Assembly: GCF_001625215.2 (NCBI RefSeq)
Contig: NC_030387.2
Span: 37,223,606-37,287,605 of the forward strand
Source: Daucus carota subsp. sativus
Lineage: Eukaryota; Streptophyta; Magnoliopsida; Apiales; Apiaceae
DNA length: 64,000 nt
Reading direction: 5' to 3'
The notes beneath the pieces are model-generated. The model ran no database searches. It was not told the origin of the DNA and was given only the letters and a program-made list of their open reading frames with translations. Below, one piece after another: positions 1-64,000 of the stretch. Numbering within the stretch: position 1 is the first letter of the stretch; every line of letters begins with the position of its first letter. Both the position numbers and the translations under genes were made by a program.

Positions 1-1300
1 AGGCGTTGGATTGATTCAATATCGATCATTAATAAATTAATGCTAAAAGTTTATGAACAGCCGTGATTGTAACTTATTAGCAATATTCTCTTATTTAAGA
101 GCATTTTCAATAATTTTGTACATCTTCTAAACATACAAAAACATCATATTCGTAATAATTTGGTATATTGAATAATGTGGAAACTTCAACATTATTTTTT
201 ATATTTTATTTTTGTTATTTATCTAAAGAGAAAATTGGATATAGAATATGAGGAAAGTGAATATATATTATAGAGCATTCAAATATTCTTTTAATAAAGA
301 TTTTTCGTAACTTTAGGAAAATCACACAGATAAGTTGGAACCTAATTGTAAACATATTTATATTCTAAATTAAGAACTTGTTTCAAAGAAATTATCACAT
401 ATATTCCAACAAAATTAGATATGTTTATATTTAAAATTAAGAACTTGTTTCGAAAAGATTATCACATATATTGTGACATACTACTGGAGTATGGTGTTAG
501 AGCATATCCAACAGTGTCTCAAATATATTCCCTAAATATACAACGAACGATTCAAATTTTAAAAAATAAAAATTCTATATTGATATTCAACTCGAACAAT
601 AATCCCTTCCCTATTATTATTATAGTATTAAATTCAAATTCTATTAACAAAAAGATAATAAGAAAAATGTGAGAAAGAGTGTCCAAAAGTGAGAGTTGAA
701 TATTTAATCATTTGAAAACAAATGAGGAATGAGGTAGGGATTACCTATTTATGAGTAATGAAAATTGGATTCTAAAGAATGAGTAGAGATTCTGGTTGAG
801 TGAATTTTTGTCTATATTCCTCAAATTTTAGTTAGGATCTCGTATGGCTAATCCGCTCGATGCTCTTAGATCTCTGACATTCGAATTTTGTCATTTACTC
901 CCTTCGTCTCAATATAAATGCCCTTTTTATCTTTTGACTAGTCAAATGGATTACACTTTGACTAAAGTTTATATATATTATATAATTATATATATAATTG
1001 AAATAAAATTTTTAAAAAATAACATCGAAAAGTAAATCTAGCCTATTTTAATACGTAACTTTTGATTTTCTAAAATAATAAATAAATATTTTTTTATAGT
1101 TGATCAAAAATTAAACAATTTGACTAATATCACCGGTAGTTTTGATAGACATGATGATTATGACCCACATAATTCCCATATTAATTATTAACATGAGTAC
1201 ATATGACTAATAATTTAAACAGATCTAGAATATCAGCAACCACACAGCAAGAAAATTAGGCAATAAAAATATCAGGCGTGCCATTAATTCTATGTTATGT
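1..1300. other. AT-rich intergenic stretch, no gene seen
   Basis: Short open frames here (421-672, 844-1035) are low-complexity, AT-rich and resemble no protein I know. The only structure seen is a diverged tandem duplication at about 352-478. The last few hundred bases are the promoter side of the MATE gene. Confidence 0.6.
352..478. repeat. Two-copy tandem repeat, 67-bp period
   Basis: The motif with core ATTAAGAACTTGTTTC occurs twice 67 bases apart, each time followed by a run ending in ATTATCACATATATT. The copies differ by a few substitutions and short gaps. No function is apparent. Confidence 0.7.
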
Positions 1301-1308
1301 TATATATA
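1301..1308 (+). promoter_or_regulatory. Probable TATA box of the MATE gene
   Basis: TATATATA lies about 100 bases before the ATG at 1402, a normal distance for a plant core promoter with a short 5' leader. Inferred from sequence and position only. Confidence 0.5.
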
Positions 1309-1401
1309 GATAAAAACCAGCTACTCCTTCACAGCAAATTAGCCACTCTTGTACACAAGTAAAACCAAAACAAGAACTCTCAGGCTCAGGGGAGACTAGT
1401 A

Positions 1402-3965
1402 ATGGAAGAGCCACTGCTTGCAACGGCAAACAACTGCCTGGATCATCAAGGCTCATCGTCCGAGGTTGCGGAAACTTCATCATCATCATCATCGTTGCTA
1501 ACATGGGAGGTGATTTCGAGTGAGATCAAGAAGGTGGCTTACATAGCAATGCCAATGGTGGTCACCACTGTTTCGCAGTACATGTTGAGGGTCATTTCTG
1601 TGATGATGATCGGCCACCTTGGCGAGCTCTCGCTTTCGGGTGCTGCCATCGCCACTTCTCTCACCAATGTCACCGGCTTCAGTCTTCTGGTAGGTTGTTA
1701 CTTGTTCATGATCTATTTTTACACGACAAAGTGTCATTATTTTTTTAAACTCGTGTTAAGCAATTTTACTTTTCCTCAAAGTCAAATCTGCTAGATGTTT
1801 TTGACAATATTGTGACGTTCACACATAAAAATATTTGGCCATGCATGATTAAATTCGTTTCATATTAGAAAGATGCACTTTGATGAATCAAAATGTTGCT
1901 ACGTTTGTGCCTTGATTAACAGAGTACACTATCATCTGAAACACGACCTTAATAATGACTAATACATAGCGACAACAGAGTACTATTATGTAAAACACGA
2001 CCTTGATAATGACTAATACATAGCGGCAACAGAGTACTATTATGTGAAACACGACCTTGATAATGACTAATACACAGCGACTTGCTTTGTATTTTATCAG
2101 CTCGGGATGGCAAGTGCACTGGAAACACTGTGTGGTCAAGCATATGGAGCACGAAGATACCAGCTGATGGGGAGCTATACCTATGGAGCCATCATATCTC
2201 TGCTTTTAGTTTGTATACCGATATCTATTCTATGGATCTTCACGGAAAAACTTCTTATACTGATTGGCCAAGACCCTTTAATCTCACACGAAGCTGGCAT
2301 TTATTCAATATGTCTAATTCCAACGCTATTTCCATACGCGATTCTTCAATTGTTGATTCGCTACTTGCTGACACAGAGTTTGATATATCCAATGCTTTTA
2401 AGCTCTGTTGCAGCTCTGGTTTTCCACATACCTGTATCTTGGATATTAATATACAAATTTGAATTTGGAAGTGCTGGAGCAGCATTAGGCATCGGTTTGT
2501 CATACTGGCTTAATGTAATCTTGCTTGGGATTTATGTTAAGTACGCGTCATCATGTGAAAAGACTAGGATCGTGTTCTCAAAGGATGTCTTTCCAAGCAT
2601 CAGAGAGTTCTTCCGATTTGGCATCCCTTCAGCCGTCATGATATGGTAGTATTAATCACCAATCTTTATAGTTTATGCATTGCAATAACCATTAGGGTCT
2701 AATTGTGTGTAATGGCAATGAATAGTCTTCAATGGTGGTCATATGAGCTGGCTATATTGCTCTCTGGGCTTTTGCCAAATCCGCAACTTGAGACTTCAGT
2801 CTTGACAATATGGTATGTCCCTTTACTAAAACTTATTATTTAAGACCTTGAATTTGTAAAATGAATCTATATATACCAGGCTTCTGACTAACTGAATTTG
2901 GAATTATAGTTTTGTAGTGGCTTCACTTCACTACTACATACCATATTCTTTCAGTACTGGTGCAAGGTACGTCTCGGTCTCAGAACTTAATGTTTGTACA
3001 CAGCTGACTTGTATAGGGATGGTATTCTGATACTGTGATTCTAATCTGTGTATGTTGAACATGACATAGCACTCGAGTCTCGAATGAATTGGGTGCAGGG
3101 CATGCAGAGGCAGCCAGACTGGCTGCTTGGCTTGCAACATTTCTTGCAGTTATTGAAGTGGTCTGTGCAAGCACAATTCTCTTTTGCTGCAGGTCTATAT
3201 TGGGATATGCTTTCAGTGATGAGAAGGAAGTGGTGGATTATGTCAAAGAATTGGCCCCCATTTTAAGTCTTTCAATTATGGCAGACTGCTTAGCTACAAT
3301 GTTCAGCGGTTACGTGTCTTCTCTCTACATTATATGATGCATTACTCCCTCTGTTTTGAAATACAAGTCGTTTGACTTTTTGACTACAGCCAAAGAACTT
3401 AGAACTTAGAAATGTTTGTCAAAAAGTCAAACGACCTATATTTCAAAATGGAGGGAGTATTATTTATATTCGTCAAAGAATACTTGTCCGAAATAATTTG
3501 TCTTGTGTGAATCAGGGGTAGCTAGAGGAGTCGGGTGGCAGCGCCTAGCAGCATACGTGAACCTCGGAGCATTTTATCTCTGCGGAATTCCACTGGCATG
3601 TGTCCTGGCTTTTGTTTTCCACTGGAACGGGAAGGGGCTTTGGATAGGTCTAGCTACTGCTGCATTGCTGCAAAGTTGCATGCTTATGATGATAACATTC
3701 TTCACAGATTGGCAAAACCAGGTTTAATTTCTTCCTAGAGAATCACATCTAACTAGCTTTAACACTAAACTATGCACAAGGACAGAAATTTTGACAATAC
3801 TATTGGTTCGTGTGGACATATAGTAACCAATACTCCAATAGTATATCGGAGCATAATAAATGAATTTTTAGCCCAGGGACTAAACGTTTCAACGCGTGGT
3901 TATTGCAGGCAAGAAGCGCAAGGAAGAGAGTATTTGAGAGGAGACCTCAGCTAACTATTGAATGA
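1402..3965 (+). CDS. DTX: MATE-family efflux carrier (DETOXIFICATION type)
   Basis: Seven exons join in frame: 1402-1689, 2101-2645, 2726-2812, 2910-2966, 3070-3308, 3516-3721, 3909-3965, giving 492 aa, normal for plant MATE proteins. All introns read GT-AG. A hydrophilic Ser-rich N-terminus of about 35 residues precedes about twelve hydrophobic segments. Family landmarks are present: an [17 protein letters not shown]-like block, [16 protein letters not shown] spanning the exon 1/2 junction, CLQWWSYEL across exons 2/3, [12 protein letters not shown] across exons 4/5 and GVARGVGWQ at the start of exon 6. Plant DTX proteins are H+- or Na+-coupled antiporters that export alkaloids, flavonoids, citrate or hormones, or move them into the vacuole. 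The sequence resembles the DTX12/14/16 group, but substrate and membrane cannot be read from it. The start is the first ATG of the long N-terminal frame. The exon 5 donor (G|GTTACG) is weak but keeps the frame. Confidence 0.93.
1921..2083. repeat. Three tandem 54-bp repeats in MATE intron 1
   Basis: The core ACACGACCTT.ATAATGACTAATACA recurs at 1941, 1995 and 2049, an exact 54-base period. The copies differ at only a few sites, so the expansion looks recent. The array ends about 17 bases before the exon 2 acceptor at 2100 and so fills the branch-point region of the intron. Confidence 0.9.
3345..3457. mobile_element. Stowaway-type MITE in MATE intron 5
   Basis: The ends CTCCCTCTGTTTTGAAATAC and its complement (ATTTCAAAATGGAGGGAG) form terminal inverted repeats of about 40 bases, flanked by TA on both sides (3343-3344 and 3458-3459). 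The 113-bp size, the TIR and the TA duplication fit Tc1/mariner-derived Stowaway elements. It lies inside the intron and does not disturb the coding frame. Confidence 0.9.
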
Positions 3966-4600
3966 CCAGAAATTTATATTGAGCTGAAAAGGCTTGCAGA
4001 ACCAGCATGTTCGGATTGAGGACCACTGCAAGAAAGCGTTCAAATATATCTTTATGTTCCGCAGATGTTTGTATCAAAGTTTGTTTTTTTTAATTATGTT
4101 TGTATTAATTCAAGGGAATTCTTATGTTCTGTTAATCGTATCAAATTTATTCTTAAAATCATGTTTGTATTAATTCAAGTGAATTCTTATCTTCCGTGAA
4201 TTTTTCATGTTTGTATTAATTCGATTAGAAGTGCTCTTATGCGTCCTGTAAGTCCACTTTCTTTCCAAAATCAAAGATAAAGATTTCTTTGAGAGGCGCG
4301 AATTGCATATAAATGTTTTGAGATATAATAAGGTTGGTTGACATAATTTAAATGAAGTGCAAGGTCAAGTTAATTATAAGTTAAAAATTTATTTTATTTT
4401 TGTTTGGATAAAAATTTTGGTGTTTATAATTTGTTGTGTATAAAAATTATTAATATAATAATAAATTATTGTTTTTTAAAATGGTCCTGGATATTTTTGT
4501 AAAAATAAATTTTAAAAACAAAAACAAATTATTGAAAATTAAGATTTCCACTTTTATTTTGTATAAATCAAAAATTAATTTATAAATTTATTATTTATTA
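3966..4600. other. MATE 3' flank, AT-rich, no gene seen
   Basis: Contains the probable 3' UTR with repeats of a TTTGTATTAATTC motif near 4101, 4166 and 4209. These look like a short degenerate tandem repeat. Nothing coding is supported. Confidence 0.5.
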
Positions 4601-4603
4601 TAG

Positions 4604-5594
4604 GGAAAATAGATTTTTTCGCCACCCAACTTATTGTTTGTTTAGAAATTTGCCATTGAACTATAAATTTTTTTTCATTTTTGTCACTAATGTTAGGTTC
4701 AGATTTTTTTTTGTCACTAACGTTAGGTTCGGATTTGATTATTAACATTATATTTTTTTTTAGCATTATTGAAACATAATGGTAATCAGCAATATTACGG
4801 TGATCTAATTTGTGTCTATATAATCTTTATACGTAGTACTCCATCTGTGCCCCTAGTAGTTTACCTTGCAGGACGAGAATTTGACACATATTTTAAGGCT
4901 CCTAATCGATTAAGTTTCATAAATTATTTTATTTTTTTTCTGAATAAAAACTTGACATTTGAATTTTTATACACAAAAAATAAAATCTCAAATTAAATTA
5001 TGAAACTATGTTTTATAAGAAGTAAGAAACTTAAAATATGTGCTAAGCAGTGGAAAAGAGCTATAAAAAATAGGAGGACAGAGAGAATAATAATAACATA
5101 AATGAGGGATAAAATAAGGATTAATTGTATATCGTCTACTTTTTTTTATAATATTCGTCCTTATTTTTGTACAATAGTATAAATAATTGTAGATGACATC
5201 TAATATTGTTTTTTATGAAACTATATATAATATAGACAATAGACAATCATAACTGTTACTTAGAAAAAAAATTAAAATAATTTATGAAATTAAATTTTTT
5301 AGGAATCTTAAAATATATGTCAAACTCTCGTCCTCCAAAGTGAACTATCTAGGGACATACGAAGTACTATATCAAGGATATAGACATATATCGGATCTTC
5401 ATAATATATTGCAAACTATCACTATAATGATACTAAAAAAATAACATATTGTTAATAATTAAATCTGAACCTAAGGTTAGTGACTAAAAAAAGTCTGAAC
5501 CTAACTTTAGTGACAAAAGGGGAAGAAATTATAGTTCAATGATAAATTTCTAAACAAACAATAAGTTGGGTGACGAAAAAATCTATTTTCTCTA
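4604..5594. mobile_element. About 1-kb inverted-repeat element with nested MITEs
   Basis: The left arm (4604-4770) and right arm (5440-5594) are complementary over roughly 150 bases. Left reads GGAAAATAGATTTTTTCGCC and the right arm ends in the matching complement. Each arm also holds two copies of a GTCACTAA.GTTAGGTTC motif, matched by GAACCTAA..TTAGTGAC on the other side. No transposase frame is present, so the element is non-autonomous. The terminal TSD is not clear. Confidence 0.75.
4839..5364. mobile_element. Nested Stowaway-like element(s)
   Basis: CTCCATCTGTGCCCCTAG at 4839 is matched by a complementary arm ending at 5364, with TA on each side. The inner part GGACGAGAATTTGACACATA also pairs with the complement near 5310-5335. 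A second right-arm-like end lies at about 5025-5090 (AAAATATGTGCTAAGCAG...AGGAGGACAGAGAG), so two related Stowaway elements seem to have inserted into or recombined within the outer element. Confidence 0.65.
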
Positions 5595-5654
5595 TATTAT
5601 ACGAATAAGTTCATTGCCTTATAAATGCCTTATAGATATTTAAACATCTATTTA

Positions 5655-6019
5655 GCGTCTGTTTGGGAATGCTGTTAAAAATTGCTGTGCGGTCTGGAAA
5701 AGTGCTGGTAAAAAAAGTGCTGTTGTAGAAATCAGATAACTGTTTGGTAATTTTTTTGATATTTATTTATTTTAAGTTATAATATAAAAAAATATTTTTT
5801 GTGGTGGGGTTTGATAGTGAAATTTGTAACAGCTTCCTGCAAAAGCTGAAAACAGTTTTTTCCAAAAGTATGGGAAAACCTTCTTTTTCTAAAAGCAGCT
5901 TTTTAGTTAAAAGCTGTTGTTCAGAAAAGCTGATTGTAAATTTACCAAACAGACTTTCATCTGCTTTTCACCAAAAAGAGCTGTTGTGGCTGTCTGCAAC
6001 AGCAACACCAAACAATGCC
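5655..6019. mobile_element. PIF/Harbinger (Tourist-like) MITE
   Basis: The ends GCGTCTGTTTGGGAATGCTG and AACACCAAACAATGCC are imperfect inverted repeats. The element is flanked by TTA at 5652-5654 and 6020-6022, the 3-bp duplication typical of PIF/Harbinger. Inside, AGCTGTT/AAAAGCTG motifs alternate on both strands, so the element can fold almost throughout. The 132-aa open frame across it is an accident of this. Confidence 0.8.
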
Positions 6020-6289
6020 TTAGCTTGTGAACACGGTGAGAATGTGAGATGGTGGCGGATATTGCAACAACTTAGCTTTAACGTACGAGGATGGATGAAC
6101 AAAACTTATGGAGAATGTGATTGTTTTACATCATGCACGCATCTGTTATCACGAAATAAACATTTTCTTTGTCAGAATACTTTGACAAACAGATTATAGA
6201 TCTCCAAATTTTGCAAACAAGTTGGATAATTGTACCATGCAGATGTAAAGTGCTGACCAGATTTAAGTGCATAGAATATCATTCAGAAT

Positions 6290-7290
6290 AGTCCGCATAT
6301 ATCGCCAAGACTTTCGTATAATTTATTGATTTCACATTTTTAATGAAAACATGCATGTGGCCAATAAACAATTAATAGTCAACTATCTTTCGTCCAGAAA
6401 CGAATGTGCACACATATAAAACAGTTCTAGAAAAGACATCGAATTCAATTTGAAAGATATTATCTTACTTTATTTGATTTCAGCGTGAGGTATTCAAAAT
6501 CAAATACTCCCTCCCTTATAGTCTCTTGATTTATTTTTTCACGTACTTTTAAAAGTTTTAACCATCTATTTATAAAAATTATCTTTAAAATTTTGTTTTT
6601 TATGGATAAAAATTTAGTGTCGTATTTTTATTCACAAAAATATATTTTCAAAAATAATATTTATAGGTGTACAATTAAAACTCTTAAAAGTACATGAAAA
6701 AAGTCAAAAGACTATTATTTCCTAACAAAAAGGTATTAGATAGATAAGAGTTTCGGAAATAATATTTTCCAAGAATAAATTGTTTACTTTATTAAACAAA
6801 TGAATGATGCACAAATATAAAAATCACAAATCGTAGGAAGTTGCGGACATAGAACTTATTGTGACTTATGACTGACTTAAAATATTTTTTTGAGTAATAT
6901 TAATTTATCTGAATTATTAAAATATATGTAATGATAAAAAATAAAAATGATCTACGTAATTTATGATTTATGAATAATTTCTATAAAAATAAAATAAATT
7001 ACAATTTAAAATTAGAAACAACTCAGTCCACAGTCATTGGCTTGAGGTCGTCGATCAGGCTCTTACTCTCTAGAAAAACTTTGTTATCAAACTCTGAAGC
7101 TGATTGTTGTTTCCATAATCCATAATGAATGGTTTTGTGACTATTGCCGGTTCTTCCTCCTGCAGGATCGGTTCGTTTTTTCCCTCTGATAGCCAGAATT
7201 TCCGAATCCTACAGAAAGGTCCGCTAGAAATCATAAATCGTAGTAGAGATGACAAGATCTTCTTTTTATCACTCCAAGACACGGGGTTAA
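6290..7290 (-). pseudogene. Decayed tandem copy of the small gene at 7781-8146
   Basis: On the minus strand, 7020-7110 can be read as ...SASEFDNKVFLESKSLID..., which resembles AASEFDKRLVQEIYKSM at the C-terminus of the neighbouring gene. Further up, KKKILSSLLRFMISSGPF loosely matches KMKDGYYNMMISLGG. Downstream flanks also match: 6817-6860 against 7764-7800 (ATAAAAATCACA...GAAGTTG.GGACAT) and 6300-6440 against 7440-7570 (CCAGAAACGA, ATACAATTCTA-like blocks). Frames are shifted relative to the intact gene and a MITE sits at 6507-6722. I read this as an old tandem duplicate that has lost function. Confidence 0.5.
6507..6722. mobile_element. Degenerate Stowaway-like MITE
   Basis: CTCCCTCCCTTATAGTCTCT follows TA at 6505. 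The far end shows the complementary AAAAGACTATTATTTCC with mismatches. Internally ACGTACTTTTAAAAGTTTTA pairs with AAAACTCTTAAAAGTACATG. It lies inside the 3' part of the decayed gene copy described at 6290-7290. Confidence 0.6.
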
Positions 7291-7780
7291 ACTAACCAGC
7301 TCGGATTCATAAACTCTCTAGAAAAGTTATCTATACAGCAATAATCTAACCGACATAGTGATAACAAGAGGTCTGAAACATAGAAAAATATCTGGTACTT
7401 AAACAAGTTATTGCAATACGGCACAGTAGCATTATTGCCGAGACTTTCGCATTATTCTCAGATGCTCAGTTTAACAAAACACATGGCCTACATCATGCAA
7501 TTATTCAACTACACAGTAGCTTTCATCCAGAAACGACTGTTCTGCATCTGCATTTATACAATTCTATAGAAAACAGACGATTCCGATTACATATCTTGTT
7601 AATATCAATACATAATTTTCAATCCCGAATATGTTTTTTTTTACTAATATGACCCATAACCTTATAATTTGATCATCTATTCTAAGATATTTTCGAGATA
7701 AGCCAGAATAGAGGTCAACATAGGATAAACCCAACCTCTTGAGTTATCCAATCGTAAATATATAAAAATCACATAAATCT

Positions 7781-8146
7781 TCACGAAGTTGTAGACATGG
7801 ACTTGTAAATCTCCTGAACAAGCCGTTTATCAAACTCCGACGCGGCATGTGCTTTCGGCGTTCTCTTGTCGCCGAAAGCCGTAGCTCCATTCCCACCCAG
7901 ACTAATCATCATGTTATAGTACCCATCCTTCATTTTCCTCCACAGCTTAAACGACGACGTTTGATCACCCTTGGAGCCTTCGTGATTCTTGTTGGCGTCT
8001 CCGAATCGGACGCTCTTGATGTGCTTTCGCGTGGGTGTTGAACCGCCGCTGGTTGAGCCGGAGGTGTCGTAGTAGTTGCCGTTGTAGCCGCTTCGTTTTG
8101 ATCCCCGCAAGCTATCTCGCACGGAGGTTGATGAGAAGCGCTCCAT
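7781..8146 (-). CDS. Small plant protein of unknown function, 121 aa
   Basis: A single-exon frame of 121 aa. I do not recognise a named family. The N-terminal half is rich in Ser, Gly, Arg and Thr (GSTSGGSTPTRKHIKSVRFG). The C-terminal half is more structured and ends in ASEFDKRLVQEIYKSMSTTS. There is no signal peptide or membrane segment, and the basic, Ser-rich N-terminus suggests a soluble, possibly phosphorylated protein. Support for a real gene comes from codon-like composition, a TATA box about 40 bases upstream of the ATG, and a diverged second copy just downstream that kept the same C-terminal motif. Confidence 0.7.
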   Translation of the reverse strand: MERFSSTSVRDSLRGSKRSGYNGNYYDTSGSTSGGSTPTRKHIKSVRFGDANKNHEGSKGDQTSSFKLWRKMKDGYYNMMISLGGNGATAFGDKRTPKAHAASEFDKRLVQEIYKSMSTTS

Positions 8147-8184
8147 TTTGGTTGTTTGTGTTGTGTTCAGATTGGGGGGAGCGT

Positions 8185-8193
8185 GAATATATA
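8185..8193 (-). promoter_or_regulatory. Probable TATA box of the 121-aa gene
   Basis: Read on the minus strand the site is TATATATTC, about 40 bases before the ATG at 8146, implying a very short 5' leader. Confidence 0.5.
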
Positions 8194-8454
8194 GGGATGA
8201 AATGAAAATATGTCGACTGTATGATTGTGGGGGAAGAAGTCAAAATAAGCGGTTTGGCACTTTAATTGAAGAGGCTTTTGGAGAAAAGTCGGATCAAGGA
8301 AGGACAAATTTTTGTGTATAGTTGGCCGCTTGGCTTTGGCGTGCGTGGAGCACCTCTTCGCGACATATTTTTTTCGAAAACACTTCATTCATGTATATAA
8401 ATGGTTATAAAATTTCACCAAATAAAATATATCATATTTGGATAATATTATGTA

Positions 8455-9207
8455 GGGTCCTGTTCTCTGACAACTGTGTGTCAGGAACATTCAACCAACA
8501 CAAAAAAAAAATTAAATAATCCGCGATTTTTTTACGTGGAATGACTGGACTATACTTGCTTTCCGCGGTTATTTTACGCGGTACGGGTCTCTGGATCCGC
8601 TGAAAAGAAACACGGACGTACAAATGAACCCTACTCCTCAGACTCTCCTTCACCTCATCCTCACAGACGTCTCTCTTCCGGTCTCTCTCTCAGAATGGAC
8701 TCAACTGTAACCCCAAGAAGGCTTTGTTTCATTGAAGAAGACGATAGTCTTGCTTTTCTTATTGACATGGAAGCTGGTTTTTCTGGATCTCATAACCAAA
8801 ACAACAACCAAATCAACCATAACCAACACAACCACTTCATCTCAAGGCATGTGTATTACTCAAGAAAAGCACTTGGTGATAACAAAGACTTCATGTATAG
8901 GTTTGTAATCAAAGTTTCAATCCCTTAAATTTGGGGTCGCTCAAAACAGTGAAAAGATGATAAATCAATGGTTGAATATATAGAAAACTGTTTTCTTAAT
9001 TTAAATTGATTGTGCTGAGTGATAATATCCGTCCATCCGCGTTTCTTTTCGGCGCATCTAGAGACCCGTACCGTGTAAAATAAACGCGGAAGCAAGCCCA
9101 GCTCAGTCAATCCGCGTAAAAGAACAGCAGATCGATTAAATTTTTGGCTGGGAAGCAGTGTGTTGATTAAATGTTTCCTAACACACAGTTGTCAGGGAAC
9201 AGTACCC
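8455..9207. mobile_element. Pack-MULE (Mutator-like, non-autonomous) carrying a gene fragment
   Basis: Terminal inverted repeats of about 165-180 bases lie at 8455-8618 and 9029-9207. They start GGGTCCTGTTCTCTGACAAC and end with the complement (GTTGTCAGGGAACAGTACCC), and they match over most of their length with scattered substitutions. A perfect 9-bp direct repeat, TATTATGTA, flanks the element at 8446-8454 and 9208-9216. Long TIRs beginning with G and a 9-bp duplication are the signature of Mutator-like elements. There is no transposase; the 410-base interior is an FLZ gene fragment. Confidence 0.93.
8695..8900 (+). pseudogene. Captured first exon of an FLZ (FCS-like zinc finger, DUF581) gene
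   Basis: The reading frame begins MDSTVTPRRLCFIEEDDSLA and continues through LIDMEAGFSG, a pattern of FLZ-family N-termini as I remember them (SRR.CF..EDD.LA...DMEAG.SG). It then reads KALGDNKDFMYR, matching the middle of the FLZ finger (C..C.K.LG.N.DI.MYRGDTPFCSEEC), and stops at a GT (AG|GTTTGT) where FLZ genes usually have an intron. The first Cys pair of the finger is replaced (HVYYSRK) and the second half is absent. FLZ proteins are SnRK1-binding adaptors. This truncated copy could not form the zinc site. Whether it is transcribed from the TIRs is unknown. Confidence 0.75.
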
Positions 9208-9216
9208 TATTATGTA

Positions 9217-9700
9217 TCTCAATATTTGTTTTCAAATTTTTTTCAAAATAACGCTGTATTAAATTTTTTTTCTCAAATGACGTGACAAGCATGTGATTAA
9301 ATTTAATTGGATGATTGATGTGTATATAGAAGTCCCACTATTAATAACCCCTATTATTATTAATATGAGATAGATCTATAATACATTTCCAGTTAGATTG
9401 GAAGAAATTTTGAGAAAATCTTCTGAGATTAACATTTTCCATCGTGTTTTAGTTAGGATGGAGCTCTCATGTGAATAACACTGAATGACATATATCCTTT
9501 TAATTATTAGTAGGTTATTTATATAAAATATTATAAATGATTTTCTACATGTGACATTAGTCTATTTTATACTTAAAACAATATATATATATAGACACAC
9601 ACATCGGTTTGCTTGATTGGTTGATCGAGAATCTGACATTGTTATTTTTAAAAAATACGAAATTTTTTCAGTCCTATCTACTCCATTTTAATAATAATAA
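9217..9700. other. AT-rich spacer between Pack-MULE and Helitron-like element
   Basis: No coding potential and no inverted or tandem repeats stand out apart from simple AT runs. Confidence 0.5.
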
Positions 9701-10851
9701 TCTATACTATACTATAATAAGCCAACATGAGTATAATTTGTAGTCCAAGGTTTTAGTTATATTTTTTGGTTTGGTACTGTCCTTTTGGTACTATAACTCT
9801 ACAAATGTGGAGTCTAAAAACACTCATAACAATCCATTATCATATAATAATTAAACAGTTTCAAATACTGAAAACACTGATAAAAATACATTATATAATA
9901 TTTCATCAAAAAAATTATAATGATGTTATAAATAAAATTATAAATATACAATTTTGAATATTTTTTTAACAACCTTCATATAACTCTTTTTAACTTTAAC
10001 GTATTATATTTCAAGATAAACAGGAATCATTACATAACCATTTCTAACTCTAATCTTAAAAGTTATTGTTGTCAAAAAAACCAAGATTACAAAATTATGT
10101 TGAAATTCGATTGATTAGATTACTGAATCTTTCAAAAGTACTATACTATAATAAGCCAACATGGGTATAATTTGTAGTCCAAGGTTTTAGTTATATTTTT
10201 TAGTTTGGTACTGTATATAACTCTGTAAATGTGGAGTCTATTAGTATTATATTGTTAAACAGTTTCAAATACTAAAAACACTCATAACAATACATTATCA
10301 TATAATAATTAAATAGTTTCAAATACTAAAAACACTGATAAAAATACATTATCATATAATATTTCATTAAAAAAATTATAATGATGTTATAAATAAAATT
10401 ATAAATATACAATTTTGAATTTTTTTTTTAACAACCTTCATATAACTCTTTTTAACTTTAACGTATTATATTTTAAGATAAACACGAACCATTACATAAC
10501 CATTTCTAACTCTAATCTTAAAAGTTATTGTTGTCAAAAAAACCAAGATTACAAAATTATGTTGAAATTCGATTGGTTAGATTACTGAATCTTTCAAAAG
10601 TATTACACGATCGGTTATGTTTGGAAAAGATTTGAATTTTCTGATTTTTTTATTTTTAAATCTACGTGTACTAAATTTGGATAAAATGTACTAATATCCT
10701 GATATGAAAATATAGTCAGTTGAATAATATAATTTAATTAAAACTCAATCCATTAATACTAAAATATTAATAAAATGATGTTAAATTTTAAAATATAAAT
10801 AATAAATTACGACTATATATCCGCCCGTGCTTCGCACGGGTTAAAGGCCAG
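9701..10851 (+). mobile_element. Helitron-like element with internal duplication
   Basis: The left end starts A|TCTATACTATACTATAAT at 9701, a 5'-TC terminus common in plant Helitrons. Near the right end a perfect hairpin (CCCGTGC-TTC-GCACGGG, 10824-10840) stands 7 bases before CCAG|T at 10848-10851, a slightly altered CTRR|T end. The flanking A and T fit insertion into an AT dinucleotide. There is no Rep/helicase frame. About 430 bases of the 5' part are duplicated in tandem. Confidence 0.65.
9703..10611. repeat. Two tandem copies, about 434-bp period, inside the Helitron-like element
   Basis: The block starting CTATACTATAATAAGCCAAC at about 9705 recurs at about 10139. The two copies stay alignable to GAATCTTTCAAAAGTA near 10135 and 10600. 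They differ by a few percent plus indels, so the duplication is much younger than the surrounding DNA looks. Confidence 0.85.
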
Positions 10852-11930
10852 TACTCTTGAAAACACCAAGTCTATTAATTTTACAAGAAGGAATCGATTC
10901 ATCAAAATTATGTATCGACTTGTTAAAGAAATAATATTTAAACCAAATTGTTAGCGAAACTAATCACCATATCTGAATTTAGGTTGGGAGGGCTTCGAGG
11001 TGCTGTCAACATATTCTTAATTATGAAATTAATGACCGGATATCTTTATTATATTTATATAAAGGAGGTTCTTGGGGTGGATGACGTGGCAGCTCCCAAA
11101 ATCCTTCCTCTAATATTCCTGTTTTCCTAGCAATTGTCTGATATTTTTGATTTTTTATTGATTTTTTTATTTATTCACTATTTTTATAGCTTATTAATTA
11201 TTATCAGATACGAGCTTTTGGTTTTCTATTTCGCGTGTCCTTTTGTTGTTCGGATCTCGAGTGGCTTCTCTTCCAGGCTCTCAGTGTGTGCAATTCTATA
11301 TACCATCTCTCTCGCTCTCTACATTTTTTAATTCGATCTAATTTTGTTTGCTCCTTTATTTGAATCTTAGGCTTTTATTTAGGTGATAAGTCAGCGTTAT
11401 CCCAGCAGAATTTACAAGCCGGTGGAATGAATCATGGTGAAGAAACCTCCCGTATTCAGTGTATTACTCTCTCCCTCCCTCCCCCTCCTCTCTCCATTTT
11501 ACTTGTCTGATTTTGATGGCTGTGTAAGTTTCTTGATGAATGGAGAAAACCCGGTATATATTATGATAATATCTCTTCTTTTCCTACAATTCTCATCACC
11601 ATCCGGCTCAAATCACCTCACGGATCTTCGTGTTCTTGGCCCTGGCTTGAATCCCACTTGTCACCACTTATTTTCTCGCTAATTTTGCTATAAAAATTGT
11701 GTCTTTATATTGTTCAGTGTGCTTTCTTGATTATGTTCTAGCTTAAAGATTGCATCTTTATTGCTTATGTTGATTTTTTTAGGTTAAGGAAGGGATCATT
11801 TGAAGAAAGTCTGTTTAACTTGAAAAGCAATTTTGTTTGTTGCTATTTAGCTTAAAAGTTGCATCTTTAGTGCTTGTAGTGATTTATCTCGATAAGAAAA
11901 AAGATTTGGTAAGGGTCTGTTGGTTATGTG
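10852..11930. other. Promoter/leader-like DNA ahead of the ankyrin exon
   Basis: Includes a TATATAAAGG motif near 11056 and an ACGTGGC (ABRE-like) motif at about 11083. This may be upstream DNA of the ankyrin gene captured with its exon. The open frames at 11134-11331 and 11434-11682 are hydrophobic or pyrimidine-rich accidents with no recognisable product. Confidence 0.35.
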
Positions 11931-11934
11931 TTTT

Positions 11935-12061
11935 GAGTGGTTCTAGGGGTTTGATTCCGAGACGTGGGAGTGGACGAGCTTCGAGGGGTGGAGGTGGTGA
12001 TAGGGATGATAGGGGGTGGACTATGCTTCATATTGGTGGTCGACGAGGCAATGTCAGGGAG
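11935..12061 (+). pseudogene. First coding exon of a PIA-type ankyrin-repeat gene (fragment)
   Basis: The frame reads IPRRGSGRASRGGGGDRDD followed by RGWTMLHIGGRRGNVREV and then a GT donor. That is the N-terminus and first ankyrin helix pair of plant phytochrome-interacting ankyrin-repeat (PIA) proteins (DDRGWT.LHIGARKGD...). No later ankyrin exon is found in the next 1.2 kb, so only a fragment remains. Its position before the CDC20 fragment and a Helitron-like 3' end suggests transposon capture. Confidence 0.6.
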
Positions 12062-13276
12062 GTACATGTCTCTCTCTCTGTTGTGTTTTTTTTTTTTTTG
12101 GCCAGTGATGTCTTTATATCTCTGTGCATGTATATCTTGATGTGCCTATTTGTATATTGGTGTTAATGGATTTGATCAAAAAAAGGTGGAAAAAACATAT
12201 TGACTTTGTTATTACAATGTTGGTGTTAGTTCATGACTGTATAATTTAGTGCTTAGTCTGTGTTGCATGGTACACGTGCTTAGATACCTTTAAGTGTTAT
12301 TTTAAAACTTAAATTCAGTATATGAATCCAGTTTGAATATATCTAATTATGTTCGGTAAAATTGGGAAGATTGCCACAAGTAATTTCATTCTAGCAAATA
12401 GCAATTGTCTTACTGCTTTTGTGGGGAGAGATATGGTAAGTACCAAGTAGTTTATTTGTGGTGAATTTTTTGAATCTGGGTTTTTTTTGGAGCTGTGTGA
12501 TTGTCAGTTTGGTGATTGAATGTACATTAGTTTTGTTAATTAAGCTGATTGGAATTGATTTCATGATTACAAGCTAATGATGCTTTTGTTAGTGGAAAGA
12601 TTATATTTTTACTGTCTGTATGTTTCGGGGATAGCATGACTGTTTCTACTGTGGTTCAATGAAAATTTATGAGGCAATCGAGGTTGTTTCTGTGTAGGAT
12701 TTTTATATGATTGCCGGCTCTGTTTTATTGATTGTAACTTAATGGTTTGTGTAGTTGTGGTTTTAAGTGGTCTACCTGTGTCATCTCTTTTTTAGTTGTG
12801 TGTTTAAATTCTCATGTCTACTGTATTTTAAGCTTCAATGGCAGCAGTTTTAAGAGTAGCATAGCAAATATTTTTGGCCCGACACTTAGGGTTCTAAATA
12901 TGTTCTGTATATCGAGTGTACGTTGGCCATGTTTGGGTTTACTTCACAGTTCACATACGAGAAAACCCAAACATTTAGGAGCAGTGATGCTCTTATAAAG
13001 TGACATTGTGAAAGAATATTTGAAGAGGTCTAGCTTTAGGAAAACCAAATGTTATCGCAAATCTAATGTATAGGTATCGAAAAATTGGATTCGGTGATTG
13101 ATTCTTCTTTAGACTATGATTAGAAGGATATTAAGGGTAATCATCGACTAAATCACGAAAACTGATTCTGCTCTCCTCTTAAAGCGAAGCCATTGCCCTT
13201 AGTTAAGAAGCGTTATAAATTCATGAGTTTAGTAGCATGCAGGTGTGTATTAGGTCTCATCTGGGGATTAATCTGC

Positions 13277-13757
13277 AATGAATAATCTCGTAATTGCTCT
13301 TGGAAACACAGTATATCTGTGTGATGCTTCTAATGGTGCTACATCTTAATTAGTTACACTTGACAAGGAACTTGGTCCGTTGACAAGTGTTAAATGGGCT
13401 CCAGATGGGTGCCACATTGCTGTTGGTATGAACAACTCTAAGGTTCAGCTTTGGGTCTGCCAATCAACAGGTTAGTTAGTTTCTTTTGGTATTTTTGGTT
13501 CAATCTCAGAAGTGATATGATAACGAATTACATAGTCTAATAGTTTAATTGTATATAGGATCAATCTGCACCTAAGGACATTGAGAGGATGCCACAGCTG
13601 CCGAGTAGGTGCATTAGATTTTGGAAGACTCACACTGGTGCTTGCTTGAATACAGTTCACACAGGCTGTCTATTCACTTATGTGCAATAACAATGAGCGT
13701 GAGCTGCTTAATTCTCATGGTTTTACCTAGAATCAACTTACTCTTTGGAAGTAGCCG
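13277..13757 (+). pseudogene. Rearranged CDC20-type WD40 gene fragment
   Basis: The frame NNLVIALGNTVYLCDASNGA, then a stop codon, then [20 protein letters not shown] and [15 protein letters not shown] matches plant CDC20/Fizzy activators of the anaphase-promoting complex. After about 90 bases the sequence resumes with LRTLRG-like and FWKTHTGACLN-like blades, then NNERELLNSHGFT, a stop and NQLTLWK. Middle blades are missing and at least two in-frame stops are present, so it cannot encode a working activator. Confidence 0.8.
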
Positions 13758-14019
13758 TGTGTTTAATTTGTTTCGGTTTATGGGATGTGCTCTCTAACAT
13801 TTGTTTGTATATTTTCCCCCCTTCTTAAAATTATACAAGATGTTGCACTATTTTACTAAAAGAATAATTAAATTGAAATATAATTAAATGTTTGATTCAC
13901 CCTTGCACTCTTTATAATTTTTTTTTCTTATATTCTAATAACAAACGCAAAATAAAAGGTCTCAGAAATTATAAATCATGCATGTCTTTAAAAGAAATTA
14001 TATTCTACAATTTCTCACT

Positions 14020-14045
14020 CGCGCGGAGCGCGTTATTTTCCCTAG
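14020..14045 (+). mobile_element. Helitron-like 3' terminus
   Basis: A GC-rich hairpin (CGCGC-GGA-GCGCG, 14020-14032) stands 9 bases before CTAG|T (14042-14045) in otherwise AT-rich DNA. This is the standard Helitron 3' end. No private 5' end was found. The nearest TC terminus is at 9701, so the captured ankyrin and CDC20 pieces may lie within one element of about 4.3 kb. Confidence 0.6.
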
Positions 14046-14194
14046 TTACATTATAATTGAGGATAGATATATAGGCTTTTAATTGAAAGTGACGACTGGT
14101 ATAATGATATGATATAAAATTAAACTATTTTGAATAAGTAAAAGAATTATGTGGAATTTTAAATAAGTAACAAATGAAGATCAAAGGATTTTTA

Positions 14195-14440
14195 GGGGCC
14201 GTTTGGGTGAGTTTAAAATAAGTGTTTCTTACTTAAAATAAAAAAGTAGAGTAGAAGTTAGAAGCAAGTTAAGACTTATAAGTGATTAAAGTGTTTGAGA
14301 AATAAGCAGAGTCCTGAAACAAAAGCTAGCATTCTTAATTTTTTATAAGTGCTTCTTGACTTTTTACACAAACAATATAATTAAGTGTTTCTAACTTATA
14401 AATCAGGAGTCTGGCTTTTAAGCCGGAAACAAACACCCTC
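14195..14440. mobile_element. PIF/Harbinger (Tourist-like) MITE
   Basis: Ends GGGGCCGTTTGGGTGAG and GGAAACAAACACCCTC are imperfect inverted repeats flanked by TTA at 14192-14194 and 14441-14443. A more decayed relative follows at about 14524-14700 (GAGACCGTTTGTGTGAATTT), and a further copy begins near 39956. Confidence 0.75.
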
Positions 14441-16080
14441 TTAATAATAACACTAGCATCTTTCGATATTGACGAATGTTAATATTAAGAATAAGATGAG
14501 TTCGTGAGGTTTTTTCGATTATAAATGAGACCGTTTGTGTGAATTTAAAATAAATGATTATTGTTTAAAGTAAAAAATGAAGTCAAAATAAGAATCAAGT
14601 AAAATCTTATAAGTTATTAAAATGTTTGGAAAAAAAGTAAAAGTTGTAAAATAAAAGCTAATGTGGATGTTTGGCAACCCACTTGTAAGCTTTTTGTCAA
14701 AGAAGTGCTGTCAGCTTCTTGAAGTATAATATTGGAAGTTATATAAAAAATTTAAAATAAAAATAAATCACTAAAAATTTAAAATTTTTAACTTCACAGA
14801 TTTTAATTTATAAATAAAAAATCTACTTATAAATTTGTTACATACACTACACGGGTTTATAACTGAACATCACAATTCACAACACTTACATGATTGTCAT
14901 ATACGCCGCTGTTAATAAAATTGTAATCGACTTTCAGAAGCTATATTTATAATAAATCATGTCTGTCTCTGTGTTTAAATTATTTCTCTTATTTGATAAC
15001 TTGTAAAATATATGAAAATGTCAAAAATCTGGTAAAATATCTATGTCCGTGCGTATATATTACTACTTTTATGACGCACGAGTAACTTTTTTAATACAAA
15101 TGTATGAGCACTTGAGCAGCACTATTATTCATCCTCATTTAAATTATTCTAACAACTCTGGTGCCCAAGTCAATATTAAAATCAGACAAAATATTTGACC
15201 CCCTCCCAGTCGCACATCCAAACTCTCCAGCTATCTTATTATTATAAGTTATCGTACCCAAATTAATCGAATACGATTTTTTAATATTAAAGTTGCACCT
15301 CCGGTCGTATTTCAAATCACAAACTGAATGTGTTCCCAATATACATAATCAGTTACGTCATCCATCAAGTGGCATTTTTGCTATCGCAAGCGTAATAGTG
15401 AATATTGTTGATTTGAGTACGTTCATTTTTAAATTTAGTTTATAAATAAAAGATACTCGATTATAATATATATTTATTTAATTAAGTAGTATATACTAAT
15501 CTTATAATACACCCAAAATTCATCAATATACCAAAATATATAAGCAAAACGTCCATAATATTTTTAAATAAACTTTAATTTATTTGTGATCTATTATCTG
15601 AAATAAAAATGTTTTGTGTCAGTAGACACATTTTCTACATACATCTTGTCAATGGCTAAATATTAAAAGCGAAAGCATTTTTTATGTATTTCTCTATTTG
15701 CATATTTGGGCCTGTGACAGGCCGGAATCCAAATTCAAGAGCGTAGTTTGTTGTAGCCTGTAGGAGCGCCAAGGCCCATATGAATGACGATATCAACTCT
15801 GAGGCCTCAGCATTTAGTAATGACATGTTTGTGTCTTGCACCAAAACAGCTTCTGTCACAGGAAGCCCTTAAATTGTGAGACCCGCTCTAAAAATTTAGA
15901 TAAATGATAGGAGTCTCATATGGATATTAGATAGTGTAACTGTATATGGGGGGAAATAGACTATAGACTATATAATAAATCTTGTTGCTTATTTTGCCAT
16001 TTCATCCGGGGCCTACTCCAAGACTTCATATAAAATTACACACAATGCCACTGAGGTCAATTCTAATCTCCGCAGTCTTC
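14441..16080. other. AT-rich intergenic stretch
   Basis: Apart from the decayed MITE relative at about 14524-14700, no structure is clear. Minus-strand open frames at 15139-15339 and 15656-15859 lack any recognisable motif, upstream exons or codon pattern. Confidence 0.45.
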
Positions 16081-17435
16081 TGATAGAATATATTTTTGTA
16101 TATATTCTATATGATTTTATTCCCATATTTAATTATATTTTGCACTGATTTGGATATTTATTTAATATATTTTCATGTTTTATTGTAGGAAATAAAGAAT
16201 TCCAAGTTGAGAAGGATTTGGAGATAAAATAGCTATTTTGTAGCTAAATTCTATTAAAATTCGGATTTATTGGGTTCTACCCAATTTCTGCACTGACACT
16301 GTTTGGGCCATATCTTGAGTTCCGGGTGTCAGAATTGGACGATCTTACAGCCCACGCGAAGCTTGGGAGATTTTCTTTAATTCAGAGATGGTCCAATAAG
16401 CAAAGTCCAACTGAAAAGGCCCAAAAACAGAGCAGCAAAGTCAGCTACGAATTTTGAGAGATAATCCTACTTGGTTTTGGAATTTATTTTGGATATTAGT
16501 TTTAAATATTAAAAGACTATATATTATTAGAGATATAGGATTAGTTTTTATCATTATACACTATTAGATTAGATTTAGGGTTAGAGACTTATGGGGAGGC
16601 CATGACTTCCATGGATGTGACAACAATGGAGGTTAAAGGTTTTAATCTATAGTTTTCTTCTTTTCTCTTATTAGTTTATTATGTCTCTTTATTGTCCTAA
16701 TTGTTTTACTTGTTTAATTAGTATCGAGTAGTGTGTTGCCAATATCATAGTGCAAACATGGCTTCCCCTTAAACCCTAGAACACACTACTCGATACTAAT
16801 TAAACAATTAAAACAACTAAGACAATCAAAAGACATAATAAAGCTAACAAGAGAAAAGAAGAAAACTATAGATTAAAACCTTTAACCTCCATTGTTGTCA
16901 CATCCATGGAAGTCATGGCCTCCTCATAAGTCTCTCTAACTAACCCTAATTATAATCTAATAGTGTACAATGATAAAAACTAAAACCTCTCTCTAATAAT
17001 ATCTGTCTTTTAATATTTAAAACTAATATATCAATACAACTCCAAAACCAAGTAGGATTTAGTCTCAAAATTCGTAGCTTTCTGTTCTGTCCAGTTTTCG
17101 GGCTTTTCCAGTTGGACTTTTCTTGCTGGGCCACTTTTAAATTAAAGAAAATTTCAAGAGCTTCGCGTGGGCTGTAAGATCGTCCAATTCTGACACCCGG
17201 AACTCAAGATATGGCCCAAACAGTGCAGAAATTGGGTAGAACCCAATAAATCCGAATTTTAATAGAATTTAGCTACAAAATAGCTATTTTATCTCCAAAT
17301 CCTTCTCAACTTGGAATTCTTTATTTCCTACAATAAAACATGAAAATATATTAAATAAATATCCAAATCAGTGCAAAATATAATTAAATATGGGAATAAA
17401 ATCATATAGAATATATACAAAAATATATTCTATCA
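16081..17435. mobile_element. Palindromic LTR retroelement (two LTRs head to head)
   Basis: A left arm (16081-16741) starting TGATAGAATATATTTTTG and ending ...GTTGCCA is followed by a 38-base centre, then an inverted copy (16780-17435) that ends in CA. The two arms are complementary for about 650 bases with few mismatches. TCTTC flanks the whole at 16076-16080 and 17436-17440, a 5-bp target duplication. TG...CA ends and a 5-bp duplication are LTR retrotransposon hallmarks. Just inside the left LTR, ATATCATAGTGC resembles the initiator-tRNA primer site (TGGTATCAGAGC). No gag or pol is present. Confidence 0.85.
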
Positions 17436-17440
17436 TCTTC

Positions 17441-18040
17441 CTACTTTTAAAAGCTGATACATTATAATATACCGAATATCCCCTTCCTTTTGTTGCATGT
17501 CCCTCTCCTTCTTTGATTGTTGTGCCCGCATCACCATCTCCTTTTCTCCCCTATTTCAGCTTTGATTCACTTTCTTCACATGCGTTATCTTCACATGCGT
17601 TATCTGGGTAATTTCACGGAAATGGTAGTCGCTCATTTGTCCTAAGGCTCGGAACCCTGGGTTCTTGCAGAAATAGGTAACAATCCACCTTGGTCTTTAG
17701 TTTTTTTGTCTCTTACTTCATACACCAGCTTTAATTCAAAGCCATTCAAACATTATGTTTGAATGCCATTTGCTTTGAAACTGTGTACTGTAAAATGAAA
17801 GAGGTGAAATACACTCAAGTTTTGTGTTGTATTTTCTTAAAAGCTTTCTCCTCCTGCTCATTATTGCGCTATATGTTTTTTTCGCAACTCAATTACGATC
17901 ATCTGAGTATTGATAATTTCAATAGTTTCACGCCGGAGTTTGGTATGTGTCTTAAAAAGGGCAGTGAATATATGTTTGTTCAAAACTGGGTAGTAATTAA
18001 TTGTAAACAACCCTATAATAAATTTCATTTTTGTTTGCAG
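17441..18040. other. Upstream region of a decayed gene
   Basis: TATA-poor DNA with a duplicated CACATGCGTTATCT motif near 17577-17601. The 136-aa open frame starting at 17759 runs through a likely intron, so it is not taken as a product. Confidence 0.35.
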
Positions 18041-19228
18041 GTTCAAAATCTGGAAGAAGATCATCAGTTCTTCTCAGAAGCAACAGAGAAAATGTTTCCC
18101 CTAATCTTGAAAATGTCATCCCAGGTTAATACATCATTTGTATTATATTGTGTTCTTATTAGTTGTTAAGTTTGTATTATATTGTGTTCTTATTAATTGT
18201 TGTTAGTGTTTTCCTTAATCTAGCTATTTTCTGTTCATAATAATGTTGACAATGTTTGGTGTGAGGTAACTGCAGTGTTGTTGCATCTGAGAAAATATTA
18301 TGAGTATCCATCTACACTGCAGGTACCAGTTCCCAAAAAGGAGTATTGGGTTGTCAAAACACAAACAAGGGAAAGAGAAACAAGGAAAATCTTACTCCAG
18401 GTGATCAATTTAGATTAAAGACCCATGTTATATTAATTGTGTTATGCTCAATCTCTCTTGCTCATTGCAATTTATGTAGTAGTCCATGGATCTTTTATCA
18501 AGTTTTTTTTGTGCTGTGTGTATAGCAGATCCAGGAGCTAATCACATTTCAAATACAGCAGAAACCACCAACCATTCATCACAGAGGCAGCCACTGTCTC
18601 ATATATCCAATACCTTCCTCCACACTCCTAAATCCACCATCACAAAGAAGAGACAAAGTTCTGGTAGTAAACGATTAGAATAAATAAACATTTTAAATTG
18701 TGGATACATTTTTCCCTTTATGACATATGTCTACACACAGGTACCCAATCAGACATTACTGTTGACAAACACACTCCTAAAACAACCAGCGCAAAGACAC
18801 GAATATTTTCTAGTACTTCTCAGTTGGAATTCAAACATATTGTAAATTGTGGATACATTAATCCCTTTTATGACAACAATATTATAATCCACACACAGGT
18901 ACACAATCAGACATTACGAGAGATGAGTATACACCTCCGATTGGATCAGAATCTGTTTCTATAAAGCAGCTCAGAGGGAAGAAATCACGGAGCAGGATTT
19001 CTGGTGACAATGTAGATGGTACTAGCACACAATTGTTTCATCCCACTGTTATTAACCAAGATGATACAATAGGTACTTTCATTATTCATGTAATGATTGT
19101 TTATAATCTATTATTTATTTATATATACATGTAAATACACCCCCTTTTAAATATATTGTCATTAAACAGATCACTCACAGATTGGTACTATACTTGAAGA
19201 TGCTGAAGAATTGTTTGACGATGGGGGT
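18041..19228 (+). pseudogene. Decayed multi-exon gene fragment, possibly a Helitron N-terminal region
   Basis: Short exons with compatible phases can be traced: 18041-18124 (RSNRENVSPNLENVIPG), 18323-18400 (KGKRNKENLTPG), 18529-18663 (HSSQRQPLSHISNTFLHTPK), 18741-about 18840, about 18900-19072 and 19170 onward (TILEDAEELFDDGG). The low-complexity Ser/Thr/Asn/Pro-rich text with 'PL..ISNT' motifs recalls N-termini of plant Helitron Rep/helicase proteins, but no Rep or helicase domain follows. The sequence loses all coding character after about 19240. The exon at 18741 and its upstream intron are duplicated at about 18845-18925. Confidence 0.4.
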
Positions 19229-19239
19229 GAGCTTCCTTC

Positions 19240-21100
19240 AATCATTACAAGCATACTTTTGAAAATATCTGCACGTTTAAAATTGTTTTTGCAAAAATAT
19301 TATATCTTTTTAAATATTTTGCAAAAATACCATACTTTTGAAAATATTTGTAAAAATACTATATGCAACTCGTTACAACCACATGCAACTATACTTGCAA
19401 CCCGATGCAACTCCTGCGGGGCCCATTAACAAAAGTTGCATCTAGTTGTAGACCGTATTTTTGCAAATATTTTTTAAGAAATTAGTATTTTTGCAAAAAA
19501 TTTCAAAAGACAGTAAAATCGCAAGGAAAATTTAAAAAAATGGTATTTCTTATGATCAATGCTTGTTATCTAAATTTTAGTATAGCATTGATTATATCTA
19601 TCTAATTATTTATGAAGACTGATCTCGGTGAATTCCAAATTAAAATAATATATTTTATTTATAATAAATTAAAACTAAAATACTAATAACACATTACAAC
19701 ACAATATATCCGCTCATCAAAACTAATGCTATTAGAATATAATATCTCACAAATATAACAAATTTATATTATTTTAAACAACACCTGCACATACACAAAG
19801 TTGACATCATAATTAATTAAGATAAAATTTTAATCAAATACGTAGCATTAACTATATATTTATTAAATCTCATTGATTCGTATATAAATTTTCACATCAT
19901 ATATGATTATCATTTATTTATAACAATTTAAATGACAATAATATAATAGTTTCAATATATAATATATATTATCGTATAACCTTTTTTAACTCTAACTTTG
20001 TCTATCTAGTCCAACGCAAATTTATATTTTTTTTCTAAATAACATATATAAAATAAAAAGGGGCTTTTTTCATAAACACCCAAGGTTAAAAAGAATTTTT
20101 GCGAAAATACTATCTCTTTTCAAAACAAATTGCAAAAAAATTATGTTTCACGAAATATTTGCGAAAATACGGAAGTTGCATTTGCAAACATATCTGCAAC
20201 TGTTATCAACCATACTTGCAACCATGAATGCAATTTTTTTTAAAAAAATGCTAAAATTGTATTAAGTTGCATAATAAGTTGCAACTCGTTGTAATGACAG
20301 AAAAATGAGTCCCCCTGAGGGGCCAAAGCAAAATCAACAAGTATTGTAACCAAATGCAACCAACACCAACCAAAACTCAAAAACACACCATAAAAGTGTG
20401 GTGAAGAGGGAGGATGAAGATTAGGGTTTAGAAAAAGCTATCACCGGTGGGAGCAAAGGTCAGTCCATCCAACACCGTCGTTATAATCACCGATTCAAAG
20501 CTCGTCAAGAACACTGCAAAGATTGTACTCACTATGAGTATGTCTAGGGTTTTGCGATCGGGAAAAGTACGACGAAGCAATCATCGGATTAGAGAAATAG
20601 ATAGAGAGAGAGCAAGAAGAGATGAAGGAGAAGAAAGATGAAGCAGAGAGAGACAGAGAATGAGCGAGAAAGGGAAAGGGGAGAGGCAAGAATGAAGAAC
20701 AGGTTCGCTTGTTTCTTTTTCTCTCTTGCTCAGGAAAGTGGTTTAAACTGTGGTAAATAAAGTACCGTACATATGCAAATACTTTGTAGTTTTGTTTAAA
20801 AAGAAAAAAAATATGCAATTTTTGGGAGAAGATTATATTATTACAATTAAAATATTAAAAAGAGGTATACTTGGTAAATATCTAATAAAAATATAATATA
20901 AAATTAATCGAACATTAGCACATGTTAATCGAAAATACATTAGCACAAAAGCGTTACTTTAGTTACAAAATCCCTCGATGAGTCCGTCACAGCGTTCCTC
21001 TCACCCGCCCGTCACCAAAATATTCCCCCACACATTTTAACTTCCAATTTACAGCTAGAACCTGGCTACCAAACAAATACTAAAAAAACCCACCTTTACA
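19240..21100. repeat. AT-rich intergenic DNA with TTGCAAAAATAC-type repeats
   Basis: Two blocks (19240-19530 and 20070-20300) share the words GCAAAAATAC, GAAAATATTTG and GTTGCAACTCGTTRYAA in both orientations, the kind of text left by an old MITE family. Between them is plain AT-rich DNA. At 20540-20700 there is a purine-rich stretch (AGAGAGAGA, GAAGGAGAAG) that creates spurious open frames on both strands. Confidence 0.5.
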
Positions 21101-21211
21101 CCCCCTGAAACATAAACAACTCCTACTAGGCTACTACTCACACACACAAATATATATATTACCGCTAAACCTCTTTACCGACCCAACAGCGCTCCTAAAT
21201 CTCCGATCCCA

Positions 21212-24200
21212 ATGGACACGTCATCGCCGCCGTCTCTCCCGCCCTTACCCAACCCCAAGCTCCGCCTCATGTGCAGCTACGGCGGCCAAATCATCCCCCG
21301 CGCCGACAAGAAATCTCTCTTCTACTCCTCCGGCGAGACCCGCATCGTCGCCGTTGATCGCCGCACCACTCTCTCGAATCTTAACACCTTCATGGCCCAC
21401 CTCTCTCGGACTCTCTTTAACAACCGGCCCTTTAGTCTCAAGTACCAGATTCCCAGCGAAGATATCGACTCGTTGATCTCTGTTACCACTGATGAGGATC
21501 TGCAGAACATGATTGAGGAGCATGAGCGCGCAGGGAGCTCCGGTGCGCCGGGGCGCATCAGATTGTTCCTCTTCCCGACGAAGCCGGAGTCGGTGGGGAC
21601 GGTTCTGCTGGACGCCAAGTCGGAGACGTGGTTTAACGATGCGTTGAAGAGTAGTATGATGATTAGAGGGCAGAGTGAGGATGTGGGCCATGGGTTGTTG
21701 GGGTTTGATGGGCTTGGGCTTTCCGATGATGGGCAGGGTGGTGGTGGTGGTGCTGGGGATGGGAAGGTTGGGTTGATGGATTTCGGGTCGGAGTCTATGG
21801 TGCTGGAGAATAATTCTTCGTTTGGGTCTACGGGTTCTTCGACCTCTATGTCGACTTTGCCTGCCATTGGGGCTTTTGCTGAGGAAGAGAAGAAGAAGGT
21901 GATTACAGTGGCTTCTTCGGGTTCACTTGATAGGTATAATTCCTATTTACATATATGTCTTTGTATCTCGTAATGTTTAATTGTTATGATATCTCCTAAT
22001 GTTTAATTGTTATGATTTTAATGAATTTGATTTATGATTTTGTATGGTTAATTCTTTTAGTGTTAGACACTGATAGTGAGTCTAATGCATATAATGATAC
22101 ATAAAATTGTCGCCCGGGAAGTTTATGGTTGCCAAAAATGAGGTATTGATGAAAAGTGGGAGCATTTTATTTGGCATTGTGTGCAGGAATGTTTAATTGT
22201 TATGTGTTATATGAGTTTGGTTTGATACAAAAATTGTCACTCGTAAGTTTATGGTTTCTAAAAATGAGATATCGATGAAATGTATGAGCATTGATATTTG
22301 GCATAGTATGCAGAAGTTTGGTTTGTTGAATGAGGTTTTGAAAACTGAAGACGTAAATAATGGTACATGTTGGTCGAGTTCTACTTCTATTACTATTTTA
22401 TTGGAGCCTGAAAGTTATGATGTTGTGAGATGGACTTTGATGGCAAGTTCTTCACTAAATAGCCATCAATTTCTTGTCGTATTCAGTTACTCATGTTTTT
22501 GGAGTTAAATTAGATGCACTTTATTGCTACACGTGATATGAATATGCTCACTATGACGTCAAAGTGATGTTACAAAAGTATTTAGAAACATATGCCGTGT
22601 GCTATTTTGAAGAATTGATCACGTTTTGATTGTTCTGATAGGTGTGCATGTATGTCGTACCTTAGAGTCTGAGTTTGTCGTACCTTAATTAGGGTTTTGA
22701 GTTTATGCTGTTACATTTAACCGATTTGAGCATGGAACATGTGAATAACTGATCGATTAGGGTTTATAACTTTGTATGGTTAATTCTTTTCGTGTTAGAC
22801 ACGGATAGTGAGTCTAATGCATATAATGATACATAAAATTGTCGCCCGGGAAGTTTATGGTTGCCAAAAATGAGGTACTGATGGAAAGTAGGAGCATTTT
22901 ATTTGGCATTGTGTGCGGGAATGTTTAATTGTTATGTGTTATATGAGTTTGGTTTTTATAGGAATTGTAGGGAAGTTAAAAATTGGATCTTTTCGTGTTA
23001 TATTACTATATATGGATGATCTAATGCATATATTGATACAAAAAATTGTCACTCGTAAGTTATGGTTTCTAAAAATGAGATATCGATGAAATGTATGAGC
23101 ATTGATATTTGGCGTGGTATGCAGAAGTTTAATTTGTTGAATGAGGTTTTGAAAATTGAAGACGTAAATAGTGGTACATGTTGGTTGAGTTCTACTTTTA
23201 TTACTATTTTATTGGAGCCTGAAAGTTATAATGTTGTGAGATGGACTTTGACGGCAAGTTCTGCACTATACAGACATCAATTTCTTCTGGCATTCAGTTA
23301 CTTATGTTTCTGGAGTTAAATTAGATGCCTTTATTGCTACACGTGATATGAGTATGCTCACTATGAAGTCAAAGTGATGTTACAAAGTGTTTAGAAACAT
23401 ATGCAGTGTTCTATTTTGAAGAATTGATCACGTTTTGTTTGTTCTGATAGGTTTAAATTATGCATGAGATACTTGTTGATTCCTGTCAAGATACTCCATC
23501 AGTCTTAAAGCAGAAATATAGACATCAATATAGTGAAGAACTTTGACGGCGAGTTCTTCACTATATAGACATCAATTTCTTGTCGTATTCAGTTACTCAT
23601 GTTTTTGGAGTTAAATTAGATGCACTTTATTGCTACACGTCTCACTATGACGTCAATTGATGTTACAAAAGTATTTAGAAACATATGCCGTGTTCTATAG
23701 GTTTATATTATGCATGAGATACTTTTTGATTCCTGTCAAGATACTCCATCAGTCTTAAAGCAGAAAATAAAAATCCCCCCATCAATTTCCCGTTTACCTT
23801 ATTATTTCATATTGGGGCAGATTAATCAAATATTATCTCCCTTGAATCACATCTTATCAAGGATAACAGAGTTGTTGGTGTGTTTGTGCATGTATGTCGT
23901 ACCTTCGAGTCTGAGTTTGTCGTACCTTAATTAGGGTTTTGAGTTTATGCTGTTACATTTAACCGATTTGAGCATGGAACATGTAAACAGCTGATCGATT
24001 AGGGTTTTTTCTCCCCCAAACTGCACTTCCAATTGCGCACTCCCACCTATGGTTTTTTTTTTAATAGAACATTATGTGTATATCGACAAATGATTTTGCT
24101 TTTTATCTCTATTTTACTGGGTAAATATCCATCTCAGTGCCATGTATTGCCTCACATTAACCCATATCATATCACATTAGGCAAGATTAATCAAATATTA

Positions 24201-25790
24201 ATTACCTGAGGTTATTTCTTATCAAGGATAAGTTTGGAGTAGCCAACAACTTTTTCTTCTATGATTATTTTTTTGCCCATGTTTGATGCACAAGAAGGGT
24301 GTGTGGCTTGACCGGATGGATAGCTGCTTTACTAATATAATGTGTCGACTCCCTCTGTTATTATATATTAGACATTTAAGGTTTTTGCACATTTACTATG
24401 GAGAGTGATAATTACAGATGAAATGCAATTAATATCTGGTAGAGTTTCCAATATATACCTCACAACATGGTGGAATACGTGAACACCACATAGTTCACAC
24501 ATTAATTAGATAAGGGGCAATAATGGAAACAATTCACTGATGAAGCATTGGAATAGGAGAACGTCTAATATATAAAAACAAATGATGGCTTCTAAAACAT
24601 TATTTATATAGAAACAAAGGGAGTAGTAATTGTGTGATCTCCAAACAGAAGAACACATTAATGATTTTGGAGCAATCCAGATTTAGAAAATAGATTTGGG
24701 CAGTATTCCCACATGAGCTTATATGCCCTATAGCTCAAGGAAATTTAGTTTGAGCTTATATGTTGCTTTTATTTGGTGCTAGAGGATATAAGGACCAACT
24801 ATTTTGACGTGTTTTTTCCCACTTCTGCTCCATTTTGGCAGTAGCCAGGATTTAAAGCTTAGATGCATTTTCTTTTAGTATACCTATAATATGCATTTTC
24901 ATATCAATTGTCTAATTGTTCATGTTTCCAGTGATAATAGTGTTGCAAGTGCTGTTTCTCATCCAAAAACTGGCTTTCATCAAGATCAAGCAGTTCACAA
25001 CTCTTTCTCGGATGCTAAAGTATCTTCAAACGCTGATGTTAAAGTATCTTCAAGCCCTTTGAAACCGGAGAGTATCATCCTTGAACCTTCATCTTTGATC
25101 CAAATGAAAAATGCGGCTCAGGTGTCTTCATACCAGTTGCCTCTTGCACCGGAAGAAAAATTACATCAGCAGGTGCAGTACATTCACCCAGGTGGTCATT
25201 ATGTGTCTCAATACCCAACAGGCCCATTGCCATTCTCACCTTACTATCCAGTGTATCAACCTCAGGTCCATCAACAACAACACATCCCTTATTCACCTAA
25301 TCCACCTAATCCTCCCTATCCAGTTTACTTATTGCCTATAAGGCCGACTCAATCTTACATGTCCTCTTCCCATAACTTGAATAATGCAGCAACCAATGCA
25401 CCAAGCCGTCCTCCTTTGCATCCGCAAACTTCTTTGCTCGGCAACCAAGTATCCTATAGGGAAGTCACACCACAAGCTCCAGTTCTACCTGAACTAACCC
25501 CGGACAGTTATTGGAGTACTTCACCTTCCATTCAGAAACAACTTTTGGATCCCTTGGAACCATATCAACCATCACTCTCTGTGGTTTCTGATCCATTAGT
25601 TACTACCAACAGCGATGCTGAAATTGTTGTAGATGATCTTGCTTATGCTCAGATATACAAGAGTCAACCTCCAGCACCTGCAACGACTCCCCCCTATGAA
25701 GCTATGACCAATGTTTCAAAAGTATTGTTATCTGAGACTTCAGCCCCACTCCATGGGGCCTCACTGCAAAGTAAGAGACCTAATGTGTAG
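21212..25790 (+). CDS. PB1-domain (octicosapeptide/Phox/Bem1p) protein
   Basis: Two exons, 21212-21933 and 24932-25790, join in phase 2 (SLD-S-DNSVAS) to give 526 aa. Residues about 17-118 form a PB1 domain: LRLMCSYGGQIIPRADKKSL at the start and YQIPSEDIDSLISVTTDEDL with NMIEEHER at the end (the acidic OPCA motif). PB1 domains mediate front-to-back protein association. A Gly-rich linker (GGGGGAGDG) follows. The second exon is Pro/Gln/Tyr-rich and disordered (QYPTGPLPFSPYYPVYQPQV), and the C-terminal region has DSYWSTSPSIQKQLLDPL and DLAYAQIYKSQPPAP. Arabidopsis has a close family of such proteins with unclear roles. There is no kinase domain, unlike the Raf-like PB1 kinases. The GC-rich first exon contrasts with the AT-rich intron. 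Confidence 0.92.
22030..24010. repeat. Tandemly duplicated intron segments in the PB1 gene
   Basis: A block from about 22041 (TGTATGGTTAATTCTTTT) recurs at about 22773. Downstream the offset grows to 811 bases (22251 against 23062) because the second copy has about 75 extra bases near 22960. Further partial copies follow: CATGAGATACTTGTTGATTC at 23463 and 23711, and GTATGTCGTACCTT...GAGTTTGTCG at about 22650 and 23890. Copy-to-copy identity looks above 85 percent. Confidence 0.85.
24349..24623. mobile_element. Stowaway-like MITE in the PB1 intron
   Basis: Ends CTCCCTCTGTTATTATATAT and TATAGAAACAAAGGGAG are inverted repeats. Inside, TATTAGACATTTAAGG is matched by ACGTCTAATATATA. The right side is followed by TA but the left flank is GA, so the target duplication is degraded. 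Confidence 0.65.
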
Positions 25791-26107
25791 TGACAGTTTT
25801 CGTAGTGCCGGGCAAATTTACTTGTCTTTCCTATACTATTTTGTTTGTAAAAGTGTTGGCTGGATGATGAAGTCTGGAGTTTGACGTTTCTTTGATTGGT
25901 TTATCAATTTGTTTATTTTGTTTATTTTTTTTTACAAGTTCAAGTCAGATTTATGAAGGTACAAGGCTGTTCATAGTATTTATAGTAGACATCTTATGTT
26001 TTTTGTATCAGCAACTCAGATTATGCATGTTGCACTCATTTTGACAGCTTATTTTCCGGATGGATTGATACACTACACATTTGGTGACCCCTCCGGTATA
26101 CATTAGG

Positions 26108-26239
26108 ATTTAGGGAGTAAATTTCATATTATTTGTATTTGATCAGTTTAGGGAATGTTATCAAATTTATGGGATTTAGGGAGTAAATTTCATATTATTT
26201 GTATTTGATCAGTTTAGGGAATGTTATCAAATTTATGGG
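26108..26239. repeat. Two-copy 66-bp tandem repeat downstream of the PB1 gene
   Basis: ATTTAGGGAGTAAATTTCAT begins both copies (26108 and 26174), and each ends at ...ATCAAATTTATGGG. The copies are almost identical, so the duplication is recent. It lies about 320 bases after the stop codon. Confidence 0.9.
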
Positions 26240-26458
26240 CATGTTTGGGAACCAGAAACAACTTCTGCTTCTGGATTCTACTATTCTTGACTCGTTTGTG
26301 TAAAAAAATAGAAGCACTTTTAAGAAGCTTGAGAATAGTAGTTTCTCTGTCTAGCTTTTTTTCCCAACATTTTATTAACTTATTTACTTCTCGCTTCTAC
26401 TCCAATTTTTGTAATTTAAACAAGAATTCACATTTTTTAAGTTAACCCAAACAACTCC
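26237..26458. mobile_element. PIF/Harbinger-like MITE
   Basis: GGGCATGTTTGGGAACCAG at the left and GTTAACCCAAACAACTCC at the right are imperfect inverted repeats flanked by TAT on both sides. Interior AACTTCTGCTTCTGG and complementary words near the right end suggest a foldable element of 222 bases. Confidence 0.55.
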
Positions 26459-27200
26459 TATATATGTTAATTCGAACTTGAAAATGTCTTGCATAAATGT
26501 TGGTTCATTTGAACTTCAAAAAAAAAATATTTATTATATTTGTATACAGAATATTAGTTATTTTTATTTATAAATAACTTTTTTAAAATAATAAATTTCT
26601 CTAATTTAAAAAATATCACTGTAAATTGTCCTACAATTGATATATGTGAATAATCGATGTAATTTTATAAAATTATTGTTTTTCAAAAGTCTAATAAATA
26701 AGTGTCAAAGGAAAAAATAATAATTAAAGATTGATCACCCAACCCGATATTGTAAAATAAATTTATCTCATATATTTATAAGTGATTATTATATTATCTA
26801 AATATAGAGGACAAAAGTTTGAAAAAATTTGTAAACCATATTTAGGACTGTACTCGAATTGATGGAGAATTGGAGATGCTGAATTTCTGATTGCTTAAGA
26901 TGTATTTTTAATAAATAAAATAAAATAATTCATTTAAAAATTAAACAAAACTATGCAGAAAGATGAAAATAACTGAAAATCATTAAATAATCTATTTAAT
27001 TAAGTTATTTTCCAAAAAAAATTGAATAATTAGATTTTTTGAAAATAAAACGTATAAAAAACTATGTAGAAAGATGATACCGATCTGAAATTTGTCGGTT
27101 TGGGCAGAGAAGCCAAGTCCGGTAGAGATTCAACTAACACAAATAATTTTGACAAGTATCATCAACTCCAATAGCATTACAATTATAATATCTTAAGAGA
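26459..27200. other. AT-rich promoter side of the RELCH-like gene
   Basis: Long A/T runs without coding signal. No convincing TATA box at a fixed distance could be chosen. Confidence 0.4.
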
Positions 27201-27261
27201 TTTGAAAGTTCAATGCGGAGGAGAAGAACACAGAAAAGTTGAATCGAAATCAAACTCGAAG

Positions 27262-30200
27262 ATGGACGTGGAGAAGGCGTCGCTGTGTAATTGCGTAGTG
27301 AATTTCCTGTTGGAGGAGAATTACTTGTTATCGGCTTTCGAGCTTCTTCACGAGCTTCTCGATGACGGTCGCGATGCTCACGCCATTCGCCTCAAAGAGT
27401 TCTTCGAGAATCCGTCTCAGTTTCCTCCCGATCAGATCTCTCGCTTCAATTCTCTCCGAGGTCTCTCTCTCCCTCTCTCCCTCCCTCCCTCGCTCTCTCT
27501 CTCTCCCTCTCCCTCCCTCCCTCCCTCCCTCTCTCTCTCGCTCACTCTCCCGCTCTCTCCCCCTCTCTCTCCCCCCCCTCTCTCTCATCTCAGCATTATG
27601 AAGTTATATACATCTGTATTTAATTTCAACGTTGTTATGAGTATTATTCTTGCTATCAACTGTTTGTTGCACGTATAGACGAAATGAAATAGTCGTTGCT
27701 TTGATTTTGGTATGAATTTGTTCAACTTTGATTTTGGTATATTTGCTCAACTTATCAAAGAATGATCGTTAAACTTGTTTGTACGACACTTGATAGAACT
27801 AGACTTGGAAGTCGAAACACTGGATCACAATCTTTCGAGAGTGTTTGCTTCATTATGCTTCAGAAGTAGATTAAGTTTTACGAATGACTTCAGATTTATG
27901 ATGTGCTGATGATGTGTGATTCTCTAGTGATATTTCTACTACTTTTTTTTAGCGGATAAATGCAATGTAAAATTGTAGTGTCTGCAATATTTGTATTTGG
28001 TTTGGACTGTATACAATAGCATATATAACATGCTCTAGGATTGATCTTCACTTAGAGGTTGTTGATCTTATGATTCAGTTTACTTTAGCCTCTATTTGTC
28101 TGTAAGTTCTAAAGTATTCGCTTATTTTCCTAATTAACATCCTGCAATTTATGATTGAAGCATGGGACTTGGTCAATCTTTCTTGCCACTGCATACTAAA
28201 AGCCCTATGTTGAATCTTTTTGATTTTTGATATGCTCAATTCTTATGTAATTTCTTTTTAATTCGTCGCACCAGTTGCAGACCCCCAAACTTTGCTAGAG
28301 GAAAAAGAAACACTGGTAGAGAAGCTAGCGATCGCGGAGTATGAACTTCGTTTAGCCCAAGAAGATGCTACAAAATTAAAGGGTGAACTGCAAAAGAAAA
28401 CCGACATCACACCAAGTGAACTAAGCGGTACATCTCAACTCTGCTTCACATGCTTTTCTTATTTTCTTTGAAGATGTGACACCTAGTCGATAGAGAATTT
28501 TCTTAGGCATAAGGTGCATTTAAGAGAATAGCACACCTTAACCAAGATAAAAATCTTTGAATTCCCCCGATTGGACTTGATATGAAGTTGCAATGAAGAA
28601 TTGTTATGCACAAGCTCTTATAAAAATTTTATTGTGCTATGAAACTGGTAATTTCTTAGCATATTTTATGTCAGAAACTACCTTACTCTTGGTCAAAATC
28701 CGTGTTTGCCACTGGCAGTCTGGTGCCAGACCATTTATGTAGCTTTAAACTCATTTTTTGCTGCTTTATGTTGTCCGTTTCACTCCCAATGTGATATGTT
28801 TCCTTGATAGTAGAGGCTACATTGGCAAATAAGGTGTCAGAAGAGTCTGTCTTTCGGACCCTATCATCGTTTTCTACTCGTTTTCATATGTGATGTTGGT
28901 ACTTTCTTATTTAAAGCTTTGTAGATATATCACAAAAATGTCATACGGATCATAAGATGTTTACTGTAATGCCAATTTAGTATTACGTGTTCTACATAGG
29001 AAGAAACAACACACCTGTTCCAATTTGAGTTTCCATCCATGTCTTATGCAGGGTCGCCTTCAGAGGCTTCTGCTAATTATGAGCCAAATCCTGAACTACG
29101 GAAGAGTGACTCTTCCTTTTCTGAGTTGGGTCCTCTAAAGGAGCATGAACGCAGAGATCTTAATTGTGCTGTTAAGGAGTATTTGTTGTTAGCAGGATAT
29201 CGACTCACTGCAATGACATTTTACGAAGAGGTAATTTTTAAAATGTTAAACATTTGACTTATATCGTCTGTGTACACGAATAGGGCAACGGAACCACTAC
29301 CATCATCTGTGGTTCCGTGTCTTGTCTGTGGTTCCGTGTCTAAATGCACTAAATGCAAAAAACACAACACTAAATGCATATCTGTGGTTCCGTGTCTTGT
29401 CTCATGTTATGTATATAATATATAAACAAATATTGTTAATGTAACATATACAAAATCATTTTTTTATTATAATTTCTGACGATATAATGTTAGTTTTACA
29501 ATTTTCAAACACTGAAATATTATAATTTCAGTCTTAGAGTTTTAATATCTACTATTTCAATTATTATGAGGTTGTAATTTGTATAAATTAGACAATCTTC
29601 TATATATATACTTCTATACTATACTATCATAATGGAACATATGTATAATTGGTTGGTTATTGGTTTGGTTTGGTGGGTTCGTTAACCAGAGTAATGACCC
29701 TGGGACCATTAAGTATAGAAGAGAACTGTTATATCTTATCCTAAACTTAAAGAAAATTCTATATTTAAAAAATAAAACAATTACATAAAGGTCTCAGGCT
29801 CTTCTGTTAACAACCTATTACAATTAAATATTTTTATTATTTGTTCTGAAGATGCAATGAGTGGGTTTGAATCCCATCAACTACATACTATTAGTTACAA
29901 ATTTATTCGTTGAAAATTAATTTATAACTATATAATAACTAATTTTTAATGTTTCATCACTATTGAAATTATAATCTATTATTTACACTAAAATATAACT
30001 TAAACTTCATTTATTATAAGTATTATTATTTCAAATAAATCATGTATAATAATTTAAGCATAAATAAGAAAGTTATAAAAAACTAAAGGAAACCAGTGCA
30101 TCGCACGGGGTAATAACTAGCAACTAGTATATGTATTTGTTTTGTGTACTTTTGTGAGCCAAACACGACAGTGAATCATTCATGTGCACTGTCGTATTAG

Positions 30201-33200
30201 TTTACTTTAAAATTTCGTGAACCAAAAGTAACCCAAACACTTAAATTTCGTGCCTGTGCTGTCGCTGTGATGTCACGTCATTTACAAAATTGCCGGTCTA
30301 GTTATAAGAAATTGTATTAAGTTTGAATAGAGAAGCCTTCCTACTTTTTTGACCAAGTACACATGGATAGATAAGACTTTTAACTGGTAAGTAAACCTGG
30401 TCTGTATATACTTTAACTGGAAGTCAGTGCATGTTATATATGTATCTCACATGATACTAGTTGCTGCAACTATCTGGTGTTTAATTCTTTCGCAAACATA
30501 AATATATTTGGTTTGTCTTCCTGATTTTATGTATCTTTTTATAATAGCTTTTAGTGGGGGTTAATTAGTTTATTAAAATGCATGTACATGTTTGATGTAA
30601 AATTGCTAGCATTGTTGTACTCTTATATGTTTACTTCAGGTTACAGACCAGAACCTAGATGTATGGTCGAAGTCATCTGCATGCGTTCCAGATGCTTTGC
30701 GCCATTACTATTACCAGTACCTTTCGTCGACTGCAGAGGCTGCAGAGGTACTTCTTCAGACACTCATGGGGTAGGCTAGTTCTTGTTCTTTATGTGCTCT
30801 GAAGGAAATTTTTGCATGTTGTTTGTTAATAATAATCAAGCTATATAGAAAACAATTTTTAAACTACTACTAGTAACTGTTTATCTCTAGATTTCAGTCA
30901 GTTCTTCAGATGAAGTAATCATGGGGTCTATCACTCTTAAATTTACTTATTAATACAATTATTTATCTCCTATTTTACGTTACTTACAAGGTTGGCTTGG
31001 TGCTACAAACTCCTGGTAGAGTAGTCCATGACACCATTTCCTTATTAAGGTATCTGTCTAAAGAAAGTGGCAGGAGACAATCTTCAATGTTCTACTTTGC
31101 GTAATCCAGTAGAAAACGACATTTAGTGTGTAGAGACAAATTGATGTATTAAAATTCTAATTTCTTCCTCTATATTTTGTATACATGTTTATTTGTTTAT
31201 TCTTTGGCATCAACCTTATCTTCTTATCAAGACAATTACGGTATGCCACAAGCAAGGACTCTAAGCATTGGTCTAGCTTAAGTTTACATTCGTGTCATTC
31301 TTTAACTTTTAAAATAAGTTTTGGGTTACTTTTTATCACTTTCGAGTACACATTGAGAGACCATTAATCGTACCCGCTTCCTAGGTGTTACTAATCCCAT
31401 GGAAATGAACTAAAAAGTGCCTATAAATTTTGAGTGAATAACCTCGTAGTCCAGTGATTATTAATCACGTAGATGCACATTATGTATACTTTTATAAAAG
31501 GATGCATGTAATTATAATGTATTGGTTAGCGGTTGCTTGTCCTGAATTGCACATAAATGAGAAGCATTCCTACTGGTGCAGGAGAAAATTGCCATACTTA
31601 GAGAGCACGAATCCTTGCAGAAAGAAATTGATAGACTGAAATCTGAAAAGCAGGCTTCAATAAAATACAAAGATTTGGCCGATGGGCAAGTTATGGCATT
31701 AACCAAGTCACTGGAAACTCTGCAAAATAGTATTAAGGAAAAGGAAATTCTGGTAATACTCAATCACTTTATATCTATGAGCAAGCATTGTACTATGAAT
31801 TCAGGCATGAAACTGTAGATTTGTTCATGTTTCAGGTGAAAGATTTAAAGCAGTCCTTAGATCACCAAAGAAAAGAGCTTAACGACTACAGAGCTGAAAC
31901 TACTTCACTCAAAATGCACATTGAAAGAACTCAATCTGGACAGTTTTTGGTCCAAAGTAATGTGGAGCAAGTTGAATCACTGTCGTTAGAGAGCTACAAG
32001 GAACAGTTAGAAGCATTGCAAAAGGAAATAGAACAGCTAAAAGCTGCAACATCCGTTCCTAATTTTGTAATACCTGTTAGTCATAAAGATGAGAGGACGG
32101 AGGCCAATGACGATGTTGTCAAATTGCCTGAAAGAGATGCCACAAAATCTTCAGATCAGGTTCTAGGCGGATCCTTAGAACGTGAAGATAATCAATCTGT
32201 TTCACTTGATATGAGTCCTGGAATCTCTATTGCGCCTAAAAAGGTTTCGGAAGAGCCGGCAATCAGTTCTTTATATGAAAGTTCGCTCACTAAAGAAGTT
32301 AAAAATACCCCCAAATACAATGCTGGATCACCTCGTGATGAAAATGGGTTGCTCTTAAAAACAGATAGTCTGGGTGAAGCTAATATTGAGAAGATGGTTT
32401 GTCTCTTCCACTCACTCCAAAACTGTTCCCCTTCCCATGTGTGAATATTTATGTATTTAATGACAACACTATTTTCTTTGAAACCAGGGTCTTCTAACCA
32501 TTCAAATATTGTCTGATGCATTACCTAAGATAGTTCCTTATGTTCTCATCAACCATCGTGAGGTGTGTTTACTGAGTTATCTTGATTTTTGCTCCATGTC
32601 ATTTTTGATGATATAATTACTTATTCAAAAGTCTGTTTTCTTTTACCTGTAGGAGCTTCTTCCCCTTATAATGTGTGCAATTGAGCGCCATCCAGATAGC
32701 AGTACACGGGATTCCTTGACACATACACTGTTTAACTTAATTAAACGTCCTGATGAGAAACAGAGACGAATCATTATGGATGTTAAGTTTCTGATCATTA
32801 CCTAGAATACATGGTTTTATTTTAATCTGTTAGTATATCATTATAAAATACTAGAGTTTTATGCTGTGTCCAGGGCTGTGTTACTCTTGCTAAGGACGTG
32901 GGAGAGATGAGAACAGAAACAGAATTGCTTCCCCAGTGTTGGGAACAAGTGAGATCATGTTGATTAATTATGACACTCTTTTATATGACCAAAGATTGTA
33001 TGCAATATTGGTTGATTCCTGTTATGCAGATTAATCATAAGTACGAGGAACGCAGGCTGCTTGTTGCTCAATCATGCGGAGAGCTTGCAAGATTTGTGCG
33101 GCCAGAGATTCGTGATTCACTCATCTTGTCTATTGTGCAGCAGCTGATAGAGGATTCTGCTACTGTTGTACGTGAAGCTGCTGCTCGCAATCTCACCTTG

Positions 33201-36158
33201 TTGCTTCCACTCTTTCCAACCATGGATAAATATTACAAGGTCAGCTTCACTAATTATGCTTCGAGGCAATCATGGAGAAGATTATCTGACTAGACAGGAT
33301 TGCCTACAAATGTAAGCTACATGGTCTAGGAAATGGATCATATTCCATGATCATAATATGTTTGCTGAAAGGAAGAAAAAGATGAAACTAGTATTTTAGA
33401 GATTTCTCCAGTTTTTCTTCTTTTGCTTGTCATAGGTGGAGGAGTTGATGTTTCAGTTAGTTTGTGATCCATCTGGAGTGGTTGTAGAAACAACGATCAG
33501 AGAATTAGTGCCTGCTCTATTGAGCTGGGCTAACAGATTGGATAACATGTTACGAGTATTAATGTCTAACATCTTGAGCTCCGCTCAGGTAAACATATAT
33601 CTGAAAACACTTCATTTTTCATACCAAATCTTGCCCCAGTACAATGTCAATGATGCAATTTATTTTCAGCGGTGTCCACCTGTATCAGGGGTTGAAGGTT
33701 CTCTTGAATCATATCTCCGTGTTTTGGGTGAACGGGAGCGTTGGACTGTTGATGTTTTATTGCGATTGCTGGCAGAATTGCTTCCAAATTTGCACCAAAA
33801 ATCAATTGAAACTTGCCCATTTCCTTCTGCTTCAGATGTTGCAGGAACACTGTTCTCTACTTCCTTGTTAGAATTGTATGCAGGGTAAGTCCCGTTGAGT
33901 CTTCCCAAGTGGATGCTAGCTTTCTTGTTTAAAATGTGCAATTGTGTCTCAGTTTCTTTTGAATTATGTGATGAGTAGGGGACACGTGGAATGGCCTACT
34001 TTTGAGTTGCTACATTGTGATTGCTTTCCGACTTTGATACAATTAGCCTCATTATTACCTCAGAAAGAGGATAAGTTACGAAGTCGAATTACAAAGGTAC
34101 ACTCCCTTGTGTAATGGTTGATGTTTCTTAACATTTATTCTTGTATAGTGACGCTCTTGGTTGATGCAGTTATTGCTGACCGTGTCTAAGCTCTTTGGGG
34201 ATGATTATGTAACAAATATTATGCTACCAGTATTCCTGATAGCAGTTGGTGATAAAGCTGATTTGACGTTCATACCTAACAGAATTCAAACAAGAATCAA
34301 AGGTTTTGAGTGCTCAGATTTCTGAATTGGTAATATTCTTGTCATGCATGTCATGTTACTAAATATCTCAATTCTTGTGAACTGCAGGTTTAAGACCTAA
34401 AAGTTCGGTAGCTGAGAGACTGGCTACCATGTGTGTCCTACCTATACTTCTGGCTGGTGTATTAGGAAGTCCAAGTAAGCATGAAAATTTAACAGAGTAT
34501 TTGAGGAATTTGTTAGTCCAAAATGCCGTTCAGGAAAACCAGTCGGTGAGGAGGAATGCAGAGATTGTTAATTCTGTCCGCTTCCTTTGGTGCGTACCCT
34601 ATTGCCGAGATGAATATATGTATAGAGTTTGCACTTTGGTATTGAAACATATACATTCTAACTTTCCACTTTGATATACAGCTCTTTTGAAGAACATCAT
34701 AACATGGTTTTTAATATCTTATGGGAAATGGTTGTAAGCTCCAACATATATATGAAAATTAGTGCTGCTAATCTTTGGAAAGCCATAGTAAGACTATCAC
34801 TGAATCACAGTATTTATTTATCGTTTCATATACCTGGATACCTCTTTACTCATGTTTGTTTTGTGTCGGCAGGTTCCATATATTGATGTAAAGGTTGCAT
34901 CAACTCATGTTTTGCCTGCTCTTGTAACTCTTGGTTCTGACCAAAACTTAAATGTCAAATATGCAAGCATTGAAGCATTTGGGGCTGTAGCACAGCATTT
35001 CAAAAATGACACGGTACTCCCTGCTCATGACAACTTTAAATTAATTTTATTTCGGTTATAGAAGCTTCTTTACAATGGTCATGGCTTTCTTTTCTTTGTA
35101 GATAATTGAAAAAATACGTGTTCAAATGGATGCTTTCCTTGAAGATGGATCACATGAAACTGCAATCGCCGTTGTGCGTGCATTGGTGGTTGCTGTCCCG
35201 AATTCAACAGACAGATTTAGAGATTATATCCTTAAAATATCTCGTGTACATTATCAGTGCTTGACGTAGCTCTGCTAACTCTTATTATTGGTGCCAAACA
35301 ATTTTTTACCCCAATTATGTTAACTGTTTCTTAACTAAATATACATCTGTTGTCCAAGATTTGCGTACTTTCAGCTGCACCAATTCCTTCAAGTGATGTG
35401 GTACGTCGGCGTGACAGAGCCAATGCATTTTGTGAATGTATTCGTGCTGTAGATGCTACAGGTATGTTTATCAAGCCTGGACATGTGTTTTAAGTTATAA
35501 TTGTTTAGTATTCCGAATGAGAATACAGCACCTCTGTATAAATTCCATTCTTCGAAAAGCCAAAACAGATGAATAAAGCTACCTTTCTGAATTCTGATAA
35601 TACAATAGTACTGTATCAAGGCACACATGAAAAAAATGCAGACTCCATGGCCCTTTGCGTGTTACCATCGTATAAACTTATTGTGCTAGAAAAAGATGAT
35701 TAATTTTTGAAGTCATCCTCAAACAATCTGATACATGTTTCTCATCTGCTGATATTTCATATGGTGTTTGTGTCATCTCTGGTGCAGAGCTTCCTGCCAC
35801 AAGTGTTAGGGATTATTTGCTACCAACCATACAAAATCTGTTAAAGGACTCGGATGCTCTTGATCCAGCACACAAAGAGGCGCTTGAAATTATTGTAAGG
35901 GAAAGATCTGGGGGATCATTAGACACATTTAGCAAGGTGATGGGTGCACATCTTGGGATCACCAGCTTATTCGGTGAAGGGGGCTTATTGGGGAAAAAGG
36001 AAAGTGGGGATTTATCGGCAATGGCAGACCAGCTAACTGAGGCTTCAAAGCCAATTCCAGCAGCTCCAGATCCAGCACAAACAGCGGACGACACAAGATT
36101 TAGAAGAATAATGAGGGGTGGTTTTACAGACATTTTAAGGGGGAAAACAGAGCAATAA
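27262..36158 (+). CDS. RELCH: RELCH-like protein: LisH, coiled coil and HEAT repeats
   Basis: Twenty exons keep one frame for 1,179 aa: 27262-27460, 28275-28427, 29052-29230, 30640-30747, 31582-31752, 31836-32396, 32488-32562, 32653-32781, 32874-32948, 33030-33239, 33436-33588, 33670-33884, 33979-34096, 34170-34302, 34388-34589, 34682-34787, 34873-35013, 35102-35225, 35345-35461, 35788-36158. A LisH motif opens the protein (CNCVVNFLLEENYLLSAFEL) and a second LisH-like segment lies at about 150-177 (LNCAVKEYLLLAGYRLTAMT). Residues about 215-345 are coiled coil. HEAT-type helices fill about 470-1110. Animal RELCH (KIAA1468) links recycling endosomes to the trans-Golgi network in sterol transport; the plant role is not established. 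An in-frame ATG at 27202 would add 20 residues; I prefer 27262 (MDVEKASLCN), which matches how the Arabidopsis relative starts as I recall it. Intron 18 is AT-AC. Confidence 0.93.
27461..27590. repeat. CT-rich microsatellite at the start of RELCH intron 1
   Basis: About 130 bases of interrupted (CTCTCCCT)n and (CT)n directly after the exon 1 donor. It generates long spurious frames on both strands. Pyrimidine tracts in first introns can affect expression, but here that is only a possibility. Confidence 0.9.
29623..30120 (+). mobile_element. Helitron-like element in RELCH intron 3
   Basis: The 5' end TCTATACTATACTATCATAA closely resembles the terminus at 9701. The 3' end has a small hairpin (GTGC-ATC-GCAC, 30096-30106) and finishes with CTAG at 30117-30120. 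The 498-base element has no coding capacity. Flanking bases are not the ideal A|T, so the edges carry some doubt. Confidence 0.65.
35226..35344 (+). other. U12-type AT-AC intron (RELCH intron 18)
   Basis: The intron starts ATATCCTTAA, the U12 5' splice consensus, and ends in TATAC. TTTCTTAAC at 35327-35335 fits the U12 branch site (TTCCTTRAC), with the branch A ten bases before the 3' end. Joining GAT-T to AT-CTG-TTG gives RDYLLSKICVLSAAP in frame. No GT-AG choice joins these exons with equal sense: the nearest alternative (CGT|GTACAT to AAG|ATTTGC) would give RDYILKISRICVL. Confidence 0.85.
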
Positions 36159-36306
36159 GGATGTTTTCCCCTGTGGTGGTTACTGGTTAGAGAGGAATGC
36201 TTAGGCTTTTTTCTTATTGCTATAGCTTTTCCTTGCTAGATTATTTCAGATCCAAACAATTTTCAGAAATAAATGTCAATGTTGTTTAGTTTATAGATAT
36301 AAAAAC

Positions 36307-36720
36307 AGAGTAAAGTTATATGGAGACCATTTTTTTTGGAGACCGTGGAGACCACTTATGTTCTGCAAGTGAAATATTGCATAAAAACATTGCAAAACAC
36401 ATAATTTTGCAAATCAAATACATTATTTTGTGAAGTAAGCTTTATAAATATCAACAATTCATTAAAATTATTGAAGAACATCTATGTTCAGCAAATTGAA
36501 CAAATGTTCTGCAAACTAAACATATTCTGCAGGATAAAATATTTTATAATATTCTACATGCAAAACATACATGATATTCAAGATTTTATATGATATAATG
36601 ATCTTTGTACATGATTTGCAAAATTATGAGTTTTGCAATGTTTTTATGCATATTTTACTTGCAGAACATAAACGGTCTCCACCGTCTCTAAAAAAAGTGG
36701 TCTCCATAGTTATTAACTCT
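36307..36720. mobile_element. MITE family A, copy 1, with 8-bp target duplication
   Basis: Begins AGAGTAAAGTTATATGGAGA and ends with the imperfect complement GGTCTCCATAGTTATTAACT + CT. ATAAAAAC flanks it at 36299-36306 and 36721-36728, an 8-bp duplication as made by hAT elements (a 9-bp reading, TATAAAAAC, is also possible). The interior is non-coding with repeated TTGCA/TGCAAAA words. It lies about 150 bases after the RELCH stop codon, so it may be transcribed as part of the 3' UTR. Confidence 0.8.
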
Positions 36721-36728
36721 ATAAAAAC

Positions 36729-39700
36729 ATATAAATTAAAAAAAAAGAGATTTAGATATATAAGACGGACAAGAATACAATCAGTGTATATTTAGTTTGT
36801 TTTTTTTTTAAAATAGTGTATATTTAGTTATTTACTGTCAAGCGTCAACGGTCGAATATTTTGTGCGAGAAAGGTTTCGTGGCTGGTAATATTGTTTTAT
36901 TGGCTGATGGGATATATTAATATATTAATTGAATTTTAGTTGATATATTGTGAAAAATATTGAAAAATAGTGGGTGAGATTAGTTTTTATATTATAAAAA
37001 CTAATTATATTTTAAAAAATTGAAATGTAAATAAATAACACTCCGATAAAGGAAATTAAGGTATAAAGAAATATTTGGAATGAAAATTTTTTTTTATTAA
37101 AAAATATATCATTATATAATTTCAACTTTCATTATTCAGTAAAAAATAGTACTTTAAGCATGTGTTATTTTTCCAGGAAAAAGAATAAACAAGTTTTTGA
37201 AACTCCTTATTTTAAAATACAAAGTTATCGAAACTTCTTTCCGTTTTGGGTTCGTAATACACAAACTTATCCTATAAATTTTATTTATCATACGTCGGGG
37301 ACGACCCGTAAATATGACCCTTCGGAAGCAGCAAGAGGTATGTATATATTCATATAATAGCAATAACAAATAGATTAATTTATGACTCCCTAATATTGCA
37401 TAATCAATTTTGTCCTTTTTGGCTGCATAGCCGCACCCTCTTGTACATGCCTACGTATGGTCGATGACTCGATTAAGGTAAATCGAACCTCATTGTATTT
37501 TGCATGGTAAATCACCAAATATGTACAACTTCAGCTGATTAAAATTAATTCTTTTGTGATTGTTAATAACAGTATCGAAGACGAAGTTAATGATACGATC
37601 CAATGGGTTCTAATATTCTATCTCTATATATCTATTAAATAGTTAATATATATGTATCCTAATAAAATGTTATTCGATTTTTTCTTTCGAACACATAAAT
37701 TTTTGAGTGTAGCACGGTCGCTTTTTCGGCAGAGAGCCTTGTTCTTTCGGCCAGATTCTGTACAAAGAAAAAAGTTTTCTATATCACACAAGAATGGAAG
37801 TTAGGTGTCAAATAAATTTGTTTTAGAAAAAGGGTAAAATATTGTGATCCAGATGAATGAGTTATCTAAATACATGAATTTTAATAGATCAACTAAAATT
37901 GGATAAATTAGATAAATTAAAACTTCCAAATAAATCGACGGCTTGGTTTCTGATTTTAATAGATCAACGGTCATATTTATTCTAAGACTAAAATAATTCA
38001 TTTAATTTACACAAATTAAAAAGATAAATGTTTCATTAACATTTGTATTAAAGAATGCTACATTATATAATCACATATTTTAAGGATGCCAATTGTATGT
38101 GCAAATTTGTATTTAAAAAGTTCATATACAGAAGAATGCTATTGAGAATTTCTCAATTAAATATATGAGTTAATTTCGTGTGTTCTAATTAATAAGCGTG
38201 AATTGTCGGCCTTGTTGCCGTCAAGGCCGGGCATGGTATAAAGTAAATGAGTCACGTTAACATTACAATCTACTGATCTCCAGCAATTACACACAAACTG
38301 TACGTGGAGTGCTGCTGCTCACACCCTATTAAACAGTTTTAAATCATATGAAATAATATTAACATTGTTTTAAAACTCAACAATTTATTGAAAAATATTC
38401 AAAAATATCTGATTAAATTTTAGAAAAATATTTTACCAAGTAATTACTAAAATTTCCTATATATTAAGAAAAAACCTCTAATAAAATTCTTAATTCTGAT
38501 TCTCGATTTTATATCCGTGATTAAGATCTAAACAACTTGTTTCTCAAAAAAAAAAAAAGATTTAAACAACTTAAGTACACGTTATATATATTATCCTGCC
38601 TTTGATTCCAAGCTAGCTGGAAGTTCATGGTGATAATTTAATTAATTAGTTGTAGCTTGTAGATGCTGCTAATTCACTCATGATCATATGTTTATGCACT
38701 AATTTGGATAAGTCTCGTTTGGTACGTTTTTTATAACTATATTAAGTTATCATACATTTCTACCAGAAATTCAGATTATTATGTTCTGATTACAGTCAGC
38801 AGCGAATTCAAATTCTTATTATCGTCTACTACCAAATGACTCATAAGTCAAATTTGTGATAATACATGCATGTTTTACAACCATTTATATTATCCTACAT
38901 TAATAGTATAATAATATGCGCGTCATTACGTACATGGGCGCCTTCATTTTGATCAATATTACATTCGACAGCTAACTAAAATTTCTGAGGAACAATACAA
39001 TTTTTCTACTAATATCTCAAGATAAGATTCCCACCTCATTAAACCTTGTGTGTTTTTTAAAGCAAACCTCGTGTTTTTTTTTAAAAACATAAGCCAGTTA
39101 GAAAACCTCTCATATAGTATATCGTATTAAACTATACATCTGGATCGTATTATGGAATTAAAAGTATCAAAAGATTGATGTGTCATGTCTCTCGTGTATT
39201 CAGTTGAGTTTCTAAGTATTCTTTTATACGTTAATGAAATTATATATTCAGTTTGGATATTAAATTATTAATTATATATTAGAATTTTGAGATATTAATT
39301 ATAAAATTCTAAATTATCTTACAAAATCTAGTAGTATTCGACTAGAATTTAAAATTATACTTAAAATATAGGTGATATTAAATAGAGATTTATTTGAAAC
39401 TTCGGTGATATAGATCTGATATACTCCTTCCGTCCCCTTTCACATGTGCATTTTGCTTTTCGATAAGTTAAATTGACTAATTTTTGACTAAACATTACAA
39501 ATTATCTATTCATTATTTTTAAAATCCGAAAGTTGTATATTGAAATAGACAAAACATACTTTCTAATGAATAATTTTTATTATTTTTTTTAATTATATAA
39601 TACATGTAAATTACAATCAAAATATAGTGAATTTGACTGGTCAAAAGACAAAATGGACATAAGAGACGGAGGGAGTATTACCAAAGTTATTCATATAGAA

Positions 39701-40500
39701 AGACTTGAACAAAATCAAAGTATCCTAATTAGCGAGAAAAAAAAAATCATCATCAAAGTATCCAAGAAAGAATGCGTTCATGTATTGACTTAAACTGACG
39801 TGAGAAGTGACCTAAATTTAATAGCCATAACCTCCTCCAGTACAGATTACTGAGTAGAACCTCCTCCAGATAAATTATAAATAAAACATAGAGACGCAAA
39901 ATTCTAAATTTTCCAGTTATAAATAAAAGCCTCCTCCACTTAATTTAGTAATATAGGGGCCGTTTGGGATAGTTTAAAAAAATTGACTTTTTGTTTAAAT
40001 TAAAAAAGTAAAGTAGAAGTGAGAAGTAAGTTCATAAAATGTTTGAAAAAGAAGTGGAAGTTGTGAGAAAAAAGTTAGTATTGGTGATTTCGGCCAGACA
40101 AACAGACCCATGATACACGTCAGATCACATAAGCGATGCATGCATATCCAGTTGGAATGGCTTTGACTCGCCTCACACGTAGCTTCCCTCACTTCTAAGT
40201 CGGCTACGTGTCCATCTCACCCTTCACCACCAACCATACTCCTATTACTACTCTATTCGAGAAAACAAAAATTAATTTTTTGCCGAAAAACAAAAATTAA
40301 ATTTAGTTACACTTAAATTTTCTTGGAGGAAAATTTGAATCAAACATGTCATATCCTAAGAAATAATTTAAAATTATACTAATATTTTTATTATATTAAA
40401 TAAAATAAAATAAAGTATTTCTGAAAAATAGACAAGCCAAGGCATACATGTGACATATCATATGATATACGCGGCGCCTATGTACGTTTCCATCAGGACC
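36729..40500. other. AT-rich intergenic region, no gene seen
   Basis: About 3.8 kb without a supported gene. It holds one clear Stowaway element (39424-39675) and a PIF/Harbinger-type remnant (about 39956-40109, GGGGCCGTTTGGGATAG to GGCCAGACAAACAGACCC). The open frame at 37160-37357 has no recognisable features. Confidence 0.55.
39424..39675. mobile_element. Stowaway-type MITE
   Basis: CTCCTTCCGTCCCCTTTCAC and the complementary right end (GGACATAAGAGACGGAGGGAG) are flanked by TA on both sides. Length 252 bases. TIR homology extends inward over more than 60 bases (AATTGACTAATTTTTGAC against AATTTGACTGGTCAAAAG). Confidence 0.9.
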
Positions 40501-40515
40501 GGAACACTCTACAGC

Positions 40516-40523
40516 TATATAAA
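40516..40523 (+). promoter_or_regulatory. Probable TATA box of the amidotransferase gene
   Basis: TATATAAA about 105 bases before the ATG at 40623, followed by a CA-rich leader typical of plant 5' UTRs. Confidence 0.6.
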
Positions 40524-40622
40524 CACACACACACATACTCACATTTTACACACACTCGCATATTCGCATATTACACAAAACCTACTTTCTTCCTTAATCG
40601 ACAAAACCAAAAGCTCTTCGCG

Positions 40623-42662
40623 ATGTCATCGGACCTGTCTGTGATTTTGCCTCGTGTGTTAATTGTCTCTAGACGAAGCCTTCGCAAGAACAAGTTCGTA
40701 GATTTTGTTGGTATGCATTTTCTCCTCCTTTTTAAAAATTTGTATACGACAAATTTCGATTGTTAGAATATTATATGATCCCTGTGATAAAAATCACAAA
40801 CCTACCTTCTAAATGATGCAAGAATATAATTATTACATATTGGTATTATTATCGTGGTGGAGTAGGGTAGGATGTACGGAGACGATAAGAGCCGTATCGA
40901 AATTATGGTATTGTGTGTTCCTGGTCAAGGAGGGTAGGATGTACGCAGATGATAAAAGCCCTATTGAAATTATGATATTGTGTGTACATCATAGGATGTG
41001 AATAGCATGATTATATATGTGTAGTCATTATGTGCTATTATGATGATTTTAGTTGAATATTTTGTGTTATTAAAATTCAATCGAAATTTTGATATGAGTT
41101 ATTATTGACTTGGCAATGTTTGGTTTTTTGAAAAATTTGTTAGGTGAATATCATCTTGATCTTATAGTTGGGTATGGAGCTGTGCCTGTGATTGTGCCCC
41201 GGGTGACTGGGGTCCACATGTTACTGGACAGCTTCGAGCCGATTCACGGGGTTCTTCTGTGTGAAGGAGAGGACATTGATCCTTCACATTATGAAGCCGA
41301 AACGGGTGGCTTGTCGTTGGAGGAGTTGGAAGAGATTAGGAAGGTGCATGCTAGTGATACAGCTATTGATAAAGAGAAAGATACAATTGAGTTGAGCCTG
41401 GCCAAGCTTTGTCTCGAGAGGAACATCCCTTATTTGGGGATTTGTAGGGGTTCGCAGGTCTTGAATGTTGCGTGTGGGGGCACACTTTATCAGGACATTG
41501 GTAAGGAATTGACAAGGAATTGTTCTGAGGATCGAAGGGTGGTGCATATGGATTATGATAATTATGATGGGCATAGGCATGTGGTTAAGGTGCTGAGGAA
41601 CACCCCGTTGAGCGATTGGTTTAAGGATTCTTTGGAGGATGAGGAAATGGAGATTCGGGTTAATAGTTATCACCATCAAGGAGTGAAGAAGTTGGCTCAG
41701 CGTTTCATGCCTATGGCATTTGCACCTGATGGGTTGGTTGAAGGGTTTTATGATCCTGATGCTTACAATCCGGAAGAGGGTAAGTTTATCATGGGGCTGC
41801 AGTTTCACCCCGAGCGAATGAGGAAGCCTGATTCTGATGAGTTTGATTATCCAGGATGCCCTGCTGCTTACAAGGTACATTTCGCGAGGGCAATATTTTT
41901 ATTCATTATTTAGTTGACTAATTGAAACGATTTGTATTATATTTATGCAAGTCTTTCCATTCCAAAACCCCCAAGTGACAAGTGGAACAGAGAAAGCGAC
42001 TTCGCTGATGGCATAAGCTAATGTAACTTCAATAAGAAAGTGCAAATATATAAGCCCCTTCTAATTATGTGCATTATATTAACTTCGCAGGAGTTTGTCA
42101 AAGCAGTGGTAGCTTATCAGAAGAGGCTTAATGGAACAACAAGTGTGCCAAGATCCCTTAAACTGGATCAGGAAATGGAAAAGAAAAGGAAAGTTATAGT
42201 CAGAAGTTTTTCCCTGGCACGAGATTTATACGCAGCTGGAAATGAGAGGAATCCATTCAAAGACTCTGAACTTGAACCCGGGGCTGATTTTCTGGAGGTA
42301 TAAACCTAGTATCACACAGAGATAGAGAAATGGAGTATTATCTAATAACAAAAATGAAATCTTAAAATTTGAAAGATATTAGGACTTATTGGTTTGTTTT
42401 TCACATGCAGTCAAACACAGCTCTGAGTTTGCAACAAGAGACTAGGTTAAAGCAGATGGGTGCAACCGTGAGAAATGCATCATCCTACTCCCAGAAACTG
42501 AAGGTAAATGCGGAGAGGGAAAGGTTAGCAAAAAATGTGATAGAGAAAATGTCCATTGAACAGTTATCGGATCTCATGTCATTTTATCACATGATGGGAC
42601 AGTTATGTTCTGATGTTCTGGAAAGAAAACTTCATGGTGTGGTCAACGACCTTGATTCTTGA
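40623..42662 (+). CDS. Class I glutamine-amidotransferase-like (peptidase C26) protein
   Basis: Four exons, 40623-40710, 41144-41874, 42091-42297 and 42411-42662, give 425 aa. The N-terminal two thirds form a class I GATase fold of the gamma-glutamyl-GABA hydrolase (PuuD) type. The nucleophile elbow is [12 protein letters not shown] with Cys130, and the His-Glu pair is in GLQFHPERM (His251, Glu253), so the catalytic triad looks complete. An acidic motif, [15 protein letters not shown], matches the family. The C-terminal 130 residues (from [15 protein letters not shown]) are a plant-specific, charged helical extension. There is no transit or signal peptide, so a cytosolic enzyme is likely. The family cleaves gamma-glutamyl amides; the plant substrate is not known to me. 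The start follows a TATA box and matches the second exon in phase 1. Confidence 0.92.
40864..40985. repeat. Two-copy 67-bp tandem repeat in amidotransferase intron 1
   Basis: AGGGTAGGATGTACG.AGA.GATAA starts at 40864 and again at 40931. Each copy ends ...GAAATTATG.TATTGTGTGT. The copies differ at about ten positions. Confidence 0.85.
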
Positions 42663-43700
42663 TTCAGATTGTGTTCTAGGTTAAGTGCTTTGTTTTCATT
42701 TGCTGTGATGTCCTTAATAATTAAGGATCACTCTGAATGATGTATCGTTTATTTCAATATTTTAGATCCTTTCCTTCTCTTCTTGATCTGTATTTTTGCT
42801 TGATTGAACGCGGTGATTATCCAACATTATCTAATATAATTGTGCCAATGCTGGGACCTAATAATTTCTGTCGAAATATTTAAAACATTTAACGTAACAT
42901 AAAATCGATAATTTCTGTACTTGTTTGAAGGCTCATGATCTTCCATGACCCAAAACACATGAAGATGACCTCTGTTTTGCACCTTGAGCTACCATAAATG
43001 TTAATATGGTGGTCACTTCTCCCTTCCGTTCTGATTTTGTATGGTGCTGGAAATATTAGGATTAAAAGCAGAAGCTTAGTTTTGATAAATATGCTTAAAA
43101 TATATAATCCTCATAATATACTGCGAGTCCTGGTCAGAATATTGATTGAAGTTGAGATTAAATCTACGTAAGCATGTTCAGCATGCACAAATGAGCAACT
43201 GAATTTTTTTTTTTTAAGCTAATGATGTAGAACTAGAACTAAGTCGTTGATTTCAAGTCAACAGTGTGATTATCTAGATTACACTAGGGCCTGAACTTGC
43301 TCTCTGTAGTAAAACTGCAGATGAACTACATTTGAATTCATGTCATATGGACTTAATGTTCAAGGAGTAGTTGGTTGGTATATAATTAGGTAGTATGAGC
43401 TGAAGACTGGGGAAATCATTTAATCGTCTTTCTATCCACAACTTCATGTTCTGCTGATGGTAGGTTTTTTTTGTTTGACATAGCAAGAGTGAATTTGAGG
43501 TATATAAATTTGCTAAATTAAAATAATCATACATACAGAAATTCAAGGCGAAGACCTAATATCCTTCTATCGCTTTCTTTGAATATAGTGTTAAGTGCAA
43601 GTTCCCTCTAGTATCATTTTATATTTTAATTCTGATTCTTCCTATTTCTAATTTGTAATATTCTGTCAGCCGCTTCCTCTAGTTTCGCCAGATATTTCTA
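42663..43700. other. Spacer between amidotransferase and receptor-kinase loci
   Basis: 3' UTR followed by AT-rich DNA. No repeats or coding signal stand out. The last few hundred bases must contain the promoter of ectodomain exon A, if that exon is used. Confidence 0.45.
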
Positions 43701-43701
43701 C

Positions 43702-44470
43702 ATGGATTTTCAATTTGTTTCATGGTTTCATTTGTATTCTGTCCTATTGTTCCTAAATACTCTGGTTTTTGAATGTTCTAGTCACCTAGATGATTGGTAC
43801 GAAAGTTGTGGTGCCACATTCAGCTGTGGCGCTATAACTGGAGTTGGATATCCTTTTCGTGGAAATGGAGATCCCGAGTATTGTGGATATCCCAGTTTTT
43901 TGCTTAAATGTGACCAAGACAACATGACTACTATTCGATTAATGAATGTGACATATCGTGTATTAAACATCGATCAAACTACCCAGGTTATGAAGATAGC
44001 TAGAGAGGATGTAATGGATGTAACTTGTCCACAGGAGCTAGTAAACACGACCTTCAATTACGCAGTCTATGATTTTACTTCTGCTTATATGAATATTACA
44101 TTTCTCTATGGGTGTCCGGTTTCTGTCAAATTGCAAAGTCCAAGCAGTGTTTCTTGTGGGAGTAAAGAGAACGATAGCGTCGATGTAGTTTCTGGAGCTC
44201 ATGGCCCTGGAAACTGCAAGTATAGTGTTGTTGTTCCAGTTCTAAAAGCAGGTGCAGAAGGATCAGTCAGTTTAACACATTTGGATCAACTTCTCCAAGA
44301 GGGGTTTGAAGTCAGATGGAAAATGGACGGAAAAGCATGCAGCGACTGCACCAGTACAGGTGGACGCTGTGGATACAGCTTTTCTACTAATCAAACAACT
44401 TGCTTTTGCCCTGGCCAACCATATCTTTCGGATTCTTGCTCTGCAGCTAATAGAGCTTCGCCTGGTCCAG
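43702..44470 (+). CDS. LRK10L receptor kinase, alternative ectodomain exon A
   Basis: An open exon of 256 codons plus one base, starting with a signal peptide (FHLYSVLLFLNTLVFECSS) and followed by a GUB_WAK_bind domain: CGATFSCGAITGVGYPFRGN, then YCGYPSFLLKC and a WAK-associated Cys motif near the end (CSDCTSTGGRCGYSFSTNQT). The GT donor at 44471 leaves phase 1, the same phase as exons B and C and as required by the shared exon at 50091. No kinase exon lies before exon B, so exon A must either splice over 5.6 kb to 50091 or be an orphan. Spliced that way the product would be 687 aa. Confidence 0.8.
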
Positions 44471-46265
44471 GTATGCAATAACCTCTGTCCCGACCTGAAA
44501 ACATGCAATCTGCTATAAACTTTTGTGTTTTTCTTTTCATGATTTTCTGGTGCTCTAACTGTCTGGAACAAGTCTTGTTTAACCCAGCGCAAGTCAAAGG
44601 TTGTTAATCTAATGCCAGATTGTATGGTGTTGTATATATACCTACCACATTGCTTTTTAATCGCCAAGTTTCCTACCAAAGTTTTATTCATAATCCTTAT
44701 AGGTTGCATTGTTATCGGCTTATCGCCACAGCATATTTTAACTGACTTAAGATCAGTTAGTCGTAGCAGGTAAGGCTTGGTTATTGGTCTCTGCTTCTGA
44801 TGCTTTTAATAAAAAATGCTTCTTATTTTCTCCCACTTCAGGTCTTCTACAGACATGTTGGCTATAACTCAGCAGTGCATATATATGGGCATGTTGATAG
44901 GTACATAATTGTAGCTCGAGTAAAAAGATACAATGTGTAAAATTATCAAATCTAGTACGTACATTTGAGTCCTATAGGAGTTGGATAATTTATAGGTGCT
45001 GCAACTAGGCAAAGAATGTTATATTCTGGAATTGCTTAGTTTGACATAATGTCAAGAAATTTTTTTTCCTTTGTTTCAATATACTACTTTCATGGTACTA
45101 TTCCCAAATAATAAATTTACTGTTGAAAAGCACAGCTATTGCTATCCAATCTATGAATCGTGATCTGATGGTGCAATGAATATATGACAGTTATTTTAGG
45201 AACAATATATATACTGGTAGGAGATTCTTCTATATAAGCACCATAGCTCAAGGTAATAGACAGTATTCTGAAATTTGAAATGATTGCCAAAGACATTAAG
45301 TACGGTTAGATGACTTCTTGTTTAGGCATTTTGGTTAATTTTTGTAGAGAGAGATGCCCTTACAGATTTGTCCAGCAACTTTAATACAACCATCAAACCC
45401 TTTGTCTGCTTCCAGTGATGGTTCTGGCCTTCTGGACCTTGAACTTGAGTCTTATCATTGTTACGCATATAATAACTTCAATTCAAAGCTAAGAAATCTC
45501 TTTGGCAGAATGTGCTGCTAAGGAACAACACAAGACCAGACTTTTCCTTGCAATAGGGTATCTGTATAGGCAGTAGCTATTGATCTCAGGACTGATATTG
45601 CTATGACTCTTACCATTCTTCAAATTCTTGAAGGAAAACAGTCGCTTGAGATCAACTGTTGTGCATGCGCGAGAGCTGGGGTATATCTTTCTCTAGTGAA
45701 ATTTCTGTATCTAGAAGCTTAGGTGGATACCTGAAGAGTCGATTCACCACCTTTCTTTCCGCGATTTGTCATACCTGTAAGTCGATCCGACTTGAACAGT
45801 CAGAGCGACACCCTTAGATCTAAGGTCATGCCATCTCTCTTCTAGGTTCCTGGTTTTCTTGGAAGTCCATGATTTCCAGAGGGGATGTAGAGACCATTTG
45901 TTTGTAAATGGTTTGAAATCTGAAGGACCCTTTTCTAGAAGTTCAGTCCCTTGAATAGGAATTTCTCCGTGTGTTTGACTAATAAATAAAAATCTTCAAC
46001 TTTAGCTGGTATAGCAGACAATAATTCAATGTTTATATTTATATATTTAATACCGCAACTTTGGACATATTTATTGAGTTGATCTTAGCATTAGCTTTGG
46101 TCAAGAATGTAGCAATTTCCAACAGAAGCTTCCAAGTTAGTAAACAATTTTTATATCCTCTCTGAGACACCTTAGTTAAAAAATTATTTCAATTCCTCTC
46201 TATGTATTAGAGTTCCTAGCTCCCAAATCTTTATATGGTTCATACATCTTTCTCTTCTATAAGAT
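44471..46265. other. Region between ectodomain exons A and B
   Basis: About 1.8 kb with no supported coding exon. The part from 45360 to 45700 has a somewhat higher GC content and short frames, including one ending in ILQILEGK, which might be the remnant of a receptor-kinase C-terminus. I could not establish this. Either promoter for exon B or intron for an exon A transcript. Confidence 0.35.
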
Positions 46266-47040
46266 ATGCTTTTCTATAGATTTCCAGCTCCGTTTCTCTA
46301 CCTTGCCATCTTACTATTCACTCTAGGCCATCTGCCCGCGAGTTACTGTCAGGTTTACCGAGAATTTAATGAGTGCGGCAAGCGTTTCCGATGTGGCAAC
46401 TTCTCAAATCTTGACTACCCTTTTTGGGGAGGCGATCGACAGTCCTACTGTGGGCATCCAGCGTTCCAGCTAAATTGCCAGGAAAACGTCACTTTCATAA
46501 ATTTACGGTCAAAACAGTATCGAGTTCTTGGAGTAGATACTAGATCTCAGGTTATTACCGTTGCTAGGGAAGACTTGTGGAACAATACCTGTCCAAGCCC
46601 TATCAACAACACAGACTTGGATTATACTCTTTTTAGTCATCCTTCTGACGATCAGAACCTGACGTTGTCATATGGTTGCGCTTCTGTCCTAGGCCAGCAA
46701 TCACTGTTTAAATTTGATTGCCCGGTGAATGGTGCCCGCAGTGACAGTTATTTCACTACACGAGACGCAGCTTTAGTTGCACCTAATATAGCCCAGCTAA
46801 CCTGCGATACCCGAATTACTGTTCCTATTAATCAGACATCAGCTGACGCGTTAAGCAGTGCAAGTTCGTCAGAAAATGACCTTAAGGAAGTTCTGAAAGC
46901 TGGTTTCAGGTTGAAGTGGGATGCAAACGACAGCATCTGCAATGAATGTGCTCGACCAGGTGGACGATGCGGCTATAACTCAAGTACCTCGTCCTTTGCT
47001 TGTTATTGTTCTGATCGACAATGCAATTTGATCGACTCAG
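46266..47040 (+). CDS. LRK10L receptor kinase, alternative ectodomain exon B
   Basis: An open exon of 258 codons plus one base. A signal peptide (FLYLAILLFTLGHLPASYCQ) is followed by CGKRFRCGNFSNLDYPFWGG, YCGHPAFQLNC and the C-terminal WAK-associated motif CNECARPGGRCGYNSSTSSF. The GT at 47041 gives phase 1. A stronger donor seven bases later (G|GTAAGT at 47048) would give phase 2 and break the frame to 50091, so 47040 is preferred. Joined to the shared exons the product would be 689 aa. Ectodomains A, B and C are clearly related but diverged, with several N-glycosylation sequons in each. Confidence 0.82.
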
Positions 47041-48496
47041 GTAATGGTAAGTCCCCTTTCTGTACTTCTGTAAACCTTGTATTAGTTTCAACTCTTGTCC
47101 GTCAATCAATTATTTTGACTATAATTACGCAACACGGTTGAAGTTTGTGATCCGCAAAACCATTAAGTGTCTGCTTGTTATCTGGTAGTTCAATTCATCT
47201 AAGTTCCGCTAATTCAACCCAGAACATTCGATTGATTGTCAAATTACTAGACTATTTTGGCAGGATCTGGTCTGTGTTGAGACCATAACAACCGGGGGTC
47301 TCTGTCGTGAATGTGAATCAACCAAAACACATGTCTTTATTTATCAGTTTTCTGTGTCAAAGGTGCACTAGGGGAATTTTTATTTGTTTCTCATTTTAGT
47401 TTTGATATCCATAGATGGGGTGAACAGAAGTGTGACAAAATTGACCGGGTCTTTGATGTCATCCACAGTATATATTAAAAGTATTGGATTTTAGATCTAG
47501 TTGCAAGTCATGCAAGTTGAAATATAGAACACTCCCATTATTCTCATGTCTAATTTTTTATTGGGTCCTGATCCCCGACAACTGGTTGCTGGAGAGAGTT
47601 TATATAACATACAAATCCAAGGGTGTTGGATCTATATTTCAAGGTCCAGATTCAAGCAATTTTTTTTTTTGCCATCCGTTATAATTTTCCACGGATCGGA
47701 CTTCTTCCCTTCCGCGGAAAGCAAAAAAAAAAAAAATTGAATCTACACCTTTGAAATTCAAATCTAACGATTCTAAAGTTGTGTGTTGGTTAAGGCTTTC
47801 TTATTGGTGTACAGTAGTACTGTTAACAGGAAAGACAAGATACAGACAGGTGTGCGACTGCGCGTGTATATATGGAACCTAGGCGGCTCTTTCTTGATTT
47901 GTTAATTTCATTTATGTTTTTTTGGCTATTAATTTCAGTTAACTGTTTTCTATGAAGCTGTTTTGAATTTTGATAAATAATTATTTAATTAGTTTTCACT
48001 ATTTTCTATTAACTTATAGCAATCTTTTGAATAAAAATCAACTGTTTTGATAAGTTTATGTTTCTTTCAAAATTAATTTTTCGGCTTGAATTATTATTTT
48101 GATTTCCTAACTACTAGAAAATATTACTCACTCATCCGTCTCTCTTATTTCTTTACAGACTTTTTAACATTATTTGATACCTATTTAAAATATGTATACA
48201 ATATATTTCATATTTTTTCAAATAAATTTCCTGTATAAATAATTTATAAAATTATACTCGTTCCGTCCCAACAAATAATTTACATTCATTGTTTATACGT
48301 ATTTTTAGAGAAAAAGTAAGGTAAAGAACAGTGTGCGGCGAATGAATATAGAATTGAGAATTCACACGCAGACCGCGAAAAGGCCCATACAAACAAAAGT
48401 CAAACAAAGACAGCCCGCCATGTCATTATTCGAAAAACCCGTTGGGCTCCACACAAAACTCAAACTCACCGTGCAAACTCACTCTCACTCTTCACA
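47041..48496. other. Region between ectodomain exons B and C
   Basis: AT-rich, with a possible solitary MULE-type end at about 47562 (GGGTCCTGATCCCCGACAACT, similar to the Pack-MULE TIR) and poly-A/poly-T runs near 47660 and 47730. At about 48255 a lone Stowaway-like end (CTCGTTCCGTCCCAACAAAT) occurs. No gene seen. Confidence 0.4.
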
Positions 48497-51400
48497 ATGC
48501 ACCTCCCCTTCATTCTCCTCCTCCTCATCTCGGCCGCTCCGCCGTCGCTCACCGCCGCCTCGTACCCCAATTGCTCCACCACCTTCTCCTGCGGCCCAAT
48601 CCACAACCTCACTTACCCATTCACCGGCGGCGGTCGGCCCACTTACTGCGGCCCACCTCAATTCCATCTCACTTGTCTCAACCCCACCACTCACCCCGAG
48701 TTAACTCTCAACTCACTCACTTACCGAGTTCTCGCAATCAATCAAACTCAACAAACCCTAACCCTAGCCAGATCAGATCTTTACAACACCCCCTGTCCTC
48801 AAAAGCTCATCAACACTACTCTCAATTCCAGTATCTTCACTCTTGATTCCGACAATGTGAAGCTTAATTTGTTTTACGGGTGTTTTTTATCGATAATTCC
48901 TCAGTCACTGAAGGCGTTTAGCTGTAATGTGAATGGTGCTGAGTCTAGTGATGCTTATTACTTTGTTGGCTTGGTTCCGGTGATCAATTATATTCAGTGT
49001 GCTGTCAGTGTTGTGGTTCCGATACTCGGGATAGCGGGAGAGAGATTGAGGAGTAATTTAGCTACTCTGGACGATGTTTTGGTGTCGGGGTTTGGAGTGA
49101 AGTATAGTGATCCTTTTAGTGATCAGTGTTTGAATTGTAGTAAATTGGGTGGGCAATGTGGGGTTTTGGCTAATCCGATCCGACCTGTTTGCATTTGTCA
49201 AGATAAACTGTGTGTTGATGCAGGTATCTGATCGTTTCATATACTGAATCATTTTTTGTTGTAATCGTGTGTTTTAGATGGATCGTATTTAGAATTATTA
49301 GTTAGTACTTTCTTAGGCTTCGTATTCATCAAATAAACCTAGAGAAGTCTAATTGTTATCATACCAAACATTCTTGCCACACTATAGATTACCGCATTAT
49401 AATTGATAGAACAGTTTATTTCACATGAACGTGATCTAGAATGACTTGGAAGTTTATAGAATAGCTTGCCTTCGTGTTCTTAATAAATTATGAGAATATT
49501 GGGGTCACAGGAAAACGAATTTGAGTCTCCCACGAGCCCCTAAGCTCTAAGACTATATAAAGTGACCCATTCTCATAAAATCTCAAGGTGTTGGGAGCAG
49601 GGCTTACCAGGATCCTAGTGTATCAACTATCAATAGCTAATGGGTTGGAGTAGACTACATTTTAATAGCTAGCCTGAGATTTAGTTCTTTAGCTCACTGG
49701 TACAAATGTAACGGGGAAAGCAGTCTAACTGAATCCGAAATTTATGTTGGCTGACCTAGTTAAATTAGAAAAGGTCTGTGAACATATTGTATCTGGTTAT
49801 GTAATTAACCCTGATTGATTCCCCTGGTGCGGTCACTGTATTAGCATGTAAAGTATAAAATTTGAACCAAGCATTTCGATCTGGATATAGTGGAGCCAGA
49901 TTTTTCTATTTCTGTGACATTGTTATAAGCAAAAGTTAAAGACATAGTGAACTAATTCACATTGTCTTTGATTTTTGATTCAAGGGTCTCATTGTAAAAC
50001 ATTTGGTTGGAATCACACTTGTCAATAGACTTTGTTTAGAGTATATTAGTCATGCTTTGCTAATTCTTAAAATGTCTTTTATATGTGCAGGAAAACATGG
50101 TAAATCAACTCCAAAACTAAGCATAGGTAAAGCTTATTTTGCAGTAGAGCTCTGTTATCCTGTTTTCGCCATTTATATTTTCAGAAGATATTAATACGGT
50201 CTTGCACTTCCAGTCATCTCTGTGGTAGGTGCTGTTATTGCTGGCGCTGCCATTACATGGTTATACTTCTTTTGGTGGCAGAGGAGAAAACAAAAAACTG
50301 CCCAGTCTGCAACACACATTGAGAGCAAAGACCATCCAGCTACTTCAGCCAAATCTCTTACTACCGCAACATCAACTCATTTCACCAAAAGCATTCCTTC
50401 CTATACTTCCTCAGGGTTCGGGTCGGGAAAGGGAAGCACCTACTTTGGAGTTCAGGTCTTCGACTACGCAGAACTTGAAGAGGCCACTGATAATTTTAAT
50501 CCTTCCAGAGAACTCGGAGATGGAGGCTTTGGTACTGTATACTATGGTAAGACCTCTTTCTTATTATATCAGTTGGTACTGTATGCTATGGTAAGAGCTC
50601 TTATTAAAAATAATTATCCTGATTAGGCACGCTTCAAGATGGTCGTGTAGTGGCAGTTAAGAGACTATATGAGAACAATTTTAAGCGGGTACAGCAGTTT
50701 ATGAATGAAGTTGAAATCCTGACAAAGTTGGATCATAAAAACCTAGTAAAGTTGTATGGATGCACTTCCAAGCGAAGCCGAGACCTCCTCCTTGTTTATG
50801 AATATATACCAAATGGAACGGTAGCTGATCATCTACATGGTAAACAAGCGAATTCAGGTCTGCTCTCTTGGTCTGTCCGGTTGAAGATTGCTATAGAAAC
50901 AGCTGAAGCCTTGGCTTATCTGCATGTCTCCGGTATCATTCATCGTGATGTCAAAAGTAACAACATTCTCCTGGACAACAGCTTCTGTGTAAAAGTTGCT
51001 GATTTTGGGTTGTCTAGATTGAATCCAAATAATGCCACTCACGTTTCGACAGCTCCACAAGGTACACCTGGATACGTTGATCCTGAGTATTACAAGCTTT
51101 TCCAGCTCACTGATAAGAGTGATGTCTATAGCTTCGGAGTGGTCTTAGTCGAGCTTATATCATCATTACCAGCTCTGGACAGCAGCAGGGACCGATTAGA
51201 TATAAATTTGGCTAGTATGGCTATCAGTAAAATCCAGAACCAGACAATAAACGAGTTAATTGATCCAAGACTTGGATTCAAAAGCAACGCATCAGTCGAA
51301 AAGATGACCACATTGGTTGCAGAGTTAGCATTCCGATGTCTACAGGAGGAGAAGGATCTAAGACCTACAATGCAGGAAGTGGTGGACACCTTGAAGGAGA

Positions 51401-51552
51401 TACAGTGTGAAGATTCAGATGCTCAGAAAGCAGTAGTGTTGGACATTCGGGTGGAGGAAGTTGCACCGCTAAAGGGTAAGGAAGGTTCATTCTCACCAGA
51501 TTCAGTGGCTGACAAATGGATTAGCAACTCTACATCTATTCATAGTGAATAA
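48497..51552 (+). CDS. LRK10L1: LRK10L1-type receptor-like kinase (ectodomain C plus kinase)
   Basis: Exons 48497-49223, 50091-50126, 50214-50546 and 50627-51552 give 673 aa. A signal peptide ([20 protein letters not shown]) precedes a GUB_WAK_bind domain ([31 protein letters not shown]) and a WAK-associated CXXC...GGQCG motif. A 36-base mini-exon follows, then one membrane helix ([19 protein letters not shown]). The cytoplasmic kinase keeps all key residues: [21 protein letters not shown] (Lys), [22 protein letters not shown] and [13 protein letters not shown] with Arg marks it as a likely active RD kinase. Arabidopsis LRK10L1 makes LRK10L1.1 and 1.2 from different first exons; LRK10-type genes are linked to rust resistance and to ABA and drought responses. 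Here two further ectodomain exons (43702, 46266) lie upstream in matching phase. Confidence 0.93.
50531..50603 (+). repeat. 44-bp tandem duplication across a kinase splice donor
   Basis: GGTACTGTATACTATGGTAA at 50531 recurs as GGTACTGTATGCTATGGTAA at 50575, so the exon end and its GTAAGA donor are copied inside the 80-base intron (donors at 50547 and 50591). Use of the second donor would add 44 bases and shift the frame. Confidence 0.85.
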
Positions 51553-52476
51553 GATATGGTTATACACTGGGTACAAATGAAGCCGATATCAGATGGTTCG
51601 AGTGATGTAAAAGTCGAAACTCCCATCGAAGGCTGACATAAAGCTATAGTACATACACATGTAATTATCAGAGCTTGCAACAACCATAGTTATCTTCATA
51701 TCATTCTGACAGATTTGTTTATTTAATTATGCTTGGTCATGGACTCATGGTGTCGTCTGGTAGAAGTACCTTCTAGCAATTATGCGGTAACTTTTGTACA
51801 ATATTGGAGGATTGGGTGAATGTATATTAGTTTTGATAAAATTATTCATGCATATTGATGATTTTTTTTATCAATAATGTATATTATGTCAAATTCTATG
51901 CAAAAAATGCCAGAATTTATCATAGTCCAAACAACAATGTTGGCTAGAATTCAATTTGGTGTCTGTTCTTGAGATATACAAAGATGTAGAGACAAATGCA
52001 GGATTAGTTTCTTTAAATGATTCTTACAAGTTCCGCAATCAGAGGAGTCCTATTCGACTTCTCAAAGCCTGACAGCATTCACACAACAAGACTGCTTGCT
52101 GTATGTGTGATCGATTCTAGTTTATATGGGTATTACTTCTGGAGGAAGCGGTTTTGTATTCAAGAACAGTATTTACATAACATATCTGTACATAAGGCTT
52201 TACAACTTTACAACTTACAAGGTCTTTACTCTTCAGGTTCTCTTTGAAATCCTATTTTCTCTGGCACTTCAGCCTGCATATTAACAGACTTCTGAACATA
52301 AGATAGATAAAGCAATACAGTTTTAAAAGAAGAATAAAAAGTTGGTATTTGCAGCTTGAAAAGGTTAATTTCTGATTCGTACGTAACCACCATTACGGGG
52401 GAATATGATGGTGACTGATAAAGATTAATTTTAGTTCAAAGAAGAAACTTAATGCACAAAGGTAATTCTATCTCAA
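51553..52476. other. Space between converging receptor-kinase and CRS1 genes
   Basis: Holds both 3' UTRs. No gene or repeat is seen; the frame at 52017-52247 has no recognisable content. Confidence 0.45.
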
Positions 52477-55400
52477 TTAGAAGTTTAGATCCCTTACTAG
52501 TTCTCTTCTCAAATCTGAAATTGCCTTCTCTCTTTGATTTGCAAAGAACTTCAAGGACTGAATATACAAGGAGACAACAATTAGCTTTGTTCCCATTGAT
52601 GCAAGATGAATTAATGATATAAAAAAAAAATGGAATTTGTAGGGTAAAGAAGCAGAAAAATGGAAAATATACTTACTCCAACTCTCTGCATTTCAAGTGA
52701 CCTTTCTAGTGCTTCTCTTTTACTTAAAAGATTCTCCGATACCAACTTTAAAGGGCGTTTATAGTTTTTCCCACGATACAAAATTATAGCGTGGCCTTCT
52801 TTCAGCTCCTCTACTGAAATAAGTATTCCACCACTTTGTCTCTGAAGAAGTCTTGCTGTATTTACAATATGGGAGAACACTTTCTGCTTTGTAATCACCT
52901 TCACTAGTTCTCTGTGCTTCCAGTGCTGATGCAATCCTTCTATGACACCATCAAACACCCCTCGCCTTCCTGAAGACATTATCAAGCTGAAGGTACTAAG
53001 AATTATGTGTATTCCCACCAAAGGCACATAGTAAATAAGCTAAACAGCAGCCAGAAGAAAAAACAAAGAATAAAGAATACCTGGTAAGCATCAGTTTTTT
53101 AAATGAAAAGAATTAATTTACCGCACTTAACCAAATGACTAATATAGAAACTACCATACCTAAATTTATAAACCTCAAAAGTAAGAACTATAATGAAGAA
53201 AAACTAGCCATTAAAAAATAAGTGACTACAGTCAATAATGATTGTTTCAAGGAAAGAATGGTATCCCTTTTGCATTTGAATGCCAAGAAATTTAGTAATG
53301 GAGATGGTCTTGTTGATGGCTTTCATCAAACAAGACAACATCTTCAAATTTCAAGCACCCGGGGCTATTACCCAGATTTCTCGCAAAAAAATTAGGTCTT
53401 TATTCGTACTGCTTCTCATTATCATGCTTCAAGCATACTGCATACATAATGAGTATCAATTTTCATCAAGTAAATATTTTCACATCCTAGTAAATTCTTT
53501 CAGCCAGATAGAAAATACGAAGCCAAATTAATAAATAAATTAAGGAGCCAAAATCAAAATTGATGAGTAACCATTGTGTTTAAGAACAAGTATAACTCTT
53601 TGCAGATTCTTAAACAAACATAACATAAGGTAGTAGCAAGACAGAGAAAGTTATAGATTACCAAGAACCAGAGTGCTATCCATCTTCAGACCTATCTTCC
53701 TTAAACATTCTCTCTCTTCTGGGGTTACTATTTCTTGGTCAGCATCCAGTTCAGCAGGTCTCCATGCCGAATTTATTTGCCGTAGATTTTTACTTGACCT
53801 CCCTATCTTCAATTTAAGCTGTAGAATTCCTTATTAATTCATAAACAATTGTTCTTATATTAACACAATTTGAGTGGATATGTTTTAATGTTGATACATA
53901 CCTTTGAGAGTTTGTGTTTTTGCTCTCTCAATTCCTTTTTTAGCTTTCTCTTTTCAGCTTCAAATTGAACATTCACCTTCATGTCTTCACCTTCCAGGTC
54001 CCCACGGTTTGACCGAATATCCTGGAACTCTGACAGGGTTCCAACAGTGCTGTCATAATTTGATGGCTCAACAGTCAAACAAATGTTTCCAATTGCTTCA
54101 GCGCGTGCAGCTTCTTCTTGAAGTTGGCAGCTTCTAAGCTCTATTTCTCTCTCTACCACAAGGTTCGCAACTCTGCAAGGAAGAAAGTCCTTGCCTCTGT
54201 AAATTATTATAATGAATTTATTACGCAATAACAGAACTCCTCCTGTCAGACACTGCACGATAAATTACACTTCACGTAAGTCCATCAAATAACATCACAG
54301 CAATATATAAGAATCCAAGTCATACAGAATTTTCCTACATAGTGGACCTCTTCATTGTTGTCAGATCAACAGCAATTTCATATGAGAAACATACTAGCAA
54401 GCACCTAAATAAGATTATAATATATATGTTTTATGATACTCAACTTGCCTTGAGCTCATCTGCCATTTCAGCATTGTTTGTATTAAGAGCTCCCAACTTC
54501 ACAGCGATCTTCGCAATATGACATTTCTCCCACAGTTTCAAAATGGCTGCAGCCAAGCCTTGGAGATTTCTGTTTCTTCCTACAGAGAAAATAAGGAAGA
54601 ATCAGCATAATTCTCTCAACAAAACTTGGGACATTATTATAATTATGAGAACTTTGCATGTCCATGACAAGCAGTCACCAGGCTCTCCTGTTTTTCAGAT
54701 AGTGATTAGTGAAGTAGATTCGACATCACGTAAAGCAAAGTTTATAAGCTTGTAACTTGAAATGTTTTTATTTGGGGTTTCGGATTCGGGTTGAAAACGG
54801 GTTTCAGGTCGGTATGGTTAAATCCCAAACCCAATCAAAAAATAGTTCAGGTTCCAAAAATAAAACCCGAACCCGAAATTTGATTCAGTAAAACCCAATC
54901 GGATCGGTACATGTTGAGTATCCATCGGATTGGTAAAAATTGTCATCCCTGCCAAATAATGTGAATGCAACAAAAACCTGTTTTAATATAGGATTCGGCT
55001 TCATCAAAGTTTTTTTAATTACTCTCTACATGTATTTAGCCCTAATAATTATAGTCATTAGCCAGATTCTGACTTCTGTGTCTGTTGTTACTCAGGCACC
55101 TCGTCAGATTCAGGAAGTGGTGGAAATTGGCATCACAGTCCATAAGCTACTTCAGTTTGATCTTCAAAGGTACTAGTGTAAATCTACCAATGGTTAATCT
55201 AGCAAATATATCATTAGCTATAAAGAAGGTTTCTGTATTAATGAAATTCATTCCTCTACAAAGAACACGCATCATAACATTTCATAGCTTAGAAACCTCA
55301 TGTAGGGAAGAAAATACCTAAAACAAAATGTGTGGGTAAAGGGCGAGAAAGTTTCCTCAAGTAAGTAAGTTCATCATCAGTCAGTTTTGATCTAGTTTTT

Positions 55401-56840
55401 GGTGGGCAAAGTCTGAATGGTGGTCTAAATCCTGGAACCACTTCTGCAAGCAAGTCTGCATCCACTGGCAAAGGTTTTGGTCTCCACCAATCAATGAAAC
55501 GAGGTCCCAAGCCATCCAATAATCTATTTGCTTCCCTTTCATACAGTGATCCTTCTATTGGTATGATCTCCTCTTCAGTATCATTTTTCCCTATAATTTT
55601 GTTATAGAGTTGATTAGCTGAATAAAAGTGTTGTGATACAGGATATGTGATAAACAAGTTCAAGATGATTACCTAAGTTGTCATTCTTCCTGATAAAAGG
55701 TTTTGGATATTGATATATGTATCCTCTGTAGACAACGAGTGCATCTTTCTTACTCCACACAACTAAACCTCCAGTCTTCAACTGTTCCAAAGGTATCAGT
55801 CAAGGTGGCAATTATACACAACCTTCAAGCCTCTACGTAATGTTTGAAATTATAATGCCTATGTTAAACGTGAGACGATAACTCTATATAATGGTTACAA
55901 CCAAAGCACATATTTGTCATCTCATAGTCAAATATCAAGGGTTCAAAAATAAACTAAGAATTACCAGCGCCAAGAGCATAGAAACAATATAAGATATCCA
56001 TGGAATATATTTAGCAGTTAGAAGTTTATATAGCCTACATTGCCAAAAAACAGATAGAGAGAAAAACCAAACCTCTACAATCTCTCGAGCTCTGTCCATA
56101 TTCCGACACAAGGGAATATCAAATTTAAGCATGGCAAGCTCATTATTCTTCCAAAGAAATCGAATCTGACTAACAATATCCCAAGTCACCCCAGCTTTCT
56201 TCACCTTGACCCACTTTTTCATCTTTGCAGCCTCGCCTCTCAACCTCTCAAGTAACCCACTATCGAGACTCAATTCAGCAGCAGTCACCACTTTCTCTTT
56301 CTTCATCCTCCTAAAAAACACTCTCTCATCTCTTTCCCAAGGCATTTGCTCTCCGAAACCAGAAAACTCATCCTCCTCAACCCCTCCCATCAAAAAATCC
56401 AACTTAATTTGATCTGGGCTTTTCCTAAATTCTTCACTTTCTTCCAAACAAGTTTCTTGAAGCTTTCCGATACTCCGAAAAATCTTGCCCATTGCTTTCT
56501 TTCCTCTCCCACCCTTAACCCTTTTAGTCAATGACTGCCCACCCTCATTTTCTTCACCTCTATCATTGCTAAAGTTCCTATCTTTTCTTAATTTTGAGGG
56601 TTCTATATCATCACCAAGAACAGGGCCTCTCTTCATCCATGGAGGTGTAGGCAATCTAGTACTCAAATTGGGCTGTGCTGAAAAAGAATCATCAGAATCA
56701 GAAGCTTTAGCCCTTGTTTTATCATCTTTTTTGCTGTGATTAAAGCCACTAGAGAAGCTAAATTTGGGTGGAATTGAGCTACAATTGTGAAGAAAAGTGG
56801 AGGAGCTTGATGATGGAGGAAGAAAAAGAATGGAGGTCAT
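52477..56840 (-). CDS. CRS1: CRS1-type chloroplast group II intron splicing factor (three CRM domains)
   Basis: On the minus strand, eight exons (56840-56073, 55781-55673, 55590-55318, 54579-54449, 54252-53902, 53818-53662, 52969-52677, 52557-52477) give 720 aa, the length I recall for Arabidopsis CRS1. The Ser-rich N-terminus ([17 protein letters not shown]) looks like a chloroplast transit peptide. Three CRM RNA-binding domains follow: the first around [20 protein letters not shown], the second from [18 protein letters not shown] to [12 protein letters not shown], and the third from [20 protein letters not shown] to [19 protein letters not shown]1 promotes splicing of the chloroplast atpF intron. 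CFM2/CFM3 are the nearest alternatives; length and position near RELCH and PB1 genes favour CRS1. Intron 4 uses a GC donor. Confidence 0.88.
54253..54448 (-). other. GC-AG intron in CRS1
   Basis: The exon 4 end reads AAG|GCAAGT on the minus strand, the standard GC-AG donor consensus, and the acceptor is TGCAG|TGTCTG. The join gives [19 protein letters not shown], continuous through the second CRM domain. No GT donor nearby keeps the frame. Confidence 0.85.
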
Positions 56841-57420
56841 AGTTTTTTAATTGATAGTCGAAATGTATAAAGATTTGATCTTTTTGAGTTTTGCAAAATG
56901 CATCTATCCAAGAAAAGAAAATCTAATCTTGACGGCACTGAAGAAAGAAAAAGGTGAACTGGTGATGATTTTACTATCACTCTGTCGCATAAAATATCCC
57001 CCTGGCTGCAGTTCATGCTGGTATCACAGAAAGAGTCGCAAAGATAAGGAGGCTTGCCAATTTTGTTTTATTTTTGAAAAAATAAAAAATTCAAAATGAT
57101 AATAATTTATTAAACTATTAATTAAAATTAAGCAGCAAATAAAAATTTAATAAAAAGATTAATGTAATCAAATATTATGTTTATTTTAAAAACTTGGAAT
57201 TATAGTTTGGTCCGATATTTTTCCTTTTCCTCTTTGCTAAGCAAAAAATTTGGATGTTTAAGTAAGTTGTATGTTAATAAGTTCAAAACTTATTGACTTA
57301 TTAATAATTATTAATTGATGGTTAAAATGTACAAGTGGTATTAAAATAGTATAAAAATTGAAAAAAAATATTATACCGAACCGTCCAACCTGACACGTAT
57401 CGAATGTCGTTACAGTTTTG
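56841..57420. other. CRS1 upstream region
   Basis: AT-rich promoter DNA read on the minus strand. No clear TATA box or repeats besides poly-A runs. Confidence 0.4.
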
Positions 57421-57800
57421 TATAAAAACTGGAAAAAATATTATACTCAACTACGCAACTCAAAACTGAAAAAAATAAAATATTATACTCAACTGTGCAA
57501 CTCAAAACTGGAAAAAATATTATACTCAAATGCGCAACTCACTTGTCACGTGTCAAATCAAACCGCCTAACTCCCTATATCAATTACAATTTTGATTTTG
57601 ATTTCTCACCCGAACCAAAATATTGAACCGCCTAACTCACGATATCAATTACAATTTTGATTTCTCACACGAACTCAAAACAACATGGGTCAGCCGTCTT
57701 TAGTTCAGATTTCTCACACGAACCTAAAACGACACAGACCGCATTCAGTTCAGATTTCTTACACGAACCTAAAACGACCCGGGCCGCCTTCAATTCAGTG
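57421..57800. repeat. Mosaic of three minisatellites between CRS1 and STE1
   Basis: Three different short tandem repeats sit side by side: a 45-50 base unit with AAATATTATACTCAA.TGCGCAACTCA (about 57430-57545, three copies); a unit with CCGCCTAACTC.C.ATATCAATTAC (57563-57660, two copies); and a 48-base unit with TCAGATTTCT.ACACGAACCT (57659-57800, three copies). The last keeps an open frame by chance, because its unit length is a multiple of three. Confidence 0.75.
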
Positions 57801-57948
57801 CCCAGCGAAGTGCCCAGAGAAATGAGCACAGAGCCCACCATTAAACCGACACAATTCGGCTCGAAACGCCCGACCGGCTCTACCCATCACAGGTTTATCT
57901 TACACAGGTACAGCTTATAATAAAATGTCCCATAGACTATTTGCTTCC

Positions 57949-58007
57949 CAGAGAGAGAGAGAGAGGGAGAGGGAGAGAGAGGGAGGGAGAGGGAGAGAGA
58001 GAGAGGG
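57949..58007. repeat. GA microsatellite
   Basis: (GAGAGAGG)n-like purine run of about 60 bases, about 400 bases beyond the STE1 stop codon. Confidence 0.9.
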
Positions 58008-58406
58008 CTAGTGATCAAGAAAATAAGACTAGTGGGGCATCAGAGAAGGATGAAACAATACGTTTTGCATCCAAAGCTCCTGCCTGTAGTCGCTGTAAGA
58101 TAATTACACATGTAAATGAAATGACAAATAAAATTTGCAGGGAAAACATTTTATATTCAATATTGCCCTTTTCAGTTTCTTTGGTATCCCTGAAGCTGAT
58201 AACTTGCATCCCACCTGTACTCATAAGACCAATACAAAGTTAAGGAAATGGCCGTCCTAAAAAAGAAAACAATTCTGACGCCAACAAAACGAAATAGGTA
58301 GAATTGAAAGTTAATTTACAGAAAGGTTATACATGTCATCTTCAGCACCAGGCTCAAAAGATTAAAGCAACTGAATACTTGACAGCACAATTCTATGTAC
58401 TTCGGT

Positions 58407-61400
58407 TCATATCTTCTTTGCATCGTCCTCAATAGGATCACGAAGAGTCCCAAACATCCAATCCATCCATATGGTGTAGTGACCATAGTTATGACGGTAT
58501 GTTGTGTGATGAATAGTGTGGTAACCAGCTCCCATTACAGGCCACAATTTACCATGGATGCAGTCGTGAATGTTAGCTGTCCAGATGGCCTCCATAAATA
58601 AGAGGGCTACATGGGTTGTGAAATGCATGGGCACCAGGAAAAGAGCTATGACATGAGGAAGTGCCTGCAGAATCCCATCTAGTGGGTGGAATGCCAAGCC
58701 TGAAACAGGCACAGAAACAACAAACTGTATAATTAACCAATGGCATAAATAAGATTCCTACAAATATTTGTTTATTGTCCGTGGTTGGGGAGGGTGCCAT
58801 CCCATAGTTCTACGATGGTTTTCTAATTGGGGAAGGGGTGGGGAATGAGCCTTTGTCACTAGGCTATCACAGAATCTCAAACAAGAGCTTTTTCTTCAGT
58901 TATATAGGCATAGGACAATACGAATTTCAATGCAAGTCATCAGAATCTCTCCAGTTATTCTTGCGAATGTTTAAAACCCATCTATTTAAAACTAAGCATC
59001 CTATATACAGCCAAAAAAAAAAAATTGTCCCACACCGAAATATCATCTAAATTGATAAGTGCCACAAAATTTACTTTAACAAGAAGGATCTAAGCAAAGG
59101 ATAGATTCGGAGAATAAAAGAAAACAAGAAAGAAACAAGTTTTTAGTTTAAAAAATAAAGAGAACTTGCAGCAAAGATTCAGATTTTTTTTATTTTTTTT
59201 TTACAGGAAGATGTCAGATTTTAAAAAGGAAAGAAGATGTATATCATTTCTTAAACTCAAAAATTTAAGGTGGTGCTCTGTGTCTGTGTAGAGATTTCCA
59301 CACCGAACTGAATCCAGGGAGAGGCCATGCCCATAGAGAGACAGGCCTACACTATGTGGAAGATTTTGTAATCAAAAGAGACACGTAGTTTTTAAGCTTT
59401 CAGTTTATTGTTTGAATAAATCCACTGTAATTATAATAGACCCAACCCACAAACTACATAAATATTTATATACTATTTTAACACATGTCTATCTATGCAA
59501 GACCTCACAAGTGACAACAGAAATAACTGTGTCGGTGATTTACTGATTTGACGATGTGGCAATTACTTGGACTTGCAAAAACCAACCAGATACAACAAGC
59601 TATACATGAGTAAAGGTTTTAAGCTTATTATGTTTTGGGTTTTTTAATACAGAGTTGGAAAAGGTGGGATGGACGGTTAATTGGTTAAAGTAAAACTTAC
59701 TATGCTTAATACATTAGAATATGTAACCAAAAAACTTATGAACTGTTTTTAAGTAGAAGACATAATTTACTGCTATATAAGGTAAACTTCATGAGCAGAC
59801 ACAACCAAGGTGTTCACAGTTTAGTAGAACTAACCAGCAAAAGGAGAAAGGGTATTTTGCTTGTTGTAGATGTGGTGTGTTGCATGAAGATACTTGTATA
59901 AGGGTTTAATATCATGCAGCTCTCTATGCATCCAGTATATACCAAACTCCACGAATACAAGATAGCCAATCAAGTTCCAGATGTAGTCAAGCCAACCAAT
60001 GCTGCTAATACTCGGAAAGCATCTCGTCCATCCGTTCTCAACCATGTACTCAGAAACTGTTGGAAGAGAAACATACCATGGCATTGCCTTCATTGCAACA
60101 ATTATTTGCAAGAGCATTGCCTTTTTAGTAGGGATTGCTTCTGTAATAATGCATCAACACACCACGATATATTAAAAAAAAATGTCCATGAGTAAGCATC
60201 AAGAGAAACAAGAATCTCAAGTGACAGTCTGACAGACATAGTTTTATCTGAGTCTCATGGAGCACATAAAGATCAATGGCGAACTAACATTGTCACTTGA
60301 TTGAACATGGTAAACTTTCATATTATTAATGAGCAAACATAGAAAAAATACCCCATATGACATTACAATAGGTATCCTGCAAGGAGTGAGTTATCTACGT
60401 AGATCGTCTTTTGTTTTCCTGAGTTCAGAAAGTCTGGTTTTGCTTTAGTAACTCTAAATTTTCTACTTTACTTTTAGTAACAGATAACAAAACAAGAATG
60501 TTTGCATCCTCATTTGCCCCTTTGAGTTTCTTACGTGGTTTCAAGCTGACATCATGCGTTTACGACCTTTATAAATGTCACGTTTTCACCTTTACACTTT
60601 ACAAAGTAAAAGGGATAACTGATTTCAGGAGAAAACGACATTTAGAGCATGGTTGCATGGTGACTTTGGCAGCAGAGAAATATTTAATTAACTAAGTAAT
60701 AGCAGTACCATATATCCACCAACACCCTCATTTAGTATGAGGAAAATCTGAATACAATTAAACTATAGTTAACGTAATTTGTCTAGTGACAATAAATGTG
60801 TTATCGCTATCATTATTAGGGCTGATGGGTCACCATACATCTGCTATATTATAATTAATCTCCACATGTTTTAAGTTTTAAATATGTGACAATTTCACAT
60901 ATCTTTCAAATCTTCTATTTTGTTTCCTCCCGATTTCCATAAAAAACAAATAATACATAGCAATCATATCGCACGTTACCTTCCTACAGAGCCACACTAT
61001 CTTCCTTACCATACTCATCCTTATCATAATATATGGAAGCATATGCAATATATAGACACGTATGAAAGTAATTCAACGTGCCAATTATATGTGATTAGAT
61101 GAATCTTAGCTATCAAGTTCCTGCCTAAATAAGAAGCATTAACAATACCATCAGATCCATATAATTTCCACTAATAGAATAAAAACCATTACTTGAATGA
61201 CATAACCACATTACCGAGTTAAGGAACATATTCGAGAGGGGGACCAAGCAAGAATCAACCAGAATACAGTAAAGAGCCATCTAACATCAGTAGATACATC
61301 ATGTGCAGAGAATTACTAAATGTAGTTCAGACATCTTGTCAAACTAAAAACTCACTACTCCATAACTGCAATCTAACCTTAAATCCAAAAGGGTCAAACT

Positions 61401-61850
61401 CAAACATTCTAGAAACATTCAACACATCACACACATTTACATACAAAGATAGAAAATGGCAAATTCAGAAACAAACCTCATTAAATCAAACAATCAAATA
61501 CAAGGATCAAAGACAATCAACACCCAAATCACAAAAAATAAAAAGACACCACAAATATTAATCAAAAAATTTAAAAAAATTAAATCAAAAGACAAATCAA
61601 GATTTACAAAAGAAAAAGATGTAAAGATCGTACCTTTAGGAATATAAACGCTTCTTTTCAAGTAATAAATATAAAAGCACCAGAGAAAGCCGGAGATGAA
61701 GTAAAGCAGGGTTCCGGCAATGTAGTTCCGGAGCCATCCCTGAAGAAAGTGGGGAAGTGGGGTCCACAGTCTCTCCGGCAAGAGCCCTCCGAGAACAATG
61801 CGATTGTAGAAACTCGTCTCGGCGACGAACAGCTTGCCGTAATCGTCCAT
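58407..61850 (-). CDS. STE1: Delta7-sterol C5(6)-desaturase
   Basis: On the minus strand, exons 61850-61634, 60140-59835 and 58699-58407 join in phase 1 to encode 271 aa. The enzyme (STE1/DWF7) introduces the C5 double bond into episterol-type sterols in the endoplasmic reticulum, a step towards campesterol, sitosterol and brassinosteroids. The fatty-acid-hydroxylase family's three His boxes are intact: HRELH (144-148), HATHH (158-162) and HTIHH (235-239). The N-terminal region has [20 protein letters not shown] and membrane helices ([33 protein letters not shown]), and the C-terminal part reads [17 protein letters not shown]. The C-terminus (EDDAKKI) is lysine-rich, compatible with ER retention. 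Both introns are long and AT-rich. Confidence 0.95.
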
Positions 61851-62099
61851 GTTTTGGCCGGAATTTGGGAGACGGCGGGAGGTCCGGCGCCGACAGAGGA
61901 GGAGGGGGGAGTGAAGTGAAAGGGAGTTTTGGAAGAGGGGAAAGACGAGGGAAAGCAGGTGTTGAGTTGTGGAGTTGGTATGTGTCTTTTTCAGAATTTT
62001 GATGTAACTTTTTAAGAATATCTTTTTCTTCTTGGAATCGACTGCAGATAATAATAATACAGATCATCTGCGATAATCTTCGTCTTAAATATAATAGTA

Positions 62100-62333
62100 C
62101 CTCCATCCCAAATTAGATGTCCCCGTTGACTTAGGGCACGTAACTTTAGGTGCGTTGACCGTCTACTTCCGAAATTTATTTTTTTATTTTTTCTTTTATA
62201 AATGAAAATTTCATATTTTAATTTTTATTTGTAAAAATAAAATTTTAAAAATAAGTCACGTATCTAAGCGGTCAATGAACCTTAAATTGTGTGCCCAAAA
62301 TCAACAGGGCCATCTAATTTGGGATGGAGGGAG
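62100..62333. mobile_element. Stowaway-type MITE upstream of STE1
   Basis: CCTCCATCCCAAATTAGATG and the complement CATCTAATTTGGGATGGAGG + GAG form inverted repeats of more than 35 bases, flanked by TA (62098-62099 and 62334-62335). 234 bases, inserted about 250 bases upstream of the STE1 ATG, so within its likely promoter. Confidence 0.92.
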
Positions 62334-62493
62334 TATAAAATATTAGACTTCTAGTAATTTAGTACAAATTTAAGAGTCTCAGCTCCAAGAATATTATTCT
62401 TTATACTTGCTTTTAAGTTAATATTATTTTTTATTTTTTTTCAGGGCTCTTAAGTTAATATTTCATTCTTGTTTGGATGCGTATATGACACAA

Positions 62494-62890
62494 GAGTAAA
62501 GTTTTATGAAGACCATTTTTATTGGAGACCGTGGAGACCACTTATGTTCTACAAGTGAAATATTGCATAAAAACATTGCAAAACGTATAATTTTGCACAT
62601 CATGTTGTACAAAATCATTATTTAACTTTAAAATCTTGAATATCATATAAGTTTCGCATGTACAACATTACAAAATGTTATATTCTACGAAATATATTTT
62701 GTTTGCAGAACACTGTTCAACTTGCAAAACATACATTATATACTTATGAAACATAGACGATCTTCAACAACTTTAATGCATACATAATATTTGTTGAACA
62801 TATTTTACAAAATAATGTATTTTATAGTATTTTGATTGCAGAACATAAGTGACGATCTCCAATAAAAATAGTCTCCATAGAACTTTACTC
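62494..62890. mobile_element. MITE family A, copy 2
   Basis: GAGTAAAGTTTTATGAAGAC at the left and GTCTCCATAGAACTTTACTC at the right are inverted repeats. The first 100 bases match copy 1 (36307) almost base for base (GGAGACCGTGGAGACCACTT, CAAGTGAAATATTGCATAAA). The target duplication is not visible here, so this is probably the older copy. Confidence 0.8.
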
Positions 62891-63647
62891 GAGAAGAACA
62901 TGAGGCTCCAACTATATTTTTGAAATTTGATTTATTTATTTAGCTCGTGTATTTTTGTGTCGATCGTATATTTATTTTAAAAATTGGATTCGGGACTAAA
63001 TTCATCATGTATTTATGTGTTGGGTACTTTATGTCCGAATACTGAAAACTAAATTCAATTTTTGTGTATTTAGGTGCTTGTTGAAGTGAAAATCATGTAC
63101 TATTTTATTCACCAATAAAATCATAATAAATTTTAAACATATGCCTCTAAATAATGTGTTCACTGAGTAATAATTTTAATTGTATTTTACACACTTCTTT
63201 TGAATTTTATGACAATCGAGTAAACAATTGTGAATTCTAATACTTTAGATGAAATGTTTAGATTAGAAAGTTACTATTTATTTTAGATTTAATCATTATT
63301 TTCTTTATTTTAATTTAAAAATAAATAATAAGTAATCTTTTAGATTTTAAATATATCATTCAAAAATATTATAATTCAACAAACTTGATACTTGATTATG
63401 ATAATAATATATAAAATTCAATATATATTATTTAATTTTTCTTATTTAAAACTACTTATTTAATATTTATTATAGATCACTTTAATACCTGGTGACTAAA
63501 AGTAAAAACAAGCTGGGAAATTCGGCTTAAAGCTGGGAAATGCTCTGCACATGTGTTTTGGCTTCTTGACCCGCTTTGTCTATGTTTCACTTTACAAGTA
63601 CCATCATCGGCACCACCATTTGGTTATGAAATTTACAACAGCAATTA

Positions 63648-63722
63648 CCTCCGTCCCTCCCATTTCTTATCGTTTGGGTTGGGCACGGAGGTTAACTAAA
63701 GAAATGGGAGGGACGGAGGGAG
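63648..63722. mobile_element. Very short Stowaway-type MITE
   Basis: CCTCCGTCCCTCCCATTTCT and its complement AGAAATGGGAGGGACGGAGG + GAG flank a loop of under 30 bases, with TA on both sides. At 75 bases it is close to a bare hairpin. Confidence 0.85.
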
Positions 63723-64000
63723 TATAGAGTTAAAATATTATTGATATAATAAAATATGAAAAAATAAGCTAAGATAAGTACCATCAAATAATATTGCATA
63801 TTTTTCTTTTCATTATACATTGTTTTTTTTTTTTTTTTGAGAGCAATACATTGTTTTTCTTGATTACAATCATTTTTAAAATTTCAAAATATACAAAAAA
63901 GCTAATTATCCAAATTTTAAAATTCTTACTTTCAGAGAAAAATATCGGAAAGAAAACACTTTCTTTTTCTATAAAAAAAATTTGACGGCATGACCTGTTG

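Follow-up and report, generated by a model that had tools for sequence, protein, structure and literature searches.

A plant receptor kinase is usually regarded as a single sensor joined to a single kinase. A gene with three candidate ectodomain first exons (A, B and C) upstream of a single kinase, all on the plus strand at 43702..51552, raises the question of whether several sensors can feed the same kinase. To address it, we analyzed a 64-kb window (the whole stretch of DNA under study, G000:C7:37223606-37287605; single positions below are counted within it) and searched its assembly, 441,086,747 bases in 11 contigs, for relatives.

RESULTS

Three ectodomain exons are in frame with one kinase

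Exons A, B and C (Table 1) each open with ATG and are all 3n+1 nucleotides long. When A, B or C is joined to 50091-50126, 50214-50546 and 50627-51552, the product is in each case one open frame, of 688, 692 and 674 codons, respectively, including the stop. The first-pass annotation of this DNA, which had proposed exons starting at 43702, 46266 and 48497 and ending in phase 1 for a shared mini-exon at 50091, is thus upheld on these points. The implied first introns measure 5,620 nt for A, 3,044 nt for B and 867 nt for C. The gene is flanked on one side by a Peptidase_C26/GATase-like reading frame (41098-41910) and on the other by a CRM-domain frame on the opposite strand (52614-53039). Between exons B and C, at 47641-47751, lies an imperfect 29-nt inverted repeat, 79% complementary, with poly-T and poly-A arms, possibly the remnant of a small mobile element. 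Rfam at gathering thresholds gave no matches in 40000-54000.

Table 1. Features of the candidate receptor-kinase gene, in window positions (a slash marks the exon end)
Feature	Position	Strand	Description
Candidate first exon A	43702..44470	+	769 nt; leader (by eye), GUB_WAK_bind, WAK_assoc; phase 1 at CAG/GTATGC
Candidate first exon B	46266..47046	+	781 nt to ATG/GTAAGT; leader (by eye), GUB_WAK_bind, WAK_assoc
Candidate first exon C, closest to kinase	48497..49223	+	727 nt; leader (by eye), GUB_WAK_bind, WAK_assoc; phase 1 at CAG/GTATCT
Shared juxtamembrane mini-exon	50091..50126	+	36 nt; phase 1 in, phase 1 out
Exon with membrane segment (hydrophobic, by eye) and kinase-domain start	50214..50546	+	
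Kinase exon, ending at stop codon	50627..51552	+	HRD and DFG motifs (by eye)

Domain searches place the gene in a known family. GUB_WAK_bind exceeds its Pfam cut-off in all three ectodomain exons (E = 9.9e-18 for A, 1.8e-17 for B and 4e-16 for C), as had been proposed, but it does not stand alone there, as WAK_assoc does so too (E = 1.6e-16, 1.3e-20 and 5.2e-11). These are the sole families per ectodomain exon at E values up to 0.01, and an EGF repeat, which would suggest a WAK, is absent. The signal peptides, read as hydrophobic leaders, and the membrane segment were judged by eye. The kinase exon passes the cut-offs for PK_Tyr_Ser-Thr (E = 7.8e-45) and Pkinase (E = 1.3e-44). By its predicted domains the gene is an LRK10-like receptor kinase, with both ectodomain domains and an RLK-type kinase downstream in one gene model.

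A profile built from 20 ectodomains of the same genome has exactly three matches in the window, A, B and C, and tblastn with the window kinase finds no second kinase there below an E value of 0.2, in keeping with the single kinase first annotated. The divergence claimed for the ectodomains is equally evident, with pairwise identities of 31.5, 36.5 and 37.1%, and 11 cysteine columns are invariant in all 20 aligned ectodomains of this genome, A and B included. Structure prediction for exon A with the three window ectodomains was too poor to use (mean pLDDT, 45.4). When solved structures were searched with a profile, the sole matches were to glutathione peroxidases and to designed proteins, at E values of 0.068 and above, and were taken as chance; a scan of viral contigs for exon C gave no match.

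Several ectodomain exons precede one kinase at related loci

Six relatives of the window kinase, 68-71% identical to it across at least query residues 29-288, lie at C8:30.60, C2:48.27, C4:34.27, C4:30.91, C7:3.30 and C3:49.51 Mb, and together with the window locus we count them as seven close kinase loci. A partial match at C3:49.50 Mb (67%, residues 126-289), which has one ectodomain (C3_m1), is omitted from the seven. Stops fall inside the kinase match at two of the six relatives, one at C2 and two at C4:30.91. The C4:30.91 match has no stops when cut to the kinase exon, and the C2 stop sits in intron sequence at the edge. In a kinase tree of this genome only, the window kinase groups with those of C4:34.27 (C4a), C4:30.90-30.91 (C4b+) and C3 at 96/96, apart from a second kinase type.

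Ectodomain exons upstream on the same strand number three at the window locus, at C4a and at C4b+, two at C7:3.30 (C7b) and one each at C3, C2 and C8, in a count whose upstream reach varied from 4.6 kb past the furthest exon at C4b+ to more at the others. More than one ectodomain exon therefore stands before one kinase at four of the seven close loci, and no kinase was found between the exons. A phase 1-1 mini-exon can be read by eye at C4a (36 nt), C7b (48 nt), C4b+ (36 nt), C3 (75 nt) and C2 (42 nt).

The surroundings of C4b+ are crowded. A dense cluster at C4:30898001-30956000 (L023-L028) holds one close LRK10-like kinase and several of the second kinase type, the latter about 34% identical to the window kinase, along with about 12 ectodomain stretches on both strands, some of them broken; three (one broken) precede the kinase at 30918337. 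LRK10-like ectodomain exons also occur with no kinase nearby at C2:28347601-28349600 (L036) and C2:46003201-46004800 (L037), each followed by a membrane-like segment as judged by eye. At the former, the segment is followed by the start of a RING-like motif (by eye), a combination that resembles ATL-type RING ligases. These two ectodomains, the two larger of four such matches, do not look like stand-alone sensors.

Arrays are mixed at other loci, and cassettes may have moved

How such arrays arose can be approached through the ectodomains themselves. In a tree of 20 ectodomains of this genome, A, B and C firmly join no other exon. C4a_2 groups with C3 and C4b_p2/p3-type ectodomains (95/96), in agreement with the kinase tree, and C4a_3 and C4b_p1 lean weakly to the C2/C8/C7b_1 type (86/80). 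The topology tests that follow are weaker for having been selected after the first tree was known. They do not reject a single clade made up of A, B and C (P = 0.30). Such a clade is rejected for the three C4a exons (P = 0.0002) and the three C4b+ exons (P = 9e-45) and marginally rejected for the two C7b exons (P = 0.041). When the window locus is matched position by position with C4a, the pairing of B with C4a_2 is rejected (P = 8e-5), as is that of C with C4a_3 (P = 0.007); A with C4a_1 is marginal (P = 0.044), and A with the C4a_2 group is not rejected (P = 0.16). With the B and C pairings and the C4a and C4b+ single clades rejected, the arrays, on the sequences at hand, are not simply inherited in order. 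In-place duplication at the window locus is possible, and the other loci appear to hold mixed ectodomain types.

Movement between loci offers one source of such mixtures. C2:48273665-48274742 and C4:30924762-30925838 share 1,088 aligned bases at 92% identity, a 1.1-kb cassette that comprises the C2 ectodomain exon and its donor with about 140-160 bp before and about 175 bp after. The copy in the C4b cluster is on the strand of the second-type kinase and lacks the C2 kinase. This is a sign that ectodomain cassettes are copied between loci or arrays. Copies also decay. C4:26551690-26553090 (L029) carries an incomplete and rearranged copy of exon C together with part of its intron and pieces of the kinase, in five pieces that are 77-95% identical, with a stop in the ectodomain, and C4b_m2, C4b_m7 and C4b_m8 are truncated or broken ectodomain copies. 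Since decayed copies are present elsewhere in the genome, some ectodomain exon copies are out of use, and they illustrate how such an exon comes to look.

Splice donors are mostly kept in phase 1

If distal ectodomain exons such as A and B were stand-alone genes or relics, their donors should decay. The donors score 6.12 for A, 5.59 for B and 4.70 for C, values reached by 0.17%, 0.34% and 0.75%, respectively, of all GT sites in the window. Exon B had first been ended at 47040. That site (CAG/GTAATG) holds as a usable phase-1 donor but not as the sole one, as the site after 47046, in the same phase, scores higher (5.59 versus 4.95; 0.49% of window GT sites reach the lower score). For a random point, the frequency of finding a donor of the same phase within 21 nt that equals or exceeds the weakest of the three is 0.0059, a figure that depends on an approximate plant donor weight matrix and on a threshold taken from the tested sites themselves.

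The same tendency is seen across the genome. After removal of the truncated or broken C4b_m7, C4b_m8 and C4c_1 from 28 ectodomain exons, the top-scoring donor is phase 1 in 23 of the remaining 25, with C3_p and C3_m1 as exceptions. Phase 1 is best in all seven distal exons of the close loci with several ectodomain exons (A, B, C4a_1, C4a_2, C7b_1, C4b_p1 and C4b_p2), and six of the seven score at least 3.6, C7b_1 being weak at 0.45. In these counts, the exons are related, so that trials are not independent, and three exonic donor bases are partly constrained by coding. Under simulated neutral change from an ideal donor, 39% still score 3.5 or better at 0.3 changes per site and 18% at 0.5, and because so few are left at the latter, an unused donor should fade.

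Two other fates for A and B can be considered. In the first, A and B, and perhaps C, would be mainly soluble secreted ectodomains, the protein ending just past the donor through intron retention or early polyadenylation. Read-through does meet a stop after 2 codons in A, 30 in B and 1 in C. The strong donors in the window and the preference for phase 1 in all seven distal exons argue the other way, as does the membrane-like segment that follows both kinase-less ectodomain exons described above, and we regard a mainly soluble role as unlikely. Soluble and kinase-joined forms could coexist.

In the second, A would be spliced into B through an internal acceptor to give a fusion receptor with two ectodomains in tandem. 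From four in-phase AG sites (46263, 46287, 46326 and 46362), the frame stays open into the B ectodomain. The best of them, 46326, lies a short way into the B leader, and the 20 bases before it include 15 pyrimidines, compared with 11 at the mini-exon acceptor, although a pyrimidine count is a weak acceptor test. A possible parallel is Arabidopsis AT1G66880, whose annotated protein is unusually long for this type. However, part of the B leader would end up in the middle of such a protein, and for fusion into C the two open phase-1 sites in the scanned stretch have just 8 and 5 pyrimidines in 20. We consider the fusion very improbable.

Exons A, B and C have been selected as proteins for most of their history

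In neutral decay simulations (2,000 runs each) with substitutions alone, the frame stays open at 0.05 substitutions per site in 19.9% of runs for A, 15.8% for B and 28.3% for C, and at 0.1 per site in 5.5%, 2.6% and 8.3%. With 0.1 indel per substitution, the fractions fall to 0.75%, 0.3% and 1.45% at 0.05 per site and to at most 0.05% at 0.1, although this version rests mostly on the assumed indel rate, the substitution-only decay being slower. The branches leading to A, B and C in the ectodomain tree are much alike, at 1.0, 1.05 and 1.21 changes per residue, and with branches no longer than that of C, A and B appear no more relaxed than C is. Set against the rapid neutral loss of frames, branches of 1.0-1.2 changes per residue mean that A, B and C have each been selected as proteins for most of that time. 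Protein-level selection has acted on the three exons over most of their history, and the simulation is compatible with function having been lost during about the last 0.05 substitutions per site. The dN/dS comparison of the three exons suggested in the first-pass annotation carries no information here, as dS is uncomputable in two of the three pairs and 3.05 in the third.

A further explanation is that A and B are left over from tandem duplication and are either silent or cut off from a kinase. Decayed ectodomain copies do occur in this genome (the C4:26.55 Mb copy of C with its stop, and the broken C4b_m2 and C4b_m8), and a recent loss of expression would leave the frame still intact. Yet both A and B retain intact frames, the 11 cysteines of the family and strong donors; in the absence of selection, no more than 0.7% of frames survive 0.2 substitutions per site (A, 0.45%; B, 0%; C, 0.7%); and each of the three pairs among A, B and C shows the most differences at codon position 3 and the fewest at position 2. 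Relics are therefore quite unlikely.

DISCUSSION

We think it probable, reading from the sequence, that this LRK10-like receptor kinase gene has three alternative first exons, all of which feed a single kinase. Transcription from upstream of A, B or C would yield a pre-mRNA in which the earliest donor is spliced to the mini-exon at 50091. In a transcript from A, this splice would remove B and C with the intron, and in one from B it would remove C; B and C can be lost as intron because first exons need no acceptor. Promoter choice would then set the isoform, through presumably separate promoters and their predicted RNA junctions. The output would be three receptors with the same membrane segment and kinase and with ectodomains that are 31-37% identical, which may differ in ligand and in expression.

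Anatomy, phase, kept donors, intact frames, recurrence in the genome and the two-way cases of Arabidopsis favor alternative first exons. Counting against them are the introns of A and B, which are long beside that of C, the weak donor of C7b_1, and the best donors of C3_p and C3_m1, which are not phase 1. A TATA-like motif occurs in the 400 nt preceding each of A, B and C; with one also present in 50% of 400-nt stretches taken at random from the window, this is no better than chance.

A broader proposal, which we put forward tentatively and with rather less than even confidence, is that the LRK10-like kinases of this lineage use growing arrays of interchangeable ectodomain cassettes, each a promoter, leader, sensor and phase-1 donor, upstream of a single kinase. 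Such arrays would be assembled separately at several loci and fed by copies from other loci, so that one kinase samples changing cell-wall or pathogen sensors, much as in a small plant version of the protocadherin clusters. Should first-exon arrays prove common among LRK10-like genes, gene models limited to the nearest exon miss receptors, resistance-gene mapping can point to the wrong exon, and nature has provided ready-made ectodomain swaps. The question of whether promoter choice decides which signal a given kinase hears becomes testable.

The nearest precedents are in Arabidopsis. One is AT1G18390, which we take to be LRK10L1. The two-form precedent invoked in the first-pass annotation is borne out, as AT1G18390 has two isoforms with alternative transcription starts (PMC10337256); there are two forms there, whereas the gene in the window has three candidate first exons. 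For Arabidopsis LRK10L3, a second report describes peptides that support each of two alternative first exons. The two forms differ in their ectodomains and are identical in the membrane and kinase regions, and the authors propose that diverse signals are recognized with a common core (PMC13136898). As compared by description, LRK10L3 and the window gene are alike in having one kinase and membrane region and first exons for distinct extracellular domains. They differ in that LRK10L3 has two isoforms, backed by peptides, and the window gene three candidate ones, predicted here from sequence.

Duplication is a recurrent theme in the family. In one study, just under 50% of Arabidopsis LRK10L orthogroups are dispensable and over 40% come from tandem or proximal duplication (PMC12382012). 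CsLRK10L2 of cucumber, by its authors' inference, formed when the first exon for an ectodomain was duplicated and became attached to another kinase (PMC7649820). That case is a new gene fusion, in contrast to the several ectodomain exons that would share one kinase here.

Outside plants, the clustered protocadherins of vertebrates have variable first exons arranged in an array, any one of which is joined to the same downstream exons. A paper on the Pcdh-gamma promoter is an entry in the reference list of PMC2174465. The layout is like that of the window gene, but the proteins are unrelated, the array here is far smaller, and promoter choice here is a prediction. None of the matches listed in the open-access literature describes a three-way version or repeated arrays, and a description may exist in subscription journals. 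With the two-way form already known, what appears to be new is the three-way form, its recurrence as multi-exon arrays at four of seven related loci in one genome, and the sign of cassette movement among them.
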